Positions 1 to 64,000 of a stretch of 64,000 nt of DNA are shown one piece after another (position 1 is the stretch's first letter; the number at the start of each line of letters is the position of its first letter). The translations under genes and the position numbers were made by a program. The notes under the pieces are model-generated. The model saw only the letters and a list, made by a program, of their open reading frames with translations, had not been told where the DNA came from and searched no databases. The stretch is from Zhaonella formicivorans (lineage in GTDB: Bacteria > Bacillota > DUOV01 > Zhaonellaceae), in contig NZ_CP085524.1 in assembly GCF_004353525.1 (NCBI RefSeq), positions 1,708,142 through 1,772,141 on the forward strand, given 5' to 3'.

Positions 1-455
1 TGTTCCCTGGTCATGGCAGGGCCTTTTGTCATATTTTTCGTTCCATAATCTATTTTATATGAAAGGATATGCCCCTTCTCAACCAATTCGCTTAAATCAG
101 CGGCAACTCCCATATCCACGACTACCACCCGGGCACCGACCACCTCTGAAAGTACATTGATGGCCGCTCCCCCGGCAACAAAATTGGCTACCATCTGGCG
201 GGTAACTTCCTGGGGAAATGCACTGACACCCTCTTCAACTACCCCGTGATCTCCGGCCATGGTAACTACTATTTTCTTTTTAACCGAAGGCTTTAAAGTC
301 TCCTTAATAGCCGCCAGCTGTTCTGCCAACTTCAGCAGTTCCCCCAGGCTTCCCTGGGGAATTGCCAGGTTTTTTAAATAGTTGCCCGCTTTCATCCGCC
401 ATTCCTGACTTACCGGTTCAATGCCTTTTGTTACTGTTTCCAGTGTCAATCCCAT
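1..455 (-). CDS. cobT: Nicotinate-nucleotide:dimethylbenzimidazole phosphoribosyltransferase CobT, partial (3' end beyond window)
   Basis: CobT activates the lower-ligand base by transferring phosphoribose from nicotinate mononucleotide, giving the alpha-riboside phosphate used in cobamide assembly. The visible N-terminal ~150 residues include MAGDHGV, the SAFPQEVT segment, GGAAINVLS, a VVVDMGVAADL stretch and YGTKNMTKGPAMT, all typical of CobT. The start is the ATG at 453-455, behind GAAAGGAG. The gene follows purF by about 20 bp and appears to be the fifth gene of the bza-cobS-purF-cobT operon. A second complete cobT (46355-47410) shares most of these motifs but diverges clearly, for example VVVDMG here against YVVDIG there. 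The C-terminal half is outside the window, so integrity is unknown. Confidence 0.93.
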   Translation of the reverse strand, partial: MGLTLETVTKGIEPVSQEWRMKAGNYLKNLAIPQGSLGELLKLAEQLAAIKETLKPSVKKKIVVTMAGDHGVVEEGVSAFPQEVTRQMVANFVAGGAAINVLSEVVGARVVVVDMGVAADLSELVEKGHILSYKIDYGTKNMTKGPAMTRE

Positions 456-476
456 TTTTCCACTCCTTTCAATGTT

Positions 477-1922
477 TTAAATAATCCCGAACTCCGGCAT
501 GATACATACATCGGGTCCCTGTTGATTATCCAGGGCTGTGAATGCTGAGACTGCAATAGGATATTGGCCGTCGAAACAGGCTGTACAAAATTCTTGAGCA
601 GGAGCCTTGAAGGCGGCCAATAAACCTCTGAGGCTCAAATAATAGAGGCTATCTACACCCAGATATTTTTGTATTTCTTCTTGACTGCACCGGGCTGCCA
701 ATAGCTGACCCGGTGAGGCAGTATCTATACCGTAATAACAAGGGTAAAGTACAGGGGGAGAAGCAACCATGAAATGTACTTCCCGGGCCCCTGCTTCACG
801 CAGCATCTTGACAATTTGGCGGCAGGTGGTACCGCGCACGATGGAATCGTCTACCATTACCACCCGCTGCCCTTTAAAAATATCCTTGATAGGGTTGAAT
901 TTGAGCCTCACCCCCAGCTCCCGCAAGTTCTGAACGGGCTGAATAAACGTCCTTCCTACATAACGGTTTTTCGTCAACCCTTCTTTAAAAGGAAGTCCCG
1001 CTGTTTCTGAATAGCCTAATGCAGCAACTCTTCCGGAATCCGGAACGGGTATAACCATGTCAGCGTCTACACGGCACTCCCGGGCTAACTGCCTGCCGAA
1101 GGCCTGGCGCACCATGTTTACAGTTTCACCGTCAATTATGCTGTCCTGACGGGCCAGGTAGATATATTCAAAAATACACAGGCTGCGGTGCCGGGCAGGT
1201 GGAACCTGAACGGACTTCAAACCGGATTCGTCTATGACCACTATCTCGCCGGGCTTGATATCCCTGACCAGCCGGGCACCGATAGCATCCAAAGCACAGG
1301 ATTCGGAAGCCAGTACATAGCCCTTACCCAGCTTGCCTAAACAGAGAGGCCGTATTCCTCTGGGGTCCCTTACACCGATTAGCTGATTTTTAGTCATCAC
1401 TACCAGAGAGTAGGCCCCTTTGAGATAGCCCATACATTGCTTTATTGTTTCCGGGAGTGAATTCTGTCTAAAACAGGTAATGAAGTTTAAAATGAGCTCG
1501 CTGTCACTGGTTGAACGAAAAATGGCTCCGCTTCTCCCCAAGGTTTGTCGCAGCTCAGCTACATTGGTCAGGTTCCCGTTGTGGGCCAGGCAAAAGCTGC
1601 CATGGGATGACCGGGAAACCATAGGCTGCGCATTTGCCAGTGAACTAGCACCTGTAGTAGAGTAGCGTACGTGGCCAATCGCCAGATTGCCCTTTAACAG
1701 CCCCAGGTTAGTTTCATTAAAAACCTCCGCAACTAAGCCCATGTTTTTGTGGAGTTGAATTTCAGCACCGTCTGATACCGCGATGCCGGCGCTCTCCTGC
1801 CCCCGGTGTTGCAACGCATAAAGCCCGTAATAGGTAAGTTGAGCCACATCCTGACCGGGGGCATAGATGCCGAATACTCCGCATTCTTCACGGGGTTTAT
1901 CGTCTATAAATCCACGCCACAT
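477..1922 (-). CDS. purF: Amidophosphoribosyltransferase PurF
   Basis: PurF makes 5-phosphoribosylamine from PRPP and glutamine, the first committed step towards aminoimidazole ribotide (AIR) and purines. After a short leader the mature-type N-terminus CGVFGIY supplies the nucleophilic cysteine of the Ntn glutaminase domain. GHVRYSTTG, NAQPMVSR and AHNGNLTN follow, then the phosphoribosyltransferase PRPP loop VVMVDDSIVRGTT. The protein is about 481 residues, as expected. The longer reading frame opens at 1988, but the ATG at 1920-1922 behind GGGAGGCGG gives the normal N-terminus. It sits between cobS and cobT under cobalamin-riboswitch control, not in a visible purine operon. Because BzaA/BzaB use AIR, this suggests a precursor-supply role. 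Confidence 0.96.
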   Translation of the reverse strand: MWRGFIDDKPREECGVFGIYAPGQDVAQLTYYGLYALQHRGQESAGIAVSDGAEIQLHKNMGLVAEVFNETNLGLLKGNLAIGHVRYSTTGASSLANAQPMVSRSSHGSFCLAHNGNLTNVAELRQTLGRSGAIFRSTSDSELILNFITCFRQNSLPETIKQCMGYLKGAYSLVVMTKNQLIGVRDPRGIRPLCLGKLGKGYVLASESCALDAIGARLVRDIKPGEIVVIDESGLKSVQVPPARHRSLCIFEYIYLARQDSIIDGETVNMVRQAFGRQLARECRVDADMVIPVPDSGRVAALGYSETAGLPFKEGLTKNRYVGRTFIQPVQNLRELGVRLKFNPIKDIFKGQRVVMVDDSIVRGTTCRQIVKMLREAGAREVHFMVASPPVLYPCYYGIDTASPGQLLAARCSQEEIQKYLGVDSLYYLSLRGLLAAFKAPAQEFCTACFDGQYPIAVSAFTALDNQQGPDVCIMPEFGII

Positions 1923-1942
1923 GTAACCGCCTCCCGGAAATT

Positions 1943-2674
1943 TCAGAATAAGAATTGCAATGTAATCAGGCTCAACACTTCGACCCATTCGTTCATGGCA
2001 CCCAGAGTGTCTCCGGTAATACCGCCAATCCTTTTACATACATACGATCCAAACAGGACTGTACCCGCGAAAGCCGCACCTGCCAGAAAAACGCCCCTGA
2101 ACCTCAGCAGAAATATAATTATACCCAGGGTAACTGCCGAAGCCAAAACTATTTCCCGTTTCCCCACGTACTTAGTAAAAGAAGTTTTCCCAGGGCCCGT
2201 CCTGACATAAGGGTAAAAAGCAGCTGCATAAACTTGGGCCCAACGCCCTAAAACCGGGAACAAGACCAGTGCGAAACCTTTAAACTCCTGAGGTATTTGT
2301 CCTAGAAGCACCAATTTGGATAACAGTACCAGGCAACCGGCAGTTACTCCATGGGCACCCACGCGGCTGTCCTTCATAATTTCCAAGACAGCTTCCCGTG
2401 GTTTGCCGCTAAAAAAGCCATCGGCAGTATCCATTAAGCCGTCCAGGTGCATATTGCCGGTCACCATGGTCAAAAGTATGATGGTGCCTAAATCGGCTGC
2501 TGAAGATGCAAACACCAGGGAAAAGATGGCATGGGCTGCTGCCAGAAAAATTCCCAGGAGTAAGCCAATAGCTGGAAAGTATGCCATGGCCCGGCCCAGA
2601 TTCCTTTCCTCCACATTTTGACCAATAGTCACAGGTACCCTAGTTAAAAATTGTAATGCTAATAAAAATTCCAA
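1943..2674 (-). CDS. cobS: Adenosylcobinamide-GDP ribazoletransferase CobS
   Basis: CobS joins adenosylcobinamide-GDP to alpha-ribazole (or its phosphate), the last nucleotide-loop assembly step, at the membrane. The 243-residue protein has the family start FLLALQFLTRVPV, the acidic motif GNMHLDGLMDTADGF (metal and substrate binding) near residues 75-90, DSRVGAHG around 105, and several hydrophobic segments. The TTG start at 2674 lies behind AGGAG. The gene is 18 bp downstream of the second ThiC-like gene and 20 bp upstream of purF, consistent with one transcript. Confidence 0.94.
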   Translation of the reverse strand: MEFLLALQFLTRVPVTIGQNVEERNLGRAMAYFPAIGLLLGIFLAAAHAIFSLVFASSAADLGTIILLTMVTGNMHLDGLMDTADGFFSGKPREAVLEIMKDSRVGAHGVTAGCLVLLSKLVLLGQIPQEFKGFALVLFPVLGRWAQVYAAAFYPYVRTGPGKTSFTKYVGKREIVLASAVTLGIIIFLLRFRGVFLAGAAFAGTVLFGSYVCKRIGGITGDTLGAMNEWVEVLSLITLQFLF

Positions 2675-2692
2675 AGTCTCGCAACTCCTGTT

Positions 2693-3970
2693 TTAAGCAA
2701 TGCCAAAATATTCAGCGGCAACTTGAGCAGCGCAAGTCTCCCCGCAAACGGCACACTGGTGACCATTGTCGGTTTCCCTGCTTGCCAGCAATTTATCGGG
2801 ATAGAGAGCAAGCTCAACCTGCCTGTCCAGATCGAGGGCAACCCGGGCTTTGGCCATTTCCAAATCCCTATTCCAGGCATTTTTTCTGCGCCGGGCAATA
2901 TTGGCAGCATGGGCGGCAATCCTTGCCGCTATAACACCTGTTCTAACATCCTCTTCAGTTGGCAGTCCTAAATGTTCCGCGGGCGTTAGATAACACAAAA
3001 AGTCGGCACCGCACATGCCGGCATAAGCTCCGCCAATGGCGGCGGTAATGTGGTCATAACCCGGCGCTACGTCGGTGGCTAAAAAGCCCAAAATGTAGTA
3101 AGGTACGTTGTGACATAACCGTTTTTGCAACAGCATGGTAGCCTCAATATGATTTAACGGGACATGGCCGGGACCTTCCACCATAACCTGCACTCCTGCT
3201 TCCAACGCCCTTTTTACCAGTTGACCTGCAACCATTAACCCTTTAAGCTGCGGCTCATCCAGGGAGTCGGCAGTGGAACCGGGACGAATAGCATCGCCTA
3301 CGCTCAGGACCACATCATATTCCTTCATAATGGCCAGTAAACGGTCAAATTGTTCATAGAGTGGGTTCTCTTTCTGGTTATGCAGCATCCAGCCTGTCAT
3401 AAAAGAACCGCCCCGGCTGACGATATCGGTAACTCGGCCCGTCTTTTGCAGCGCATTCAGCACTTCAAAATTCAAAGCGCTGTGAATAGCCATAAAATCA
3501 AGGCCATCGGCCGCCTGCTTTTCGATAGTTTCAAACAGATCATCAGGTGTCATCGCCACGATGCTGCCTTTTTTCTGAATGGCTTCCACACCGGCCTGGT
3601 AAAGAGGTACACTACCCACCGCAACCGATGCCAAAGACAGCGTTTGCTTTCTCATGCCGTCAATATCTCCTCCTGTACTTAAATCCATGAAGGAGTGACA
3701 TCCTGCCTCTTCCGCAATTTTTAACTTTCTGGCCTCCATCTCCATTTGATCACGGTCACTGGAAGTGCCAATTAAAGCATTGACTTTAATGTCCAAACCT
3801 TTTCCGATACCGCAAAGCTTAGAACGATTCCGGTTTTTGTTCTTTGGAATAACAATGGTCCCTTCGGCAACTCCCTGCCTGATCAATTCCACATCCACAT
3901 TCTCCTGGGCAGCTACTATTTCCATCTCCTCAGTGATTTTCCCGGCACGGGCAGCTAAAACTTGAGTCAT
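2693..3970 (-). CDS. bzaB: ThiC-family radical SAM enzyme, probable BzaB (5-hydroxybenzimidazole synthesis)
   Basis: This is the second of two tandem ThiC homologues (425 aa). The ThiC fold is clear: MDLSTGGDID, MVEGPGHVPLNHIEA, APGYDHITAAIGGAYAG and TPAEHLGLP, with a C-terminal CAVCGETC cluster (CX2CX3C; E. coli ThiC has CX2CX4C). It diverges from canonical ThiC at positions usually conserved: the HCGVT region reads HSALN, and the GDGLRPG region reads GDAIRPG. In Moorella and Eubacterium, paired BzaA and BzaB convert AIR to 5-hydroxybenzimidazole for cobamides. The tandem copy, cobS/cobT neighbours and B12 riboswitches support that role over thiamin synthesis. Which copy is A or B is inferred only from gene order. 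Confidence 0.78.
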   Translation of the reverse strand: MTQVLAARAGKITEEMEIVAAQENVDVELIRQGVAEGTIVIPKNKNRNRSKLCGIGKGLDIKVNALIGTSSDRDQMEMEARKLKIAEEAGCHSFMDLSTGGDIDGMRKQTLSLASVAVGSVPLYQAGVEAIQKKGSIVAMTPDDLFETIEKQAADGLDFMAIHSALNFEVLNALQKTGRVTDIVSRGGSFMTGWMLHNQKENPLYEQFDRLLAIMKEYDVVLSVGDAIRPGSTADSLDEPQLKGLMVAGQLVKRALEAGVQVMVEGPGHVPLNHIEATMLLQKRLCHNVPYYILGFLATDVAPGYDHITAAIGGAYAGMCGADFLCYLTPAEHLGLPTEEDVRTGVIAARIAAHAANIARRRKNAWNRDLEMAKARVALDLDRQVELALYPDKLLASRETDNGHQCAVCGETCAAQVAAEYFGIA

Positions 3971-3994
3971 GATTATCCCCTTCCTTTTAACAAG

Positions 3995-5293
3995 TTAACA
4001 AGCGTGTTTTTTATTACCCAGGTACTTGGAAACTATTTCCATAGCACAGTATGGCCCACACATTGAACATTTGGATGAAAAATCACCGCTTCTCTCTTTC
4101 CACACTCTCCTAGTTGTAGCAGGATCAATAGCCAGGGCAATCTGTTTTTCCCAGTCAAGATTTTTCCTGGCCACTGACATTTCCAGGTCCCATTTTACCG
4201 CTTGCGGCAATCCTTTCGCCAGGTCTCCACAATGGGCCGCAATCCGAGCGGCAATTACACCTTGCCGTACCTGTTCTAAATCCGGTAGGCCAATGTGTTC
4301 GGCAGGTGTCACGTAACAGATAAACTCCGCTCCTGCCCATGAACTTATTGCACCTCCGATGGCAGCGCTAATATGGTCGTAACCGGCAGCAGTATCGGTG
4401 ACTAAGGGGCCGAATACAAAATACGGAGCTCCTTTACATAGGCTCTTTTGCAGTGTTATTGTGGCCTTGAGCTGATCAAGGGGAACATGGCCAGGACCTT
4501 TCACCATTACCTGAACACCTGCTGCTCTCGCCCGCTGTACCAGTTCTCCCAAAATCACCAGCTCGTGTACTTGGGCGCCGTCTAAAGAATCGGCAAGGCA
4601 ACCCGGTCGCATGCCATCTGCGAAACTAAGGGTTACATCATATTTGGCGGCAATCTCAAGAACTCGATCAAAATTTTCATAGAGGGGATTTTCCTTTTGG
4701 TTATGTACCATCCACCCGATCAGGTGCGATCCACCGTAACTAACCAGCGGGTCGACTCTGCCTTCTCTCTTGGCCCGTTCTATGACATCCATGGTAGTGC
4801 CGCAGTGCAGCGCCAAAAAGTCAACCCCGTCAGCGGCCTGCCGTTCAATAACTTCAAAAAGTTCTTCCTCTTGCATCTTTAGAGATGAACCGTATTTTTC
4901 GCTTGCCTCTGCCAGCGCTTGATACAAGGGAAGTGTTCCCAACGGTTTAGAGGTAACAGCCAGTGCCTCTCTACGCATGGCATCAATAGGGCCGCTGACA
5001 CTTAAGTCCATGATGGCATCAGTGCCTGCCTCGACGGCGGCCCTTATTTTGGTTACTTCCTCGCTAATTCTGGCATTTTTGCCGTATAAGCCCACGCTTG
5101 CGCTGACCTTGGTCCGTAAGCCCTCACCAATGGCTACCGGTACAACATTATGATGGTTAGAATTGCAGAGTAGAACGATTTTCCCCTCAGCAACCCCCTG
5201 TCTGATAAATTCCGGTCTGACTCCCTCCTGCTCTGCTGCCTTTTCCATTTCCGGGGTTACAACACCCTCTAAGGCACTTCTTAACAATGACAT
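3995..5293 (-). CDS. bzaA: ThiC-family radical SAM enzyme, probable BzaA
   Basis: This is the first gene after the tandem cobalamin riboswitches (432 aa), with its ATG at 5293 behind AGGAGGGAG. ThiC landmarks are MDLSVSGPID, LHCGTTMDVIERAKREGRV, FADGMRPGCLADSLD, MVKGPGHVPLDQ, AAGYDHISAAIGGA and the C-terminal cluster CSMCGPYC. It is closer to canonical ThiC than its downstream partner, from which it is separated by 24 bp. ThiC and Bza enzymes use the same substrate, AIR, and S-adenosylmethionine radical chemistry. No TPP riboswitch is visible; control by cobalamin RNAs argues for lower-ligand synthesis. A role as plain ThiC with a specialised neighbour cannot be excluded from sequence alone. 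Confidence 0.78.
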   Translation of the reverse strand: MSLLRSALEGVVTPEMEKAAEQEGVRPEFIRQGVAEGKIVLLCNSNHHNVVPVAIGEGLRTKVSASVGLYGKNARISEEVTKIRAAVEAGTDAIMDLSVSGPIDAMRREALAVTSKPLGTLPLYQALAEASEKYGSSLKMQEEELFEVIERQAADGVDFLALHCGTTMDVIERAKREGRVDPLVSYGGSHLIGWMVHNQKENPLYENFDRVLEIAAKYDVTLSFADGMRPGCLADSLDGAQVHELVILGELVQRARAAGVQVMVKGPGHVPLDQLKATITLQKSLCKGAPYFVFGPLVTDTAAGYDHISAAIGGAISSWAGAEFICYVTPAEHIGLPDLEQVRQGVIAARIAAHCGDLAKGLPQAVKWDLEMSVARKNLDWEKQIALAIDPATTRRVWKERSGDFSSKCSMCGPYCAMEIVSKYLGNKKHAC

Positions 5294-5319
5294 TGTTTTC
5301 TCCCTCCTGTTTTATTTAT

Positions 5320-5353
5320 AAAAAAAGTCCTCAACCAAAAGGTTGAGGACTTT
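5320..5353 (-). terminator. Intrinsic terminator, expression platform of cobalamin riboswitch 1
   Basis: On the minus strand AAAGTCCTCAACC pairs with GGTTGAGGACTTT and is followed by a T-run (plus-strand A-run 5320-5326). It lies between the B12 box and the bzaA-like start, so ligand-bound aptamer would favour termination. Confidence 0.88.
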
Positions 5354-5374
5354 ACCATCATCCACAAACATATT

Positions 5375-5555
5375 GCTAACAGGCAGGTCTCCTGGCTCAC
5401 GGGTCACTGTTTCTCTCTGCCTTCCCGGGAACTGCCCAGTGGCTAACTTTGAGGAAACTCCCCGACTACAGTGGCGGGACCGCGCCGTTTCCAGAATCAC
5501 TTCTTTAGATCCTGTTTCGGTCTTCCCTATTATCCCTAGTTATAGGGCACCTGTT
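5375..5555 (-). promoter_or_regulatory. Cobalamin riboswitch 1 (proximal of a tandem pair)
   Basis: The minus strand contains the B12 box AGCCAGGAGACCTGCC (plus 5381-5397), the GCGCGGTCCCGCCACTGTA core, GCCACTGGG and GGGAAGGC, and an upstream ACAGGTGCCC...AATAGGGAA segment, in the standard order for the class. It precedes the terminator at 5320-5353 and the bza operon and should repress the operon when cobalamin is sufficient. Confidence 0.95.
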
Positions 5556-5640
5556 AACGGCTTAGATATGATTTTTAAAATAACCTAAGTAAGAACATTG
5601 GCATAACCGTCATGTTTAAAGTCAGAGCATAGGTAAACTA

Positions 5641-5680
5641 AAAAGTCCTTAGCCATAATAAGTTATGGCCAAGGACTTTA
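5641..5680 (-). terminator. Intrinsic terminator, expression platform of cobalamin riboswitch 2
   Basis: AAAGTCCTTGGCCATAAC and its complement TTATGGCTAAGGACTTTT form a long stem on the minus strand ending in a short T-run. It is the distal platform of the tandem pair, so transcripts must pass two terminators before reaching the bza genes. Confidence 0.8.
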
Positions 5681-5727
5681 CCATCATCCTCAGGCTACGA
5701 TCTCTTCCTGCGAGAGAACGCGCAGTA

Positions 5728-5912
5728 AACAGGCAGGTTTCCTGACTTCCGCATCATAGCTTTCCTTGCTCCTTCCCATCCCCCTTATTCAGCTGCTGAA
5801 ATGAGGAACAGTGGTTCTTGCAAGGTACTCCACGGTTACAGTGGCGGGACCGTTCGGGACTTGCACCCGATTCCCTATTATCCTTCAATAAGAAGGCACC
5901 TATTTACATCTT
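5728..5912 (-). promoter_or_regulatory. Cobalamin riboswitch 2 (distal of the tandem pair)
   Basis: The minus strand shows the B12 box AAGTCAGGAAACCTGCC (plus 5731-5748), the core GGTCCCGCCACTGTAACC, and an upstream TAGGTGCC...AATAGGGAA segment. It stands about 180 bp upstream of riboswitch 1 in the same orientation, with a separate terminator. The segment GATGATGGTAAAGTCCT after the B12 box is shared with riboswitches 1 and 3. Confidence 0.93.
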
Positions 5913-5976
5913 TGCTTTATTTTTCTACTTCAAATGATAACTCTAACAAAAAGAAAAATCAAGGGAAAATTTTCAA

Positions 5977-6003
5977 TGAGTCAGGGGACGGTTCTCTGAC
6001 TCA
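5977..6003. repeat. REP-like 27-bp element, copy 1
   Basis: A 27-bp sequence with TGAGTCAG at one end and CTGACTCA at the other encloses GGGGACGGTTCT. An identical copy in opposite orientation lies at 8176-8202. It abuts the end of a REP-transposase remnant, as expected for REP elements mobilised by Y1 transposases. Confidence 0.85.
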
Positions 6004-6255
6004 TTTTACTCTCTGAACAATATTTCTATCTATTCCTAGTAGCTCTGCAATTTGCCTGATTGAAAGGTTTGATCGTGCCTTTAGTTCCAGTATAAGCTTA
6101 TTTCTTAGTCCAACATTTGCCCTTATTTTGAGCGATTGAATTGTTTGACCAACGCTGCTTAAATAATTATCAACGAACACGGAAGCTTCTTTATCGCTGG
6201 AGATCATCTTAACGGTATTTTCCTTCTCGTCATACTCTATAAAAATATCATCATT
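6001..6255 (-). pseudogene. 3' remnant of a REP-associated Y1-type transposase
   Basis: The frame reads ...IFIEYDEKENTVKMISSDKE... and ends GLRNKLILELKARSNLSIRQIAELLGIDRNIVQRVK. A C-terminal helix-turn-helix of this type closes many TnpA_REP-family transposases. Only about 85 residues remain; the catalytic HUH/Tyr domain is missing because an in-frame stop lies just upstream, next to the cytochrome gene. It ends inside the REP-like element at 5977-6003. Family assignment is from recall of the C-terminal pattern and is moderate. Confidence 0.6.
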
Positions 6256-6283
6256 TCAAACTAGCCTGCGGGCTATGCTTTCT

Positions 6284-7681
6284 TCACTTCGCCACACTAT
6301 GGCACGTGTGACAATCTTCCCCTTTCTGCTCGTCTGGCTTTTGCTGGCAGGCGCTGCCTTGAACCAGGGGTATGGGTACTTTGCGGCCGTCGATTTTGCT
6401 GTATAACACTGCCCTACCGTTTTCCAGGCGGACGTTCAGCATGGGCTCTCCCCTGAGAGTCAAGGCCACGATATCCCCGACTTTTAGTTCAGGAAAGTCT
6501 TTGTGGAAATAACCGGAGGCCCAAATAGCAGGGTCATCCCCTGAGGTTATGCGGGACCATTTGGGAGGCTCCTGGGTTGTGCCGTGGCAGTTGTAACAGC
6601 GGATAACCTGGGCCTTACTTTTGCTGCCGTACAGATGGCCGTCGCCCATAACCTCATTGCGAGTATGGCAGTCGATACAGTCCAGTTCGACCTCACATTT
6701 GGCATAACGCTCCTGGGCAATATAATACACCTGGTACCTGTCCGCAACAGGGCTGGTTACAGCGCTGGGCGGCACATCATCCCTGGGGTAAAACTCCATT
6801 TTGGCAATGGAATGCACACCCTGGTTGTGGCAGGCGTTGCACTGGTAGTAGGCTATGGCAGTAGTCAGCTGATGCTTGGGAGCATGCCCCGGTTCTGCTT
6901 TGTCAATAGTCGGATCTCCGCCCTGATAAGTACTGCCGGGTTGATATTGGACATGGCAGGCTGCACAACCGCCCAAATATTTTTGTTCTTCCGGTGGCCT
7001 ATTTACTCTGCTCGCCGAGGAATCTCCTTGGGTGGTATTCAAGTGGCAGCTGCTCAAGCAACTCCCGGCAAACTTAATACTATTGGCCTTTGTCTTATCT
7101 GCTGAAAACTGTTTCAGCGCCGGAGTCTGACCGCCCAGCCCTCTCTCTTCCACCAAATCGGGAGGCAGCTTTTCCGGGCTTTCAGTTACCGCCTGAACAG
7201 CAAAACGGCTCATCTTATCTTGAAACCAACCCAACGTTTTACCTACCTCCGTTATCTCCCCTGCTTTGGTGGCCATGAGAAGGAGCGGAACAGTGTCTGC
7301 CGGGCTTTTATAATCCGTACCCCTGCCGGTATGACACTGGTTATTTTCCCCGCCGCACGTCACTTGCACATACTGCAGTTCCGAAGGGTTTCTTTTACCG
7401 TAAAGGCCGGTATGGGCCGTATCTTTATCAAGAGCAAGCCCGTTTCCGCCATGGCAGGACACACAGCCTACGGCTTCTATGGGGTGGGACGGGCTAATCT
7501 CTTCAATACCCTGATGGCAGGTCAGGCAGCGTTCAACTTTGCCTGTAGGAAGAGTCAAATTTACAGGCTCTGCGGAATACTGTTTCCACTCTTGACCGGC
7601 TTCCTTTAATTCCGCCGCCACCAAAAGCAAGAAGGCGACCACAAATCCGGCCACAACAATAATCAGCTTTTTGTTATCCAT
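6284..7681 (-). CDS. Membrane-anchored multiheme cytochrome c of the Rieske/cytochrome b complex
   Basis: A 465-residue secreted electron carrier with one N-terminal hydrophobic anchor (LIIVVAGFVVAFLLLVAA). Heme-binding motifs in order are CLTCH, CVSCH, CGGENNQCH (CX6CH), CLSSCH (CX3CH), CAACH, CNACH, CIDCH, CYNCH and CHTCH: nine candidates, two with unusual spacing. The ATG at 7681 behind GGAGG is preferred to an upstream start at 7711. It is the last gene of the operon, directly after the subunit IV-like gene, so it probably accepts electrons from the Rieske/cytochrome b complex outside the membrane. It resembles the multiheme c subunit of clostridial bc complexes in position, but the final acceptor is unknown. 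Confidence 0.85.
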   Translation of the reverse strand: MDNKKLIIVVAGFVVAFLLLVAAELKEAGQEWKQYSAEPVNLTLPTGKVERCLTCHQGIEEISPSHPIEAVGCVSCHGGNGLALDKDTAHTGLYGKRNPSELQYVQVTCGGENNQCHTGRGTDYKSPADTVPLLLMATKAGEITEVGKTLGWFQDKMSRFAVQAVTESPEKLPPDLVEERGLGGQTPALKQFSADKTKANSIKFAGSCLSSCHLNTTQGDSSASRVNRPPEEQKYLGGCAACHVQYQPGSTYQGGDPTIDKAEPGHAPKHQLTTAIAYYQCNACHNQGVHSIAKMEFYPRDDVPPSAVTSPVADRYQVYYIAQERYAKCEVELDCIDCHTRNEVMGDGHLYGSKSKAQVIRCYNCHGTTQEPPKWSRITSGDDPAIWASGYFHKDFPELKVGDIVALTLRGEPMLNVRLENGRAVLYSKIDGRKVPIPLVQGSACQQKPDEQKGEDCHTCHSVAK

Positions 7682-7714
7682 GATGTCAATCCTCCGGCGA
7701 CAACAATGCAAAAT

Positions 7715-8110
7715 TTATAAATAATTGCCTACAAGAGTAAAGAGTACAGCACCGAGCATTAACATATAAAAAAACAGTTTTACAGTCACAGGCTTAAAAC
7801 GTCTTTCCAGATAAGGCACCCAAAATAAGAAAGCGACAAAAAGCGCAGGGAGAAATATCCCCGCCACAGGTACAGGCAGATAAAACAGCAGCAACTGGAT
7901 GCCGGAAAAAATCCAGGGAGCATGGATAATCTGCCCTTGTGCCCCAAGGCCTGCTGCCGGTCCTAAACCGGTTTTGAGCAGCACCGCCATGCCCAGAATG
8001 AGATCAAAGGAAATTAGGGCGGCTATAATTTCTCTTGATATCAGCTCTTTACGGGGCGCGTTAGGTTCGTGCCGAACAGCAGCTTCACCGGATTTTTGTA
8101 AGTTTTCCAC
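7715..8110 (-). CDS. Cytochrome bc complex subunit IV-like (C-terminal half of cytochrome b)
   Basis: About 131 residues with three predicted membrane helices (IIAALISFDLILGMAVLL; PVPVAGIFLPALFVAFLFWVPYL; VKLFFYMLMLGAVLFTLVG) and an APWIFSGIQLLLFYLP segment where subunit IV carries its quinol-site PEWYF-like loop. The longest frame opens at 8149 with TTG and no SD; GTG at 8108-8110 behind GGAGG is the better start. It lies between the cytochrome b6-like gene and the multiheme cytochrome. The split b6/subunit IV layout is as in heliobacterial and cyanobacterial complexes. The usual PEWY motif is replaced by APWI. Confidence 0.8.
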   Translation of the reverse strand: MENLQKSGEAAVRHEPNAPRKELISREIIAALISFDLILGMAVLLKTGLGPAAGLGAQGQIIHAPWIFSGIQLLLFYLPVPVAGIFLPALFVAFLFWVPYLERRFKPVTVKLFFYMLMLGAVLFTLVGNYL

Positions 8111-8175
8111 GAGCTGATCCTCCACATTAAAAATGGTACCTGCCAACAATTGGACCTAAGTAATAAAGGGAAAAA

Positions 8176-8202
8176 TGAGTCAGAGAACCGTCCCCTGACT
8201 CA
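8176..8202. repeat. REP-like 27-bp element, copy 2 (inverted relative to copy 1)
   Basis: This is an exact reverse complement of the element at 5977-6003. It overlaps the 3' end of the cytochrome b6-like gene and supplies its last codons and stop. The two copies bracket the subunit IV and multiheme cytochrome genes. Confidence 0.85.
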
Positions 8203-8845
8203 CGCCCCCGTCTTTGCGGACGCGGTAAAAATGCCAGAGCATGAGCAGGAGCAACACTGCCGGCAAAACTATGCAGTGCCAAATATAAATCCTGATCCCG
8301 GCCGTACTGCCGCCGGGTTCACCACCGAAAACAATGGCATTAAGCATATCTCCTGCCAGGGGAAACCGGTTTAAAATTCCGCCAACGACATTTTGGGCTA
8401 AGACAGCCGTTTGATCTCCCAGGAGGAGATACCCCGTGAAGTCAAGAAGCACCGTGAGGATTAAGAGGGCTACGCCAATAACCCAGTTGCCTTCCCGGGG
8501 AGGACGGTATGCTCCGTGCATAAAGACACGGAGCATATGGCCAAAAACCAATACAACCATCAGCTGTCCCGCCCATTTATGGATGCCCCTGATTAACCAG
8601 CCATAAGCAATTACCTGGTCGATGGTAATTATGGAACCATACTGGAGAGCTGCTTCGCCGGGCGTATAATAAAACAATAGTAAAGTTCCGCTGGCAACCA
8701 AGACCAGGAACATGAAAGCAGACAGTCCTCCCAGGCAAAAAGTCGGACTGAAGCCGATTGTCCCCGCTTTAATCTTGCGGGGATGGAGGTGGGCTAGAAA
8801 ACTAAAGAATCCTCTTTTGCGGGTTTTATGCTTGTCTGTTTTCAT
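8180..8845 (-). CDS. Cytochrome b6-like subunit of a quinol-oxidising bc complex
   Basis: Integral membrane diheme b subunit, 221 residues with four helices. Two His pairs ligate the hemes: GIHKWAGQLMVVLVFGHMLRVF, and IWHCIVLPAVLLLLMLWHFYRVRKDGG. It corresponds to the N-terminal half of cytochrome b, as in b6. It follows the Rieske gene by 22 bp and would oxidise menaquinol, passing electrons through Rieske to the multiheme cytochrome. The C-terminal residues SQGTVL and the TGA stop come from the REP-like element at 8176-8202, so the native end may have been replaced; homologues commonly end near RKxGISGPL. Confidence 0.9.
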   Translation of the reverse strand: MKTDKHKTRKRGFFSFLAHLHPRKIKAGTIGFSPTFCLGGLSAFMFLVLVASGTLLLFYYTPGEAALQYGSIITIDQVIAYGWLIRGIHKWAGQLMVVLVFGHMLRVFMHGAYRPPREGNWVIGVALLILTVLLDFTGYLLLGDQTAVLAQNVVGGILNRFPLAGDMLNAIVFGGEPGGSTAGIRIYIWHCIVLPAVLLLLMLWHFYRVRKDGGVSQGTVL

Positions 8846-8867
8846 TTTGCCTTCCTTTCCGAAAGTT

Positions 8868-9311
8868 TCAAACCGCCAAACGGCTGTCCTTGGGCACTTG
8901 CTGCTTTAAATCTACCACAATATTGCCTTTGCCATCGACTGTAACCTGTACCGGTTTCAGGGGGGCTGCAGCAGGTCCTTCCAGTACGCTGCCGTCAAGG
9001 CCGTATTTGCTGTTATGACACGGGCAAATGAAGATGCCCCTACCCTCGTCCCATTCCACAACTGAGCATCCCAGGTGACTGCACCTGCTATTTAGGGCAA
9101 AGAATCCCCTCGCATCGCGCACCAGCCAAGCGCCATTTCCCTTGTACACACCGGGTGCAGGGTAGTCTTCAGGCCTGCCGAAAGAGATCATGCCTTCCTG
9201 TTCATCGCCTGTCTTGCTGGTCAGAAAGGACAGTGCATCTTTAAAAAGGAAGAAACCTAATATTGAAAAACATAGCGAAATAAATTTTCTGCGCGAAAAC
9301 TTGTTGTCCAT
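8868..9311 (-). CDS. Rieske iron-sulfur protein
   Basis: [2Fe-2S] subunit of the quinol-oxidising complex. The N-terminus MDNKFSRRKFISLCFSILGFFLF is a twin-arginine-type signal anchor. Cluster motifs are CSHLGC and CPCHNS near residues 75-100, each with Cys and His ligands plus the disulfide cysteines. Length is ~147 aa, normal for small bacterial Rieske proteins. ATG at 9311 is chosen over TTG at 9326 because of GCGAGTG spacing and the fit of the signal. It sits between the NrfD-like gene and cytochrome b6 in the same operon, which links reductase and bc-complex genes in one transcript. Confidence 0.94.
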   Translation of the reverse strand: MDNKFSRRKFISLCFSILGFFLFKDALSFLTSKTGDEQEGMISFGRPEDYPAPGVYKGNGAWLVRDARGFFALNSRCSHLGCSVVEWDEGRGIFICPCHNSKYGLDGSVLEGPAAAPLKPVQVTVDGKGNIVVDLKQQVPKDSRLAV

Positions 9312-9328
9312 TACTTTCACTCGCAATT

Positions 9329-10534
9329 TTAGGGTTTAAAAGGCAGATAGCGTTCGCCAATTTTATAAGCAAGGAGGATAAAACCCACAGCACCAACAAT
9401 AACCGCAGTTTCGCCCAGGCTTGGTATATAGGCTGCGTAGCTTGCCATTCCTGTAGTTTTGTCTATATATAAGATCTGACCGGAACTTACCATATGCAGA
9501 CGCATAAATACCATGCCCAAGATGACGGAAAGAGCTGCCGCCAGGTTGAATTTTTCCCCTTTCCCCCTGCTGATTAAAAGGAGCGCTAAAGGAAGCAGCA
9601 GTCCAATTCCCACCTCAAAGACCCAATATGTGGGGGCCAAGGGTCCTGTCAAAAGCGCCATTGCCGCCTGCTGTTGACCGGGCACCCCTCCGTACAGGGA
9701 GGTAACAACTTTCCAGAAAGTCAGCACTAAAACAGTCCCGACTTCTGCAGCCAAAAGAATGCTTAAGGTGCCCGATAGCTTCTTCAGCCTGTGCTTGAAC
9801 ATGCTCCCGTTTTGGCAAAAACCTTGCTGACGCTTACTTGCAATTCGACGTTGTAAAAACCATGCAAGGATAATAAGGACTGCAGTACCGGACATAATGG
9901 CCGTAACAATAATGTAGACCGGCCAGTAGGGACCGTACCAGAAAGGCTTGGCATTGACAAAGCCGAAAACTGAACCAAGGTTGGTAGTGGCAGCAATGGC
10001 TAAAATGAATGTGATAGTTCCCATAAGCCTGGCTGGATGTTCTTTATGCCTGAGCATAAAGTACAATTCCAGCATTAAGCCCACAAGGTAGATCCCGTAA
10101 ATAGTGCCCATCCACCAAATTCCCGAGTGGAAATTAGGCGAAAGCAGCACATATATCAGCCTGAAGGGGTGGCCAAGCTCAACTGCCAGCACCGCAAAAG
10201 CAGAAATTAGCACCACTACCGCCAGATAAATGGCCCGCTGCCCGATAATTTCAAATCTCTCAATTCCAAAGACGTGTCCCAGCGAAGATACCAGGCAAAG
10301 GCCGCTGCAGGTTACAGCCAGGAGCACGTAGCCGGCGATTAAGATCCCCCAGGGGACCGCATCGGTTGTTCCAAAGGCCTCTTCCCCCCGGACAAGGAGG
10401 TCAACCGCCCCTGCAAGTCCAATAGCGGTGAGCAGTGCAGGGATTAACCAGCCTGCCAGTACCATTAATGCCCTGAATTTTTCTACAGCGCCTATATTAT
10501 CTAACCTTTTGTCAGACACCAGATTAATGCTCAT
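9329..10534 (-). CDS. NrfD/PsrC-type polytopic membrane subunit
   Basis: 401 residues with about ten hydrophobic helices, no signal peptide and few charged loops, typical of NrfD/PsrC/PhsC-like quinone-interacting subunits. Its start (MSINLVSDKRLD) overlaps the iron-sulfur subunit stop by 4 bp (ATGA), implying translational coupling. It should exchange electrons between menaquinone and the PhsB-like ferredoxin subunit. Conserved-site residues cannot be checked by eye, so whether it oxidises or reduces quinone is open. Confidence 0.86.
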   Translation of the reverse strand: MSINLVSDKRLDNIGAVEKFRALMVLAGWLIPALLTAIGLAGAVDLLVRGEEAFGTTDAVPWGILIAGYVLLAVTCSGLCLVSSLGHVFGIERFEIIGQRAIYLAVVVLISAFAVLAVELGHPFRLIYVLLSPNFHSGIWWMGTIYGIYLVGLMLELYFMLRHKEHPARLMGTITFILAIAATTNLGSVFGFVNAKPFWYGPYWPVYIIVTAIMSGTAVLIILAWFLQRRIASKRQQGFCQNGSMFKHRLKKLSGTLSILLAAEVGTVLVLTFWKVVTSLYGGVPGQQQAAMALLTGPLAPTYWVFEVGIGLLLPLALLLISRGKGEKFNLAAALSVILGMVFMRLHMVSSGQILYIDKTTGMASYAAYIPSLGETAVIVGAVGFILLAYKIGERYLPFKP

Positions 10535-11109
10535 GGCGCAATGCCCCCTTTGTCTACAGGACTGTCATAAACATAGTAGACATTTGGCTGCGTATTGGCT
10601 TGGGGCAGCTGTACCACTGCCCGGTGCTTCCTAAGCAGCCTGGAAACTTGGCTGTCCGGGTCATTTAAGTCACCGAACACCCTTGCTCCGCCCACACAGG
10701 TGCTGACGCAGGCGGGCTGCAGTCCTTCTTTCAGCCGGTGCACACACATGGTACATTTATCCGCCGTCTTTTCTTCGGGGTGATAGTAACGGGCGTTGTA
10801 GGGACAAGCCACCATACAGTATTTGCAGCCAATGCATTTTTTCTTGTTGACCAGCACTATTCCCTCCTCAGTCTGATAAGAAGCCCCGGTAGGGCACACA
10901 TTGACGCAGGGCGCGTTACCGCAGTGCATACAGTTGCCAGGCAGGAAGTCGGTTATCAGATCCGGGAATTTGCCCTTGGGCCCGTCCTTGGTTATCCAGT
11001 TTCTGCTTTTGCCGAGAGGAACTTCATTTTCCGCCCAGCAGCCCACTTGGCAGGCTTTGCAGTCAATACATCTGTAGACCAGCATTACAAAACCGTACCG
11101 CTTGCTCAT
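10531..11109 (-). CDS. Four-cluster ferredoxin subunit (PhsB/PsrB/DmsB type)
   Basis: 192 residues with cysteine groups CIDCKACQVGCW, CMHCGNAPCVNVCPTGA, CIGCKYCMVACPYNA and CTMCVHRLKEGLQPACVSTC, the standard set for four [4Fe-4S] clusters in molybdenum oxidoreductase beta subunits. It wires the catalytic subunit to the NrfD-like subunit. Start and stop each overlap their neighbours by 4 bp. Confidence 0.93.
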   Translation of the reverse strand: MSKRYGFVMLVYRCIDCKACQVGCWAENEVPLGKSRNWITKDGPKGKFPDLITDFLPGNCMHCGNAPCVNVCPTGASYQTEEGIVLVNKKKCIGCKYCMVACPYNARYYHPEEKTADKCTMCVHRLKEGLQPACVSTCVGGARVFGDLNDPDSQVSRLLRKHRAVVQLPQANTQPNVYYVYDSPVDKGGIAP

Positions 11110-13346
11110 GCGCTCTCACCCCCAAGGTAAGGCCTGACTGTAACGAAAGTTTCACTCAGCGCCTGACACCCGGTAACAGGGTCGGTGTGAGTTTCATGCA
11201 AACTTGAGTTGCTGGCCCCTTTGCCATAAGTGGTCTTCAAAGCCTTGCTGAGGTGCCCGAAACCTGCCGCCATAAATACGCAGTCCGGCCTGATACCTTC
11301 AGTCACATATGCCTTATTTATCACCTTGCCCACAGGGCTTTCAACGATCACAGGCTGCCCGTCTTTAATCCCCAGCTGCTTAGCTGCTTCCGCATTAATC
11401 CATACCGGGTTGTCGGGAGTTAATAGCGACAGCCAGAGATTGTTTTGGGTGCTGAACTGAGTATGCTGGGCTACCTTGCCGCTTAGCAAGTAGAATTTCC
11501 CCACAGGTGGCGCAGGGGGCTCCTGCCAAGCAGGGACCGGATTTTCTCCGGAGTTCGCCAAAGTCGAAGAACTGATCTCGATTTTGTTGCTGGCCGTCTG
11601 TAAGTAATAAGGATCGTGGTGCTCCTCCTGCAATTCAGCCCAGCCCTTTTCCAGCAGTTCTTCAAAACTAATCCCTACAGGCGCCAACTGTGCTTTGATG
11701 ACATCCCGCTCGTCCTGATATGGGAAATAGTCCCCGAGGCCCAGCCGTTCGCCTAATTCTTTCAGGATCATCAGCCCGCTCTTGGTATCATATAAAGGCT
11801 CCACCGCTGGACGGCGCAAAAATACCCTGTTGCCCGCCACAGACAGCGGGTCCCACCGCTCCAGGTAAGTGGACTCAGGCAAAATAACATCAGCATAATA
11901 AGCGGTGTCGTTGGGAATCACATCGATGACAGCCAGGAAATCCAGGTTTTTCAAAGCTGTCAATGTCTTTCTCCTCTCCGGAATGGACATCAGGGGGTTT
12001 TGCCGGTAGACCAGCCAGCCTTTGCCTTGATATGGCTCACCCGTAAGCAGCGCGTCCCTGATATCCTGAATGACACCGTATTTCAATGGGACAAGGGGAT
12101 GCTTCCAGGGCACTCCGTCCAGCCTCGGCGCGGTAACTGTGGGGTAAGGCGGCTGTGGAAGGGAACCCAAAGCGCTGCCTTCTTCCGGCACAGGCTGAAG
12201 CCCTCCCGGCGCAGCCCAGTTGCCCACCAGGGCATTGAGAATGGCAACGGTGCGTTCAGTCTGGAAAGAATTGACGAAGTTTGAAGTCCGCCAGTTTGGG
12301 TGTACTACTGCTGCCGGAGCTGCCGCCGCAAATTCCCTGGCTATCCTCCTGATGGTTTCTGCCGGGATGTCACACCTCTGGGCAGCCCATTCCGGTGAAT
12401 AAGGTTCAACAGCTTTGGCAAATTCCTCAAACCCGACTGTATGTTGTTGAATAAACTCCTGATTATACAGTTTCTCCTTGATGATGACATGGCCCATGGC
12501 CAGAAAGAAAGCCAAATCGGTTCCGGGCCGGATGGGCAGCCATTCCGCTGCTTTGGAGGCGGTAATTGTAAACCTGGGGTCCAGCATCACAATCTTTCCT
12601 CCCCTGGCGGCAAAATCCATCATGCGCTGGGTTTCGGAGTTGGAAATAGCTTCAGCCAGGTTCCGCCCGGCGTAAATAATATATTTGCAGTTTTCATAGT
12701 CCACTACCGGTTGAGCTACGCCGTAAGTAAACAGAAAAGCTATAGTCATGGCATTGAAACAGAGGCTGCGTTGTGTACCGTAGTTAGGCGTCCCGTAAGC
12801 CTTCAGCAAATTTTCAAAATACGGCTGAGTTAAATTATGGGTGGAACTCATAATCATGGCCTCAGGCCCGTACTGCTCTTTAATGCGCTGCATCTGCTCG
12901 GCGGTAAAGTCCAATGCTTCCTTCCAGGATACCCGGCGAAACTTTCCGCTCCCCCGCTCCCCAACCCGGATCATGGGAAATTTCAACCGGTCGGGGTCAT
13001 ATAACAGCTTAATTCCCGCGTTGCCGCGGGGACAAAGTTTGCCGCGGGAATTGATATTTTCCGGGTTTCCTTCCAGTTTTTTCACCATGCCGTCTTCCAC
13101 GGTAGCAATTATCCCACAGCGCCACACGCACATTTCACACACGCTGGGGACCTTATTCACTCCTTTTTTAGCTGCTGTTGCTGTCGTTTCTTCCGCCTTT
13201 CCCCCGGCAAAACTCATTTTTTGCAGCATGGCCCAGGAGAAAACAGCGCCGCTGCCGATCAGAAACTGCCTGCGGCTGAACTCTTTTCTCCAGAAAAAAG
13301 ACTCTCCTATGGAAGGTAAATCAGCAATATGCTTATCCTTGGCCAC
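11106..13346 (-). CDS. Molybdopterin catalytic subunit, thiosulfate/polysulfide reductase-like
   Basis: 746-residue DMSO-reductase-family enzyme exported by a Tat signal (FSRRQFLIGSGAVFSWAML). The N-terminal [4Fe-4S] motif is CEMCVWRCGI...KLCPRGN, and the molybdenum ligand region reads TQRSLCFNAMT, suggesting Cys ligation as in PhsA/PsrA. The C-terminal dinucleotide-binding domain ends SGKVAQHTQFSTQNN...DPVTGCQALSETFVTVRP. The GTG start at 13346 follows GGGGGTG. It lies directly after two YeeE-like transporter subunits, which supports a sulfur-compound substrate. Tetrathionate, polysulfide, arsenate or another oxyanion cannot be excluded. The enzyme faces outside the membrane. Confidence 0.86.
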   Translation of the reverse strand: MAKDKHIADLPSIGESFFWRKEFSRRQFLIGSGAVFSWAMLQKMSFAGGKAEETTATAAKKGVNKVPSVCEMCVWRCGIIATVEDGMVKKLEGNPENINSRGKLCPRGNAGIKLLYDPDRLKFPMIRVGERGSGKFRRVSWKEALDFTAEQMQRIKEQYGPEAMIMSSTHNLTQPYFENLLKAYGTPNYGTQRSLCFNAMTIAFLFTYGVAQPVVDYENCKYIIYAGRNLAEAISNSETQRMMDFAARGGKIVMLDPRFTITASKAAEWLPIRPGTDLAFFLAMGHVIIKEKLYNQEFIQQHTVGFEEFAKAVEPYSPEWAAQRCDIPAETIRRIAREFAAAAPAAVVHPNWRTSNFVNSFQTERTVAILNALVGNWAAPGGLQPVPEEGSALGSLPQPPYPTVTAPRLDGVPWKHPLVPLKYGVIQDIRDALLTGEPYQGKGWLVYRQNPLMSIPERRKTLTALKNLDFLAVIDVIPNDTAYYADVILPESTYLERWDPLSVAGNRVFLRRPAVEPLYDTKSGLMILKELGERLGLGDYFPYQDERDVIKAQLAPVGISFEELLEKGWAELQEEHHDPYYLQTASNKIEISSSTLANSGENPVPAWQEPPAPPVGKFYLLSGKVAQHTQFSTQNNLWLSLLTPDNPVWINAEAAKQLGIKDGQPVIVESPVGKVINKAYVTEGIRPDCVFMAAGFGHLSKALKTTYGKGASNSSLHETHTDPVTGCQALSETFVTVRPYLGGESA

Positions 13347-13358
13347 TGGTGCACCCCC

Positions 13359-13892
13359 TTATAAGTTGTTCTTTTCCAGGACATAGAAAAAAGTCAGGCA
13401 CATCAGGACCCACAACGACACTAGAAGCCCGGAATTCACATTTAAGACATCGCCAAAAGTTACACTGCCCCAATTAGCCAGTTTATTAATAGGTATAAAT
13501 ACTTGTTCGTAGGTAAGTCCGAAAATCAAGGCCCCCGTCAGGAAACCCAGCAAACCGGGAACAAGGTAGTCAATCTGTCCGCTGCCGCCACCGGCGACAC
13601 AGGTACCCGGTCAGAAGCCGGCAACAGCCATACCTACACCGAAGATAATACCGCCGATCAGGTTTCCTGCCAAATAAGTTTCATTTACTTTGGTCATTTC
13701 CAGCACACCCAGCCAGTTCAGGCCGTAAACTCCTACCATGCCTACGCATAAACCGGTCATCATGAATTTCAAAACAGTCAGATCTTTAAACCGGAACACA
13801 TTGCTAATAGTTGCATACTGGGTTAAACCGCCTTTTTGCAGGGCCCAGCCAAACCCAAAACCTAAGATCAGCGCCCAAAGGATGCCTTCCAT
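13359..13892 (-). CDS. YeeE/YedE (TsuA-like) sulfur-compound transporter, C-terminal half, predicted selenoprotein
   Basis: Read as one frame with TGA at 13611-13613 as selenocysteine, the protein has 177 residues: ...GIIFGVGMAVAGF-U-PGTCVAGGGSGQIDYLVPGLLGF..., followed by two more helices and LWVLMCLTFFYVLEKNNL. In YeeE/YedE proteins this site is G-[YF]-C-P-G-T, and TsuA cysteines of this type act in thiosulfate passage. The TGA replaces exactly that cysteine and the frame continues without any other lesion. A SECIS-like hairpin starts nine bases after the TGA. ATG at 13892 overlaps the upstream half's stop (TGATG). Without Sec insertion this would be a 93-residue truncated product. The alternative is a recent nonsense mutation. 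Confidence 0.85.
13575..13602 (-). promoter_or_regulatory. SECIS-like hairpin downstream of in-frame UGA
   Basis: On the minus strand CUGU (13602-13599) pairs with ACAG (13578-13575) and inner GCCG (13595-13592) pairs with CGGC (13587-13584), leaving apical loop GUGG. The first loop base is the 20th nucleotide after the UGA. An apical G/U loop at about this distance is what bacterial SelB recognition requires. Confidence 0.65.
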
Positions 13893-14425
13893 CAACGCCA
13901 CCTCCCGCGGAACATGATTAAGCTAGTCAGAATTCCTGAAGCAAACAACCCGGCTATAAAGAGGAATCCGGCCGGCGCCAGCTGCAAGGAACCGGCAATG
14001 GCCAAACCGCTGGTACATCCGCCTGCAATCCCAGCCCCGTATTCCAGGATAATACCTCCCAGAAAAGCTAATACCCAACGTTTCCATACGCTGCTGCCAT
14101 GATTTTCTTTCCAGTGGTCCGGTATGGATTTCCACTTAAGTTGCCCTGAAGAAGCGGCTGCCACCATGGCTCCCAAAAATACGCCTATCATCAGGATCAC
14201 TTGCCAAGTAATTGCAGCCGGCATGATATATTTAAAATACATGCTTTCAGCAACTTTGCTGCTGAAAGCCCCCGCGATTAAACCTGCCAAATTCTCGAAC
14301 GAGCCGGAGGCGCCAAGCAATTGGTCAGCAAATAAAAGCCCCAACACATAGACCAGTCCCAGCAAAACTCCGGCGCTGTAAGGCGACCACCTGGGTTTTT
14401 TCAGCTGCTCAATTAACCAGTTCAC
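13892..14425 (-). CDS. YeeE/YedE (TsuA-like) sulfur-compound transporter, N-terminal half
   Basis: 177 residues with about five membrane helices and the family motif GAGIAGGCTSGLAIAGSLQLAPAGFLFIAGLF near residues 130-160, whose Cys matches one of the essential cysteines of YeeE transporters. Fused TsuA/YeeE proteins contain both halves in one chain of about 350 residues; here they are separate coupled genes. It overlaps the triheme cytochrome gene by 4 bp. It probably imports thiosulfate or a related sulfur species for, or exchanges product with, the adjacent reductase. Selenium-compound transport is an alternative because YedE relatives occur with selenium genes. Confidence 0.87.
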   Translation of the reverse strand: MNWLIEQLKKPRWSPYSAGVLLGLVYVLGLLFADQLLGASGSFENLAGLIAGAFSSKVAESMYFKYIMPAAITWQVILMIGVFLGAMVAAASSGQLKWKSIPDHWKENHGSSVWKRWVLAFLGGIILEYGAGIAGGCTSGLAIAGSLQLAPAGFLFIAGLFASGILTSLIMFRGRWR

Positions 14426-15225
14426 TGTTTTTCATCCCCCTTGTCAGGACTTGCAACCAACTTGGATAAAATCCGCTCTCCTCCTGGCCGGGCCAGGATG
14501 CTGTCGATGACATCAAGCTCATCATAAGAGAGACCTAACTTGGTAAAGCCAATTGTCCCCCCGGCTTCTTCTCTGGCAGCTGTCAACTCCCTGGAAGCAA
14601 AGACAATCCGCTGCAGGTCATATTTCCAGACGAGATACAGCAGCACAAGCAAAATACCAGCGTTTAAAATGATAAGGATGATATTGCCTTTATTCCTTTC
14701 CAGCCCCTGGAACTTTAGCAGTTCTCTTTCATAATCTATCAAGTCTTTTTCCGGCACTTTTTCAGCGGGAACCAGCTCCAGTTTGGCCGCCTGGCCGCTA
14801 TTACCTCCACCTGAGGCACCTCCCCCACTGCTAGCGGCAGTCAAAGTGGCGCCATAGACCTTAGCTTTTTCCTCAAGGTCGGTTACATGACAGCTGCCAC
14901 AGCTACCCTGGATATCAGCAAAAGGCTCTTTAAGTCCCTGGTGGGCCTTGGTCTTATCCATAGAGCTGACAACTCCGCCATGGCAAAATTCACAAAAGTC
15001 GCCAAAGGCGTGGTTGATATGCCAATCGCCCGAATTTGCTACGGAATTTGCACCCTTTACTTCATGACAGCTTTTACATGATGACAGTGAAGCGCCACAA
15101 GCGGCCCGGGCATCTTCAGGGTAAAAAAACAGAGACAATACCAATACACAAAACAGCGCTACTGCAAATTTCAACAACCCTTCTTTTTGCAAAACAAAAT
15201 TGCACCTCCTAGCTAAATTTTTCAC
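14422..15225 (-). CDS. Triheme membrane-anchored cytochrome c
   Basis: 267 residues: signal sequence (FAVALFCVLVLSLFF), three heme motifs CKSCH, CEFCH and CGSCH within about residues 50-115, a Gly/Ser linker (SSGGGASGGGNSG), a single transmembrane helix (IILIILNAGILLVLLYLVW) and a 75-residue cytoplasmic tail. It is the first gene of the sulfur-respiration operon. It probably transfers electrons at the outer membrane face to or from the reductase or bc complex. The long cytoplasmic tail has no motif I recognise. Confidence 0.84.
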   Translation of the reverse strand: MKNLARRCNFVLQKEGLLKFAVALFCVLVLSLFFYPEDARAACGASLSSCKSCHEVKGANSVANSGDWHINHAFGDFCEFCHGGVVSSMDKTKAHQGLKEPFADIQGSCGSCHVTDLEEKAKVYGATLTAASSGGGASGGGNSGQAAKLELVPAEKVPEKDLIDYERELLKFQGLERNKGNIILIILNAGILLVLLYLVWKYDLQRIVFASRELTAAREEAGGTIGFTKLGLSYDELDVIDSILARPGGERILSKLVASPDKGDEKQ

Positions 15226-15721
15226 TTAGTTAAAACCAAATGACCTTTTTACCGCCAACATATCCCTCCTTTCCATGGACCTGCTTTTATAAGTCTTTCT
15301 ACAACGAAATCCAGCCAGCTTTGCACTCGGCTGCACAAATTAGTATATACTAAATGTTTTTTTCGTTTAGCCTACTATTATAAAAATATTACACATGGGG
15401 CGATAAATTCCTGCTGTTCCATAAATTTATTTATTAAGATAATGCAATAATTTTAACGTTATATCCGGCTTTGTTAACATTGTTCTGAAAATGAAACGAT
15501 GTGGGCTGCTGCGCGGTACATGTAAAAAAGGCAGGAAAAATTGGACGGGGATGAACTTGACGGGAATTAAACCATTCCAGTACAATAAAATAAGTAAAGT
15601 AAAATTAAAATTAAATATTTTCCTCCCCAGCCGGTTTAAACCAGGTATTTTTGGCAAGTATATAAATACTAATAATACCTGACATCCCGGAGCGAATGTT
15701 AAGTTTGGGGAGGTGAAGGCG
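15226..15721. promoter_or_regulatory. Divergent intergenic region with palindromes
   Basis: No gene is credible here; frames are short and AT-rich. It holds a perfect 14-bp palindrome TTAGTATATACTAA at 15340-15353, upstream of the minus-strand respiratory operon, and a spaced inverted repeat CAGGTATT/AATACCTG at 15642-15649 and 15674-15681 next to the plus-strand Cys-rich gene. TATAAT-like boxes occur, but I cannot assign a convincing -35 partner. Confidence 0.45.
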
Positions 15722-15880
15722 TTGGCTTATATTTGCCCCGACTGCGGAAAAACTGCAAAACTGCCGGACTTTTGCTGCGGTCGCTCCATGGTCAGCAAAG
15801 GCAGCTTTGTCTGTAAATCCTGCGGTAGGAGCCAAGCTGCTTCCGGCAGTTGTTGCAATCAACCCATGGTTCAAATTTAA
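15722..15880 (+). CDS. Small Cys-rich double zinc-ribbon protein
   Basis: 52 residues: AYICPDCGKTAKLPDFCCG, then FVCKSCGRSQAASGSCCNQPM. Two similar halves each contain CPxCG or CKxCG followed by a CC pair, suggesting two metal or iron-sulfur knuckles made by internal duplication. The TTG start at 15722 lies eight bases after GGGGAGG. A hairpin follows the stop. It is divergent from the respiratory operon. No known family is recognised. Confidence 0.72.
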   Translation: MAYICPDCGKTAKLPDFCCGRSMVSKGSFVCKSCGRSQAASGSCCNQPMVQI

Positions 15881-15888
15881 GCCCTTAG

Positions 15889-15920
15889 CCAGCTTCCCTG
15901 CGGGAAGCTGGTCTATTTTC
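15889..15920 (+). terminator. Intrinsic terminator after Cys-rich gene
   Basis: CCAGCTTCCC and GGGAAGCTGG form a perfect stem with a TGC loop, followed by TCTATTTTC. Confidence 0.75.
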
Positions 15921-15970
15921 TGGGTTTGAAATATATTTGATTTCCTAAAATTTATAAAGGAGGTTCATGG

Positions 15971-16708
15971 ATGTTAGCAGGCAAGGATTTTGAACTAGAA
16001 CCAAGCGGTTTGTTGAAATTTGCCGATCATGTAGTTCATCCAGAGCCCGAAATACGTTTGTTAGAAGATGCCCGCAATGTCTTTATGAAAAAAACAGCGG
16101 AACCCGGCGATAAGCCTTTGTACTATATGTACCGGGGCGTTCATTATGAAGGGGACGCTCAGCTTTTTGCTGATAACGGAATCCGTCACGATTTGACGGT
16201 CATCCTGCCGGGAAAAATCGACCGGGAGTACAACAAAACAATTGGCCATTTTCATCCCGCAAAACCAAACAGCTCGGAGACATACCCCGAATATTACGAA
16301 GTCCTGCACGGCGAGGCACTTTACGTTTTACAGAAAAATTCCCGCAGCGGCGAAGTGGAAGAGATTATGGCCGTTGAAGCCAAAAAAGGTGATAAGGTTT
16401 TTATCCCCTCCGGCTACGGTCACGTCACCATCAACCCCGGTGAAATGCCCTTAGTGATGGCAAACCTAATCGAAAGCACTTTTAAATCGCTCTATGAGCC
16501 CTTTGCTGCGAAAAAAGGGGCTGCTTATTATTACGTGGAAACAGATAATGGCCGGGGAGATTTTGTGAAAAACCAAAACTACCATAATTCCGTAGGATTG
16601 AAAATCATGGCAGCGCCAAACCTGCCCCAGCCGGTGAACTTGAATAAAGAGAAAACCCTTTACGAGAACTTCATTTTGGAACCACAACTTTTTGACATCT
16701 TAAAATAG
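15971..16708 (+). CDS. Cupin-type glucose-6-phosphate isomerase
   Basis: 245 residues matching the archaeal-type, metal-dependent isomerase (cPGI), which interconverts glucose-6- and fructose-6-phosphate and is unrelated to classical PGI. The cupin metal motif TIGHFHP...ETYPEYYEVLHGEALYVLQ lies at about residues 90-118, followed by KGDKVFIPSGYGHVTINPG. ATG at 15971 follows AAAGGAGG. The window also carries a classical PGI (62869-64000). The chain is longer than the ~190-residue archaeal enzymes, with extra residues at the C-terminus. It is a monocistronic plus-strand gene in a mostly minus-strand region. Confidence 0.88.
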   Translation: MLAGKDFELEPSGLLKFADHVVHPEPEIRLLEDARNVFMKKTAEPGDKPLYYMYRGVHYEGDAQLFADNGIRHDLTVILPGKIDREYNKTIGHFHPAKPNSSETYPEYYEVLHGEALYVLQKNSRSGEVEEIMAVEAKKGDKVFIPSGYGHVTINPGEMPLVMANLIESTFKSLYEPFAAKKGAAYYYVETDNGRGDFVKNQNYHNSVGLKIMAAPNLPQPVNLNKEKTLYENFILEPQLFDILK

Positions 16709-16736
16709 CCCTCTCACATTGGAGGGCTATTTTTAT
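16703..16736. terminator. Bidirectional intrinsic terminator
   Basis: ATAGCCCTC pairs with GAGGGCTAT around a short loop, with T-rich flanks on both strands. It separates the convergent isomerase and lipoprotein genes. Confidence 0.88.
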
Positions 16737-18016
16737 TGACTTCCTCCCGCCTGTCCGCCTCCACCCTGGGCACCGCCGCCCGTTTCACCCTGGGCTGACT
16801 GCCCCCCTTGCTTCCCTTGAATTTCTACCTTTTGAACTTCTCCTTCCACCTCGATTTCCATTGTCTTACCTTCTTTGGTCTGGATCTTCACAACCGATTT
16901 TTTCTTTTCCTGGCCTTGTTGTTTCTCTCCCCCGCCGGAACCACCGGAGCCGCCCGATCCGGAAGAGGACTTATTTTGCCCTTCCTGCCCTTCACCGGCA
17001 GGACCTTTTTCTCCTTGTGACTGTTGTGGTTTATTTAAATCTTTATAACGCGTTTGTAAAATATAAATATTGTCTTTATTGATTACATTAGCCGGAGTGT
17101 ATTTTACAGGTATGTCATAGGCGCCGCTGGTAACCCGCTTTTCAAACTGCCATTGGCCTTGCTGCGCCAGCTCCTTAGCCCCGGTATATGCAAATTTGCC
17201 TAGCAGTTCGGGATTTATATCAACTTCAGCTTCATGTGTTCCATTTTCAATAGCCCTGGCGTTGTTTTTTCCGGCGCCGAGACCCACCGTAACAATCTTC
17301 TTATCCAGTTCCATGTCCTGCAAGAGGGTAACAATTTCTTCGGTCCAGGCGGATTTATGAGTGATCAATCCTTTGATTTGGTTTAAAGCAGGTGATCTCG
17401 CCACTACAGCAGCAGCGCTTTCGCCCGGCAGCACTTCCTGGATAATGGGCTCAAACCCTGTGACAGCTTGCAAGCCGTCTACGTTTCCTTTGGTCACTTC
17501 TTCTTCAGCAGAATTTCCCATGCCTTTTAAAATCATAATTTTGGCAGGTTTTTGTCTATTTAAGGCTTTGACCAAAAAATCAGCTTGCCGGGTACCCGTA
17601 CGATACGCATCAATTCCCACAAAACCATCTAAAGGTACATTTGCCGGCATGGTGCCTAAGGCCAGCAGGGGAACATCCTTTTCCTTAGCTAGACGGGCTA
17701 CTGCTTCGGCCACCTTTTCATCGCCGAACTCAACCACCAGCGCTTTTATTTTTTGCTCGAGTATCTTTTTGATATCGTCTTCCTGCTTAGCCGGTTCGCT
17801 TTCTTTCCAAAGGATTCTAATGTTGTCCTTTTTGGCATCTTCCTCCATGGATTTTTTTAGCTCTTGCTTTAGCTCTTTATCCGCGGAGGTAACGCTGACG
17901 CCAATTAAAGTTGGCGGTGGAGCCGGCTTTTGTTCCGGCTTCCTACCGCAGCCCGCGAATAAACTCATGCAGATTAGCATAATAATTAATAAATGTTTGC
18001 GGCGCAAAATTTTCAC
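16733..18016 (-). CDS. Sugar-type periplasmic binding-protein lipoprotein with low-complexity tail
   Basis: 427 residues. LLIIMLICMSLFAGCGRK is a lipoprotein signal with lipobox AGC. Residues ~35-310 form a type-I binding fold (two Rossmann lobes: VSVTSADKELKQELKKS, ALVVEFGD, VPLLALGT, GIDAYRTGTRQADFL, KIMILKG, ITVGLGAGKN) like ribose or xylose binders. The last ~120 residues are Gln/Gly/Ser-rich with an embedded hydrophilic strand segment (SVVKIQTKEGKTMEIEVEGEVQKVEIQ). No permease or ATPase is next to it, so it may sense rather than transport. Ligand unknown. Confidence 0.75.
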   Translation of the reverse strand: MKILRRKHLLIIMLICMSLFAGCGRKPEQKPAPPPTLIGVSVTSADKELKQELKKSMEEDAKKDNIRILWKESEPAKQEDDIKKILEQKIKALVVEFGDEKVAEAVARLAKEKDVPLLALGTMPANVPLDGFVGIDAYRTGTRQADFLVKALNRQKPAKIMILKGMGNSAEEEVTKGNVDGLQAVTGFEPIIQEVLPGESAAAVVARSPALNQIKGLITHKSAWTEEIVTLLQDMELDKKIVTVGLGAGKNNARAIENGTHEAEVDINPELLGKFAYTGAKELAQQGQWQFEKRVTSGAYDIPVKYTPANVINKDNIYILQTRYKDLNKPQQSQGEKGPAGEGQEGQNKSSSGSGGSGGSGGGEKQQGQEKKKSVVKIQTKEGKTMEIEVEGEVQKVEIQGKQGGQSAQGETGGGAQGGGGQAGGSQ

Positions 18017-18211
18017 CCCATTTAGCTTTGGTAGCTTTTAATAGTATTCCTTGATATGTCGGTATTATGAATATAGCTTTCAGACGGTAACTTATAGGGA
18101 TCAACTTAAGCTATAAAGCAATCGCCTCTATAAAACAAGAGTTGTTGTCGAAACGTATAGTTTTGAAAAAAAAAAAAAACGGGAAAAGTTATAGGCAAAG
18201 GGGGAGAGTAG

Positions 18212-18385
18212 GTGGGTAAAAAGACTTATGATAACGATTATGATAAATTAGACCTCTATATTAAACAGGGAGAGGCATACCTGCAACTCCTGGCAAAAAC
18301 AAACGCACTGAAAAACAGCCGTAAAATTGAAGAAGTTGCACAGAAAGTGAAGAAAGCTGCCAAGAAATTAAACAGACTAGCATAA
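18212..18385 (+). CDS. Small basic helical hypothetical protein
   Basis: 57 residues starting GKKTYDNDYDKLDLYIKQGEAYLQLL and ending KVKKAAKKLNRLA. It is Lys-rich and probably helical, without a signal or cysteines. The GTG start follows GGGGGAGAG. A 14-A run lies upstream at about 18166-18179, and a structured repeat flanked by hairpins lies immediately downstream. Function unknown. Confidence 0.55.
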   Translation: MGKKTYDNDYDKLDLYIKQGEAYLQLLAKTNALKNSRKIEEVAQKVKKAAKKLNRLA

Positions 18386-18390
18386 ACAAC

Positions 18391-18409
18391 CCCACCGCAT
18401 CCCGGTGGG
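18391..18409. terminator. Left flanking hairpin of repeat copy 1
   Basis: CCCACCG CATCC CGGTGGG, a strong stem six bases after the small ORF stop. A closely related hairpin (18554-18573) lies on the far side of the repeat. Confidence 0.7.
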
Positions 18410-18553
18410 TCAGCTTGTAGACAAAGCCCGCATGTATTATGGAGCGGGACTGGTTTCCTCAGCCGTCGGCGGCTTTGCCGCCGGTAACGGCGTAGGAGCT
18501 TGTCCAGAGCGAAATAATACATGCGGGCTGATAATAGTTTGTCGACGGTCTGA
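18410..18553. repeat. 136-bp structured repeat between TCAG and CTGA, copy 1
   Basis: Between TCAG (18410-18413) and CTGA (18550-18553) lie 136 bases with inner inverted repeats AAGCCCGCATGTATTAT / ATAATACATGCGGGCT and an imperfectly palindromic core (GGCGGCTTTGCCGCC at its centre). The copy at 44834-44977 has the same outer ends in the same orientation, but its core is reverse-complemented. Short reading frames through it are by-products. Confidence 0.85.
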
Positions 18554-18583
18554 CCCACCGTCTCTTCGGTGGGTTAGTTTTTT
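18554..18583. terminator. Right flanking hairpin/terminator of repeat copy 1
   Basis: CCCACCG TCTCTT CGGTGGG is followed by TTAGTTTTTT, a good terminator on the plus strand. The T-run overlaps the queG stop codon on the other strand. Confidence 0.75.
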
Positions 18584-19662
18584 AACGCAGCGCTGATTTC
18601 CTCCAAAACCCATGGTTCGGTCTCCCGGCTCAGCGCAGCTTGTAAACTTTGTTTAGCTTTTCGAGTACCGATTTGTCCCAGAGCCCAGGCGCTATACCCG
18701 CGCAAAACTGTATTAGGCCCCTGCAAGACCTCGGTCAAAAGTGGCACAGAATCCGGGTTTTTTTCGTTACCCAAAGCAATAATGGCATTGCGCTGGAGAA
18801 TGGTCTTCCCTCTCCAAGCAAAAGCAGAACTGCCGTACTTTTGCTGAAACTGACTTTTGGTCAAAGCCAAAAGGTCTTCCGCCCTGAGCACCGCCTCCCC
18901 TGGGTCTAGAGATGGCTCGTTAATCTTTAGCCGTTTATTTTTAGGGCAAACCTCCTGACAGGTGTCACAGCCGTAAAGCCGATTGCCCAAAAGCTTGCGG
19001 TATACTTCCGGAATTATGGCCTTGGTCTGGGTGAGCTGGGAAAGACAGATAGTAGGATTTACCCTGTAGGGAGCAAATAAGGCTCCGGACGGGCAAGCCT
19101 CCAGGCATCTGCGGCACTGACCGCATTCCAGAACGAGCGGTTCATCAACCGGCAAATCCATGTCCAGCAAAACTTCCCCCAATGCTATCCAGGAACCCCA
19201 TTCAGGGGAAATAATTGAACAGTTTTTGCCGTACCAACCCACCCCCGCCCTGGCTGCTACCGCCCTGTCAATCAGCGGTCCCGTATCTACCATGGACACT
19301 GCTTTTGTGACGCCTAAGTCCTTAGTCAAAAACTGTACCAAAGCATTCATCCGCTTTCTGAAATCCACATGGTAGTCAATGCCCCTGCCGCAGCGTGCTA
19401 TTATACCGTAACCGGGAGTGGCGTTCTGCTCACAAGGAGGATATGTTTTGCCCAGAGCTATAATAGACCTGGCCTCGGGTAATACTAATCTGGGATTGAT
19501 TCGCTTTTCCAATTCCTTGTGTTCAAATTCAGATTGCCAACCCTGCTTCGCCCGCAGGCGCAAAAAGTCCTCCAGCTCATAAAAAGGCTCTGCCGTTGTA
19601 ATCCCGCATAAGTCGAAGCCTATTTCCCTGGCAACTTCTTTAATCAGTTGTGCTTTTTCCAT
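18574..19662 (-). CDS. queG: Epoxyqueuosine reductase QueG
   Basis: Reduces epoxyqueuosine to queuosine in tRNA using cobalamin and two [4Fe-4S] clusters. Motifs are ARCGRGIDYH (residues ~85-95), DTGPLIDRAVAARAGVGW YGKN (~130-150), then CGQCRRCLEACPSGAL and CDTCQEVCPKN, followed by C-terminal HEAT/PBS-lyase repeats (ALGNEKNPDSVPLL, RGYSAWALGQIG). The ATG at 19662 gives MEKAQLIKEVAREIGFDLCG, the normal start; the frame extends upstream to 19761 without a reason to use it. About 362 residues, usual for the family. It is B12-dependent, but not in a B12 operon here. Confidence 0.94.
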   Translation of the reverse strand: MEKAQLIKEVAREIGFDLCGITTAEPFYELEDFLRLRAKQGWQSEFEHKELEKRINPRLVLPEARSIIALGKTYPPCEQNATPGYGIIARCGRGIDYHVDFRKRMNALVQFLTKDLGVTKAVSMVDTGPLIDRAVAARAGVGWYGKNCSIISPEWGSWIALGEVLLDMDLPVDEPLVLECGQCRRCLEACPSGALFAPYRVNPTICLSQLTQTKAIIPEVYRKLLGNRLYGCDTCQEVCPKNKRLKINEPSLDPGEAVLRAEDLLALTKSQFQQKYGSSAFAWRGKTILQRNAIIALGNEKNPDSVPLLTEVLQGPNTVLRGYSAWALGQIGTRKAKQSLQAALSRETEPWVLEEISAALKN

Positions 19663-19864
19663 AAATGCAACCCCTTGGAAGTTCCCGTCCCCAGTCACCG
19701 GCATCATCTGCAGCAACAAAACTAACTTGCATAAACAGAGACTAAAATCAGGAGTAATCACATAACGTTACTTAGGAGCATAATAATATTGTAGCACAAT
19801 ATGGATTTCCGGCAGGAAGAAAGTTATACTTAGGATAACATGGTGCTAAAAAGGGGCAATCCAT

Positions 19865-20419
19865 ATGGGCGAAAAAATCTCCAAGGAGGCATACCAAAAA
19901 ATATACCGGTTGCTGGATAACGCTACTCCTTTAAAAGGAGACTGCGGGGAACTATGCCGGAAACTCTGCTGCCAGAAGGATAATGAAGATCTAGGAATTT
20001 ATCTCCTGCCTGGAGAAGAGGCTCTCTTTACACGGGATGAAGACTGGTTAGTTTGGGAAGAACAAAAGGCGGAAGATTATGATTTTCCCCCTTCCTGGCA
20101 GGGAAAAGTTTACTTTATCCGCTGCCTCAAAGACTGCCCCCGGGAAAAAAGGCCCCTCCAGTGCCGTACCTTTCCATTAGCCCCCCATCTGACTGCAAAG
20201 GGAACACTGGTGCTAATCAGGGAAACTCTTCCCCTGCCTTACCAATGCCCCCTGATAGCAGAGCAGATGCCCCTGGAGCCAGCATTTATCCAGGCTGTTT
20301 ATGAGGCCTGGAGTGAGTTGATTAAGGATCCTCTGATTCACGACTTGGTGGCTTATGATTCTGCAAACAGAAAACTGCCGCTGGACGTGGTTTACCCTAT
20401 TCCAAAGGTATTTTCCTGA
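19865..20419 (+). CDS. YkgJ-type cysteine-cluster protein
   Basis: 184 residues with cysteines spread as CGELCRKLCC (residues ~27-36), IRCLKDCPREKRPLQCRTFPLAP (~82-104) and YQCPL, the pattern of Fe-S or zinc-binding CxxC-cluster proteins. The ATG is preceded by AAGGGGC. It converges with the zinc-ribbon gene at 20397 and overlaps its 3' end by 23 bp. Its biochemical role is unknown. Confidence 0.72.
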   Translation: MGEKISKEAYQKIYRLLDNATPLKGDCGELCRKLCCQKDNEDLGIYLLPGEEALFTRDEDWLVWEEQKAEDYDFPPSWQGKVYFIRCLKDCPREKRPLQCRTFPLAPHLTAKGTLVLIRETLPLPYQCPLIAEQMPLEPAFIQAVYEAWSELIKDPLIHDLVAYDSANRKLPLDVVYPIPKVFS

Positions 20420-20660
20420 TCCCTACTCTTGTATCCCAGCCGCAGACAGGACAGTACACTAAATGCATACAACGGTCCAATTCACTTTCAGATGGGAAAT
20501 CCTGCAGTTGGTATGCCACCTCCTCGTACGGGCTATAGGGACCAAAGAAATTCTCCAGTATACCTCCATCCTCCAGCCCATTCCCACAAACGGGGCATTG
20601 GCCGGTTACCCGCTCTGTTCCATTGCACAGCGGGCAGTCCAAATCCCGGTTGGCAACCAC
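20397..20660 (-). CDS. Zinc-ribbon hypothetical protein
   Basis: 87 residues with CPLCNGTERVTGQCPVCGNGL at the start and YCPVCGWDT near the end, giving three CPxC knuckles. The GTG start is one base after the upstream stop (TAA A GTG), suggesting reinitiation or coupling, as there is no strong SD. Pairs with the 54-residue zinc-ribbon gene upstream. Confidence 0.68.
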   Translation of the reverse strand: MVANRDLDCPLCNGTERVTGQCPVCGNGLEDGGILENFFGPYSPYEEVAYQLQDFPSESELDRCMHLVYCPVCGWDTRVGIRKIPLE

Positions 20661-20661
20661 T

Positions 20662-20826
20662 TTAGTACTCTTCGTCCGATGTATCCACCACAGTGCAAAT
20701 ATGAGGGTTGCAGTGATACCCGCACACCGGACAGTTTCCTTCCTTACCCTTTACCGTAAACATGTGTCCGCATTTGCCGCACTTAAAACCTTGACTGGAG
20801 TTGTCAGGCATGTTGATTATATCCAT
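20662..20826 (-). CDS. 54-residue zinc-ribbon protein
   Basis: MDIINMPDNSSQGFKCGKCGH continuing to GNCPVCGYHCNPHICTV. It has a CxxC...CxxC zinc ribbon plus extra Cys/His residues. ATG at 20826 follows a GAGAG stretch. It is the first gene of a two-gene unit with the 87-residue zinc-ribbon gene. Confidence 0.7.
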   Translation of the reverse strand: MDIINMPDNSSQGFKCGKCGHMFTVKGKEGNCPVCGYHCNPHICTVVDTSDEEY

Positions 20827-20894
20827 TTTCTCTCACCTCTAGGAGTTGTATATTTTTTACTATTCCCTGTTTTTCCCGATTTATTGCATGAGTA

Positions 20895-20930
20895 TAAAAA
20901 AAGCATTTAGCCTCAAATGGCGTAAATGCT
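20895..20930 (-). terminator. Intrinsic terminator after YdjM-like gene
   Basis: AGCATTTACGCC and GGCTAAATGCT form an imperfect stem followed by a run of seven T on the minus strand. Confidence 0.85.
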
Positions 20931-20934
20931 ATAA

Positions 20935-21876
20935 CTAACCGGAAATTCTAATTTTGCGGTTTTTATGGTAAGGGTGAAAAATTTGCTCAGCAATCTCCTG
21001 CCGATGGTTAAAAAATATGGTTGCAGAATGTAAAAATTCCTGTTTTAAACAGTACCGCAGGTCCAGGAACTTCACCAGGTAGCCTTGCTGCCAGGGGTTG
21101 ATAATGACGTGGAAATGGGGAGTAAATTCCCTGAACATTTTACCCAGTTTGCTTTCCAATGCTTTTTTCACCAGGGAGTTACCTTTTTGCTCCTTGGACA
21201 GTTCCTGTTTAACATTTAATACTGAGGTAAATGAATTAACTTCAATAAACATTACCTGTTGATCGTTTTCAATCAGGCAATCCCAACACCAAAATTTTAG
21301 CAATGAAGGCATCACGGTAATTTTGGCAGCCGGATTAAATTTTACCCGCAACAGCTTATTTAACCTCAGGGCAATTAGATATCGTACACATAAATAAAGC
21401 AGCATCAGCCCTAATCCGGCAGCAGACGAAAACCCCAGTTTTTGCGCAAAAACCATGGCAGTTAAAACTAGGAGAATAACCGGGTCCACAGCATTGACCA
21501 GATTTAAAGTCCAGCGCTTGTTGCTAAAGGGCCAGAATAGTTTGGAACCGTAAGAATTTAAAATGTCCATCACCCCGTGGGACAAAGTTCCCAAGAATGT
21601 CCACAAAAAAACCTGGCCCAGGCTGTAAACCGGATTAAATAAGAATAGTACAACCGCTATCCCCAAACCCAGGGCCAGCATTCCGGGGATCGAATGGGTA
21701 AAGCCCCGGTGGTGTTTTAAATATGTTACATCCCCTTTTAGCTGGCAGATTATATCTAAATCCGGCGCCATGGCTCCCAGGCAGGCGCCCAGATAAAGGG
21801 GGTTGGAGATAGTCAAGGTCTCCCCGGAAAAACCCGCTAAACCAAGACCTATTAATGCGTGTGTCACAGGATCCAA
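20935..21876 (-). CDS. YdjM/DUF457-type membrane-bound hydrolase-like protein
   Basis: About 313 residues. DPVTHALIGLGLAG, APDLDI and LKHHRGFTHSIPGM carry the His/Asp signature of the YdjM (DUF457) family, followed by four or five membrane helices. The last ~120 residues are soluble and not part of the usual family (PSLLKFWCWDCLIENDQQVMF...). TTG at 21876 behind GAGGTG fits the family N-terminus better than the longer frame from 21909. Function unproven; YdjM relatives are inner-membrane proteins. Confidence 0.78.
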   Translation of the reverse strand: MDPVTHALIGLGLAGFSGETLTISNPLYLGACLGAMAPDLDIICQLKGDVTYLKHHRGFTHSIPGMLALGLGIAVVLFLFNPVYSLGQVFLWTFLGTLSHGVMDILNSYGSKLFWPFSNKRWTLNLVNAVDPVILLVLTAMVFAQKLGFSSAAGLGLMLLYLCVRYLIALRLNKLLRVKFNPAAKITVMPSLLKFWCWDCLIENDQQVMFIEVNSFTSVLNVKQELSKEQKGNSLVKKALESKLGKMFREFTPHFHVIINPWQQGYLVKFLDLRYCLKQEFLHSATIFFNHRQEIAEQIFHPYHKNRKIRISG

Positions 21877-22020
21877 ATGCGTTTCACCTCGCTCGCAATC
21901 AAGCAACATATGCTCTTTGATTATACCACAGACCTGCGGTTAAATACCCGGGGTAATACTGGAAAGATGCCTGAATTTGGGCCAATGCTAACATTCCTTG
22001 AAACATCAGTCATTATAACT

Positions 22021-22056
22021 TTAAAAGGAGTTTAGACGTACAGCATCTAAACTCCT
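22021..22056 (-). terminator. Intrinsic terminator after acyl-CoA synthetase genes
   Basis: AGGAGTTTAGA and TCTAAACTCCT form an 11-bp stem, followed by TTTTAA on the minus strand. It marks the end of the TRAP-Por-Acd operon. Confidence 0.88.
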
Positions 22057-22105
22057 CTTGGCAATTAAGAAAAGTTATATCGTATTGCAAAGGATTCTTC
22101 AAGCC

Positions 22106-22786
22106 TCAAAGCAGGATTCTGGCATCCAAAATAGCTATGCTGTCCTCAAAAACGACTACCGGGTTTAAGTCAATTTCTTTTATTTCGGGGTTTGCGGTAA
22201 CTAATTGGCTGAGCTTAACTAAAGCATCAGCCAGGCCTTCAGTATACTTGGCTTTTTGTCCCCGTACCCCCTGCAGGATTGTATATCCCTTTACGTTTTT
22301 GATCATTTCGCGGGCTTCCTCAATGCTCAAGGGGGCAAGCTTAAAACTTACATCTTTAAATACTTCCACAAAAATACCGCCTAAACCAAACATCATTACC
22401 GGGCCAAATTGGGGATCCGTAGTCATACCTATGATGACCTCGGTGCCATCGGGGAGATATGGTGTAACCAGGATACCCTCCACTTGAGCTTTCGGATTAA
22501 ATGCCTTGGCATTTTGGATAATTTCCTGGTAAGCTTTCTGCACTTCTTCTGCTGTTTTCAGGTTTAACTTAACCCCCCCGGCTTCGCTTTTGTGAATAAT
22601 CTGGGACGATACTACTTTCATAACTACCGGATAACCCAACTCTTCCGCTGCGGCTACCGCTTCTTCGGGAGTGCTAGTCAAATAGCAGTCTATTACAGGA
22701 AGGCTGAATTCTTTTAGAAGGGAGTTAGCCTCGTTCTCCAGGAGGCTGCGCCCTGCTTCCTTAGCTTCTTTGATCAGTTTATGCAT
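22106..22786 (-). CDS. acdB: ADP-forming acyl-CoA synthetase, beta subunit (ATP-grasp)
   Basis: 226 residues with the ATP-grasp domain: PVVMKVVSSQIIHKSEAGGVKL (residues ~50-75), GMTTDPQFGPVMMFGLGGIFVEVFKDV (~120-150) and EIDLNPVVVF near the C-terminus. With the alpha subunit it converts acyl-CoA, ADP and phosphate to acid, CoA and ATP. ATG at 22786 with AAGGTG is preferred to GTG at 22795, and it overlaps the alpha gene by 8 bp. The split alpha/beta form is typical of this enzyme. Lying last after a 2-oxoacid oxidoreductase, it recovers ATP from the acyl-CoA product. Confidence 0.92.
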   Translation of the reverse strand: MHKLIKEAKEAGRSLLENEANSLLKEFSLPVIDCYLTSTPEEAVAAAEELGYPVVMKVVSSQIIHKSEAGGVKLNLKTAEEVQKAYQEIIQNAKAFNPKAQVEGILVTPYLPDGTEVIIGMTTDPQFGPVMMFGLGGIFVEVFKDVSFKLAPLSIEEAREMIKNVKGYTILQGVRGQKAKYTEGLADALVKLSQLVTANPEIKEIDLNPVVVFEDSIAILDARILL

Positions 22787-24212
22787 TGCTGACACCTTCC
22801 TTCCGCTCTGCCAATTTCTTCAGGTATTTTTTACGTTCAATCATTTTATCCAAAACCCGTACGGCATCACTGGGCGTTTTAAAAGTGGGGATACCGTTCT
22901 GCTCCAGCAGAGCCCGTGCTTCTTCGACCCATTTACCTGCCAGGAAACATACAAAGACAGGCTTTGCGGCATTTTTTAGAACAGGCAAAAGATTTTGGGC
23001 CAGTTCCACCGGAGGAAGGAAAGTGGGAGGTACAGTAATCAGGATTATACTGTCTACTTCCGGTTCCTCCAACGCTATCTTAAGAGCATCTAGATGATGT
23101 TCTGTCATGGCAGCCGCTGTAATATCAAGATAGCCGTCGGGATGGCAAATCATTGCCATAGGAGGTAGGCATTCTTTAAATTTCCGTTTTCCTTCCTCCG
23201 AGATATGGGCCAGCTTGGCATGTTTGGCAAAACCCAGCTCATCCACAGCCACAATGCCTGGGCCACCTGCTTCGGTAAGGACGCAGACATTTTCCCCCTG
23301 TGGCAAAGGAAGCATGGCAAATGCTTTAGCCGTAGTAGTCAGTTCTTCCAAGTAGCTGACCCTGGTCACACCGCATTTTTCAAAGGCGGCATCATAAACC
23401 AGATCTGATCCTGCCAGGGCGCCTGTATGGGAGGCAGTAGCTTTGGACCCGATATCGCTGCGCCCTACTTTTAAAATAATGACCGGTTTAACTGCAGTTA
23501 TTTTTTGAGCTATTTCTATGAACTTGCGCCCGTCCCGTAAACCTTCCATATACATGGCCACAACTTTTGTGTCGGCATCTTGCCCGTAATATTCTAATAT
23601 TTCTAGGACATCAACATCGGACATATTGCCAACATGGGCCCATTTGGCGTAGCCTAAAGGTGCCGGCTGTTCTTCCATGAAAAGCAGGAGTGACCCCCCC
23701 ATGGCTCCGCTTTGGGTAATGATGCTAACTCCACCCTGGGTTTTGGCCACCGGTGGTTCAATAGTAGTATCCAGCATATTTCTGGTGTTCATCACACCCA
23801 CACAGTTTGGGCCGAAGACTCTGATTCCGGCCGACCGGGCCACAGCCACAACTTCCTTTTCCAGAGCAACCAGCTCCGGCTCTTTTGTTTCGGCAAAACC
23901 GGCGGCAACTACCACCGCAGCTTTCACATCCCCCCTGGCAGCAGCCTGCTGCATTACTCCCAGAACATGGGAGGAAGGAACGGCAATAATAACCAACTCA
24001 ATGGTTTCCGGAATGCTCTGTAAGGAAGGATAGCATGTTAACCCCAGGATCTGGTCCTCTTGGGGGTTGACGGGGTAAACCCGGCCTTGATAACCATAGT
24101 CCAACATATTCTTGACAATCTGGTACCCCGCTTTATAGGGATTATTGGAAGCGCCAACTACTGCCAGGCTGTCAGGGTAAAAAAAGTAATCCAAGTCTTT
24201 TTTTGCAGCCAT
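22779..24212 (-). CDS. acdA: ADP-forming acyl-CoA synthetase, alpha subunit (CoA-binding)
   Basis: 477 residues with a CoA-binding Rossmann N-terminus (SLAVVGASNNPYKAGYQIVKNML), GPNCVGVMNT, SQSGAMGGSLL, and SHTGALAGSDLVYDAAFEKCGVTRV, which carries the phosphohistidine loop His. Family enzymes shuttle phosphate through this His. ATG at 24212 follows CTAGGAGG. It forms the heteromer with the beta subunit next door and probably acts on the CoA ester made by the Por-type enzyme upstream. Confidence 0.92.
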   Translation of the reverse strand: MAAKKDLDYFFYPDSLAVVGASNNPYKAGYQIVKNMLDYGYQGRVYPVNPQEDQILGLTCYPSLQSIPETIELVIIAVPSSHVLGVMQQAAARGDVKAAVVVAAGFAETKEPELVALEKEVVAVARSAGIRVFGPNCVGVMNTRNMLDTTIEPPVAKTQGGVSIITQSGAMGGSLLLFMEEQPAPLGYAKWAHVGNMSDVDVLEILEYYGQDADTKVVAMYMEGLRDGRKFIEIAQKITAVKPVIILKVGRSDIGSKATASHTGALAGSDLVYDAAFEKCGVTRVSYLEELTTTAKAFAMLPLPQGENVCVLTEAGGPGIVAVDELGFAKHAKLAHISEEGKRKFKECLPPMAMICHPDGYLDITAAAMTEHHLDALKIALEEPEVDSIILITVPPTFLPPVELAQNLLPVLKNAAKPVFVCFLAGKWVEEARALLEQNGIPTFKTPSDAVRVLDKMIERKKYLKKLAERKEGVSNA

Positions 24213-24223
24213 TAGTTCACCTC

Positions 24224-25138
24224 CTAGCTATTTTCACAGCTGAGCAAATACTTAAACCTAGCGTCAACCGCTTGTTGAATCAGCTCTAATTCAGACTCAT
24301 TCTCTTTTGCCAACAGGTGGCGGAAACGTTTTTGGGTAGCCAAGTATTCCCTCACCGGTTTGGGTTTTTGCGGTTTGATATTTACCTTGAAAGCAGCCCC
24401 CCCGGTGATTTCGTAGAGGGGAGCGAAATTAGTCTGCACTGCCAGCCTGGCCACCGTCACCGTATCTTTCGGCTCTATGCCCCAGCCCGGGGAGCAAGGA
24501 GAAAGCAAATGGATATAGGAAGGCCCATCCACCTGTAAAGCGGTTTGAACTTTGCGCATGTAATCCAGCGGATAAGCGATGGAGGCCGTGGCTGTATAAG
24601 GGATTCCGTGGGCTGCCATCACCCGGACCATATCCTTTTTCCGTCCCAGAGGACGGGGCTCCCCTTTAGCTTTAGCCCCCACAGGCGTGGTAGTAGTGCT
24701 GGCGCCGTATGGCGTAGCTCCGGACCTTTGCACACCGGTGTTCATGTAACCCTCATTGTCATAACAAATGTACAGAAAACGGTGACCACGGTCCACAGCC
24801 CCCGATAAAGCCTGAAAACCGATATCCACAGTGCCTCCGTCGCCCGCATAAACGATTAAATTGACATCTTCCCTGCGGCCCAAAGCTTTTAGTGCTGCAT
24901 CTATGCCGCTGATAACGGAGCCGGCATTCTCGAAAAGACTGTGAACATATGGAAAGAGCGGAGCCCCGTTATAACCGTAGTTAACGCACATACAACCGGT
25001 AGAGTTAATCATGATGGTTTTTTTGCCGGATATTTTAGTGGCCATCCTGGCCCCGATTACCGCCGCACAACCGGGACATCCTCCACGGCCGTGAGCTACA
25101 AATTCCTCTTCAGGCAAATCAATTAATCTAACCGACAT
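24224..25138 (-). CDS. porB: 2-oxoacid:ferredoxin oxidoreductase, beta (TPP) subunit
   Basis: About 304 residues. CPGCAAVIGARMA near the N-terminus provides cluster-ligand cysteines, and TPP binding is seen at YAGDGGTVDIGFQALSGAV and YDNEGYMNTGVQRSG. ATG at 25138 behind AGGTG is taken rather than GTG at 25147, giving an 11-bp overlap with the alpha gene. The enzyme decarboxylates a 2-oxoacid to acyl-CoA with reduction of ferredoxin. Substrate (pyruvate, branched or aromatic oxoacid) cannot be decided by eye; the location in a catabolic operon suggests a dedicated substrate. Confidence 0.92.
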   Translation of the reverse strand: MSVRLIDLPEEEFVAHGRGGCPGCAAVIGARMATKISGKKTIMINSTGCMCVNYGYNGAPLFPYVHSLFENAGSVISGIDAALKALGRREDVNLIVYAGDGGTVDIGFQALSGAVDRGHRFLYICYDNEGYMNTGVQRSGATPYGASTTTTPVGAKAKGEPRPLGRKKDMVRVMAAHGIPYTATASIAYPLDYMRKVQTALQVDGPSYIHLLSPCSPGWGIEPKDTVTVARLAVQTNFAPLYEITGGAAFKVNIKPQKPKPVREYLATQKRFRHLLAKENESELELIQQAVDARFKYLLSCENS

Positions 25139-26342
25139 GGGCTGCACCTACCTTCCAAATGTCCAACAAATCTTGATTGGCATCCACCCAGATCACCCTG
25201 TCTTTGCCATATCCTGCTTCACTGGCCTCTTGTAAAAGCCGGGCTGACTTAACAACAGTATCAACAGTAATATCCCTTCCGCCCAGCCCGGCAATCAAGT
25301 CCAGCACCAGCGGCTCGTGCTCCAAATGTTTCAAACTTGCCAGCACTTCCTGATAAACTATGCCTGTGCTGCCAAAGGAAATATCCCTATCCAAAACACC
25401 TACCGCTTTGGCGTTCTGCAAAACTTCAGCCAGTTCAGCAAAAGGGAAGGGGCGAAAAGCTTTAATTTTAGCCATGCCCACTTTTAATCCCTCACTGCGT
25501 AAAATATCAATTGATGCTTTAACAGTCCCCATCATGGAACCAAGACCTACCAAAACAAGCTCGGCATCTTCCGTCCGGTAAGTCTCTATCATACCGTAAT
25601 TCCTGCCAAAAATTTGCGCAAAATGGTCCATGGCTTCCTTAATTACTTTTGTAGCCTTTCGCATGCTTTCATGCTTATCCCGCTGGAACTCTTCAAAAGA
25701 GTCAGGAAATGCCATCACATTAAACATCTTAGGACTGGTGAGATCAAGGGTCGGGTAATTGGCCCGAAAAGCAGGCAGAAAGCTTTTTACCTGTTCCGAA
25801 GTTGGCACATCCACAGGTTCAGAAATATGGGAAACGTAAAAGCCGTCAAAGCAGACCATGACCGGTAAAAGTACCCTTTGATCTTCAGCCACCCGGAAAG
25901 CCAGGAGGATAGTATCCAGTACTTCCTGGCAGTTTTCCACGTAAAACTGCAGCCAGCCTGTATCCCTTTGGGCCAATGAATCCTGATGGTCGGCAAAGAT
26001 GCTGACCGGCGATGCCAGAGAACGGTTGGCTACTGCCATCACTATGGGCAAGCGTAGGCCTGAGGCCATAAATAAAACTTCATGCATCAGACACAACCCT
26101 TGTGAACTGCTGGCGGTAAAAGTGCGGGCACCTGCCAGGGAGGCACCGTACGTTGCCGACATGGCGCTGTGTTCACTTTCCACCGGAATCATTTGCGCCT
26201 GTAACTCCCCATTGGCCACAAAGGATGCCAGATACTCCACAATGGAGGTTTGAGGCGTGATGGGATAAGCAGCTACTACATTTACCTCAGCTAATTTAGC
26301 TGCCTCAGCAGCCGCTTTTGTTCCTGACAAATACTGTCTCAT
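25128..26342 (-). CDS. porA: 2-oxoacid:ferredoxin oxidoreductase, alpha subunit
   Basis: About 404 residues: MRQYLSGTKAAAEAAKLAEVNVVAAYPITPQTSIVEYL, then VESEHSAMSATYGASLAGARTFTASSSQGL, typical of POR domain I, and AELVLVGLGSMMGTVKASIDILR...VGMAKIKAFRPFP of the transketolase-C-like domain. ATG at 26342 follows GGGAGGG; the frame runs further upstream into the delta gene. It overlaps the delta subunit by 4 bp. Confidence 0.93.
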   Translation of the reverse strand: MRQYLSGTKAAAEAAKLAEVNVVAAYPITPQTSIVEYLASFVANGELQAQMIPVESEHSAMSATYGASLAGARTFTASSSQGLCLMHEVLFMASGLRLPIVMAVANRSLASPVSIFADHQDSLAQRDTGWLQFYVENCQEVLDTILLAFRVAEDQRVLLPVMVCFDGFYVSHISEPVDVPTSEQVKSFLPAFRANYPTLDLTSPKMFNVMAFPDSFEEFQRDKHESMRKATKVIKEAMDHFAQIFGRNYGMIETYRTEDAELVLVGLGSMMGTVKASIDILRSEGLKVGMAKIKAFRPFPFAELAEVLQNAKAVGVLDRDISFGSTGIVYQEVLASLKHLEHEPLVLDLIAGLGGRDITVDTVVKSARLLQEASEAGYGKDRVIWVDANQDLLDIWKVGAAHVG

Positions 26343-26614
26343 GCCGTTCCCTCCCTGATCATAGTGATGGCCCCTTTCGGGCATTCTACAGCGCATACTC
26401 CGCAGCCTTTGCAGTATCTGTAATCAATTACCATTCCGTCTTCCCGGCTAATCACACCGTCCGGGCAATAGATCCAGCACAACTGGCAGCTGTTGCATTT
26501 TTCCTGATCCAATACAGGTTTTTCTGTGCGGCTCGGCTTATTTTTACGAGAAAAGCCTCCCGGCAACCAAGGGGAAACGGGCCGCTCAACTAACCAAGGA
26601 TGTTTCATCCCCAT
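26339..26614 (-). CDS. porD: 2-oxoacid:ferredoxin oxidoreductase, delta (2x[4Fe-4S]) subunit
   Basis: 91 residues with CNSCQLCWIYCPDG and CKGCGVCAVECPKGA, the two ferredoxin clusters of PorD. The start may be 26614 or the second Met at 26608. It overlaps the gamma gene's 3' end by about 29 bp. Confidence 0.92.
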   Translation of the reverse strand: MGMKHPWLVERPVSPWLPGGFSRKNKPSRTEKPVLDQEKCNSCQLCWIYCPDGVISREDGMVIDYRYCKGCGVCAVECPKGAITMIREGTA

Positions 26615-27167
26615 CCATCCTTTCTACGCTTTGGTAGCCTTTTTCCAAGGCAGCAACATTTGCTTCAGCCAATTTTGAGGGGAATTCCTCAGCAATTACC
26701 TGACATAGAATGTCTTTATCAACCACTGCTTGGACTTTTAAAAGGGCGCCAAGCATAATGGTGTTAAAAATAGGCCGGTTAAAGCACTGATAGCCTAACT
26801 CAGTTGCTTTTATGGGGATAATCTTTGCCCCAAGTTTGCCTAGCTCACTTTCACCCAGAACCTCTGGACTTAATTCCGTATTGACCAGTACCAGGGTAGA
26901 AGTGCTTACCCCTACAGCAACATCGGGATCGCTCAGCAAAATATCATTAAATATCAACAGCGTATCAGGCTTATAAATGTAAGATTTAATCGCTATGGGC
27001 CGGTCATCGATCCTGGTGAAAGCCTTAACAGCTGCGCCACGAATATCGGTGCCAAAAAAAGGGAAAGAGTGGGACCATTTTCCCTGCTTCATGGCAGCTT
27101 TACCTAACAGCTCTGAGGCCACAACCACTCCTTCGCCGCCCAAACCATGTAACCTGATCTCGTACAT
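26586..27167 (-). CDS. porC: 2-oxoacid:ferredoxin oxidoreductase, gamma subunit
   Basis: 193 residues with the family N-terminus YEIRLHGLGGEGVVVASELLGKAAM, then FFGTDIRGAAVKAFTRID, and NTIMLGALLKV. The ATG at 27167 lies five bases after GGAGGA. The order gamma-delta-alpha-beta is common in bacteria and archaea. The gene starts 36 bp after the TRAP permease stop, so transporter and enzyme are probably co-transcribed. Confidence 0.92.
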   Translation of the reverse strand: MYEIRLHGLGGEGVVVASELLGKAAMKQGKWSHSFPFFGTDIRGAAVKAFTRIDDRPIAIKSYIYKPDTLLIFNDILLSDPDVAVGVSTSTLVLVNTELSPEVLGESELGKLGAKIIPIKATELGYQCFNRPIFNTIMLGALLKVQAVVDKDILCQVIAEEFPSKLAEANVAALEKGYQSVERMDGDETSLVS

Positions 27168-27202
27168 GTCCTTCCTCCTTTTCAAAATTTTTACTGATAG
27201 AA

Positions 27203-28531
27203 TTACTTCATTAGCAAGCTTGGCAGCCATGTAACCAGTGGCGGGAAAAGAATGAGCAGTAATATAGTTATTAAGTCACTGATAACAAACGGGAATGAGG
27301 ACCGATAAAGGTCCGAAAAAGCAGTCCCTTCTGGTGCAACACCCTTCATCACAAATAAGAGCAACCCGAACGGCGGGGTAATCAGCCCTATTTCCAAAGC
27401 CAGAAGCATAATCATACCGAACCAGATCGGGTCAAAGCCCAGCTGAGCTGCAATTGGTACAAAGATTGGGACCGTAACCATGATAATGGGGACTGACTCC
27501 ATGATGCAGCCCAAGATCAGAATGATTAGAATCATTAGGGCTAACACTCCCATAGGAGGCAGATTCAACCCCATGGCAAACTCAACGGCTGCCCTGGTTA
27601 ATCCTGAGTAGCTAAGCAGCTGGCTGAAGATCTCTGAACCTCCGATAATAAGGAGCGTCATGGAAGTAATAGTGACAGTTCCTTTTAAGGACTTCAGCAA
27701 CACTTCGCGATTTAAGCTACGATACAATGCAGCCATTATTATGGTGCCGACAGCACCAAGAGCCGCCGCTTCAGTAGGAGTAGCAATTCCCACCAGAAAA
27801 ATTCCTGTAACCAGGAAAATAATGGCGCTTAAAGGAAGTAAATCGACAAAAAACAGCCGAAGTTTTTCCTGTATATTTACTTGTGCGACTTCGTAGTCAG
27901 GGGCCAGTGCCGGATTCAGCTTGACTCTAATTAATATATTAATCATGTAATTTAGAGCGATCAGAAAACCGGGTATGACCCCTGCAATGAGTAAGGGGCC
28001 GATAGGCACTTGGGCTACTGTGCCGTAAATTACAGTGATGTTGCTGGGGGGAATAATCATGGCCAGACTGCCTGAAGCTAAAATCGGGCCGAAACTCATT
28101 GCCTTGCTGTAGCCTCTTTTTTGCATCTCAGGCACAAGTACTGTCCCTAAGACAGCAGTGCTGGCCATGGTAGAGCCGCTCAACAGCCCAAAAAGCGCAC
28201 CGCCTATATTAGATATAATGCTGAGCCTGGCGGGGAGTTTGCCGATTAATTTAGAAAGGGCATCCAGGCTCCGCACAGCTAATCCTGAATGCAGCAGGAC
28301 TTCTCCCATTAACACAAAAAGAGGGATGGGAGACAAACTAAAAGTGCCAATGGAACCAAACAAGCTCATCACTGAAGCATAAGGACCGGTAGGCGAACCT
28401 ATCAATACAATCGAACCTGCCAGCAAGATAAACAGGAAAACAAAAGCAACAGGTAAACCCAGGGCCATGAGGAGTACAAAAGAACCTCCAACAACTGTTA
28501 GCGTACTAGCATACTGTTCCAAGACATTCAC
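27203..28531 (-). CDS. dctM: TRAP transporter large permease DctM
   Basis: 442 residues, about twelve hydrophobic helices, with FVLMGEVLLHSGLAVRSLDAL, LFGLLSGSTMASTAVLGTVLVPEM, LIIPPSNITVIYG and ITPPFGLLLFVMKGV, which are characteristic of the DctM family. Works with DctQ and the DctP binding protein to import a carboxylate with sodium or protons. It directly precedes the Por genes. Confidence 0.94.
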   Translation of the reverse strand: MNVLEQYASTLTVVGGSFVLLMALGLPVAFVFLFILLAGSIVLIGSPTGPYASVMSLFGSIGTFSLSPIPLFVLMGEVLLHSGLAVRSLDALSKLIGKLPARLSIISNIGGALFGLLSGSTMASTAVLGTVLVPEMQKRGYSKAMSFGPILASGSLAMIIPPSNITVIYGTVAQVPIGPLLIAGVIPGFLIALNYMINILIRVKLNPALAPDYEVAQVNIQEKLRLFFVDLLPLSAIIFLVTGIFLVGIATPTEAAALGAVGTIIMAALYRSLNREVLLKSLKGTVTITSMTLLIIGGSEIFSQLLSYSGLTRAAVEFAMGLNLPPMGVLALMILIILILGCIMESVPIIMVTVPIFVPIAAQLGFDPIWFGMIMLLALEIGLITPPFGLLLFVMKGVAPEGTAFSDLYRSSFPFVISDLITILLLILFPPLVTWLPSLLMK

Positions 28532-28584
28532 CTCTCATCGGTTTTTTTGTGATTTTTGCAAGGTAGGTGGCATCTGCTATGATT

Positions 28585-29127
28585 TTACATTTTTTGTGCA
28601 ATACTTCCCTGCTCTATTTTCTCTGTCTCCTCTTTTATTTCACAAATGTTATCCCAAACTTTAAATAGAAATTGGAATGAAACAAAAATAGACATAAGCG
28701 GGATAAACATCAAAGGCAAGTATTTGGGCACCGGTAAAATTTTAGTGAGTAAAACTTGATTGAGATAATTCTCGTATGTAGTCAACCAGCTGTAGTAAAA
28801 AAGCACAATACCAATCAAAACACCGATGGAATTAGTAAATACAGCAACTCTTCTTTTAGCCTTTGGAGACAAGTAATTAGTCATAACATCAACGGCCACA
28901 TGTTTATCATGTTTCAGCACCCAAGGAGCAGCTAAAATTACAGCTAGATAAAGGATGTACTCTTCGATCTCTGTAGCCCATCCTACTGAAAAGTTGAAAT
29001 AATAACGCAAAATAACTGCTAGACAAATCATCAATGCCATCAGTGAAAGCAGGACTCCGCTGATAACCGCCATAGCATCGGTGCTGTAATCTATAACTTT
29101 TCTAAATAAGCTTTTGTTTTTGAGCAT
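28585..29127 (-). CDS. dctQ: TRAP transporter small permease DctQ
   Basis: 180 residues with four helices and VGWATEIEEYILYLAVILAAPWVLKHDKHVAVDV, a typical DctQ core. Its ATG follows AAAGGAGG by about 14 bases. Located between dctM and dctP. Confidence 0.9.
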   Translation of the reverse strand: MLKNKSLFRKVIDYSTDAMAVISGVLLSLMALMICLAVILRYYFNFSVGWATEIEEYILYLAVILAAPWVLKHDKHVAVDVMTNYLSPKAKRRVAVFTNSIGVLIGIVLFYYSWLTTYENYLNQVLLTKILPVPKYLPLMFIPLMSIFVSFQFLFKVWDNICEIKEETEKIEQGSIAQKM

Positions 29128-29215
29128 AGCAATTGTCCCCTCCTCCTTTCAAAACTTGGCCCAACCAATCAGTGAACCTCATGATTTATTTCATTTTGAT
29201 GAGCCGATTATAAAA

Positions 29216-29278
29216 GGAAGGTGTGCCGCACCAAATCTTCTACAAAACCACTTAGTAACGGCGGTACACACACCTTCC
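29216..29278 (-). promoter_or_regulatory. Intercistronic stem-loop between dctP and dctQ
   Basis: GGAAGGTGTG and CACACCTTCC pair across a ~43-base loop just after the dctP stop, followed by TTTTATAA. Such hairpins often stabilise the binding-protein mRNA or cause partial termination so that less permease is made. Confidence 0.7.
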
Positions 29279-29288
29279 CTGAATTTTT

Positions 29289-30332
29289 TTACTTAGGAGT
29301 GGTCAGATCTTTAAGTTTCTGACCCAGTTCAGGTTCTTTCTGAATCATTTCTTTCCAGCCTTCTTCATACGCTGTTGATAAGAGTTTTTCAGCTTGATCA
29401 GGAGGCAACTGAATAACTTCCATTCCCTTTTCTTTAATCTTGGCTGTTTCGTCTGCTACTTTCTGCTCATAGAAATTGTAGGCTTCCTTTTCGGTCTCTT
29501 TCATAATCTCTTCTAACTGCGCACGTACGTCTTCCGGTATCTTGTTCCAAGCGTCTTTATTAATAAAAACTCCCATACCTACCGGATAAAAACCCGGGTC
29601 AATACGATACTTTGTTACTTCGGCCCAGCCGCCGTCAATTATACCTAAAGTTGGCCAGCCAAATCCGTCTACAACTTTCCGTTCCATGGCTGAATAGATT
29701 TCGCCCGGCGGCATGGAGACAGCGCCGGCGCCTAGAGCTTTAAGCAAAGGAACGTAAACCGGAGAGGTCCGAATAGTTTTACCTTTAAAATCTTCCAAAG
29801 TGTTGACTTTGAAATTAGTGTAAAGGGAATAGAGGTAACCGGGACCAGCAGTTTTACCAAGGTAGATGATATTCATCTTCTTCTCAAATTCCTGGCGCAA
29901 GATCTCGTACACGCCTTTTTCCCGCTCATCCATTGGGGATAACTGGCTTAAGTGGAGCGTCTCGGCAACGGGTAGTACATTTTTCGCATAGTTTCCGGGC
30001 AGATGACCTATTTCGAACATACCTTTTCCAAGCATTTCAAACTGATCAAAAGCTTTAATTACGTCGCCTGCTCCTAAGTACTTGATCTCAATTTGATCAC
30101 CAAGCTTTTCCTTGACCTTTTCAGTAAACAACCAAAAACCATCATGCTCAGGTGAATTCTGGTTGAAAGGTGTAACTGCCCGTAGCACTATTTTTTCTTT
30201 TGGGGCTTCCTCACCTTTGCTTGCATCACCGCTTTGCGCTTTTTCACCGGATTGACCACAACCGGCTACTAAGCCAAGTGCGAAAAGCGTGATTGCAACT
30301 AACACAATTATCTTTTGCCAGCTTTTTTTCAT
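29289..30332 (-). CDS. dctP: TRAP transporter substrate-binding lipoprotein DctP
   Basis: 347 residues with a lipoprotein signal (IIVLVAITLFALGLVAGCGQSG, lipobox VAGC). FKVNTLEDFKGKTIRTSPVYVPLLKALGAGAVSMPPGEIYSAMERKVVDGFGWP is the DctP ligand region, whose Arg of KTIRTS normally binds the substrate carboxylate. The ATG at 30332 follows GAGGAGG; the longer frame has no SD. The substrate is likely a carboxylic acid handled by the downstream enzymes. Confidence 0.93.
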   Translation of the reverse strand: MKKSWQKIIVLVAITLFALGLVAGCGQSGEKAQSGDASKGEEAPKEKIVLRAVTPFNQNSPEHDGFWLFTEKVKEKLGDQIEIKYLGAGDVIKAFDQFEMLGKGMFEIGHLPGNYAKNVLPVAETLHLSQLSPMDEREKGVYEILRQEFEKKMNIIYLGKTAGPGYLYSLYTNFKVNTLEDFKGKTIRTSPVYVPLLKALGAGAVSMPPGEIYSAMERKVVDGFGWPTLGIIDGGWAEVTKYRIDPGFYPVGMGVFINKDAWNKIPEDVRAQLEEIMKETEKEAYNFYEQKVADETAKIKEKGMEVIQLPPDQAEKLLSTAYEEGWKEMIQKEPELGQKLKDLTTPK

Positions 30333-30522
30333 AAAGAGACCTCCTCGTATTTTTTTACCCTTTTTAAGCCTGGTGCAACACCTTGGAATTACCGTCCACC
30401 ACCTCCAACGTTGAATCTGGCTACTGAACAGTTTAGTAATGGTTGAAGAATTCAATCTTTTTAAAATAATTACCTTTGGGCAATTGTCCGAAATTTTTCG
30501 AAACTTACTTATGCCTTTTTAC

Positions 30523-30548
30523 GAAAAAAAAGAACCCAATGGGTTCCT
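30523..30548 (-). terminator. Intrinsic terminator after pucR
   Basis: GGAACCCATTGGGTTC hairpin followed by eight T on the minus strand. It separates the regulator from dctP. Confidence 0.9.
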
Positions 30549-32156
30549 TCAACTTATAAATTTATCCAGGCGTATTGCCAGCTGCAAATCAAACAAATCA
30601 TTATGATTCTTTAATTTCTTGTTGGTAATCTCTTCAATCTTTCCCAGGCGGTAATCCAACGTATTCCGGTGTACAAAAAGTGCCCTGGCTGTTTGCCGCA
30701 GATTACAGCCATTTTCAAAGTAGGCTTCCAAAGTTTTTAACAGCTGGGAATCATTTTCCCGATCATACCTTTTCAAAGGTCCTACAGTCTCTTCATAAAA
30801 AACTTTTACCTGAGGAAAATCTTTAACCTCATACAAGCAGCATAAGGCCCCCAATTCTGCAAAAAAGGTTACCCGGCTTTCTTTCATAATGCTACTTCCT
30901 ACTCGGCTGGCTGCTTTCGCTTCTTTATAGGAAAGTGGTATAGATTTTAAGTCATGATATGACCTGCCAACTCCAATTGATAACTTGTGGGTTGCAAAAA
31001 AACTGTTTTCCACCAACTTAGTCAACAAAGCCCTTAATTGTTCTTTCGAATGGTCGCTCACGCCTGCTAAACAAACCAGTTCAGTACCTCGGATTAGGTA
31101 TAAAAGTCCGCCGGGAAAATCTTTAAATAGTTCATCCATTTGGAAGATCATGTCCTCCCGGTTTAGGTGGCCTTCCATAGACCACTCGAGCAGGAAAACC
31201 GCTAAATCGGCTTCAAGCTCAAAATCCAAGGCATGAGCGCGTCGTCTAGCTGCCTCAACAGATTCAATACGGCCAGAGAGTAATTCTTCCAGTAATTCCC
31301 CTTTGCTTCTCCTTTCCGCTTCAAACACAGCATTTTGTTTATTAATTTCCAATGCCGCAACTAACGCAGCCTGCTCACAAGCCATATGGTCCTGCAACGT
31401 AAAATTTTGTTCCGAGCGTAAAACTACAATATAACCTAAGGGTATTTGGCTGCCCACAATGGGGAAAATTACCAGTTCCCAGTCTTTGTAATGAAAGATA
31501 GTCATCTTTAAGTATTCTTTATTCTGAACCTTAGCGTATTTGTTAGTAATTCTTCTTTTTACAGCTTCAAAAATATCTTGCCATGGAAATTCATTCTCAA
31601 CGTCGCTCAAAGACTGAAACAATAACCTGAACCTTGTATCAAAGATGACAACCGGTTTGCCGATTAAATTTGCGAGATCTTTTCCAATCTGAACTATTCC
31701 CTCTCCCTTTAATATTACTTCCAAAAAAAGACGATGAATTTTTTCTGCCCGCTTTAGCTGTTCTACCTGCTGGTTAAGCAGAGTTTCGTAAATAGGCGCC
31801 ATGACGCGGCTTAAAGGCAAATCGGCAGGCAATTCGATTAAAGGAAATTCAAGCCTGTCCGCCAGTTTAAGCATCGCCTCAGGAATTGGTGTTAAATATC
31901 GACCCGACTTAATTGCCAAGGCCGCTACCCCTATTTCAGCCAGCTGGTGTAATAATCTGACCTGAAGTTCCGGGTTATCCCGCAGCGCATATCCCGTAGT
32001 TAATAATAACTCTCCCCCATCAAGCCACTGAACAATATCTGGCACTTCTAAAAAATTCACCCGTGAAATAATTCTTTCTACTCCACTCCCGCCGGCTACT
32101 ACACAATTTACACCAAGGGACAGCTTTGCAAGCGCTTCGCATACAGTCAGACCCAA
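30549..32156 (-). CDS. PucR-family transcriptional regulator
   Basis: 535 residues. The N-terminal PucR domain (VVAGGSGVERIISRVNFLEVPDIVQWLDGGELLLTTGYAL) is followed by a GAF-like middle, and the C-terminal HTH_30 reads LLKTLEAYFENGCNLRQTARALFVHRNTLDYRLGKIEEIT. PucR-type proteins activate catabolic operons (purines, others) in response to intermediates. The start is TTG at 32156 behind GCGGGTG. It sits between the transport/oxidoreductase operon and the hydroxylase/amidohydrolase operon and is the obvious regulator of both. GTTTCACC-type sites near its start may be operators. Confidence 0.88.
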   Translation of the reverse strand: MGLTVCEALAKLSLGVNCVVAGGSGVERIISRVNFLEVPDIVQWLDGGELLLTTGYALRDNPELQVRLLHQLAEIGVAALAIKSGRYLTPIPEAMLKLADRLEFPLIELPADLPLSRVMAPIYETLLNQQVEQLKRAEKIHRLFLEVILKGEGIVQIGKDLANLIGKPVVIFDTRFRLLFQSLSDVENEFPWQDIFEAVKRRITNKYAKVQNKEYLKMTIFHYKDWELVIFPIVGSQIPLGYIVVLRSEQNFTLQDHMACEQAALVAALEINKQNAVFEAERRSKGELLEELLSGRIESVEAARRRAHALDFELEADLAVFLLEWSMEGHLNREDMIFQMDELFKDFPGGLLYLIRGTELVCLAGVSDHSKEQLRALLTKLVENSFFATHKLSIGVGRSYHDLKSIPLSYKEAKAASRVGSSIMKESRVTFFAELGALCCLYEVKDFPQVKVFYEETVGPLKRYDRENDSQLLKTLEAYFENGCNLRQTARALFVHRNTLDYRLGKIEEITNKKLKNHNDLFDLQLAIRLDKFIS

Positions 32157-32157
32157 A

Positions 32158-32257
32158 GTTTCACCCGCCTTTTACCTTTTAAGGATGTTTCACCTATACT
32201 TCTCGACGAGTTGTAAAATTCCTGCCGGTAATTGTTGTTGTCAACTATGGTGAAACA
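32158..32257. promoter_or_regulatory. Candidate operator repeats upstream of pucR
   Basis: TGTTTCACC (32186-32194) and inverted GGTGAAACA (32249-32257), plus a third GTTTCACC at about 32158-32165 overlapping the pucR start. The symmetric pair around the pucR promoter region suggests autoregulation. Not tested. Confidence 0.45.
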
Positions 32258-32288
32258 GAAAGAACATTTTTTTGTATCAACCCGCGAC

Positions 32289-32612
32289 TCAGCTTAAGAA
32301 CATATCGACCAGCTTATAAGTAAGATAAAATGTAGAAAGCATCACCAGCAATGGTGCAATTTGCACTTGGCCTGCTTTAAAAATATGTTTGCGATTTATA
32401 ACTATGGCACTAAACAGCCCAGCTAAAAAAAGCGGCCCGCGAAAGCTCAACAATGGTTCCAACAGGCCCACTGCCCCTGCTGCCCCCAGTCCCCCCAGTG
32501 CCATTGCCAGCAAACAGCAGCTGTGGGGAATAATACCTCCCACAAGTCCCGGCAGCACATTCTGCATTTTAAGCCGTGGTCTGAACGCTAAGGGTATAAC
32601 TATAATCCGCAT
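32289..32612 (-). CDS. Small MerT/MerF-like membrane protein
   Basis: 107 residues with about three helices. The first helix contains GGIIPHSCCLLAMALGGLGAAGAVGLLEPLLSFRGPLFLAG, where a vicinal Cys pair in a Gly/Ala-rich helix followed by a P-LF-G turn resembles mercuric transport proteins MerT/MerF. No merA, merP or MerR gene is nearby. It could carry another soft metal or have an unrelated role. Weak assignment; the gene lies between the BenE terminator and pucR. Confidence 0.55.
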   Translation of the reverse strand: MRIIVIPLAFRPRLKMQNVLPGLVGGIIPHSCCLLAMALGGLGAAGAVGLLEPLLSFRGPLFLAGLFSAIVINRKHIFKAGQVQIAPLLVMLSTFYLTYKLVDMFLS

Positions 32613-32703
32613 TTTCGCTCCCCCTAAGTTTTTGATATAAGATACGCCAGGGGGGTAGGAAATATGTTGATCTAAATTTGAAAATTCGGTGAAATTTTAC
32701 AAA

Positions 32704-32744
32704 GAAAAAAGGTTACAGGGAATGTGAAACACATTCTGTAACCT
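32704..32744 (-). terminator. Intrinsic terminator after benE-like gene
   Basis: AGGTTACAGAATGTG and CACATTCCCTGTAACCT form a long stem with a T-run. It ends the creatininase-to-BenE operon. Confidence 0.92.
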
Positions 32745-32758
32745 CTGTTCCTGCGCAC

Positions 32759-34012
32759 TTAGTCTTGGAAATCCTGCGGCTCTGCCAGGAAGGAGGCGAG
32801 AACACCACCAACTAAAGCCCAGAAAGGCGCGCTGATTTTGAAAATTACTATTCCGGACATGCCAATGACCAGAGCAAAAAAGGCTCCTGTACGAAACTTC
32901 TGGGTAGCAAAAGCCTGTTCAAAGGCGCTTACCAAAACGCCAATCATTGCCAGGCCCGACAGCAGATTAACTAGTTCAGCAGGTAAAGCTTTTACAAAAG
33001 GCCAGGCCACACTGGCAAAGAGGCCAAAAGCTCCAAAAGTCACACCGTTGACTATGGTAGCTGCATAGCGCCCGTTCTTATTCTCGCCGGCTTCTACAGA
33101 GCAGCAGATAGCAGTCATCGGACCGGCGATGTTGGCATTGGTCCCGCCGAAAAACGAGGTGACTATGCCGCCAATGCCACTTAAGATGGTCATGGCATTG
33201 ATGGGCGCTTTATAACCCTGGGCAGTAAGGACACCATAGGCCTGGGCGTTTTCTGCTCCAATCACCAGTACCGCCAGGGGAATGGCGATGGCAATTAAAG
33301 CGTTGCCGGAAAAAGCAGGGGTGAATACCTGGGGCCACATCCAGGCCACCTGGACGTTGGAAAATTTAAAACCGCCGGTAAAAAGAGCAACAATAATTCC
33401 CACTCCTAATGCAGTCAAAATAGGTGAAATTTTTTTGTTCAAACGCTGTACCACAAAATATGCTAGAAGAGTGAGACCGGCAATCAGGGGCGCCTTTTGG
33501 GCGGAGGTAACGATACCAGTGCCAAAGCGAATCATGGCTCCGGCAATCATACCTGTCACAATGGGCAAAGGTATCCAGCGCATTACCTTGCCTACCAGAC
33601 CGGTGACTCCTAAGATAAAGACTATAACGCCCGCAATTAAATAAGCGCCTACGACCTCATTAAAAGGAAAGATGGGCAGAGTTGCAGACATCATTACTGT
33701 GCCCGGGATTGACCAGGCACCGCTGATAGGTTGTTTGTAATAAAGGGCTAAAAATATTCCCAGCAGACCACCGAAGAAATACACCGAAAACAACCAGGAA
33801 ATGGTTTGGGCATCAGTAAGTTTGCCATTTTGAGCCGAGTTCATGATAATTAAGGCCGGCCCTGTAATTGCAAAGATAGTAGCGACTATTCCCGCCGTAA
33901 TAGTCTTGCTGTTGAGATAACCCCAAAAGTCTCTTAACCCAGAACTGATACCCGAACCTTTTTCCAGTATGCACTCCTTAGTTTGCAGTTTAACTACAGA
34001 TTGCACCGCCAC
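32759..34012 (-). CDS. BenE-family membrane transporter
   Basis: 417 residues with ~12 helices; GAWSIPGTVMMSATLP, LPIVTGMIAGAMIRFGTGIV, NAQAYGVLTAQGYKAPINAMTILSGIGGIVTSFFGGTNANIAGPMTAICC match the benzoate/H+ symporter (BenE) family. GTG at 34012 follows GGAGGGG. It is the last gene of the hydroxylase operon and provides a second uptake route, probably for an aromatic or heterocyclic carboxylate. Confidence 0.85.
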   Translation of the reverse strand: MAVQSVVKLQTKECILEKGSGISSGLRDFWGYLNSKTITAGIVATIFAITGPALIIMNSAQNGKLTDAQTISWLFSVYFFGGLLGIFLALYYKQPISGAWSIPGTVMMSATLPIFPFNEVVGAYLIAGVIVFILGVTGLVGKVMRWIPLPIVTGMIAGAMIRFGTGIVTSAQKAPLIAGLTLLAYFVVQRLNKKISPILTALGVGIIVALFTGGFKFSNVQVAWMWPQVFTPAFSGNALIAIAIPLAVLVIGAENAQAYGVLTAQGYKAPINAMTILSGIGGIVTSFFGGTNANIAGPMTAICCSVEAGENKNGRYAATIVNGVTFGAFGLFASVAWPFVKALPAELVNLLSGLAMIGVLVSAFEQAFATQKFRTGAFFALVIGMSGIVIFKISAPFWALVGGVLASFLAEPQDFQD

Positions 34013-34028
34013 TGTTAACCCCTCCTTT

Positions 34029-36308
34029 TTACTCTTGCTCTAATCTTTTTTCTAAAGCTGCTAATAATTTTTCCGGCTTCACGGGTAGACTGGTAACATA
34101 TACTCCTACCGCATCACGGATGGCATTGATAATGGCAGGAGCAGTGGGAACCAGGGCCGGTTCCGCTACCGACTTGGCGCCGAAAGGTCCAATTGGATCC
34201 AAGGTCTCTACAAAGGCCACTTCTATGGGCGGCATATCGGTCGCCACCGGCAGCTTATAGTCCCTGAAGTTGGGGTTCAAAATCCTGCCCTCTTTAGTTA
34301 TTATTTCTTCCATAAAAGTATAGCCAATTCCCATTGCCACCCCGCCTTCTAACTGTCCTTCAGCCAGAGTTGGATTTAAAACGCGGCCTAAATCCTGTAC
34401 TGCGATAATTTTCAGCACTTTTACTTTTCCCGTCTCCTGATCAACTTCCACTTCAGCCAGCTGGCAGCCAAAAGAGTAAGAAGGTGCAATATTGCCATAC
34501 TTGGTTTTCGGGTCGGCGATGGTAACATTGCTGGGGACGTAGCTGCCCCTACCTACTATAACAGTGCCGCCGCGACGATAGCAGGCCTCTGTGGCAATTT
34601 CAGCAAAATCTTTGAAAACTGCATTGTCCACAAGCGAAATAATCTTGCCATCCCTGATGTCCAGCTTATCGGGAGCAAGGCCGAGGATCTCACCGGCTGC
34701 CTCCAATAACTGGCGGCGGGCATCTCTGGCTGCAGCCAGGACAGCGTTTCCGCCAATTACCGTCACCCGGCTGGCGTAAGCTCCCAAGCCAAAAGGCGAG
34801 TAGTCAGAATCAACCTCAGCTACCCTTACCCGGTCTACGCCAATACCCAGCGCTTCAGCTGCAATCTGGGCCCAAACAGTGGTGGTCCCACATCCGATTT
34901 CCCCTTCCCCGGAAAAAACAGTGACCATGCCGTCGGCGGAAATCCGGACTTCGGCTGCGGAACCGTCAAAACTGGGATAAACGCCGCGGTTTCCGGACAC
35001 GTGAATACAGCAGGCTAAGCCGATGCCCCGCCCCGGAACTTTATTTTTCCGTTTTTCATCCCAACCTGAGCGGCGTACTACTTCACGGATGCAGTCCGTC
35101 AGCCCGCTGCTGGTGATTTCCCAACCATGCACCGTTACGTCTCCCGTCCGGGTAGCGTTTTTAATGCGCAGTTCCGCCGGGTCCATGCCCAGTTTAACTG
35201 CCAACTGGTCCATCAAAACCTCGATGGCAAAAGTTGTTTGCGGGTTCCCAAAACCGCGAAACATCCCCGTGGGCAACTTATTGGTATAAACTAAGTAGCC
35301 GATATTATCCACGTTCTTTATCCGGTACAGGTTGTCTATCCGAGTAACAGCTGTGCTTAACACTCCGGGGGCAATATTGGAATAAGCGCCGTTGTCGGCT
35401 ATAATGGTGGAGCGTTTAGCCAATAAAGTCCCATCTTGGCTTGCGGCCAGGGCCATCCTAATCTTCATAGGCACCCGGGGCCAAGTGGCTTCATACTCCT
35501 CCTCCCGAGTATTGGCCAGAAACACCGGCCGGCCGGCTTTACGGGCCAATGCCACACAGATGGGTTCAATGGTCAGCGGAAGTTTAGCACCAAAAGCGCC
35601 GCCGCCCTGTACCTGCACTACCCGCACCTCGCTCAGCTTTAGTCCAAAGAGGCTGGCGATCCGGGCCCGCAGCCAGGCAGGACCTTGGTTAGGAGACCAG
35701 ATATTCAGCCTGCCGCCTGGTTCAAAACTAGCCAAGCAGGTGTTAGGCTCCAGATAAGACTGGTGCACAAAAGGAAGCTCAAAAGTATCCTCTACAACTA
35801 CATCTGCTTTGGCAAAAGCGGCTTCCACATCACCCTGAACCACGTGGTTAAAAACAGCCACATTATTTTCTTTTCCTTCGTGAATCAGAGGCTGACCAGG
35901 CTGCATGGCTTCTTCCGGGTCAAAGACAGCCGGCAGTTCCTTGTATTCGACTTTGATGGCCGCCAAAGCCTTGAGCGCGGTCTCTTCATCCACCGCAGCT
36001 ACCGCCGCCACCGGATCCCCAATGTAACGGACCTTTTCCACAGCCAGGATGTTCATGTCTGCTATCGCTTCACCTATTTTGGCAGCGGGCACATCCTCAG
36101 CCGTGATTACAGCCACGACGCCCTCTATGGCCTTTGCCGCGTTGGTATCAACCTTAATTATCCTGGCATGGGGAAAGGGGCTGCGCAGCACTTTCCCATA
36201 TAACATGCCGGGAACTTTTAGATCGCTGGGAAACTTAAAGGTCCCCGTAACTTTTTCCCACCCGTCTATGCGGGGAACACTCTGACCAATATTCCTAAAT
36301 ACGGACAT
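34029..36308 (-). CDS. Molybdenum hydroxylase large (molybdopterin) subunit, xanthine dehydrogenase family
   Basis: 759 residues. Family motifs are GGGAFGAKLPLTIEPICVALARKAGRPVF (residues ~230-260), MFRGFGNPQTTFAIEVLMDQLA (~350), GEIGCGTTTVWAQIAAEALGI (~460) and, near the C-terminus, GPFGAKSVAEPALVPTAPAI, where the Glu of AEPA is the expected catalytic base. These enzymes hydroxylate an N-heterocycle, aldehyde or aryl-CoA with water as oxygen source. Overlaps the 2Fe-2S gene by 14 bp. The substrate cannot be assigned; proximity of a PucR regulator and an amidohydrolase favours an N-heterocycle. Confidence 0.88.
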   Translation of the reverse strand: MSVFRNIGQSVPRIDGWEKVTGTFKFPSDLKVPGMLYGKVLRSPFPHARIIKVDTNAAKAIEGVVAVITAEDVPAAKIGEAIADMNILAVEKVRYIGDPVAAVAAVDEETALKALAAIKVEYKELPAVFDPEEAMQPGQPLIHEGKENNVAVFNHVVQGDVEAAFAKADVVVEDTFELPFVHQSYLEPNTCLASFEPGGRLNIWSPNQGPAWLRARIASLFGLKLSEVRVVQVQGGGAFGAKLPLTIEPICVALARKAGRPVFLANTREEEYEATWPRVPMKIRMALAASQDGTLLAKRSTIIADNGAYSNIAPGVLSTAVTRIDNLYRIKNVDNIGYLVYTNKLPTGMFRGFGNPQTTFAIEVLMDQLAVKLGMDPAELRIKNATRTGDVTVHGWEITSSGLTDCIREVVRRSGWDEKRKNKVPGRGIGLACCIHVSGNRGVYPSFDGSAAEVRISADGMVTVFSGEGEIGCGTTTVWAQIAAEALGIGVDRVRVAEVDSDYSPFGLGAYASRVTVIGGNAVLAAARDARRQLLEAAGEILGLAPDKLDIRDGKIISLVDNAVFKDFAEIATEACYRRGGTVIVGRGSYVPSNVTIADPKTKYGNIAPSYSFGCQLAEVEVDQETGKVKVLKIIAVQDLGRVLNPTLAEGQLEGGVAMGIGYTFMEEIITKEGRILNPNFRDYKLPVATDMPPIEVAFVETLDPIGPFGAKSVAEPALVPTAPAIINAIRDAVGVYVTSLPVKPEKLLAALEKRLEQE

Positions 36309-36774
36309 TATCAGCCATCACCTCGCCTGCTTTTTTTATGGCTTTAATAATTTTGCTGTAACCGGTGCAGCGGCAGAGATTGCCGGCAATCGCATGGGCT
36401 ATTTCCTCTTCACTCGCTCTGGGGTTCTTATCCAGCAAAGCTTTAGCCGTGAGGATCATGCCGGGCGTGCAGTACCCGCACTGCAGCGCACTCTCGGAGA
36501 TAAACGCTTCCTGTAAGGGATGCAGACGACCCTGCTGGGCCAGGCCTTCAATGGTCAAGATCTCTTTACCCTGGGCCTGAACGGCCAGATAAAGACAAGC
36601 GTTGACCGGCTGACCGTCAACCAAAACAGTACAAGCGCCGCATTCTCCCTTGCCGCAGCCTTCTTTAACGCCGGTATAACCCAGCTCACGCAAAAAAGAT
36701 AACAGAGTCTGGCCGGGTTTTGCCGCGAGCTTCTTTTTCTGTCCATTGATGGTAAGTTCGATAGTCAAAAACAT
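36295..36774 (-). CDS. Molybdenum hydroxylase [2Fe-2S] subunit
   Basis: 159 residues. The plant-type cluster is GCGKGECGACTVLVDGQPVNAC and the second cluster QCGYCTPGM...NLCRCTGY, both complete. Start TAATG overlaps the FAD subunit stop. It passes electrons from the molybdenum centre to FAD. Confidence 0.93.
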   Translation of the reverse strand: MFLTIELTINGQKKKLAAKPGQTLLSFLRELGYTGVKEGCGKGECGACTVLVDGQPVNACLYLAVQAQGKEILTIEGLAQQGRLHPLQEAFISESALQCGYCTPGMILTAKALLDKNPRASEEEIAHAIAGNLCRCTGYSKIIKAIKKAGEVMADNVRI

Positions 36775-37652
36775 TATCTTTCCACTTCCCTTCCAGAAGA
36801 TAAGGCTAACTCCCGGGCCTTTTGCAAAGCTCGCCTGGTTAAAACAGCCACCATTTTGCGCCGGTAACCAGCGGAAGCTCTGTGGTCATCGATGGGTCTG
36901 GCTGCGCTTGCGGCTATAGCAGCTGCCCGTTCGATGTCATCCTCTGTAAGTTTAGTGCCGACCAAGGCCACTTCAGCTTCCGTTACTTTCAGGGGTGTCG
37001 GGGCAACAGCACCCAATGCCAGGCCGGATGACCTGCATATGCCATCTTCTACTACTACCATAGCGGCAGCGCTGACCAGGGCGATGTCTACCGCAGCCCG
37101 CGGGCCTAGTTTAAGGTAACAGCTTCCGCAGCTTTTGGGTACAAGCGGAACGTTTATTTCTGCCAAGAGCTCCCCCGGTTCCATAACCGTTTGCATGGGG
37201 CCTTGAAAAAAACCACTAAGAGGAACGGTCCTCTCCCCTTGCCGGCTGATAAGTTTAACATCAGCGCCAAACGCCAGTAAAGGCGGCGCGATGTCGGCCG
37301 ACGGAACTGCACTGCATAAATTTCCACCGACGGTAGCCAGGTTGCGTACCTGCCAGGAGCCAATTTGGCCTGCCGCCTCAGCTATTGCAGTATATTTTGC
37401 TTTAACAGCAGCATTTTCAGCTATGGACTGGTGCGTTGCAGTGGCGCCGATCCTCAGCCCATCAACTTTGAATTCAATCACTTGTTGGGAAGTTATTTTA
37501 CTTAAGGAAACAAAAAAGCGGGGCTTTTCCTTTCCTTCCTTGATAGCTACAAGCAAATCAGTACCTCCGGCCAGCACCTTCGCCTCCGGCAGACTGGCCA
37601 AAAGCCCTACGGTCTCTTCTAGAGTTACAGGAAAAAAAACGTTCTCAACCAC
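36774..37652 (-). CDS. Molybdenum hydroxylase FAD subunit
   Basis: 292 residues with VLAGGTDLLVAIKEG (FAD loop), LRIGATATHQSIAENAAV, and ATVGGNLCSAVPSADIAPPLLAFGADVKL, typical of CoxM/HcrB-type subunits. It lacks the extra [4Fe-4S] insertion of 4-hydroxybenzoyl-CoA reductase, arguing against that enzyme. The GTG start follows GGGGAGG, two bases after the frdB-like stop. Confidence 0.9.
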   Translation of the reverse strand: MVENVFFPVTLEETVGLLASLPEAKVLAGGTDLLVAIKEGKEKPRFFVSLSKITSQQVIEFKVDGLRIGATATHQSIAENAAVKAKYTAIAEAAGQIGSWQVRNLATVGGNLCSAVPSADIAPPLLAFGADVKLISRQGERTVPLSGFFQGPMQTVMEPGELLAEINVPLVPKSCGSCYLKLGPRAAVDIALVSAAAMVVVEDGICRSSGLALGAVAPTPLKVTEAEVALVGTKLTEDDIERAAAIAASAARPIDDHRASAGYRRKMVAVLTRRALQKARELALSSGREVER

Positions 37653-37654
37653 AT

Positions 37655-38338
37655 TTACACCTCCCCGAAATACTTGGAGCGCAGAAGCTTAATATTTTTA
37701 GCCGGTTCTATTTTGTGGGGACATACTTGATTGCACTTTCCACAGTTAATACAATTTAAAATTCCGCTGCTTCTCGCTACTACTCCCCGGTTTAATTCAT
37801 CCCGCGGGTCAAAAGCATGTCTGGCCATTTGCATGAGCCCTGCTGGACCTAAGAATTCGTGTTTTTTGACCCGCGTTACCGGGCAAATAGAAACACAGTT
37901 ATAACATTCCACGCATCTGCTCACTACTTTAAAGTTCTCCTGGTCCTCGGTGTCAACCTTTTCCGGCTGTTTGGCCGGTACTTCTCCCCGCTCCAGGAAT
38001 AACCGCAGACTGTCTTTCCTTTTATCGTATTCCTGACGGTCTACCATTAAGTCGCGAATTACTGTGAAGTTATCCAAGGGTTCCAGCACCATTTCCCGGG
38101 CAGCGCTTTCACGACACATGAGTCCTGGCTTGCCGTTGATTTTCGCGCCGCAGAGGCCGCAGTGGCTGTTACGGCAGCAGTAGCTGAAACTCAAAGTGCC
38201 GTCGATATTTTCGTAAATGTATAAGACCACATCTAAAACGCTCATACCCTGTACAAAGGGAAAATCATAGGTTTCATAATGAGGCTGGGAGTCTACTTCT
38301 GGATTGAAGCGCAAAATAGTGACTTTTCCATCCTGCAT
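37655..38338 (-). CDS. Fumarate reductase/succinate dehydrogenase-like iron-sulfur subunit
   Basis: About 227 residues: [2Fe-2S] region SYCCRNSHCGLCGAKINGKPGLMC, then CVECYNCVSICPVTR and CINCGKCNQVCPHKI. ATG at 38338 behind GGGGGAG overlaps the flavoprotein stop; an in-frame longer start exists at 38374. No membrane anchor gene follows, so with the flavoprotein it likely forms a soluble enoate-type reductase using ferredoxin-like electron input. Confidence 0.88.
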   Translation of the reverse strand: MQDGKVTILRFNPEVDSQPHYETYDFPFVQGMSVLDVVLYIYENIDGTLSFSYCCRNSHCGLCGAKINGKPGLMCRESAAREMVLEPLDNFTVIRDLMVDRQEYDKRKDSLRLFLERGEVPAKQPEKVDTEDQENFKVVSRCVECYNCVSICPVTRVKKHEFLGPAGLMQMARHAFDPRDELNRGVVARSSGILNCINCGKCNQVCPHKIEPAKNIKLLRSKYFGEV

Positions 38339-38339
38339 T

Positions 38340-40031
38340 TTACAAAGCTCCCCCCTCTGGCTTGATTTCGGCAAGATCTACGGGTATTTCCTGGACTGTT
38401 AAATCATCAGCCTTTTGGCGTATGGTAAGGTGTTTTAGCCATCTCTTATTATCTGCTGCCGGGTAATCCTCGCGGTAATGGGCCCCCCGGCTTTCGGTTC
38501 TAAGCAACGCAGCCTTCGTGACGCATTGGGCCACTGTTGCCAGGAAATAGTTTTCCAGGCCTTCAACCAGTTCCTGATTATAATGTCTGGACTTTAAACT
38601 CAACGCTTGGGACTCCAACTGGCTCTTAAGGACTTCCAGTTCAACCAGAGCACCCCTTAAGCTTGCTTCCGAGCGGATTACAGCCACCTTCTCCCACATG
38701 AGGCGACGCAGGCGGTTACGCAAGGTCACAGGCCGGATGCCATCTTCCCGGCTCAGCATTTGGCCAGCAAGTTCGGTAGCTGTTTTAGCTTCACGGGGAT
38801 CTACAGGAGCCTGGCCTATCTCGGCTGCTAACTTGGCTGCCGCTTTACCGGCCCGGGCACCGCTGACCAACAGCTCGGCCAGGGCATTTTGGCTTAAGCG
38901 GTTGGCGCCATGAACCCCTGCTGCATTTTCACCTGTTACAAACAACCCCGGCACACTGCTCTGCCAATTTTCATCAACTCGCACACCACCCATGAAGAAA
39001 TGGCAGGTAGGTGCAACCTCAAGTCTGTCTTTTTCCGGAGTAATCCCTATCTTCTGATAGGTTTCATAAAGGGCTGGCTGCATTTTGGCAATAAATCCCG
39101 GTTCATGATAAGTCATATCGGCAAAAACGCCTCCATGAGGGCCGCCCCGTCCCTCCTTGACCTCAGTATAAATAGCCCGAGCAACCCTATCCCGGGTTGA
39201 AAGTTCCAGCCGCTCCGGGTCATATTTTTCCATGAAACGTTCTCCCTTGTTATTAAAAAGATGCACATAGTAAAGCAGGGCTCCCAGGTTTCCCCGCAAA
39301 GAATTGGGAAAGAGAAATCCCAGGGGATAAAATTGGACAAACTCCATATCCATCAGCTCTGCACCTGCATCCAAGGCCAAAGCATAACCATCGCCGGTAG
39401 CTCCTGTTGGGTTACTGGTGTTAAGATAGAGGTTACCTGCCCCGCCGCAGGTCAGAATAACCGTTTTAGCCCTGAGCAGGACCGTTTCACCAGTTTCCAA
39501 GTTTAAACCTACAGCCCCCGTCACTCTACTTTCATCTTTAAGCAGTTTTAAAATCATTGTATTGGACAGGATGTTGATGTTGCGTTTTTTGACCTCCCCA
39601 AACAAAGCCCGCATCATTTCTCGGCCTGTACGGTCCTCCAGAAAGGTGCAGCGGGGGTAAGAATGGCCGCCGTCAATCCGTAAAGCATAGCTTTCCCCGT
39701 CTGCCTTCCGCTGCCATAAGGCTCCGATTCTCTCCAGCTCCAAAATCAGGTCCGGCGCTTCTTCCACCAGGATCCGCACCAGACGCTGTTCATTTAGGAA
39801 AGAACCGCCTCTAACAGTGTCCAAAAAGTGAAGATCACGGCTGTCACCGGGCTCGTGCCAGCTCCCTACTCCAGCGATGGCGCCAGGAGCCATGATAGTG
39901 ATGCCGCAGCGCTCCGGAAAACCTTTTAACACCATGGTAACCTTAACCCCATGCTTGCTGGCTTCATAGGCTGCCATAGCCCCAGCGCCGCCCCCGCCAA
40001 TAACTAGCACATCGGTTGCAAAATGATGCAT
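38340..40031 (-). CDS. Fumarate reductase/succinate dehydrogenase-like flavoprotein
   Basis: 563 residues. FAD binding is VLVIGGGGAGAMAAYEASKHG. The site that holds the covalently bound FAD His in SdhA (RSHT) reads RCGI, so FAD is probably non-covalent. The substrate loop QFHPTG reads QFYPLG, while PTCHFFMGG and the Arg of STRDRVARAI are kept. FVTGENAAGVHGANRLSQNALAELLVSG is typical. The His-to-Tyr change suggests the substrate is an unsaturated acid other than fumarate. It follows the creatininase-like gene by 27 bp. Confidence 0.86.
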   Translation of the reverse strand: MHHFATDVLVIGGGGAGAMAAYEASKHGVKVTMVLKGFPERCGITIMAPGAIAGVGSWHEPGDSRDLHFLDTVRGGSFLNEQRLVRILVEEAPDLILELERIGALWQRKADGESYALRIDGGHSYPRCTFLEDRTGREMMRALFGEVKKRNINILSNTMILKLLKDESRVTGAVGLNLETGETVLLRAKTVILTCGGAGNLYLNTSNPTGATGDGYALALDAGAELMDMEFVQFYPLGFLFPNSLRGNLGALLYYVHLFNNKGERFMEKYDPERLELSTRDRVARAIYTEVKEGRGGPHGGVFADMTYHEPGFIAKMQPALYETYQKIGITPEKDRLEVAPTCHFFMGGVRVDENWQSSVPGLFVTGENAAGVHGANRLSQNALAELLVSGARAGKAAAKLAAEIGQAPVDPREAKTATELAGQMLSREDGIRPVTLRNRLRRLMWEKVAVIRSEASLRGALVELEVLKSQLESQALSLKSRHYNQELVEGLENYFLATVAQCVTKAALLRTESRGAHYREDYPAADNKRWLKHLTIRQKADDLTVQEIPVDLAEIKPEGGAL

Positions 40032-40058
40032 CAGTTTAATTCTCCTCTCCTTGCCTGG

Positions 40059-40874
40059 TTACTGCTTAATCCTGCCAATGGGGCCCTCATACCGGCGCAG
40101 CCAGCCGATAAATTTCACTAAGTTTTTAACCATATATTCATGGTACTGCCGGCCCTTCTCCGGAGAAGCATGGCTTGAATCGGAAAAAGAACCGGTGGGA
40201 GCAAAAGCCTTCTGCTCCCTGCTGTTCCAGAAAATTTCTATGCTATCCCCGCCCTTGCCTAAAAGGTCCTTATGTGTAAATTCTGACATCAATGGTTCTA
40301 AGTTTACCTGCTCGCCAGTCAACTTTTCCTGCTTAATCAAATGTGGGTGTTTATACCAGACATGGGAAATTTCCAATTCACCAGCGTGATGTTCCACTGC
40401 ATCTTTGATGTGGGCAATACCCCTGGCTAAATACATGGGATCAACTAAGGACAGAAACACATCAGGCAGCTCATACTGGTGCAAAGACCGGCACGCTGTT
40501 ATAAGTCCTGCGTTGTTGGTTCCCTTGTGACCGTTAATTATTATGATCTTTTTAAAGCCATGCCTGGCGAGACTGCAGATAACGTCCTTGGCAACTTCCA
40601 CCAACGTTTCGGTTCTTAATGAGATAGTTCCCGGAAAATCCAGGTGGTGGGGCGAATCGCCGAACCACAAGGGCGGCGTTACCAAGACTCCCGTTTCTTT
40701 AGCCGCATCCTCGGCTAAAGCTATGGCTGCATAGCTGTCTACTCCCAACGGTCCAGCCGGGCCATGCTGCTCGGTGCTGCCAACCGGAAACAGAATGATA
40801 TCATCGCTTTTTAAGTATTCTGCCACATCCTCCCAGGTCAGTTCTTGAAGCCAAACAGACTTTAACTTGGCCAT
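40059..40874 (-). CDS. Creatininase-family amidohydrolase
   Basis: 271 residues with FPVGSTEQHGPAGPLGVDSYAA (metal ligands Glu/His/Asp), GDSPHHLDFPGTISL, IIINGHKGTNN and VEHHAGELEISHVW, the standard creatininase-family metal site. Family members hydrolyse cyclic amides or other C-N bonds (creatinine, 3-dehydro-scyllo-inosose, peptides). It is the first gene of the operon, and its ATG follows GAGGAGG. Opening of a lactam produced by the molybdenum hydroxylase and reductase is a reasonable, untested role. Confidence 0.88.
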   Translation of the reverse strand: MAKLKSVWLQELTWEDVAEYLKSDDIILFPVGSTEQHGPAGPLGVDSYAAIALAEDAAKETGVLVTPPLWFGDSPHHLDFPGTISLRTETLVEVAKDVICSLARHGFKKIIIINGHKGTNNAGLITACRSLHQYELPDVFLSLVDPMYLARGIAHIKDAVEHHAGELEISHVWYKHPHLIKQEKLTGEQVNLEPLMSEFTHKDLLGKGGDSIEIFWNSREQKAFAPTGSFSDSSHASPEKGRQYHEYMVKNLVKFIGWLRRYEGPIGRIKQ

Positions 40875-40978
40875 ATGTAAACTACCTCCTCACACAAAAA
40901 TTAATAGTATTCCTATCGGATTTATTGATATTATAAAACAAAAAATTAATGCAGACAAGTAAATTTGTTTTGGGCAGC

Positions 40979-41007
40979 AAAAAACCCCTTGCCTGTGGCA
41001 AGAGGTT
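40979..41007 (-). terminator. Intrinsic terminator after stalk-domain gene
   Basis: AACCTCTTGCC and GGCAAGGGGTT stem with ACA loop followed by TTTT on the minus strand. Confidence 0.9.
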
Positions 41008-41023
41008 GTTCTGCCTAAAAAAA

Positions 41024-42010
41024 TTACTCCACTGTAGCTTTGACTTCTTTCAAAACTTGATCATTTTGGTCAACAAAGATAAAAGTAAGCCTTCCTGTGC
41101 TGTGGAAATCATCTTTTTCTATCTTTACAGTATCGGTGGGATGGGTGATAGCTTGTGTTACGATTTGACCTTTTTCCGGGCTGATGGTTTGCACCCTGGC
41201 CCATACTTTATCTTTTAACTGGTAGATACCGGTAATTTTAATGTCATAACCGCCGGTCGGGGCTTCGCCCAGGTAAGCCCAGAGCAAGAGGTCGTCGTCG
41301 TAATCAAAACCTGGAATAGGCAGGGGCTTGCGGTCAATAGCTTCCGCTTTATCCTTGTTGATAATAACCGCAAAATCCATATCGGAAAAATATTTATCCC
41401 TATGCCAGTCTCCTTCTACCTCCCGCTCTCTGCTGCTGAATTCCTCGCGTTCAAAATCATACCAGCTGAAATCCACAGGCTTTGCCTCTTCATCAATTAT
41501 AACGTCCCCATCCCTGTAGTCAACTTTCAGCCCCAGGACCTCTGCCAAAAACCTCAGGGGTACAAAAGTACGGTTCCCAAGTACTTCGGGGGGTATGTCT
41601 AAATCTTCATATACTTTGCCGTCAACTTTTATAATAACTTGTTTGACCAGTATTATTTCCACCTTTTTTCCGTCTCTGCTGACGGTTACTGTGCTTGTCT
41701 TAGCATCATAACCAACTTGGGCTCCTAAACTCGCTGATACTGCCCTTAAAGGTATCAGGATACGCCCCCCTTTATTAAGCGGAGAAACGTCAAACTTAAT
41801 CACATTTCCGTTAACTTTTATATTCCCTTTAAAGGCTTTTTCCTTCTTTGCTTTAAATTGTTGCATCGTGGTTTTTTGAGTAAACGGCAATTTCAATTTT
41901 CCTTTGCCAGTATCAGTTTTTGTTAAAAACGGCTGAGAAGCAAATGCCAACAAGGTCGAGCTAAAGGTGAAAAAGACAACCAAAGCAGCAACAAATAATC
42001 CTTTTTTCAT
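41024..42010 (-). CDS. Secreted copper-amine-oxidase N-terminal (stalk) domain protein 1
   Basis: About 328 residues with signal peptide (KKGLFVAALVVFFTFSSTLLAFA). The stalk domain runs KVNGNVIKFDVSPLNKGGRILIPLRAVSASLGAQVGYDAKTSTVTV...NRTFVPLRFLAEVLGLKVDY. The C-terminal ~150 residues are a separate mixed domain (DFSWYDFEREEF...). ATG at 42010 is preceded by GGGAGG only across a small hairpin (42018-42037). These domains are common in Firmicute cell-surface proteins; the copper name is historical. Confidence 0.82.
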   Translation of the reverse strand: MKKGLFVAALVVFFTFSSTLLAFASQPFLTKTDTGKGKLKLPFTQKTTMQQFKAKKEKAFKGNIKVNGNVIKFDVSPLNKGGRILIPLRAVSASLGAQVGYDAKTSTVTVSRDGKKVEIILVKQVIIKVDGKVYEDLDIPPEVLGNRTFVPLRFLAEVLGLKVDYRDGDVIIDEEAKPVDFSWYDFEREEFSSREREVEGDWHRDKYFSDMDFAVIINKDKAEAIDRKPLPIPGFDYDDDLLLWAYLGEAPTGGYDIKITGIYQLKDKVWARVQTISPEKGQIVTQAITHPTDTVKIEKDDFHSTGRLTFIFVDQNDQVLKEVKATVE

Positions 42011-42017
42011 TTTAAAC

Positions 42018-42048
42018 CTGCCTGTTGTTAAAGGCAGCTGCACCTCCC
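42018..42048 (-). promoter_or_regulatory. SD and start codon separated by a hairpin (gene 41024-42010)
   Basis: GGGAGG (42048-42043) is followed by CTGCC...GGCAG (42037-42018), then GTTTAAA ATG. Removing the hairpin leaves about 12 bases between SD and AUG. Confidence 0.55.
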
Positions 42049-42129
42049 AAAATTTTTCTTTTCCAACCCGGGTTGTTTCCTTATATACTAAAAATTACGC
42101 AACTGCCATAGTTTTTTTAAGGGTTAGCT

Positions 42130-42159
42130 AAAAAAAAGCTCTCGTTTTTTACGAGAGCT
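42130..42159 (-). terminator. Intrinsic terminator after stalk-domain gene 2
   Basis: AGCTCTCG and CGAGAGCT stem followed by a run of eight T on the minus strand. Confidence 0.9.
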
Positions 42160-42172
42160 AAGGTATAGCAAA

Positions 42173-43012
42173 TTAATTTGTTACATTAACAGTTGTCCCG
42201 GTTGAATCACCGGTAGTATTTTCCCCGGTATTAACAGAAGCTTCCTCAGAAGTATCCTGTTGTTCAGCTTGATCCCCTTCATTTTGTTCTACATTTTGTG
42301 CGTCGCCTTCCTCTACAGCTTCCACTTCCTGAGCATCGGAAGCGTTTTCCTCAGATTCCCCGATTTCGATCTCACCTGTTTCTTCATCATATTCTACTTT
42401 TTCTCCAAAAATTTCAGCCAGGAACCTGAGCGGAACGAAAGTGCGGTTGCTGATTGCCTGGGCAGGAACATCCAACACGGCAGGCTCCCCGTTAACAGTT
42501 ATTTTAGCTGAATCCATGTTCATCACTACAGTGATATCCCCTTTGATAATGGTGATTTGCTTGGATTCCGCCTCATAGGTTACCGTTGCACCCAGACTTT
42601 CCGTTACTGCTCGAACAGGGATCAAGGTCCGACCTTCCTTGATTACCGGAGGTACATCAAATTTGATGTTTTTCCCTCTGACTTTAATCTTGTCTTCCAA
42701 TTTCTTTGCTATTTTTTTTGCTTCTTTTTGCGCTTTCTGTTCAGCCTTTTCTACGGCTTTAGCATCTTCTTTAACAGCTTTTTCCGCCTTTTCCTTAGCT
42801 GCTTGGACTTGCTCTTTAACCTTGGCTTGTGTTTTTACTTCGGCTTGTGTTTTTACTTCCTCTTTTGCTTTTAGCGCCATTTCAACCTTTACTTTGCTAC
42901 CGGAACCGAGGTTTGCGCCGGTTGGTCCTCCGGCTGCAAAAGCAAATAAAGTGCCGGAAAAAGTAAAAACGGTTACTAAAGAAACAATCATCAAACTCTT
43001 CTTCATCATCAT
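42173..43012 (-). CDS. Secreted stalk-domain protein 2 with Lys/Ala coiled coil and acidic tail
   Basis: 279 residues. A signal peptide (SLMIVSLVTVFTFSGTLFAFAAG) is followed by a Lys/Ala/Glu-rich helical region of ~70 residues (VKTQAEVKTQAKVKEQVQAA...), the stalk domain (IKFDVPPVIKEGRTLIPVRAVTESLGATVTY; NRTFVPLRFLAEIFGEKVEY) and a Glu/Asp/Thr-rich low-complexity tail. It lies downstream of a c-di-GMP-I riboswitch, suggesting surface or matrix function controlled by the motile/sessile switch. Paralogue of the gene at 41024. Confidence 0.83.
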   Translation of the reverse strand: MMMKKSLMIVSLVTVFTFSGTLFAFAAGGPTGANLGSGSKVKVEMALKAKEEVKTQAEVKTQAKVKEQVQAAKEKAEKAVKEDAKAVEKAEQKAQKEAKKIAKKLEDKIKVRGKNIKFDVPPVIKEGRTLIPVRAVTESLGATVTYEAESKQITIIKGDITVVMNMDSAKITVNGEPAVLDVPAQAISNRTFVPLRFLAEIFGEKVEYDEETGEIEIGESEENASDAQEVEAVEEGDAQNVEQNEGDQAEQQDTSEEASVNTGENTTGDSTGTTVNVTN

Positions 43013-43015
43013 TAC

Positions 43016-43050
43016 GCTGCCCTAACTCAAAGGCAGCACGCACCCCCTTT
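43016..43050 (-). promoter_or_regulatory. SD and start codon separated by a hairpin (gene 42173-43012)
   Basis: AAAGGGGGTG (43050-43041) is followed by GCTGCC...GGCAGC (43037-43016), then GTA ATG. The hairpin would bring SD and AUG to an effective ~8-base spacing, which is otherwise ~28 bases. Confidence 0.6.
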
Positions 43051-43109
43051 GTAGATTTAGTTTCTAAAAAAATCTTACATGAAATTTACAGCAACTTACC
43101 TCTTAGCAG

Positions 43110-43205
43110 ATCAACCTCCTTCGGCAGCCCGGCTGTCTTGGCATTTTCCAAGATCCGCGGCTTTGCGTCCCGTCCTCGCGAACGGTTTGCCCTTTCGGGA
43201 TTTCT
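43110..43205 (-). promoter_or_regulatory. Cyclic di-GMP-I (GEMM) riboswitch
   Basis: The minus strand reads GGGCAAACCGTTCGCGAGGACGG, then GACGCAAAGCCGCGGATC and, after a helix, CAGCCGGGCTGCCGAAGG. The GCAAACC...GGGACGCAAAGCC core and closing tetraloop-receptor layout are diagnostic of GEMM-I. It is ~100 bases upstream of the stalk-domain gene at 42173-43012. No strong terminator lies between, so control may be at translation or through a weak hairpin. Confidence 0.95.
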
Positions 43206-43250
43206 TTGCTAAATATTACGCTTATTGAAAAATTTTTCTGGGGGTACTTT

Positions 43251-43532
43251 TTAATTATTTTTTCTTTTTTCGGCTTTTTCATCCAATTTTTGCACATAAA
43301 CTAAAACTGCTGCTACTGCCTCATATAATTCAAAAGGGATCTCTCCCCCGATTTCCAAGCCTACCAGTGTCCTGGCCAGTTCCGGCTCGCTATAAACAGG
43401 GATATTTAACTCCCGGGCCTTGGCCAAGATTCGCTCCGCTAAACTTCCACAGCCGCTGGCAATCACTTTTGGGGCGGCATCCTGCTCCGGGTCGTATCTG
43501 AGAGCAGCAGCCATTTTTTTCGGTTTCTCCAT
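43251..43532 (-). CDS. FlhB C-terminal-domain homologue (YlqH-like)
   Basis: 93 residues: AALRYDPEQDAAPKVIASGCGSLAERILAKARELNIPVYSEPELARTLVGLEIGGEIPFELYEAVAAVLVYVQ matches the cytoplasmic autocleavage-type domain of FlhB, without the membrane part and with the NPTH site not conserved (here DPEQ). In Bacillus the similar ylqH is next to the FliK-like ylqG, the same order as here. Confidence 0.88.
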   Translation of the reverse strand: MEKPKKMAAALRYDPEQDAAPKVIASGCGSLAERILAKARELNIPVYSEPELARTLVGLEIGGEIPFELYEAVAAVLVYVQKLDEKAEKRKNN

Positions 43533-43541
43533 AACCCACCT

Positions 43542-44732
43542 CTAAGCCCTGTAATCAATACTGCTATATTTTAGAATATCTGTCTCCTGCAGCGTTAGCT
43601 GGATAAACGAGTTCACCTCTCCCAAACGGTAAGAGACCTTGTTTATTTCGTATCCCAGTTGTCGAAGAGTTCCATCTAAATCTGGCCAGTTGGTTTGAAA
43701 TAATTTCAGTCCAAGCTCATTTTCTGCATCCACTGCCAGATACAGTCCGTCCCGCCCTCTTCCCAACCGGACCCACAACTGGCCTAAATTGCGTGTATAA
43801 AAATGGAGCGCCACTATGCCATTTGGCAGCAGAAATTTGTTCTTTTTGTCTCCCTCCGCCCACAAATAGATTTCCCCGTGCTGTTCACCGTTTTGCCACC
43901 ATAGACAGCTTAAACCCGGTTGGCCTAATTGAGTGGACTCCGCCTGGTTAATCAGTTTCAAAGCACGAGCCATCTCTTCCGGCTCGGTTTGCCCCAGCAG
44001 AAAGTCGGCAACTATTTGCCTTCCCTGTTGGTCCTCGGGCAAATTGGTAGCCTTGCTCCAAGCCCTTACCTGCAGATAGGCTTCTGCCTTGTCAGGAGAT
44101 ACACCCCTTAATTCCTGGCGCAATTCCTCCACTGTTTTGGCTGTTACAGGCAGGTTATGCGCCATCAAGGCTTTGACAATCTTCAGGTTCTCCGGGGTAG
44201 GGGCAAAACCCAAGGAATCAGCTGCTGCTTTTATGTTTAATTTGGCGTCCAAGGAAGCAGGGTTTTTGTCGCTGCCGATCCTGGTTTGCAGATAGCCTTC
44301 CGCCTGTTCAGGAGAAAGCCCCCGAATTTGCTGGCGCAGTTCCGCTGCTATTTTGGCATTCACTGGGAGGTTCCCTGCCAGCAATGCCTCCAACAACTTG
44401 AAGTTACCCGGGGATAACTTAGTTCCTGCAGCCACAACTGCCTCCCGGGCCGTAAAATTTGATAAGTCTTTTCCTTCTAATGCCGGTGAAGTAAGAACTT
44501 TTAACGTTACCCCTTCTGGACTTACCTGTACGGCTTCCAGCCACAGCACCTGTCCCGGCTGCAGTTCAACAGCCGCCTGGGCCGAAATCTTTGCGCCATT
44601 TAAATTGAGCACAATATCTGCCCCTTCTACCCGCTGCACCACGCCCCGGTATACTTGTCCTTGCCGTAAGGCAAGCAAATCAGCAGTCAATTGCCAACCA
44701 GCGGAGGTAATTCTCAACAAGGGAATTTGCAT
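43542..44732 (-). CDS. FliK/YlqG-like hypothetical protein with internal repeats
   Basis: 396 residues. Two similar internal units (FKLLEALLAGNLPVNAKIAAELRQQIRGLSPEQAEGYLQTR and LKIVKALMAHNLPVTAKTVEELRQELRGVSPDKAEAYLQVR) are followed by a beta-rich C-terminal part (GEIYLWAEGDKK...GQLWVRLGRGRDGLYLAVDAEN) resembling the FliK C-terminal domain. ATG at 44732 follows GTGAGGTGAG. Co-directional with the FlhB-like gene, 9 bp apart. Likely a secretion-associated orphan, not the hook-length gene itself. Confidence 0.7.
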   Translation of the reverse strand: MQIPLLRITSAGWQLTADLLALRQGQVYRGVVQRVEGADIVLNLNGAKISAQAAVELQPGQVLWLEAVQVSPEGVTLKVLTSPALEGKDLSNFTAREAVVAAGTKLSPGNFKLLEALLAGNLPVNAKIAAELRQQIRGLSPEQAEGYLQTRIGSDKNPASLDAKLNIKAAADSLGFAPTPENLKIVKALMAHNLPVTAKTVEELRQELRGVSPDKAEAYLQVRAWSKATNLPEDQQGRQIVADFLLGQTEPEEMARALKLINQAESTQLGQPGLSCLWWQNGEQHGEIYLWAEGDKKNKFLLPNGIVALHFYTRNLGQLWVRLGRGRDGLYLAVDAENELGLKLFQTNWPDLDGTLRQLGYEINKVSYRLGEVNSFIQLTLQETDILKYSSIDYRA

Positions 44733-44806
44733 GCTCTCTCACCTCACGAACGCTTGCCAATGTATTCTGTTTTTTTGCGCTTCTTCCTGCCAAGCGCACA
44801 ATAAAA

Positions 44807-44834
44807 AATCGCCCCAGGCTTAAGTGAGGCGATT
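44807..44834. terminator. Left flanking hairpin of repeat copy 2
   Basis: AATCGCC...GGCGATT with an A-run on its left, giving a minus-strand T-run. Its sequence is unrelated to the flanks of copy 1 but resembles the right flank at 44977-45004. Confidence 0.75.
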
Positions 44835-44977
44835 CAGCTTGTAGACAAAGCCCGTATGTATTATTTCGCTCTGGACAAGCTCCTACGCCTTTGACCTTTG
44901 GCAAAGCCGCCAGCCTAGAGGAAACCAGTCCCGCTCCATAATACATGCGGGCTGATAATAGTTTGTCGACGGTCTGA
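44834..44977. repeat. 136-bp structured repeat between TCAG and CTGA, copy 2 (core inverted)
   Basis: TCAG at 44834-44837 and CTGA at 44974-44977 enclose 136 bases. Outer arms CTTGTAGACAAAGCCCG and GATAATAGTTTGTCGACGGT have the same orientation as in copy 1 (18410-18553), while the ~73-base core between the ATGTATTAT arms is reverse-complemented. Confidence 0.85.
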
Positions 44978-44989
44978 ATCACCCCGGGC

Positions 44990-45457
44990 TTAAGCGAGAC
45001 GATTTCTTTGTTGAATTACGTAGTAGAGGTATGCAGCCAAACCCAGGTGAATAAGCAAAGATACTAAAAAGGTGCTGAATAAATACCAGTTGCTGTATTC
45101 CAACAGTCCCAATTGTAGATAAACATAATGGGACAATGTTGCCAAAACAGGCAATGCCAGAATAACCGTTAAATACGTCAAGGAAGTGCGGGAGCGCAAA
45201 AAGTAATAGGCAAAGCCAATTTCAAGAGGCAACCAGGTTAGGGCCTGAAATACCGGTATTCCTGCAATATACAATATGTCAATATTGCTGAAGGTCCATA
45301 CCCCTAACACGGAGATCATAACATAAAGCAAAATCAGGCCAAGAACAGGCCCGGCTACTAAGCCGAACCCGAAATATTCGGCGATTTTCTCCCTGGGCAC
45401 AAGTAGATACAGAGCCACAAAAGCTGTAATAAATAACAGCAGGCTGAGGTAAACCAT
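44990..45457 (-). CDS. Small polytopic membrane protein (CBO0543-like)
   Basis: 155 residues with five hydrophobic helices: VYLSLLLFITAFVALYLLV, FGLVAGPVLGLILLYVMISV, IAGIPVFQALTWLPLEIGFAYYF, LTVILALPVLATLSHYVYL and LFSTFLVSLLIHLGLAAYLYYV. It resembles small spore-former membrane proteins, but the function is unknown. Its stop overlaps the right hairpin of repeat copy 2. Confidence 0.7.
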   Translation of the reverse strand: MVYLSLLLFITAFVALYLLVPREKIAEYFGFGLVAGPVLGLILLYVMISVLGVWTFSNIDILYIAGIPVFQALTWLPLEIGFAYYFLRSRTSLTYLTVILALPVLATLSHYVYLQLGLLEYSNWYLFSTFLVSLLIHLGLAAYLYYVIQQRNRLA

Positions 45458-45530
45458 AAGATCGCTCCTTTCAGTTGCTATACCTATAGTATAGGAGAAA
45501 GAGCGGGATATATACCTGCCGTCTTCCCGG

Positions 45531-46058
45531 TTACCTTCTTTTTGCGATAAAATTTAAGATTTTTCGATACACTTTGGTATTGACCATGCTTTCTGCCCGG
45601 GCTGCTATTTCCTGCAATAGGACTATTAAATCACCGCTGCCGCTCCAGTTTTCCAGCACAGCCACGCGGTTGGAATTTAAAATTAAATTAATAATATGGA
45701 CCGCCAACAACACATCGTCAGCGAAACCAAGAGGACCCAGGAGGGCCTCGGGAAAAAAGTCCACCGGAGAAATGAAGTAGGTTATCCCAGCGAAGATTAC
45801 GGCCTTATTTTGCGCTGGAATACGCTTATCCCGGGCTAGCCGCACCAACAGCATAAATAAGTCCGGGGCAAAGAGAATCACTTCCGCTGCCATCTTGCCT
45901 TTCCGCCCGCCCTTTTTTTCGGCCCAGTCGGAAATTTGCTTGCGAATTTTATCAAAAAAATCCTGGGCTTTTTTTAAATCTTTTAAAGTAACCCCTTCGT
46001 CCAGCAGCTCAACTTTCACCGGTTCAAAATCCCCGGTCTTTTTATGTTCGTCCTGCAT
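45531..46058 (-). CDS. YkvA-type DUF1232 membrane protein
   Basis: About 175 residues. An acidic N-terminus is followed by the DUF1232 core IPAQNKAVIFAGITYFISPVDFFPEALLGPLGFADDVLLAVHIINLILN (residues ~80-130). ATG at 46058 follows GAGGG. A second DUF1232 protein is encoded at 47821-48270. Function unknown. Confidence 0.82.
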   Translation of the reverse strand: MQDEHKKTGDFEPVKVELLDEGVTLKDLKKAQDFFDKIRKQISDWAEKKGGRKGKMAAEVILFAPDLFMLLVRLARDKRIPAQNKAVIFAGITYFISPVDFFPEALLGPLGFADDVLLAVHIINLILNSNRVAVLENWSGSGDLIVLLQEIAARAESMVNTKVYRKILNFIAKRR

Positions 46059-46354
46059 CAACCCTCAGCTCCTTCCCGGGCAGCCTCCACTGCCTTTTCC
46101 CCATCTCTGTATTATTCATTATGCTTCTCTTCCAGGGACCAATACTCCTCCTGCAGCTAAACAACTTTCTCCGGCCGGCTGTACATGCTGCTACCTGCTA
46201 TTATTTCAAAAGAAGATACATCATTAAACGGGAAGCGGCTTCAGGCGTACAAAAAGGCAGCCTCTCAAAGTCTGCCTTTTTGTTTAGCTTAGTTATGAGG
46301 GTAGTTCCTCAGGCTGAAGCTTTGCTCTCATACTTTACACCCTTTGAAGTGCGC
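46059..46354. other. Intergenic region, no gene seen
   Basis: About 300 bases with no credible frame. It contains the terminator at 46251-46281 and otherwise nothing I recognise. Confidence 0.6.
46251..46281 (-). terminator. Intrinsic terminator after second cobT
   Basis: AAAAAGGCAG and CTGCCTTTTT form a stem with T-runs in both directions, downstream of the minus-strand cobT. Confidence 0.9.
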
Positions 46355-47410
46355 TTAAACAGCTCCCGAAACTCCCGCTTCGCTGAAAGTGGCCATTTCC
46401 CTTAACAGTTTCAGGCTGGCATCAACCAGGTTCATGGCCAGTGCTGCTCCCGTTCCTTCCCCTAACCGCATGTGCATCATCAGCACCGGCTTAATGCCCA
46501 GTATTTCCAGCATTACTTTGTGCCCCGGTTCCTCGGAGAGATGAGAACCGAGCATGTACTGTTTAGAAAGGGGAGATAATGCTCCTGCTATCAATGCGGC
46601 AGCACCGGAAATAAAGCCGTCGATAATTACGGGAACCCGGTGAGCTGCGCAGTTCAGGATAACCCCCACCAGCCCGGCTATCTCCAATCCGCCTACTTTG
46701 GCTAATACCTCCAGCGGTTTGTCCGGTTCCGGCTTGTTAATTTCCAAAGCCCTTTCAATAGCTGCTATTTTTATTTTCATCCGCTCATCGTCAGCTCCTG
46801 TGCCCCTGCCGACCACTTCCGGCACCGGCAGCTGACTGTAAGCAGCTACAATGGCTGTGCTGGGAGAAGTATTGCCGATGCCCATTTCCCCTATGCCGAT
46901 TAAACCTGCTCCTTTCTCGATAGCTTCCTCGGCTATCTCAATTCCCACTTCAACGGCTTGTACAGCTTCCTCCATAGTCATGGCAGGACCTTGGGCCATA
47001 TTTTTTGTGCCGTAAGCCACTTTTCTTTTAATGATCCCCTGCACATCAGGCAAATCAGCAGCCACCCCGATATCTACCACATATAGCTCAGCTCCAACGT
47101 GGCGGGTTAAAACACTCATGGCAGCGCCGCCTCTGACGAAGTTCAACACCATCTGGGGTGTAACTTCCTGAGGGAAAGGTGCCACTCCTTCTTTGACAAT
47201 CCCATGGTCTCCGGCCATCAGGATAGCAGCCTTTCGTGGCAGCTCCGGTATCACCTGGCCGGTGATGCCTGCAATTTGTCTGGCCATATCCTCCAGCACA
47301 CCAAGACTCCCCGGCGGCTTGGTCAAATCATCCAGGCGAGCCTGGGTTTTTTTCATTACCTCCTCATCCAGGGGCTTAATTTTTTTCATCGTTCTTTCCA
47401 GTTTCAGCAT
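46355..47410 (-). CDS. cobT: Nicotinate-nucleotide:dimethylbenzimidazole phosphoribosyltransferase CobT (second copy, complete)
   Basis: 351 residues with LTKPPGSLGVLEDMARQIAGI, MAGDHGIVKEGVAPFPQEVT, IGIGEMGIGNTSPSTAIVAAY, GRGTGADDERM, and the C-terminal GSHLSEEPGHKVMLEILGIKPVLMMHMRLGEGTGAALAM, whose Glu of RLGEGTGA is the catalytic base. ATG at 47410 behind AAAGGAGG. It is monocistronic under cobalamin riboswitch 3. The other cobT (1-455) is in the bza operon, so the two may differ in base preference. Confidence 0.96.
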   Translation of the reverse strand: MLKLERTMKKIKPLDEEVMKKTQARLDDLTKPPGSLGVLEDMARQIAGITGQVIPELPRKAAILMAGDHGIVKEGVAPFPQEVTPQMVLNFVRGGAAMSVLTRHVGAELYVVDIGVAADLPDVQGIIKRKVAYGTKNMAQGPAMTMEEAVQAVEVGIEIAEEAIEKGAGLIGIGEMGIGNTSPSTAIVAAYSQLPVPEVVGRGTGADDERMKIKIAAIERALEINKPEPDKPLEVLAKVGGLEIAGLVGVILNCAAHRVPVIIDGFISGAAALIAGALSPLSKQYMLGSHLSEEPGHKVMLEILGIKPVLMMHMRLGEGTGAALAMNLVDASLKLLREMATFSEAGVSGAV

Positions 47411-47442
47411 GTGTAAACCTCCTTTGTAATATAGGGAAATAT

Positions 47443-47489
47443 AAAAAGCAAAAGCCCCCAGCCTGAAATAAATTCAAACCGAGGACTTT
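47443..47489 (-). terminator. Expression-platform terminator of cobalamin riboswitch 3
   Basis: AAAGTCCTCGG pairs through several G-U pairs with CTGGGGGCTTT, followed by TTGCTTTTT on the minus strand. Confidence 0.75.
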
Positions 47490-47504
47490 ACCATCATCCC
47501 GACA

Positions 47505-47680
47505 GATCAGCTTTTAGGCAGGTCTCCTGGCTTACAGATCATAATTTCCCCGCACCTTCCCAAAAGGCTGGTGCCTTTCAGTGGTATCCGCGGGTAACTC
47601 CCTGCTTACAGTGGCGGGACCGCTGCAGGACTTGCACCTGATTCCCTATTCTCCCATACGGGCACCTAAAAGCTTATATT
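47505..47680 (-). promoter_or_regulatory. Cobalamin riboswitch 3 (upstream of second cobT)
   Basis: The minus strand has B12 box AAGCCAGGAGACCTGCC (plus 47516-47532), GCGGTCCCGCCACTGTAA, CACTGAAAGGCACC and an upstream TAGGTGCCC...GAATAGGGAA, the normal class layout. It shares GGATGATGGTAAAGTCCTC with the platforms of the other two copies. Confidence 0.95.
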
Positions 47681-47820
47681 AGTTTGTCATCTGGGGCAGA
47701 TATATTCCACAAGAAAATATAATTTCCTGCCTGAATTTAAAAAAGTATAAAATATATTCTATAATTATTCTAAGAATGGGTAAAAATAAAATATTCAATT
47801 GCCTCAAAGGAGGGCTAATC

Positions 47821-48270
47821 TTGGCAGCTAAAAAAAATTATATGGAGCTAGGCAAAACACTGGTGCGCCTGCCCAACTATACTAAGCTGCTATATAACTT
47901 ACTTAAAGAACCGGAGGTTCCGAAATTAAGTAAAGCATACCTGGGTGCAAGTGTTGCTTACCTGACCGCCCCTGTGGACCTCATTCCAGGCATTATCCCG
48001 GTTATAGGCCAGCTGGACGACCTTTTGATCGTACTGTCCGCCATAGAAAAGGCATTGCTCTCCTGCACCAGGGAAACTGCCGCCAGGCATTTGAATGAAG
48101 CATCCCTTACTATTGAAGAATTGGAGCAGGATTTGTTATTAATCAAATCGGCTTTAAGAGCTTCGGGAAAAACTTTTGTCAGAGCTACAAGCCGCATGGC
48201 AGCCGGAGGTTTAAAATTGGCTGGAAAAGCAGCCTTAAAAACGGTAAAGCATCTTCTTAAAACCAAATGA
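47821..48270 (+). CDS. DUF1232 (YkvA-like) protein
   Basis: 149 residues from TTG at 47821 behind AAAGGAGG (a longer frame begins at 47776). The DUF1232 core is LSKAYLGASVAYLTAPVDLIPGIIPVIGQLDDLLIVLSAIEKAL (residues ~38-80), with a basic C-terminal tail. Convergent with the folate operon. Function unknown. Confidence 0.82.
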   Translation: MAAKKNYMELGKTLVRLPNYTKLLYNLLKEPEVPKLSKAYLGASVAYLTAPVDLIPGIIPVIGQLDDLLIVLSAIEKALLSCTRETAARHLNEASLTIEELEQDLLLIKSALRASGKTFVRATSRMAAGGLKLAGKAALKTVKHLLKTK

Positions 48271-48273
48271 CTT

Positions 48274-49110
48274 CTATAAATCAACTTTTCTGACTTCTTC
48301 CCCGGTCAGGCTCTCTACTATTTCCTTAATATTTCTTTTATTTATTTCAAGTTCCGGGGCTATTTCGTACAAAGGAACCATCACAAAAGCCCTTTCCATC
48401 ATCCTGGGATGGGGTATGGTTAATAATTCATCTTCAGATCGAAAATCCCCATATAACAAAATATCTACATCTATAATCCTGGGCCCCCACTTGATTACTC
48501 TTTCTCTTTTTAATACTTTTTCAATAAAATTGCAGTATTTTAATAAGGAGTAGGGAGCTAAAGAAGTCTCGAGCTCAACTGCTATATTTAAAAACCAGTC
48601 CTGTTCTGTGTAACCGACCGGCTCCGTTTCGTAATAAGAGGAAACCTTAGTAACATTAATGTGCTCGTGATTTCTCAGCAGTTCTACAGCTTGATCGATA
48701 TTTGCTTTTTTATCGCCCAGGTTGCTGCCCAGACTTAAATATGCTTTGACTTTCCTTGTCCGCTTAATGGTTAAGCCAAAATAATCAAAAATGCCGTTAA
48801 CAGGCGCCTCTGGTTTCCTGATCTGCACAATCACTTCCTGCACTCTACTGAATTTGTTTAATATTAAATTGGCTATAGCTTCTGCCAAAGCTTCGATTAA
48901 TTTAAACCTTTTATTTTCTACTACATTTTTCACCATCTGATATACATCGGCATAATTGACAGTCTCGTGCACATCATCGGAAATACCCGCCTTGCATAAA
49001 TCCAAAAACAATTCAATATCCACGAAAAATTTTTGTCCTAAAACATTTTCCTCAGGTAAAACACCGTGATAACCGTAGAAGGCTAAATTTTTGAGCAATA
49101 TTTTGTCCAT
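48274..49110 (-). CDS. folBK: Bifunctional dihydroneopterin aldolase / HPPK (FolB-FolK fusion)
   Basis: 278 residues. Residues 1-118 are FolB (MDKILLKNLAFYGYHGVLPEENVLGQKFFVDIEL, YADVYQMV, LIEALAEAIA). Residues ~120-278 are FolK (KAYLSLGSNLGDKKANI, SSYYETEPVGYTEQDWFLNIAVEL, RVIKWGPRIIDVDILLYG, IPHPRMMERAFVMVPLYEIAP). The fusion performs two consecutive steps of pterin synthesis. It is the last gene of the folate operon, 2 bp after folP. Confidence 0.96.
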   Translation of the reverse strand: MDKILLKNLAFYGYHGVLPEENVLGQKFFVDIELFLDLCKAGISDDVHETVNYADVYQMVKNVVENKRFKLIEALAEAIANLILNKFSRVQEVIVQIRKPEAPVNGIFDYFGLTIKRTRKVKAYLSLGSNLGDKKANIDQAVELLRNHEHINVTKVSSYYETEPVGYTEQDWFLNIAVELETSLAPYSLLKYCNFIEKVLKRERVIKWGPRIIDVDILLYGDFRSEDELLTIPHPRMMERAFVMVPLYEIAPELEINKRNIKEIVESLTGEEVRKVDL

Positions 49111-49112
49111 TT

Positions 49113-49973
49113 TTATTCGCCCCTGACAATAGCATCGGCTACCTTTGCCGCACGCATATTTTCTTTCACATCGTGGACCCTAACTATATCTACGCCTTGG
49201 ATAATGCCCATCACAGTGGTGGCCAAAGTGCCTTCTACCCTCTCCCCTGAAGGCAAATCCAAAATCTTCCCGATCATGGACTTCCTTGAAGTCCCTAAAA
49301 GTATGGGATGGCCTAAATCGTTTAATTCCCCTAATCTGGACATGACCAGTATGTTTTGTTCAGGGGTTTTGCCAAACCCAATTCCTGGATCCAGAATAAT
49401 TTTTTCCCGCTTTATTCCTGCAGCAGTTCCCAGCTGTATGGATTTTCGGAAAAACTTACAGATTTCTTCTATAATGTCTCCCTGATACTCTGTCCCCTTT
49501 TGGTTATGCATAACAATGACTGGGACGCCGTATTTAGCTACCACCGAAGCCATTTCAGGGTCTTTTTGCATTCCCCACACGTCATTAATCATATGGGCTC
49601 CAGCGCGAAGTGCTTCTTCTGCCACTTCGGATTTATAAGTATCTACTGAAATGGGGACATCTATTTCTTTGACCAATCTCTGCACTACCGGCAAAACTCT
49701 TTTTAATTCTTCTTCAGCACTAACTTCATGGGCCCCCGGTCTGGTGGATTCTCCTCCTACATCTATTATGTCAGCTCCTTCTGCAACCATTTTTTTCGCC
49801 TGTTTCACTGCTTTTTCTAAATCTATAAACTTTCCTCCATCGGAAAAAGAATCGGGAGTGACATTTAAAATCCCCATAATGTAAGTGCGTTTACCCAGAC
49901 TCAATTCATACCGTCCACACATTAAATCTATCCTGCGGTGCAAATTTAACTTAATATTTCTCATACTCATCAC
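49113..49973 (-). CDS. folP: Dihydropteroate synthase FolP
   Basis: 286 residues: [89 protein letters not shown] and [12 protein letters not shown]. All DHPS motifs are present. Its start overlaps the folE stop by 4 bp. Joins p-aminobenzoate to the pterin. Confidence 0.96.
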
Positions 49974-50539
49974 TGTCTCCCAAAATTAATTAAGGACATA
50001 GCTTCAGCCCTTGCTTTGGCATCTTTTTTAAATACTCCCCTAACCGCTGAGGTCACAGTTTTGGAGCCTGGTTTTTTTACTCCTCTCATAGTCATGCACA
50101 TATGCTCTGCTTCCACTACTACGATTACTCCGTAGGGCTCCAATTTCTCCACCAAAGTATCGGCAATAGTTGAAGTAAGCCTTTCCTGGAGCTGGGGCCT
50201 TCGGGCAATAGTTTCCACCACTCTTGCTAACTTGCTGAGCCCGGTTAACTTTCCCCCTTTAGGCAAATATCCCACATGGGCCAGACCAAAAAAAGGTACC
50301 AGGTGGTGCTCGCACATTGAATAGAATGGAATATCTTTCACTAAAACCAGTTCTTCATGCTGCTCTTCTTGAAAGTAAATTTCCAAATGCTTTCCCGGGT
50401 CTTCTTTCAACCCTGAAAAAATTTCTTCATACATCCTTGCTATACGCTTTGGAGTATCAACCAAACCTTCCCTGTCAGGATCTTCACCAATAGCTTCCAA
50501 AATTTCTCGCACAGCCTGCTCAATTCTTTCCTTGTCCAC
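49970..50539 (-). CDS. folE: GTP cyclohydrolase I FolE
   Basis: 189 residues with [39 protein letters not shown] (zinc Cys/His), [29 protein letters not shown], and [26 protein letters not shown] (second zinc Cys). First dedicated step of pterin synthesis, under THF-riboswitch control. Confidence 0.96.
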
Positions 50540-50560
50540 TGCTACGCCTCTTTTCCCTGT

Positions 50561-51277
50561 TTAATTTAATGGAAATTCTCCTCTCTCCCAATGCTCTAAA
50601 ATGCCACCAAAGGGTTTTAAAACATAAGTTAAAATATCCTCCAAAATTGCAATTTTCCGGTCCAAAGCTTGCTCCGCAAGAAAACTTGTGCATAATTGAA
50701 AAAGCTCTTGGTCAGTTTTACTGATTGAGTCCAGCACTTTTTTATCTTTGGGCACCCAGATGTTATTCAATTTAAAATAGGAAACTAACACTTCTTTGAA
50801 AAGGTTATTAGCCAGAAAAGCAGAATTAATTGGGTCACATCTTCTGTTCATGAGATCTACCCAGGACTGGTATAAACTAAACCTGAGACAGCGGATTTCA
50901 GTTTTTTCCAAAGCTCTTGGTCCCAGGCTGTATATCCTGGCAGCATTTTTTAAAATATCGTCCAGCTCATCTCCTCTTTTAAAAATAATTTTGTAGTGAG
51001 CAAGAGCACTGAGCAACCAGGGCCATTTTTCCTTCAAGCCGGCCTTTAATAAATCCAGCGAAATATACGATAGATCGAACTTAACGTTTTCTATTTCGTA
51101 TACTTCCCTCTCATAGCTATGACTTTTTGCAGTAATTACTAAAAAGTCCAAATCATTTAAATGCTGAAGTTCATCCTCGCCTGCTCTTGCCCCGGCACCA
51201 ATCAAGAGTATGCCCTGTACCTCCTCTTGCCCCATAAGTTTTTTAACCTCTTTTCCAAATACTTCGTCAACTGTCAT
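50561..51277 (-). CDS. Nucleotidyltransferase-domain protein, first gene of folate operon
   Basis: About 238 residues. VQGILLIGAGARAGEDELQHLNDLDFLVI matches a minimal nucleotidyltransferase core (GxxAR...DLDxxV), and KFDLSYI may supply the third acidic residue. The C-terminal helical half (residues ~120-238) may be HEPN- or KNTase-C-like. The start is uncertain: ATG at 51277, GTG or TTG (51298) upstream, none with a strong SD. It lies between the THF riboswitch and folE, 22 bp from folE. Not a known folate gene. Confidence 0.72.
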   Translation of the reverse strand: MTVDEVFGKEVKKLMGQEEVQGILLIGAGARAGEDELQHLNDLDFLVITAKSHSYEREVYEIENVKFDLSYISLDLLKAGLKEKWPWLLSALAHYKIIFKRGDELDDILKNAARIYSLGPRALEKTEIRCLRFSLYQSWVDLMNRRCDPINSAFLANNLFKEVLVSYFKLNNIWVPKDKKVLDSISKTDQELFQLCTSFLAEQALDRKIAILEDILTYVLKPFGGILEHWERGEFPLN

Positions 51278-51392
51278 TGGCCGCACCCGAAAAAGCAAGG
51301 TAATATCGATTGAAATAAAAAAATAAACACCTTTTTAGTACATACGTAGAGTACCTCTACAAATGTAACAAAAAGATGTCTTTTACATAAGT

Positions 51393-51480
51393 AGCGGACG
51401 CAGTATCATATCGCGGGTTAACCCTTCGTTTAAAGGCAACATCCCATCCTTTAACACTTAACGTATGATACCTACTCTAC
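51393..51480 (-). promoter_or_regulatory. Tetrahydrofolate (THF) riboswitch
   Basis: The minus strand starts TAGAGTAGGTATCATACGTTAAGTG, then GGATGGGATGTTGCC, ACGAAGGGTTAACCCGCG, and closes ATATGATACTGCGTCCGCTA. The GUUAAGUG, GGAUGGGAUGUUG, ACGAAGGG and GCGUCCGCU elements in this order fit the THF class. It heads the nucleotidyltransferase-folE-folP-folBK operon. A hairpin GTAGAGGTACTCTAC at 51346-51360 follows and may be the expression platform. Confidence 0.94.
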
Positions 51481-51619
51481 TTTATTATTTTTCCTTGATT
51501 ATACAACTGCCAATAATAACTTGTCAAATTTAACTCAATTTTGTCAGCTGCCATTTTGTAAAATCACGTCTTCTTCAGTTACTGCAACATGCGGTGTGTC
51601 TTTTATCAAAACTGTGAGC

Positions 51620-51814
51620 TCAGTTTTGGCGGTGGAGGTGTTAAGATTCATTGAAGAAGAGCTATCCCCCGATTGCCTGGTGAATTTGATGGACCAGTAC
51701 TCCCCGGCCCATGACGTCTACGAATACGAAGAAATAGCGAAAAGACTGAGCGCCGCTGAATTTAAGGAAGCGCTGCATTTCGCCAAGAAGTTGGATTTAA
51801 GGTCAACAGATTAA
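51620..51814 (+). pseudogene. 3' remnant of a radical SAM (PflA-like) gene
   Basis: The end of this frame reads VEVLRFIEEELSPDCLVNLMDQYSPAHDVYEYEEIAKRLSAAEFKEALHFAKKLDL, which resembles the C-terminus of PflA-like radical SAM proteins (LNIMDQYRPA...EYxEIxRRxxxxEYxEAL). The CxxxCxxC core and most of the gene are absent; the upstream part is unrelated intergenic sequence. It is a lone plus-strand fragment next to the folate operon. Confidence 0.62.
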
Positions 51815-51828
51815 AATTATAAGTTGAT

Positions 51829-52821
51829 CTATCTTTTATTTATAGCCTGGTTCGGGGCTAACAAGCGCGGACTTCGGCTAATATACCGCTTATACAGATA
51901 CGATACCACAGCGGCTACCGGCTGCTGAAAGATCATGGCCAGTGTTATGGGCACTGCTACCGCAGGCGGAAAATATGCTAAAGCCAGGAGTGAACCAAAG
52001 CTGATATTCCTCATGCCCACATTGTAAATCATAGCTGAAATAATGTCAGAACGGCGTTCCTTTACCGCAAATGAACCTAAGTAGCCTAAAAAATAGCCAC
52101 TCACTACAAGTAGTAAAACAACCAGCAACAATTTAATCAAGGAAATGTTCCAATTTATTTCTGAAGCAACCATGGCGGCATTAAGCAAAATAACTAAAAA
52201 AAGTGCCGCTTTGGAGGTGAATCCGCCAACCGACTTACTAAAATCAGCGAACCTTCCCTTTGTAAAATCATTTACCAGCATGCCTGCCACGCTTGGGATC
52301 GTTACCATAAACAGCAACCGCCAAACCAGATCCCCATAATCGATATGGATCACTTGTCCAACCGCCAGAAGAAAAAAAGTTGGAAGTATAACCGGAACAA
52401 CTAATGTGTCCAAGGTTACCACCACCAGGGCCAGGGGAACACTCCCCTCAGTCAGCGATGTCCAAATGATGGAAGTCACTGCAACAGGAATGCTGGAACT
52501 AATTAGGAAACCTAAGCGCATCAACGGGTCATGGGGATAAAAAATTAACCCTACTATCCAAGCTACTATGGGAGCACCACCGTGGATTAAAAATAACATC
52601 CATAAGGGGGTCCATGGCTTGTTTAAAACTTTAATAAATTCTTTAAAACTTGTTCCGAGAGCGGTAACAAATGTCATATACGCAAATAGCCCTATTGCAA
52701 CTTTTGTTATTACAGGCGATTTGGGAAGAGATAGATTAAACCCTAGCAGCAACGCCGATAGCACGACATAAAACATGCGTTTGCCAAGCCAATTGTTCCA
52801 AGTGGTGAAAGTTTGCAGCAT
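51829..52821 (-). CDS. Bile acid:sodium symporter (BASS)-family transporter
   Basis: 330 residues with about ten helices. LWMLFLIHGGAPIVAWIVGLIF, GFLISSSIPVAVTSIIWTSLTEGSVPLALVVVTLDTLVVPVILP and IYNVGMRNISFGSLLALAYFPPAVAVPITLAMIFQQPVAAVV follow the SBF/BASS fold with its two discontinuous helices. Substrate unknown (organic acids, sulfonates or pantoate are carried by relatives). ACR3 arsenite exporters are distant relatives, but their Cys is not seen. Confidence 0.8.
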   Translation of the reverse strand: MLQTFTTWNNWLGKRMFYVVLSALLLGFNLSLPKSPVITKVAIGLFAYMTFVTALGTSFKEFIKVLNKPWTPLWMLFLIHGGAPIVAWIVGLIFYPHDPLMRLGFLISSSIPVAVTSIIWTSLTEGSVPLALVVVTLDTLVVPVILPTFFLLAVGQVIHIDYGDLVWRLLFMVTIPSVAGMLVNDFTKGRFADFSKSVGGFTSKAALFLVILLNAAMVASEINWNISLIKLLLVVLLLVVSGYFLGYLGSFAVKERRSDIISAMIYNVGMRNISFGSLLALAYFPPAVAVPITLAMIFQQPVAAVVSYLYKRYISRSPRLLAPNQAINKR

Positions 52822-53018
52822 AACGTGCCTCCGCTTGTCTCCATATTATCCGCTTAAGGCGCAAAGTAGTTGTATTAATTGTTGCTGTATGAAACACTTC
52901 GCATCACCATAGCTTTAATCATATCCAAATTGAAACATTAATTCAATACCTTGCGTTCCCAGTGACTTACAAATATACCTGCACCATTACGTTCAAAACT
53001 CCCGGTAAGAGCAGTAAA

Positions 53019-53069
53019 GAAAAAACACACCGCGACATCCTGTTTTAGAGTGCAGGATATTTCGGTGTG
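53019..53069 (-). terminator. Intrinsic terminator after split CobW operon
   Basis: CACACCGAAATATCCTG and CAGGATGTCGCGGTGTG form an interrupted stem followed by six T on the minus strand. Confidence 0.88.
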
Positions 53070-53079
53070 CCGGTATCCA

Positions 53080-53496
53080 CTACCTTATTGATCCCAACCC
53101 AAGCTTCTTGTGCAGATTTTCCAATGCAATTTTTTTAAGAGTTTCTTTGTCCGGTCCAAAAATTATCACCGTCATATTCAGATTAAATCTTGTAATAATG
53201 GACTCTTGCCAACCGGGTGAAGAATTAATATTAACTTCTTTTCCCGTTGAGGCCAGCCACAAATTCAATGTTGATTCACTTGAAGTAAAAGTTTTTATGT
53301 GGCCTATGAAGTAATGATTTTCTGCCGCCCATTGAATTAAGTCTTTAACCCAGGCTGCTAAGCAGTTGGTCAGCTCGCTGCCTGAAATTCCTTTCTCAAG
53401 TTGAAGCGCAAGAGAATGAGAAAAAACTCCTGGCTCTTCGTTCGAATTCTCATGTGAATGTCGGCATGTATGGCCGCTATTTTCAGCACTATTCAT
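53080..53496 (-). CDS. CobW C-terminal-domain-like partner protein with His-rich start
   Basis: About 138 residues. The N-terminus carries HTCRHSHENSN, a possible metal-binding His/Cys cluster; the rest (ELTNCLAAWVKDLIQWAAENHYFIGHIKTFTSSESTLNLWLASTGKEVNI...MTVIIFGPDKETLKKI) has the size and pattern of the CobW C-terminal domain. It overlaps the GTPase gene by 8 bp. In most COG0523 proteins the GTPase and this domain are one chain. Assignment is by size, position and weak pattern. Confidence 0.62.
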   Translation of the reverse strand: MNSAENSGHTCRHSHENSNEEPGVFSHSLALQLEKGISGSELTNCLAAWVKDLIQWAAENHYFIGHIKTFTSSESTLNLWLASTGKEVNINSSPGWQESIITRFNLNMTVIIFGPDKETLKKIALENLHKKLGLGSIR

Positions 53497-54097
53497 TGAT
53501 CCCCACCACCTTCTCCCAAACACTGTCTTCTACATTTTGATTGGCAGATACTTTATGGATTTGAGCCTTGGGATTAAGTTCCGTTACACGGTTTTTTACA
53601 TATGTTAATTGTTCTTCTGTTACCAGATCTGTTTTATTAATAATTATAATATCCCCATCAGTTACCTGCGTCTTTGCAAGTACGGGAGTCGCAGCATAAT
53701 ACTCCTCCCAACGTTGGGAATCTACAACAGTAATTGTTACAGCATTATCTATACTCTTGCTATGTCTACCAATAGTGTTTAAAATTTTACCGGGATAAGC
53801 CAATCCGGTGGACTCCACAATGACCCATTTGGGATTAATTTTTTCTGCTATATCATTTAAGGCAAGTGTTAAACTAGCGGTCAGTTGACAGCAGATGCAC
53901 CCTGCAAACATTTCTTTTACAGTAAAGCCGCTGGTTTCTATCACTTTATTATCAATCCCTATCTCCCCAACTTCGTTTTCAATTATAACCAGCTCAGTTT
54001 TTTTGGCTCCTTCCTTTTTCACCAGGAAATGGGCCAGGGAAAGTATTAAACTTGTTTTTCCCGAACCGAAAAAACCCCCAAAGAGTATTAAATTCAC
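53489..54097 (-). CDS. CobW/COG0523 metallochaperone GTPase, GTPase domain only
   Basis: About 203 residues: Walker A GGFFGSGKTSL, Switch I region IENEVGEIGIDNKVI, metal motif GCICCQL (CXCC), VIVESTGLAYPGKI and NKTDL. The COG0523 C-terminal domain is absent and seems to be encoded by the next gene. GTG at 54097 gives the usual NLILFGGFFGSGKT start, while the frame reaches TTG at 54121. Such GTPases insert or deliver Zn, Co, Ni or Fe; the target is unknown. Confidence 0.85.
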   Translation of the reverse strand: MNLILFGGFFGSGKTSLILSLAHFLVKKEGAKKTELVIIENEVGEIGIDNKVIETSGFTVKEMFAGCICCQLTASLTLALNDIAEKINPKWVIVESTGLAYPGKILNTIGRHSKSIDNAVTITVVDSQRWEEYYAATPVLAKTQVTDGDIIIINKTDLVTEEQLTYVKNRVTELNPKAQIHKVSANQNVEDSVWEKVVGINE

Positions 54098-54241
54098 CTG
54101 GAACACCAACCTTTCGTGCAAAGGGATTAACCTGATTCTAAGTAAATTTCCTTTCTTTTATCTTAAGTCCTGTGTAAGATCTCCCATTCGGTTGTACTTT
54201 CTAGCAAATAACAAATCCCTAATAATCTTGCACACAAGAAA

Positions 54242-54323
54242 ACCGCTCTTTTCCGGTCAGGAAAAATGAGCGGCAATCGTTTTTTACTGTGCAAAAAGGG
54301 CTTCGGAAATTACCGAAACCCTT
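54242..54323 (-). terminator. Two hairpins downstream of tRNA-Ala
   Basis: AAGGGTTTCGG/CCGAAGCCCTT followed by TTTTG (54296-54323), then CCGCTC/GAGCGG followed by TTTTC (54242-54272). Either can end the tRNA transcript. Confidence 0.75.
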
Positions 54324-54333
54324 GCTTTCTTTT

Positions 54334-54409
<76 letters not shown>

Positions 54410-54511
54410 TTATTTACTTTGTTCGTGTCACCGACAAAATGTATTGTAGCATATACTGCATGGCAATGCAAGTGCAAAATTGACGTAAATTTTTACCGCA
54501 TAAGAGCAAGA

Positions 54512-54539
54512 CCGTTAGCGGTTTGAAACCCGCTAGCGG
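54512..54539 (-). terminator. Hairpin after M20 peptidase gene
   Basis: CCGCTAGCGG...CCGCTAACGG stem-loop ten bases past the stop, with only a weak T-tract. Confidence 0.6.
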
Positions 54540-54549
54540 CCTACGCTTT

Positions 54550-55737
54550 TTAGCTACAAACTTCCAGGGCTGTTAACGCATAAATTTGGGCTGCTTTAAA
54601 GAGCTGCTCTGTTTCGACAAACTCCACGGCAGCATGGGCCTGAGCGATGTCCCCGGGACCAAAAACCACAGTTGGTATTCCTGCCCTGGATAAGTGGGCA
54701 CCGTCAGTCCAGTAGACTACTCCTTTCACCACAGGCTCTTTGCCAAGTTGTTGGCGCACCGCATGGCCCAGAGCCAGTACCAACGGGTGATCCGACTCTA
54801 TCTCCATGGGCCCCCTGCCCAAGGTCTCCGGCTGCTGGATGATTTTCGCCTCCAGCTCCGGATCCTCTGCGTGCAGCCCATCGATGACAGCCTGCAATTC
54901 GCTAAGCACCTCTTCCAAGGTTTCTCCCGGAATCCAACGGCGGTCCAGGGAAAACCAGCAGGAGTCAGGTACAATATTGTTCAGCACTCCCCCCTCAATA
55001 CGACCGATATTAATAGTCGGAGAACCCACCAAGGGGTGAATACGCTGCTTCAGCCGGGGTACCACCCCTGTCTCGATGGCCTGGATGATTTTGGCAGCCT
55101 TGGAAATAGCATTGATCCCGTTTTGCGGCACACTGCCATGGGCTGCTTTGCCTCTGACCTCAATTTTTAACCACTCCATGCCCTTATGGGCAGCAGCTAT
55201 CTCCAGGTTAGTAGCTTCACCAATAATGGCCATATCAGTCTTGATGCCTTTTTCTACCAGAGCCCTGGCACCTTCACTGGTATTGGGCGACTCCTCGCCA
55301 ACAACCCCGGCAAAGCGCACATCCCCGGAAAGCTGCACGCCGGCCCGTTTTAAGGCAGCCATAGCAACCAACATGGCTGCTACTCCACCCTTCATGTCTG
55401 CAGCGCCCCGCCCGTAAATTTTGCCTTCGGCGAGATAGGCCTCGAAAGGTTCAATTTCCATGTTGTGGGGAGGCACCGTATCTATATGGCCACAAAAAAG
55501 CAGGCTCCTTCCTCCTGCTTTTCCAGGCAGGGCAGCGTAGACATTGCTCCGTTCTTCGAAGATTTCCTCCGTCGCGGCAGTGATGCCTTCCCTCTGCAAA
55601 AAATCTGCAATAAACCGGGCTACCTTAGTTTCCACTCCAGGAACGCCATAGTAGCTGGGAATCCGGACTAATTCCTGGGTTAGCGCTACGACCTCCTCCC
55701 TTTTAATCTCCTGCAAAACCCGCTGCTGTAAATCCAC
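54550..55737 (-). CDS. M20-family metallopeptidase (ArgE/DapE/CPG2-like)
   Basis: About 395 residues: FCGHIDTVPPH (His/Asp), GRGAADMKGGVAAML (second Asp), VGEESPNTSEGARALV (catalytic Glu and ligand Glu), IGEATNLEIAAAHKGMEW, and a dimerisation domain KAAHGSVPQNGINAI; the last His ligand is in AQAHAAVEFV. GTG at 55737 behind TAGGAG fits better than ATG at 55761. It removes an N-acyl or amino-terminal group from a substrate that cannot be defined here. Confidence 0.87.
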   Translation of the reverse strand: MDLQQRVLQEIKREEVVALTQELVRIPSYYGVPGVETKVARFIADFLQREGITAATEEIFEERSNVYAALPGKAGGRSLLFCGHIDTVPPHNMEIEPFEAYLAEGKIYGRGAADMKGGVAAMLVAMAALKRAGVQLSGDVRFAGVVGEESPNTSEGARALVEKGIKTDMAIIGEATNLEIAAAHKGMEWLKIEVRGKAAHGSVPQNGINAISKAAKIIQAIETGVVPRLKQRIHPLVGSPTINIGRIEGGVLNNIVPDSCWFSLDRRWIPGETLEEVLSELQAVIDGLHAEDPELEAKIIQQPETLGRGPMEIESDHPLVLALGHAVRQQLGKEPVVKGVVYWTDGAHLSRAGIPTVVFGPGDIAQAHAAVEFVETEQLFKAAQIYALTALEVCS

Positions 55738-55774
55738 TTTCTCCACTCCTATACATGTCATGTAATCTAAATGT

Positions 55775-55835
55775 TAGTCGCAGCTACCAGCTATCGCTGA
55801 CGGCTGCAGGCTGATGGCTGATAGCCTGCGGCCAG
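55775..55835. repeat. Tandem-palindromic GCTGATGGCTGATAGC-type repeat
   Basis: Overlapping units AGCTATCGCTGACGGCTGCAG and GCTGATGGCTGATAGC fill the gap between two genes and form alternative hairpins such as GGCTGCAGGCTGATG/TAGCCTGCGGCC. Similar dispersed GCTGATGGCTG repeats occur in many clostridial genomes. Confidence 0.55.
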
Positions 55836-55837
55836 CC

Positions 55838-56998
55838 TTACCCAAACAATTTCCTGCCTAGCCAAGTATGCTGTATTTGCACTGCTTGTGCCGGACATAA
55901 TTCTTGGCAGCAATAACACCGGATGCACCGTGCCAGGTCAACCTCCGGCCTGTGGTCTACGAGCTTCACTGCTTGAGGGGGACAGTTTTGTACACAATCA
56001 CCGCAACCGACGCACAGTTCATGAATGAATACCGGCTTAGGCCGTAAAGCTTTTTCTAAAGGCGCAGCGAGAAAATCCGGGAGGTTGGCTCCCAGTAATC
56101 CCTTATCTGCCTTAAAGGTAGCCAGCGGGAGTTTAAAATCCTTTACTATGGGCCATTCTTTTTTAGCCAGTCCCAAAAGCTGAAACTTGTCGCTGCTTCC
56201 GGCAGTTAAACCCCTATCCATGGCACAGGCAATTACGGGAACTTGCTGCGGAACCACACCTACTAACTCGCTGCCGACTACATCCAGGGCAAAAGGATCG
56301 GCGCTGGCTAAAATAACGCCAACGGGACGGGGCCTACCGCCTGTAGGCCCTTCACCTTCCATGCAAACTACCGCATCCAAAATGCTCAGCCTGGGTTTAA
56401 CACACAGCGCTATATCAACCAGAATTTCCGCAAAATCCTTAATTCGCGGCATTTTAACGTGGTACTCCGCTTTGACTAAGCCGGGGACCGCACCAAACAT
56501 ATTTTTTACAGCTCCCGTCAACAGTGTCAACCCGTGAGTTTTCAGCTTAGGCAGGGAAATCACAACATCTGCTTTTAACACAGCCTCCATTACCCTTAAA
56601 CTTTTGATGATTTTGCCTTCGGGGCAGGGAACGGTGGCTTCGGAGGTGTTAAAGTTGAGCTCTGCCCCCGTCCGTTCGGCCACCGCTGTTATGCCACATT
56701 TGTCGTAAGCCCTCTGCAGCATTTTAGAGTTAAAAGGACCTCCGGGGCTGTCGGCGAGAATGACTTTGGCCCCTGCCGCCTGGAGTATCCGTACAACCCA
56801 TTCCAGGATTACCGGGTTGGTAGTTGCGGCGTGCTCCGGACTTTTGGGCATAACCAAGTTCAATTTTACCAGGACTTGTTGCCCAGGCTTAACTATGCTC
56901 TCTATTCCGCCCAGCAAACCCAGCGCTTCTTCCAGGCTCTGGCGAACCTGCACAGGCCGGTAATCAGGGCAATTGACCACTGCTACGCTTGGCTGCAA
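55838..56998 (-). CDS. DUF362 protein with C-terminal 2x[4Fe-4S] ferredoxin domain
   Basis: 386 residues. The DUF362 part contains GQQVLVKLNLVMPKSPEHAATTNPVILEWVVRIL, VILADSPGGPFNSKML, VISLPKLKTHGLTLLTGAVKNMFGAVPG and LDAVVCMEGEGPTGGRPRPVGVILAS; the ferredoxin end is CVGCGDCVQNCPPQA and CIRCYCCQELCPAQA. TTG start at 56998 behind GAGG. A common anaerobe protein of unknown reaction. Confidence 0.88.
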   Translation of the reverse strand: MQPSVAVVNCPDYRPVQVRQSLEEALGLLGGIESIVKPGQQVLVKLNLVMPKSPEHAATTNPVILEWVVRILQAAGAKVILADSPGGPFNSKMLQRAYDKCGITAVAERTGAELNFNTSEATVPCPEGKIIKSLRVMEAVLKADVVISLPKLKTHGLTLLTGAVKNMFGAVPGLVKAEYHVKMPRIKDFAEILVDIALCVKPRLSILDAVVCMEGEGPTGGRPRPVGVILASADPFALDVVGSELVGVVPQQVPVIACAMDRGLTAGSSDKFQLLGLAKKEWPIVKDFKLPLATFKADKGLLGANLPDFLAAPLEKALRPKPVFIHELCVGCGDCVQNCPPQAVKLVDHRPEVDLARCIRCYCCQELCPAQAVQIQHTWLGRKLFG

Positions 56999-57438
56999 TG
57001 TATCCTCTACTCCTCGGCCCCAAAATATAGTACTCCTTGATGAGATTCAGCTTAACCTTCTTCACAACAATTGTCAAATGTTTGCTGTCCTGAAAACTCT
57101 TGCATTTATGTTGTAACACTCCCACAGCTTGAATTCATACTGTCTTTTTATTTGTTGCCATTTTCAAGATACTCTTGCTAAAAATGTAATTTTAACTCTC
57201 GATTTTTTCAGTTGACCTGTTTCATAAGTTTAAACTATCAACCTTATAGCCAAATTGAATTATACAAAACCGCTTGCCGTTGTTATAATTAAGTCAGCGT
57301 AAACCTTGCATTTGTTTTGAAATGATTGAAATGAGTCGTTTTTGCCAAAACGCTCCGGATTAACAAGCAGCCCGCTCCATCGGCTGCAAATTTTTTACCA
57401 TTTTAGCCTATTTCGCTTTTCAGCAGCACGCTTTTAAA
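56999..57438. other. Intergenic region, no gene seen
   Basis: About 440 AT-rich bases between the DUF362 gene and the end of the sigma-factor operon. A TATAAT occurs near 57285, but I see no matching -35, reading frame or repeat. Confidence 0.55.
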
Positions 57439-58395
57439 CTAATCCAGCCGGTTAACGGTTATTCTATCCTCGCTGTTAACATACAGTTTATATTTACCTT
57501 CTCCCCATTTTACACTTGCTTGCACCGCCTGTTGCCGGTCGGGCCGGTCATTGGTATCCGGCATCTCTGTGTCCCGCCTTGGCTGTCCGCTGATTTGCCA
57601 GTCTACATTGCCAAAGAGCATTTCCCCGGACCGGGTTTTGGCCCGTACTTCCAGGTTGGCTTGGCTGGAAGCGGCAATCTCCACAGGGCTTCGGGTATTT
57701 ACCATCCAGTCGGACCGAATCCCCTCCGCAGCAATCTCCAGGCTGCCAAAGCCATCATGCGCGATTTCCACCGGGATATCTGCCGGCAAAATCAGCCTAT
57801 ACTCTGCGCCGGTGGCACCGGGGTTGAAATCCCTCTTCCTCGGCAGATCCCTTAACTCCACATACAGCGTATCTCCAACGGTCCTAAGCAGGATAAAATC
57901 TTCACCTGATAGTTTTTTAGCTTCCACTTCATTTTTGGCAAAAATATTGGCATCCCCATAAGCTACCAGTTCCCGGGAACTGCTAACCGCTAACTTTAGC
58001 TGCGCGCTAGGGGTATCCACACGGATCTTTTTTACTTCAGCCGGGACCACCAGCCGCGCTTCCGGAAACAAAACCGTGTATTCCCTGGACATGACCATTT
58101 GGCTTACCCTGGGCAAAAATCCGGTAGCAGTTAAAGCATAAAAGCCCAGCCCGAACATTGTAAGAAAAAGAACCAGCAGTATGCTTGCAAAATCATATTT
58201 AATCTTCGGATGCTCTTCCTTGGAAAAATGAATGTAGGCCAGGATTTCACAACCCAAGAGAATGAAAATTACCGGCCACCAGGTTGTTACAGCCTCAACA
58301 ACAGCATATTGTTTTATTTGCGCCACTAAAAGGGCTATGCCAACGGCAATCAGAAGTATGCCCATCGAAAAGGTACCCACACGCCACTGCCGCAT
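57439..58395 (-). CDS. Membrane protein with DUF5668/DUF4097-like extracellular beta domain
   Basis: 318 residues: three N-terminal helices (MGILLIAVGIALLVAQI; WWPVIFILLGCEILAYIHF; ILLVLFLTMFGLGFYAL), then a long beta-rich outer part with repeated short strands (VRVDTPSAQLKLAVSSS..., SLEIAAEGIRSDWMVNTRSPVEI). Last gene of the ECF sigma operon, 12 bp after the previous gene. Resembles LiaF-type or adhesin-like sensors of envelope stress; the role is inferred. Confidence 0.7.
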   Translation of the reverse strand: MRQWRVGTFSMGILLIAVGIALLVAQIKQYAVVEAVTTWWPVIFILLGCEILAYIHFSKEEHPKIKYDFASILLVLFLTMFGLGFYALTATGFLPRVSQMVMSREYTVLFPEARLVVPAEVKKIRVDTPSAQLKLAVSSSRELVAYGDANIFAKNEVEAKKLSGEDFILLRTVGDTLYVELRDLPRKRDFNPGATGAEYRLILPADIPVEIAHDGFGSLEIAAEGIRSDWMVNTRSPVEIAASSQANLEVRAKTRSGEMLFGNVDWQISGQPRRDTEMPDTNDRPDRQQAVQASVKWGEGKYKLYVNSEDRITVNRLD

Positions 58396-58407
58396 TGTTT
58401 TTTCCTC

Positions 58408-59154
58408 CTATACCTCGGGATTTTTGCTGCCCGCCAGCAGTTTTACACCCCCTGCGATAAACAGGAAGGCAATGATGCCGGTTTTAAGCAGCTCTAGAAT
58501 TTGCCAGTCTAGAAAAGGGCTAATTAGTTTTTCAAAAATAATCAGGCAGCCAACAAAAATCAGCAGGTAGCCAAGATATTTCGGGTTTCCCAGCGGCCAA
58601 AGCTGTTGTCCCGTTGCCACCTCTTCTTGTCCCTCTTTCTCTGCTTTAAACTGCAGCGCATCAAAAAAGCTGTAGAACCAAATGACCGGCAGTGAAAAAA
58701 AGAATATGCTTAAATGCAGCCAATCCAGCAGGAAAAGGGACAGGAAAAAAGCGCCCATGAGCTGCAGCCCTTCCCTTTTCAGCCCCCAGTACATGTGCCC
58801 CGCCCCGGGAATGGCGGAAAAAAGCAGCGCCCAGCCTTTGCTCTTTTTGCCCTCCTGGAGGCTGTCGTTAAATTCGCTAAAAATGGAACGGTCCTCTGCT
58901 GTTTCCTGCCGGTTTATTGCTTCACACTGTTTCCAAGCGTCAAACAAGCTGTAAAACCAGACAATAGGCAGTACAATCAGCAGTGCTAAAAATTCTTCTT
59001 TACGAGTCAAAACTCCAAAGAATACCACAAAGGTTAGCCAGCCAAAGAAGGCCAAAATAAATGTCAGGCCCCGGTTCATCAGCCCCAAGTAAAAATGTCC
59101 AAGCCCGGGAATAAAAGAAAAAATGGCTGTAGCGAATTTGCTTTTTCTAATCAC
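58408..59154 (-). CDS. Duplicated TM2-like polytopic membrane protein
   Basis: 248 residues with two similar halves: FSFIPGLGHFYLGLMNRGLTFILAFFGWL...VWFYSLFDAWKQ and FSAIPGAGHMYWGLKREGLQLMGAFFLSL...VIWFYSFFDALQF. PGLGHxYxGL is the TM2-like turn. Then two C-terminal helices. Its ATG overlaps the anti-sigma stop by 4 bp. Probably an envelope component of the sigma regulon. Confidence 0.72.
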   Translation of the reverse strand: MIRKSKFATAIFSFIPGLGHFYLGLMNRGLTFILAFFGWLTFVVFFGVLTRKEEFLALLIVLPIVWFYSLFDAWKQCEAINRQETAEDRSIFSEFNDSLQEGKKSKGWALLFSAIPGAGHMYWGLKREGLQLMGAFFLSLFLLDWLHLSIFFFSLPVIWFYSFFDALQFKAEKEGQEEVATGQQLWPLGNPKYLGYLLIFVGCLIIFEKLISPFLDWQILELLKTGIIAFLFIAGGVKLLAGSKNPEV

Positions 59155-59642
59155 TGTTTTCCCTCCTTGTTTTGCCCGATTAACATATCCAGAAAACCGG
59201 TGGTCTTAGTAATCAAACCCGCGGACCAGTTGGCAGGGATGCGCTTCTCCAGCCGGTTCTCCCAAATTGTATACTTTGCCACTTTAGGTGAAACTTGGCC
59301 GGCAAGCAGATCAAATATTCCGCTAAACATTAACATGAAAGTAATGCATGCTGCCGCCACATAGTAGGTAAACAACCGCAAACGGTATGAGGGCATTATC
59401 CTGAAATTGTTTTTTTGCTGAAGTTTGGTGGACAACTGTCCCAAGCGGGTCAACACTCGCGATGTGAACCCAGGGGTCAGGGTGGCAGCCGCTTTGGCCA
59501 CTTCCGCTTCCGTAAAAGTCTCCAGGTAAACCTCCAGGCAACTGTCACAGAGGTACAAATGCTCTTCCATAGCCAGGAGCCGGTCGGCATCCGGTCCGCC
59601 TGCTTTATATTCCTGCCATTCTTCCCTGCTGTAATGTTTCAT
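59151..59642 (-). CDS. Anti-sigma factor with zinc-finger-type N-terminus
   Basis: 163 residues. HLYLCDSCLEVYLETF (residues ~30-45) is the HxxxCxxC anti-sigma zinc motif, and one helix (YYVAAACITFMLMFSGIFDLL) near residue 100 anchors it. ATG at 59642 behind GGAGGG overlaps the sigma stop (ATGA). It should hold the sigma factor inactive at the membrane. Confidence 0.88.
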   Translation of the reverse strand: MKHYSREEWQEYKAGGPDADRLLAMEEHLYLCDSCLEVYLETFTEAEVAKAAATLTPGFTSRVLTRLGQLSTKLQQKNNFRIMPSYRLRLFTYYVAAACITFMLMFSGIFDLLAGQVSPKVAKYTIWENRLEKRIPANWSAGLITKTTGFLDMLIGQNKEGKQ

Positions 59643-60190
59643 AACTTTCCCTCCTGCCACTGCTTTTTCAGCAGCTGTTTTGCCCGGTAAAGTCGTGATT
59701 CCACTGTTTTAACCGTAGTCCCTTGGACCCTGGCTATTTCAGCGTAGCTTTTGTCTTGAAAATAATACGCAACAAGGGTCTCCCGGTAGATAGGAGGAAG
59801 CGCCCTGCATATCTTTTCCACCAGCCGCTGCTTTTCTTTCCGCAGCAGGCTTTCCTCCGGCCCTTCAAAGATTGGCTCCCCTCTCTCAGGTATCTCCCCA
59901 ACATAGTCAATCAGTTCCTCAGCCCGTCTTCTCGCCTTTTTCCGCTTCCAGTCTATGGCCTTATTGACAGCGATTCTGGCAACCCAGGTTTTAAAGCCCT
60001 CGTGCCGGTACTGGGCCAGGGAACGGTAGACCTGCAGCAGCGTTTCCTGCGCAACATCTTCTGCCTCTCCTTGGTCCTGGATTATGGGCAGAATCACAGC
60101 CAGGATGTAGGGGCCGTAGCGTTGGACTATGCCGCTGAAAGCCGCCTGGTCCCCTGCCAAAACAGAAGCAATTAATTGCTCGTCGGTAAT
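59639..60190 (-). CDS. ECF RNA polymerase sigma factor, apparent ATT start
   Basis: About 183 residues from ATT at 60188-60190: (M)TDEQLIASVLAGDQAAFSGIVQRYGPYIL, region 2 DQGEAEDVAQETLLQVYRSLAQYRHEGFKTWVARIAVNKAIDWKRK, and region 4 LPPIYRETLVAYYFQDKSYAEIARVQGTTVKTVESRLYRAKQLLKKQW. Family members start MTDEQLI exactly here. SD GGGAGGGG lies six bases upstream of the ATT. The frame continues to TTG at 60235, but that codon has no SD and lies upstream of a TATAAT at ~60208-60213 that may be the -10 box. Confidence 0.87.
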   Translation of the reverse strand: MTDEQLIASVLAGDQAAFSGIVQRYGPYILAVILPIIQDQGEAEDVAQETLLQVYRSLAQYRHEGFKTWVARIAVNKAIDWKRKKARRRAEELIDYVGEIPERGEPIFEGPEESLLRKEKQRLVEKICRALPPIYRETLVAYYFQDKSYAEIARVQGTTVKTVESRLYRAKQLLKKQWQEGKL

Positions 60191-60280
60191 CTCGTTCCCC
60201 TCCCTTCCCGTTATTATAGACGCATTCAAGTGCAAAAACCCTGCAGATTGCTGAAATTATGTTGCTGCTAAATATATGAA

Positions 60281-60317
60281 CAGGCTGTTGCCAAAGTTTT
60301 ACTTTGGCAACAGCCTG
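60281..60317. terminator. Long hairpin between sigma operon and zinc-ribbon gene
   Basis: CAGGCTGTTGCCAAAGT and ACTTTGGCAACAGCCTG form a perfect 17-bp stem. T-runs are weak, so it may be a terminator for the zinc-ribbon gene or a repeat. Confidence 0.6.
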
Positions 60318-60370
60318 TTGCGACACTCTCATTACAACCTGGTTGACCCTGCATTAGAGCCGCTTTTGAA

Positions 60371-60652
60371 TCAGTCAAACAGGTCTTCAAACAAATCTAA
60401 AAACCCATGTTTCTTTTTCTTGCGGTGACGACCATAATGACTTTCATCGTGGTAATGTTTGTTTGGTTCATAATACTCATGTCCGTTACTTACTTCATTA
60501 GCGCCGCCGAATTCCCTGGCCAAGGAAATAACTTTCTCCAGTTCGCCCCTGTCAAGCCAAACACCTTTGCAGTTAAGGCAGGCATCAATCAAAACACCGT
60601 ATTTAGGGGTTTCCTTTAAAGGAGAATGGCATACCGGACATTCTTTGCTCAT
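60371..60652 (-). CDS. TFIIB-type zinc-ribbon protein
   Basis: 93 residues: CPVCHSPLKETPKYGVLIDACLNCKGVWLDRGELEKVI is the zf-TFIIB pattern (CPxC...CxxCxGxWLDxGE), followed by a His/Tyr/Lys-rich tail (HYHDESHYGRHRKKKKHGF). ATG at 60652 behind GAGGAGG. Widespread, function unclear. Confidence 0.85.
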   Translation of the reverse strand: MSKECPVCHSPLKETPKYGVLIDACLNCKGVWLDRGELEKVISLAREFGGANEVSNGHEYYEPNKHYHDESHYGRHRKKKKHGFLDLFEDLFD

Positions 60653-60765
60653 TTTCCACAAAACCTCCTCAGTGGTTTAGGTTGGTAGACACACCAAACA
60701 GCTATGTTCATTTTAACAATTTTCCATAAATTACGCAAAGTTTCTTGCCTATTTAGCATGTCAAA

Positions 60766-60798
60766 AAAAATTCCAGAACAGCTTGTTCTGGAATTTTT
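60766..60798 (-). terminator. Intrinsic terminator after transketolase genes
   Basis: AAAAATTCCAGAACA and TGTTCTGGAATTTTT form a long stem followed by more T on the minus strand. Confidence 0.92.
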
Positions 60799-60815
60799 AG
60801 GTAATATCGTTTGTT

Positions 60816-61757
60816 TTATTTTCTGGCCACGGCTTTTTTAGCCGCCTCAGCTATGTCTTTGGCCGTCAGTCCGTATTTAACAGCCAGCTCTTCCGGAGGT
60901 CCCGATTCCCCAAAAGTATCTTTTATTCCCACCATCTCCATAGGTGTAGGCCGGTTTTGGGCTAACAGTTCAGCCACGGCGCCTCCTAAGCCGCCGAAGA
61001 TCTGGTGTTCCTCAGCGGTGACAACAGCCCCGGTTTCAGCCGCAGCCTTTAAAACTGCCTCCCGGTCCAGAGGCTTTACGGTATGCATGTTGATCACCCG
61101 GGCGGAGATGCCTATTTCCTTTAAACGGTCATGGGCCAGCAGCGCTTCGTAAACGATAGGACCGCAGGCGATAATCGTCACATCGGAACCTTCTTTTAAA
61201 ATATTGGCTTTGCCGATCTCGAAGTAATCCTCTTCTTGTGTAAAGACGGGAGTAGCCTCCCTGGCGAAGCGAAGATAACAAGGGCCTTGGACAACGGCCA
61301 CCGCCATTGTTGCTTTTTTCGCCTCGATGGCATCACAGGGAACTATAACCCTCATATTTGGTAAAACCCGCATCAGGGCAATATCTTCCAGGGCCTGGTG
61401 GGTTGCCCCGTCCGGACCCACGGAAATACCGCCGTGAGCGCCGGCAATCTTCACATTCAGATCTGCATAGCAAACTGTTGTCCTGATCTGGTCCCAGGCC
61501 CTGCCGGCCACAAATACTCCATAGGTAGTAACAAAGGGTATTTTTCCGCCTAAAGCAAGACCAGCCGCTGTGCCCAGCATATCCTGCTCAGCAATACCTA
61601 TGTCAAAAAACCTGTCGGGAAACTCAGCGGCAAACCAATCAGAACGTGTAGACTTGGCCAGGTCCGCATCCAAGACTACCACATCAGGATTTGTTTTCCC
61701 AAGCTCGAGCAACCCATGTCCATATCCATCCCTATTGGGCAGCATCTTTACGCTCAT
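60816..61757 (-). CDS. Transketolase, C-terminal subunit
   Basis: About 313 residues: pyrimidine-binding VVLDADLAKSTRSDWFAAEFPDRFFDIGIAEQDMLGTAAGLALGGKIPFVTTYGVFV, then GPCYLRFAREATPVF, and the C-terminal domain VTIIACGPIVYEALLA. ATG at 61757 overlaps the N-terminal subunit's stop (TAATG). Split transketolases of this type are usual in clostridia and archaea. Carries out non-oxidative pentose phosphate exchange. Confidence 0.94.
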   Translation of the reverse strand: MSVKMLPNRDGYGHGLLELGKTNPDVVVLDADLAKSTRSDWFAAEFPDRFFDIGIAEQDMLGTAAGLALGGKIPFVTTYGVFVAGRAWDQIRTTVCYADLNVKIAGAHGGISVGPDGATHQALEDIALMRVLPNMRVIVPCDAIEAKKATMAVAVVQGPCYLRFAREATPVFTQEEDYFEIGKANILKEGSDVTIIACGPIVYEALLAHDRLKEIGISARVINMHTVKPLDREAVLKAAAETGAVVTAEEHQIFGGLGGAVAELLAQNRPTPMEMVGIKDTFGESGPPEELAVKYGLTAKDIAEAAKKAVARK

Positions 61758-62587
61758 TAGTTCTCCCTCCCGTAAATTTCTGCTAAAGCTTTTTCCAACT
61801 CTTCCCTGTTCGGAGCTTTGCCATGCCAACCTGCCACATTTTCCATAAAGGATACTCCTTTGCCTTTCACTGTGTTGGCAATGATTACGGAAGGTTTGCC
61901 TTTGCACTGCTTTGCTTCTTCATAAGCGGCCAGCACTTGGTTAAGGTCGTGACCGTCAATCTCAATCACATGCCAGTTGAAATCCTCCCACTTTTTAGCC
62001 AGAGGGGCAATACCCATAACTTCTTCAACCTTGCCGTCAATCTGCAGGTTGTTGTAGTCAACTATAGCACAGACATTATCCAGCTTATAGTGGGGGGCAG
62101 TCATCATCGCTTCCCAGATTTGGCCTTCTTGCAGCTCACCGTCGCCCATCAGACAGTAAACCCGGTAGTCCTTGCCGTTTAGTTTCGCGGCCAGGGCCAA
62201 CCCGTTGGCAATGGATAACCCCTGCCCCAAAGAACCGCTGGAACTCTCCAGGCCGGGAAGCGCCTTGTAACTGGGATGGCCTTGCAGCCTGCTGCCAAGC
62301 TTGCGCAAGGTCAAGAGCTCTTCCACAGGGAAATACCCGGTGCGGGCCATCACCGAATAAAGCACGGGGCAAACATGGCCCTTGGAGAGAATAAAGCGGT
62401 CCCTGTCAGGCCAGCTTGGGTCCTCAGGACGGTGTTTTAGAACATTAAAGTACAGGGCGGTCATCAGCTCTACAGAAGAAAGGCTTCCACCAGGATGCCC
62501 CGAACCTGCTTCTGCAGTCATGCGCACGATATCAGCCCGGACATCTTTGCATATTTCCTTGAGCTTTTCTACACTTTGCGGACTCAA
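61757..62587 (-). CDS. Transketolase, N-terminal subunit
   Basis: About 276 residues with the TPP motif MGDGELQEGQIWEAMMTAPHYKLDNVCAIVDYNNLQIDG, plus GHPGGSLSSVELMTALYF and GHVCPVLYSVMARTGYF. The TTG at 62587 behind AAAGGAG gives the normal start; the frame goes back to 62623. Confidence 0.94.
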   Translation of the reverse strand: MSPQSVEKLKEICKDVRADIVRMTAEAGSGHPGGSLSSVELMTALYFNVLKHRPEDPSWPDRDRFILSKGHVCPVLYSVMARTGYFPVEELLTLRKLGSRLQGHPSYKALPGLESSSGSLGQGLSIANGLALAAKLNGKDYRVYCLMGDGELQEGQIWEAMMTAPHYKLDNVCAIVDYNNLQIDGKVEEVMGIAPLAKKWEDFNWHVIEIDGHDLNQVLAAYEEAKQCKGKPSVIIANTVKGKGVSFMENVAGWHGKAPNREELEKALAEIYGREN

Positions 62588-62868
62588 TCCATTCCACTCC
62601 TTTTTACAACAATGCAAATTCAACGGAATTAATTATAGCATAAAATACCAAAAATGTTACGCCATATAGGAAAAATAATTCAAAGGCACAGCATAAATAT
62701 GGCAATCATCGGATTAGAATGTTATTTACTGTCCGAGCTTCACCGGCTTTACAATCAAAATCAAGCCCTGAAGCCATTTGCCACCGGGCATACAAATGAT
62801 ATATATCCTGACGTTTTCAGGCAAGAACTGATAAGAAATCTAAATCGGTGATTTTATCACCCTAGGCG
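62588..62868. other. Intergenic region between transketolase and pgi
   Basis: About 280 bases, no convincing gene. A GGTGATTTTATCACC hairpin at ~62847-62861 may end the pgi transcript. A 65-codon plus-strand frame (62654-62851) has no SD or known motif. Confidence 0.5.
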
Positions 62869-64000
62869 TTATTCCGGTTTACCCAGGAGTTTAAACATGT
62901 TCTTTTTATATGCCTCTACCCCCGGTTGGTCAAATGGATTGACTCCCAGGAGATAGCCGCTTAGTGCACAAGCTTTTTCAAAAAAATAGACCAGCTGCCC
63001 GTAATAATAGGGCGTAACCCGGGGTATGGTTATTTTCAAGTTGGGAACACCACCCTCGGTGTGAGCCAAGATAGTTCCTTCAGCAGCTTTACTATTAATA
63101 AAATGAAGCGATTTTCCTTCCAGGTAGCCAAGACCGTCGGCATCGTCACCCAGCGCGGGAACAACCAGTTCTTCTTGGGGCTCCTCTACCCATAAAGTAG
63201 TAACAAACAGATCCCTGCGGCCCTCCTGAATGTATTGTCCCAGCGAATGCAGGTCGGTAGTAAAGTTTGCGCTGGCGGGAAAAAGGCCCTTCCGGTCTTT
63301 CCCTTCGCTCTCTCCAAAAAGCTGTTTCCACCATTCTGCAAAATAGGTAAGCGCAGGCTCGTAAGCAGCCAGGAGTTCAATGGTCTTACCTTTATGGTAA
63401 AAAATATTCCGCAAAGCGGCATACTGGTAACTGGGGTTTTTGTCCAATTCCCGCTGGCCGTACAGCTCAAGCCCCTGGCAAGCCCCTTTCATCAACTCGT
63501 CAATATTAATGCCGCTTGCAGCTATAGGCAGTAAACCTACCGGAGTCAAGACCGAATACCTGCCGCCGATGTGGCCGGGCACTGTAAATGTTTGGTACCC
63601 CTCCTCTTCCGCCAGCTTCTTCAAAGCTCCAGTAGCCCGATCAGTAGTGGCAATGATACGCTCCCTGGCGCCTGCTTTGCCATACTTCTCTTCGAGCAAT
63701 TGGCGAAAAATCCGGAATGCAACCGCCGGTTCCAGAGTGGTTCCTGACTTGGAAACCACATTGACAAAAATACTCCGATCTTTTACCAGCTCCAGCAAAT
63801 GCGCCAGATAGGAGGAGCTGAGGTTGTGCCCCGCAAAGTAAATTTCGGGTCCTTGGCGCCTGTCCCGCTCCATCCGGTTATAAAAAGTATGCTGCAAGAA
63901 TTCTATGGCCGAGCGGGCCCCAAGGTAGGAGCCGCCAACACCAATTACCAGCAGCACATCGGCTTTCTCCCTGATTTTTTCCGCTGTAAACTTGATACGT
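62869..64000 (-). CDS. pgi: Glucose-6-phosphate isomerase, classical type, partial (5' end beyond window)
   Basis: The C-terminal ~377 residues are visible, and the frame stays open to the right edge (…[36 protein letters not shown]). [40 protein letters not shown] (catalytic Arg), and [17 protein letters not shown]-like region follow, all classical PGI. The window also has a cupin-type isomerase at 15971-16708. Normal length is ~450 residues, so ~70 are missing. Confidence 0.96.

Follow-up and report, generated by a model that had tools for sequence, protein, structure and literature searches.

Does a YeeE-family gene with a TGA in the middle of its reading frame represent a broken gene, or does it encode a selenoprotein? 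The question is raised by a frame on the reverse strand of the window (the whole 64,000-nucleotide stretch of the Zhaonella formicivorans genome analyzed here), which runs from 13892 to 13359 and comprises 93 open codons, a TGA at codon 94 (13613-13611), a further 83 codons and a TAA. Read through, it would yield a protein of 177 aa with one Sec codon, the N-terminal, PmpB-like half of a YeeE protein (PF04143). On comparative grounds we hold it to be nearly certain that the UGA of codon 94 is decoded as selenocysteine and that the apparently broken gene encodes a selenoprotein. What the protein does is treated below with more reserve.

The in-frame TGA and its decoding

The TGA at 13611-13613 is the only one in the frame and lies within GMAVAGF-U-PGTC. 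In the read-through translation the match to PF04143 spans the TGA in one stretch (residues 27-170, 56 bits, cut-off 27). The original prediction had held that a single TGA interrupts the frame, that it falls on the cysteine of a conserved motif and that normal coding sequence follows. All three points are borne out, by the translation, by the cysteine found at this column in other homologues, and by the PF04143 match together with purifying selection 3' of the TGA, respectively.

Twelve further genomes, seven from the window's phylum (398 genomes searched) and five from Chloroflexota, likewise have TGA at this column, which is thus not a product of chance. In the window's phylum a single TGA is present in G039, G080, G120 and G111, with proteins 67-73% identical, and in G005, G154 and G230, with proteins 50-51% identical; the Chloroflexota forms (G647, G427, G696, G717 and G776) show 51-59% identity. 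PGT follows directly after every TGA, the motif being FUPGT in the window and TUPGT or YUPGT in the relatives, and a second stop occurs in none of the 13 Sec genes. A TGC or TGT in place of the TGA, or homologues broken elsewhere in the gene, had been named at the outset as signs against a selenoprotein; instead, the 12 relatives keep TGA at the codon and none of the homologues is broken at another site. A sequencing error at the TGA is ruled out by the 13 independent genomes.

In the closest pair, G005 and G154, the codons 3' of the TGA have a dN of 0.02 and a dS of 0.65, indicating strong purifying selection, and in more distant pairs third-position differences far exceed protein differences. 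One possible explanation of the locus is that the TGA is a true stop, leaving a pseudogene or a naturally truncated fragment of 93 residues only. Calling of ORFs with table 11 agrees with this in splitting the gene into two separate frames, 13611-13901 and 13359-13553, but 13 genomes share the TGA at this position, none with another stop, the protein is conserved beyond it to the degree just given, and the genome has a complete Sec machinery. We regard truncation as extremely unlikely.

The genome of Z. formicivorans (3.31 Mb, one contig) carries selA, selB and tRNA-Sec clustered at 2,633,791-2,637,307. Scores are well above thresholds for selA (618 bits, cut-off 268), selB (400 bits, cut-off 242), tRNA-Sec (selC; 73.6 bits, gathering 47) and selD (401 bits, cut-off 125), and the four genes in which the original prediction saw its first check are all present. 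The selD gene carries one in-frame TGA of its own, as is common for selenophosphate synthetase among Sec users. At locus L060 (G000:C1, about 2511176-2512102), a hairpin lies 3' of the in-frame TGA of selD, and selD is adjoined by a TusA/YedF-like frame (GLACPEPVISTKKALEQ), as in selenium-metabolism neighbourhoods. In the 13 Sec genomes, selA was found without exception.

Given that the Sec assignment rests on sequence comparison, the UGA might also be read as near-cognate Trp or Cys with no part played by the Sec machinery. However, the column is Cys in homologues, every Sec genome has selA, a covarying SECIS-like hairpin follows the UGA at the spacing seen in fdhF, and TGA terminates ordinary genes here, e.g. 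that of the C-terminal half at 13892-13894; near-cognate readthrough is accordingly given very little credence.

Cysteine forms of the protein are also found. The alignment proposed with the original prediction shows TGA at the column for 13 genomes, whereas Cys is found there in G309 (54% identity, no stop), G623, G454 and G398 of the Chloroflexota, G399 (the genome of the Sandaracinaceae MAG L010) and distant homologues. A search for selA in G399 gave no match. The Cys forms of G309, G398, G623 and G454 occur in selA-positive genomes, and the operon can therefore do without Sec. A tree of 35 N-terminal halves, several of its forks without resolution, calls for about four switches between Sec and Cys (bootstrap range 3-5), which suggests that the two residues have probably been exchanged more than once. 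In the window's phylum, 16 other PF04143 regions with TGAs, among the matches listed, had none at the GCxSG motif, and their in-frame TGAs had the appearance of gene boundaries or of frames that do not code. A plasmid search returned only distant relatives (34-39%).

A hairpin 3' of the UGA

Folding of the 13 Sec genes with RNAalifold gave a bacterial SECIS-like hairpin, located in the window at 13583-13599 on the reverse strand. Its 7-bp stem is formed by 13599-13593 with 13589-13583, and its GGU loop (13592-13590) starts 18 nt after the UGA; the consensus has seven pairs, a three-base loop beginning with GG and two further outer pairs. Within the seven-pair stem 91.2% of cells pair and both-side (compensatory) changes are seen in four pairs, while none of 500 shuffles came up to the observed values for the share of paired cells, for double-change cells or for covariation. 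Stems shifted by 1-3 columns scored lower, although the one at -3 was still 81% paired, the region being a G+C-rich repeat. The inner stem pairs are broken in the Cys homologues, and the stems of G111, G647 and G427 are weaker.

Taken singly, the window hairpin is no stronger than shuffled sequence (z -0.72) and that of G005 is stronger (z -4.32); nulls built from synonymous codons are only weakly exceeded gene by gene (P 0.04-0.35). The case for the hairpin is therefore a comparative one. The original prediction was right in placing a hairpin 3' of the UGA, but its pairing was slightly off: the conserved element is the 7-bp stem with the GGU loop, and the outer CUGU/ACAG stem, not being conserved among the relatives, was rejected as part of the SECIS.

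An Rfam search of the window and its relatives gave no relevant match. A stretch of E. coli fdhF (the gene was confirmed by search), which we take to lie directly 3' of the fdhF UGA, folds with the loop GGUC 18 nt into the stretch, and the loop spacing of the window hairpin is the same. A similar stem is present in the selD gene of the Z. formicivorans genome at a nearly equal distance. On this cross-gene comparison, the hairpin has the two features of a bacterial SECIS, a G in the apical loop and the right distance from the UGA. SelA, SelB and tRNA-Sec would decode codon 94 with the aid of this hairpin just 3' of it.

Partner half, operon and proposed function

The C-terminal, PmpA-like half of YeeE is encoded immediately upstream of the Sec gene (13892-14425, reverse strand; PF04143 positions 169-308, 70.9 bits), and both halves score above the PF04143 cut-off. 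The start of the Sec gene overlaps the end of the C-half gene by one base (TGATG). In YeeE of S. thermophila the relay runs from Cys293 (first) over Cys91 (second) to Cys22 (third) (PMC11073785). Cys91 is required, and it is debated whether sulfur is relayed by hydrogen bonds or covalently (PMC11073785, PMC11582611). The split proteins PmpA and PmpB have one cysteine per half, matching Cys293 and Cys91, and are without a settled substrate, while YeeE-like import is documented in E. coli and H. denitrificans (PMC11582611).

A phmmer alignment, with homology over residues 6-104, places Sec94 at Cys91 of the S. thermophila protein, which supports the earlier reading of the TGA as standing at a transport cysteine. 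Thr24 aligns with position 22, the Cys22 site (Ala in the crystallised mutant), and the third relay cysteine is absent. In the partner, Cys137 within AGGCTSG (codon 14015-14017) is by motif the putative equivalent of Cys293; a pattern search found this motif in the loci of 16 of 17 relatives. Adjacent halves with a Cys91-type column (Sec here) and a Cys293-type column correspond to the definition of split YeeE, i.e. PmpA/PmpB (PMC11582611). The Sec half scores far below cut-off against the TsuA equivalogs NF052577 (34.6 of 400 bits) and NF041049 (23.2 of 645 bits), and in place of the TsuA triad C22/C91/C293 there are Thr24, Sec94 and the Cys137 of the partner. An AlphaFold2 model of the Sec half, with six sequences as input, had a pLDDT of 45.5 and was set aside.

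The surrounding genes, all on the reverse strand, form a conserved block. Its first gene (14422-15225, assigned by synteny) encodes a small c-type cytochrome with three CxxCH motifs; the C-half and then the N-half of YeeE follow it in all 13 Sec loci, and likewise in those loci with Cys that come from G309, L009, L010, G623 and G454. Next after the N-half comes the catalytic subunit of a Phs/Psr-like molybdopterin oxidoreductase (11106-13346; Molybdopterin, Molydop_binding and Fe4S4 domains), with a twin-arginine-like signal (SRRQFLIGSG); its best NCBIfam model is PhsA (PRK15488), at 625.4 bits and below the cut-off of 694. Of the 13 Sec loci, 12 have this gene in the same place, as does every listed Cys locus that reaches that far. 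The exception is G039 (L085, G039:C13:32000-50000), in which Rieske and cytochrome b genes stand directly after the Sec gene and those for the molybdoenzyme, Fe-S and NrfD subunits are missing in between.

Further downstream the window encodes a ferredoxin-type Fe-S subunit (10531-11109; Fer4_11, TtrB/NrfC/DsrO-like), an NrfD/PsrC-type membrane subunit (9329-10534; PF03916, 95.7 bits), a Rieske Fe-S protein (8868-9326; PF00355), an ExtP-like cytochrome b6-type subunit (8180-8845; PF13631/PF00033; ExtP 223 bits, cut-off 290), a small membrane protein (7715-8149) that matches no family but keeps its place in the block across loci from the window's phylum, and an ExtM-like multihaem c-type cytochrome with seven CxxCH motifs (6284-7711; Cytochrome_C7; ExtM 166 bits, cut-off 800). 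The Fe-S, NrfD, Rieske, cytochrome b and multihaem cytochrome genes are found downstream in most loci, partly rearranged in Chloroflexota. The stretch 6284-9326 constitutes a bc-like module related to Geobacter ExtO/P/M and is here joined to the Phs/Psr-like reductase. Two adjacent ThiC-like paralogues, named from sequence alone, lie at 3995-5293 (432 aa) and 2693-3970 (425 aa). A search of the window against a defence-system library gave no match.

We infer that the N-half pairs with the C-half in a single pore, in which Sec94, as the second, central relay residue, would lie beside Cys137, the first. The pair would carry a sulfur species in reduced form (thiosulfate, polysulfide or sulfane sulfur) through the membrane for the respiratory chain of the operon, and that it is a sulfur-compound transporter serving this chain appears reasonably probable. 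At neutral pH most of a selenol is deprotonated, and it would serve poorly as the donor that the S-H...S hydrogen-bond model needs. The low-pKa selenolate could rapidly take up and pass on sulfane sulfur through transient Se-S bonds, not only through S-H...S hydrogen bonds; we put forward this covalent relay tentatively. With the same caution, a central-pore selenolate relay may couple the passage of sulfane sulfur through the membrane to respiration by the Phs/Psr-like enzyme in two bacterial phyla.

Selenium supply limits Sec synthesis, which would suit a Sec residue acting as a selenium sensor that gates synthesis of the transporter to times of selenium plenty; the pair might also, like YedE, carry selenium compounds. 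The family includes YedE, a proposed selenium transporter (PMC5322559), and the bc-like module has similarities to the ext cluster of Geobacter, which is tied to selenite/tellurite (PMC5877670). On the other hand, the selenium YedE model NF033796 gave only 36.4 and 29 bits against a cut-off of 350, the operon is unchanged where the residue is Cys, and the best model for its enzyme is the thiosulfate reductase PhsA; a role centred on selenium is thus considered unlikely. The pair may alternatively export intracellular sulfide or sulfur, or protect against it, rather than handle supply or product uptake for the Phs-like enzyme. Sequence gives no direction of transport, and the substrate of PmpAB is not settled (PMC11582611), but the co-encoded reductase bears an export signal and its sulfur chemistry therefore probably takes place outside the membrane, so that export is given perhaps a minor chance. 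The preferred reading remains transport of sulfur compounds for the respiratory chain.

Most known selenoproteins are redox enzymes, and a transporter with Sec in its conduction path, here one whose homologue has a solved structure, would be unusual. Natural Sec/Cys pairs at one position in similar operons offer a direct handle on the debate between hydrogen-bond and covalent relay. Automatic annotation splits or truncates the Sec gene and so hides what is likely a sulfur-respiration operon.

Relation to known systems

A predicted Sec-containing PF04143 protein, WP_012471001.1, is listed in reviews (PMC13188914, PMC9312934), and a 2026 table gives GUxSG as the motif of this family (PMC13188914). 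Differing Sec sites and motifs within one domain are taken to denote different subfamilies in the 2022 review (PMC9312934). The present proteins lack GUxSG, having FUPGT in the window and TUPGT or YUPGT in the relatives. The listed protein presumably comes from Trichlorobacter (Geobacter) lovleyi; PF04143 is absent from the plasmid sequence of that species, the only one of its sequences searched. A literature text search gave no account of the split UPGT form, though an earlier one may exist in Haft's selenoprotein-family papers. The original prediction knew of no characterised Sec-containing YeeE transporter. This needs amending in that a PF04143 Sec family with GUxSG had already been predicted, and it holds for the split UPGT form, which is unlisted in the available parts of the reviews. 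Predicted Sec in PF04143 is thus already known, and what appears to be new is the UPGT motif, the split half-protein and the defined operon.

Like the listed family, the Z. formicivorans protein belongs to PF04143 and has a predicted Sec in place of a conserved Cys, but it has (F/Y/T)-U-P-G-T and is a separate N-half; the two are set apart by the listed motif, and the available parts of the reviews describe no operon for the GUxSG family (PMC13188914, PMC9312934). The operon shares with PhsABC/PsrABC its combination of molybdoenzyme, Fe-S and NrfD subunits, and differs in its PhsA score (625 against 694) and in its link to a bc-like module and a Sec transporter. The Rieske protein, cytochrome b and multihaem cytochrome of the module resemble ExtO, ExtP and ExtM of the Geobacter extHIJKLMNOPQS cluster, although they score below the family cut-offs; in the available part of that description, Sec is predicted in a cytochrome, ExtKL, and neither a YeeE nor a Phs-like gene is mentioned (PMC5877670).

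The two transporter halves themselves come close to PmpA/PmpB (PMC11582611) in being encoded by adjacent half-genes with one conserved Cys column each and no Cys22, whereas here the PmpB-like half has Sec, the halves are longer (177 aa against about 130) and the operon is a different one. TsuA/YeeE of S. thermophila and E. coli (PDB 6LEO/6LEP, 8J4C, 8K1R; PMC11073785) is homologous, with Sec94 at the position of Cys91, but it is a single chain of nine helices with three relay cysteines, in contrast to the two chains encoded here, with Sec as the second relay residue and Thr24 at the third.
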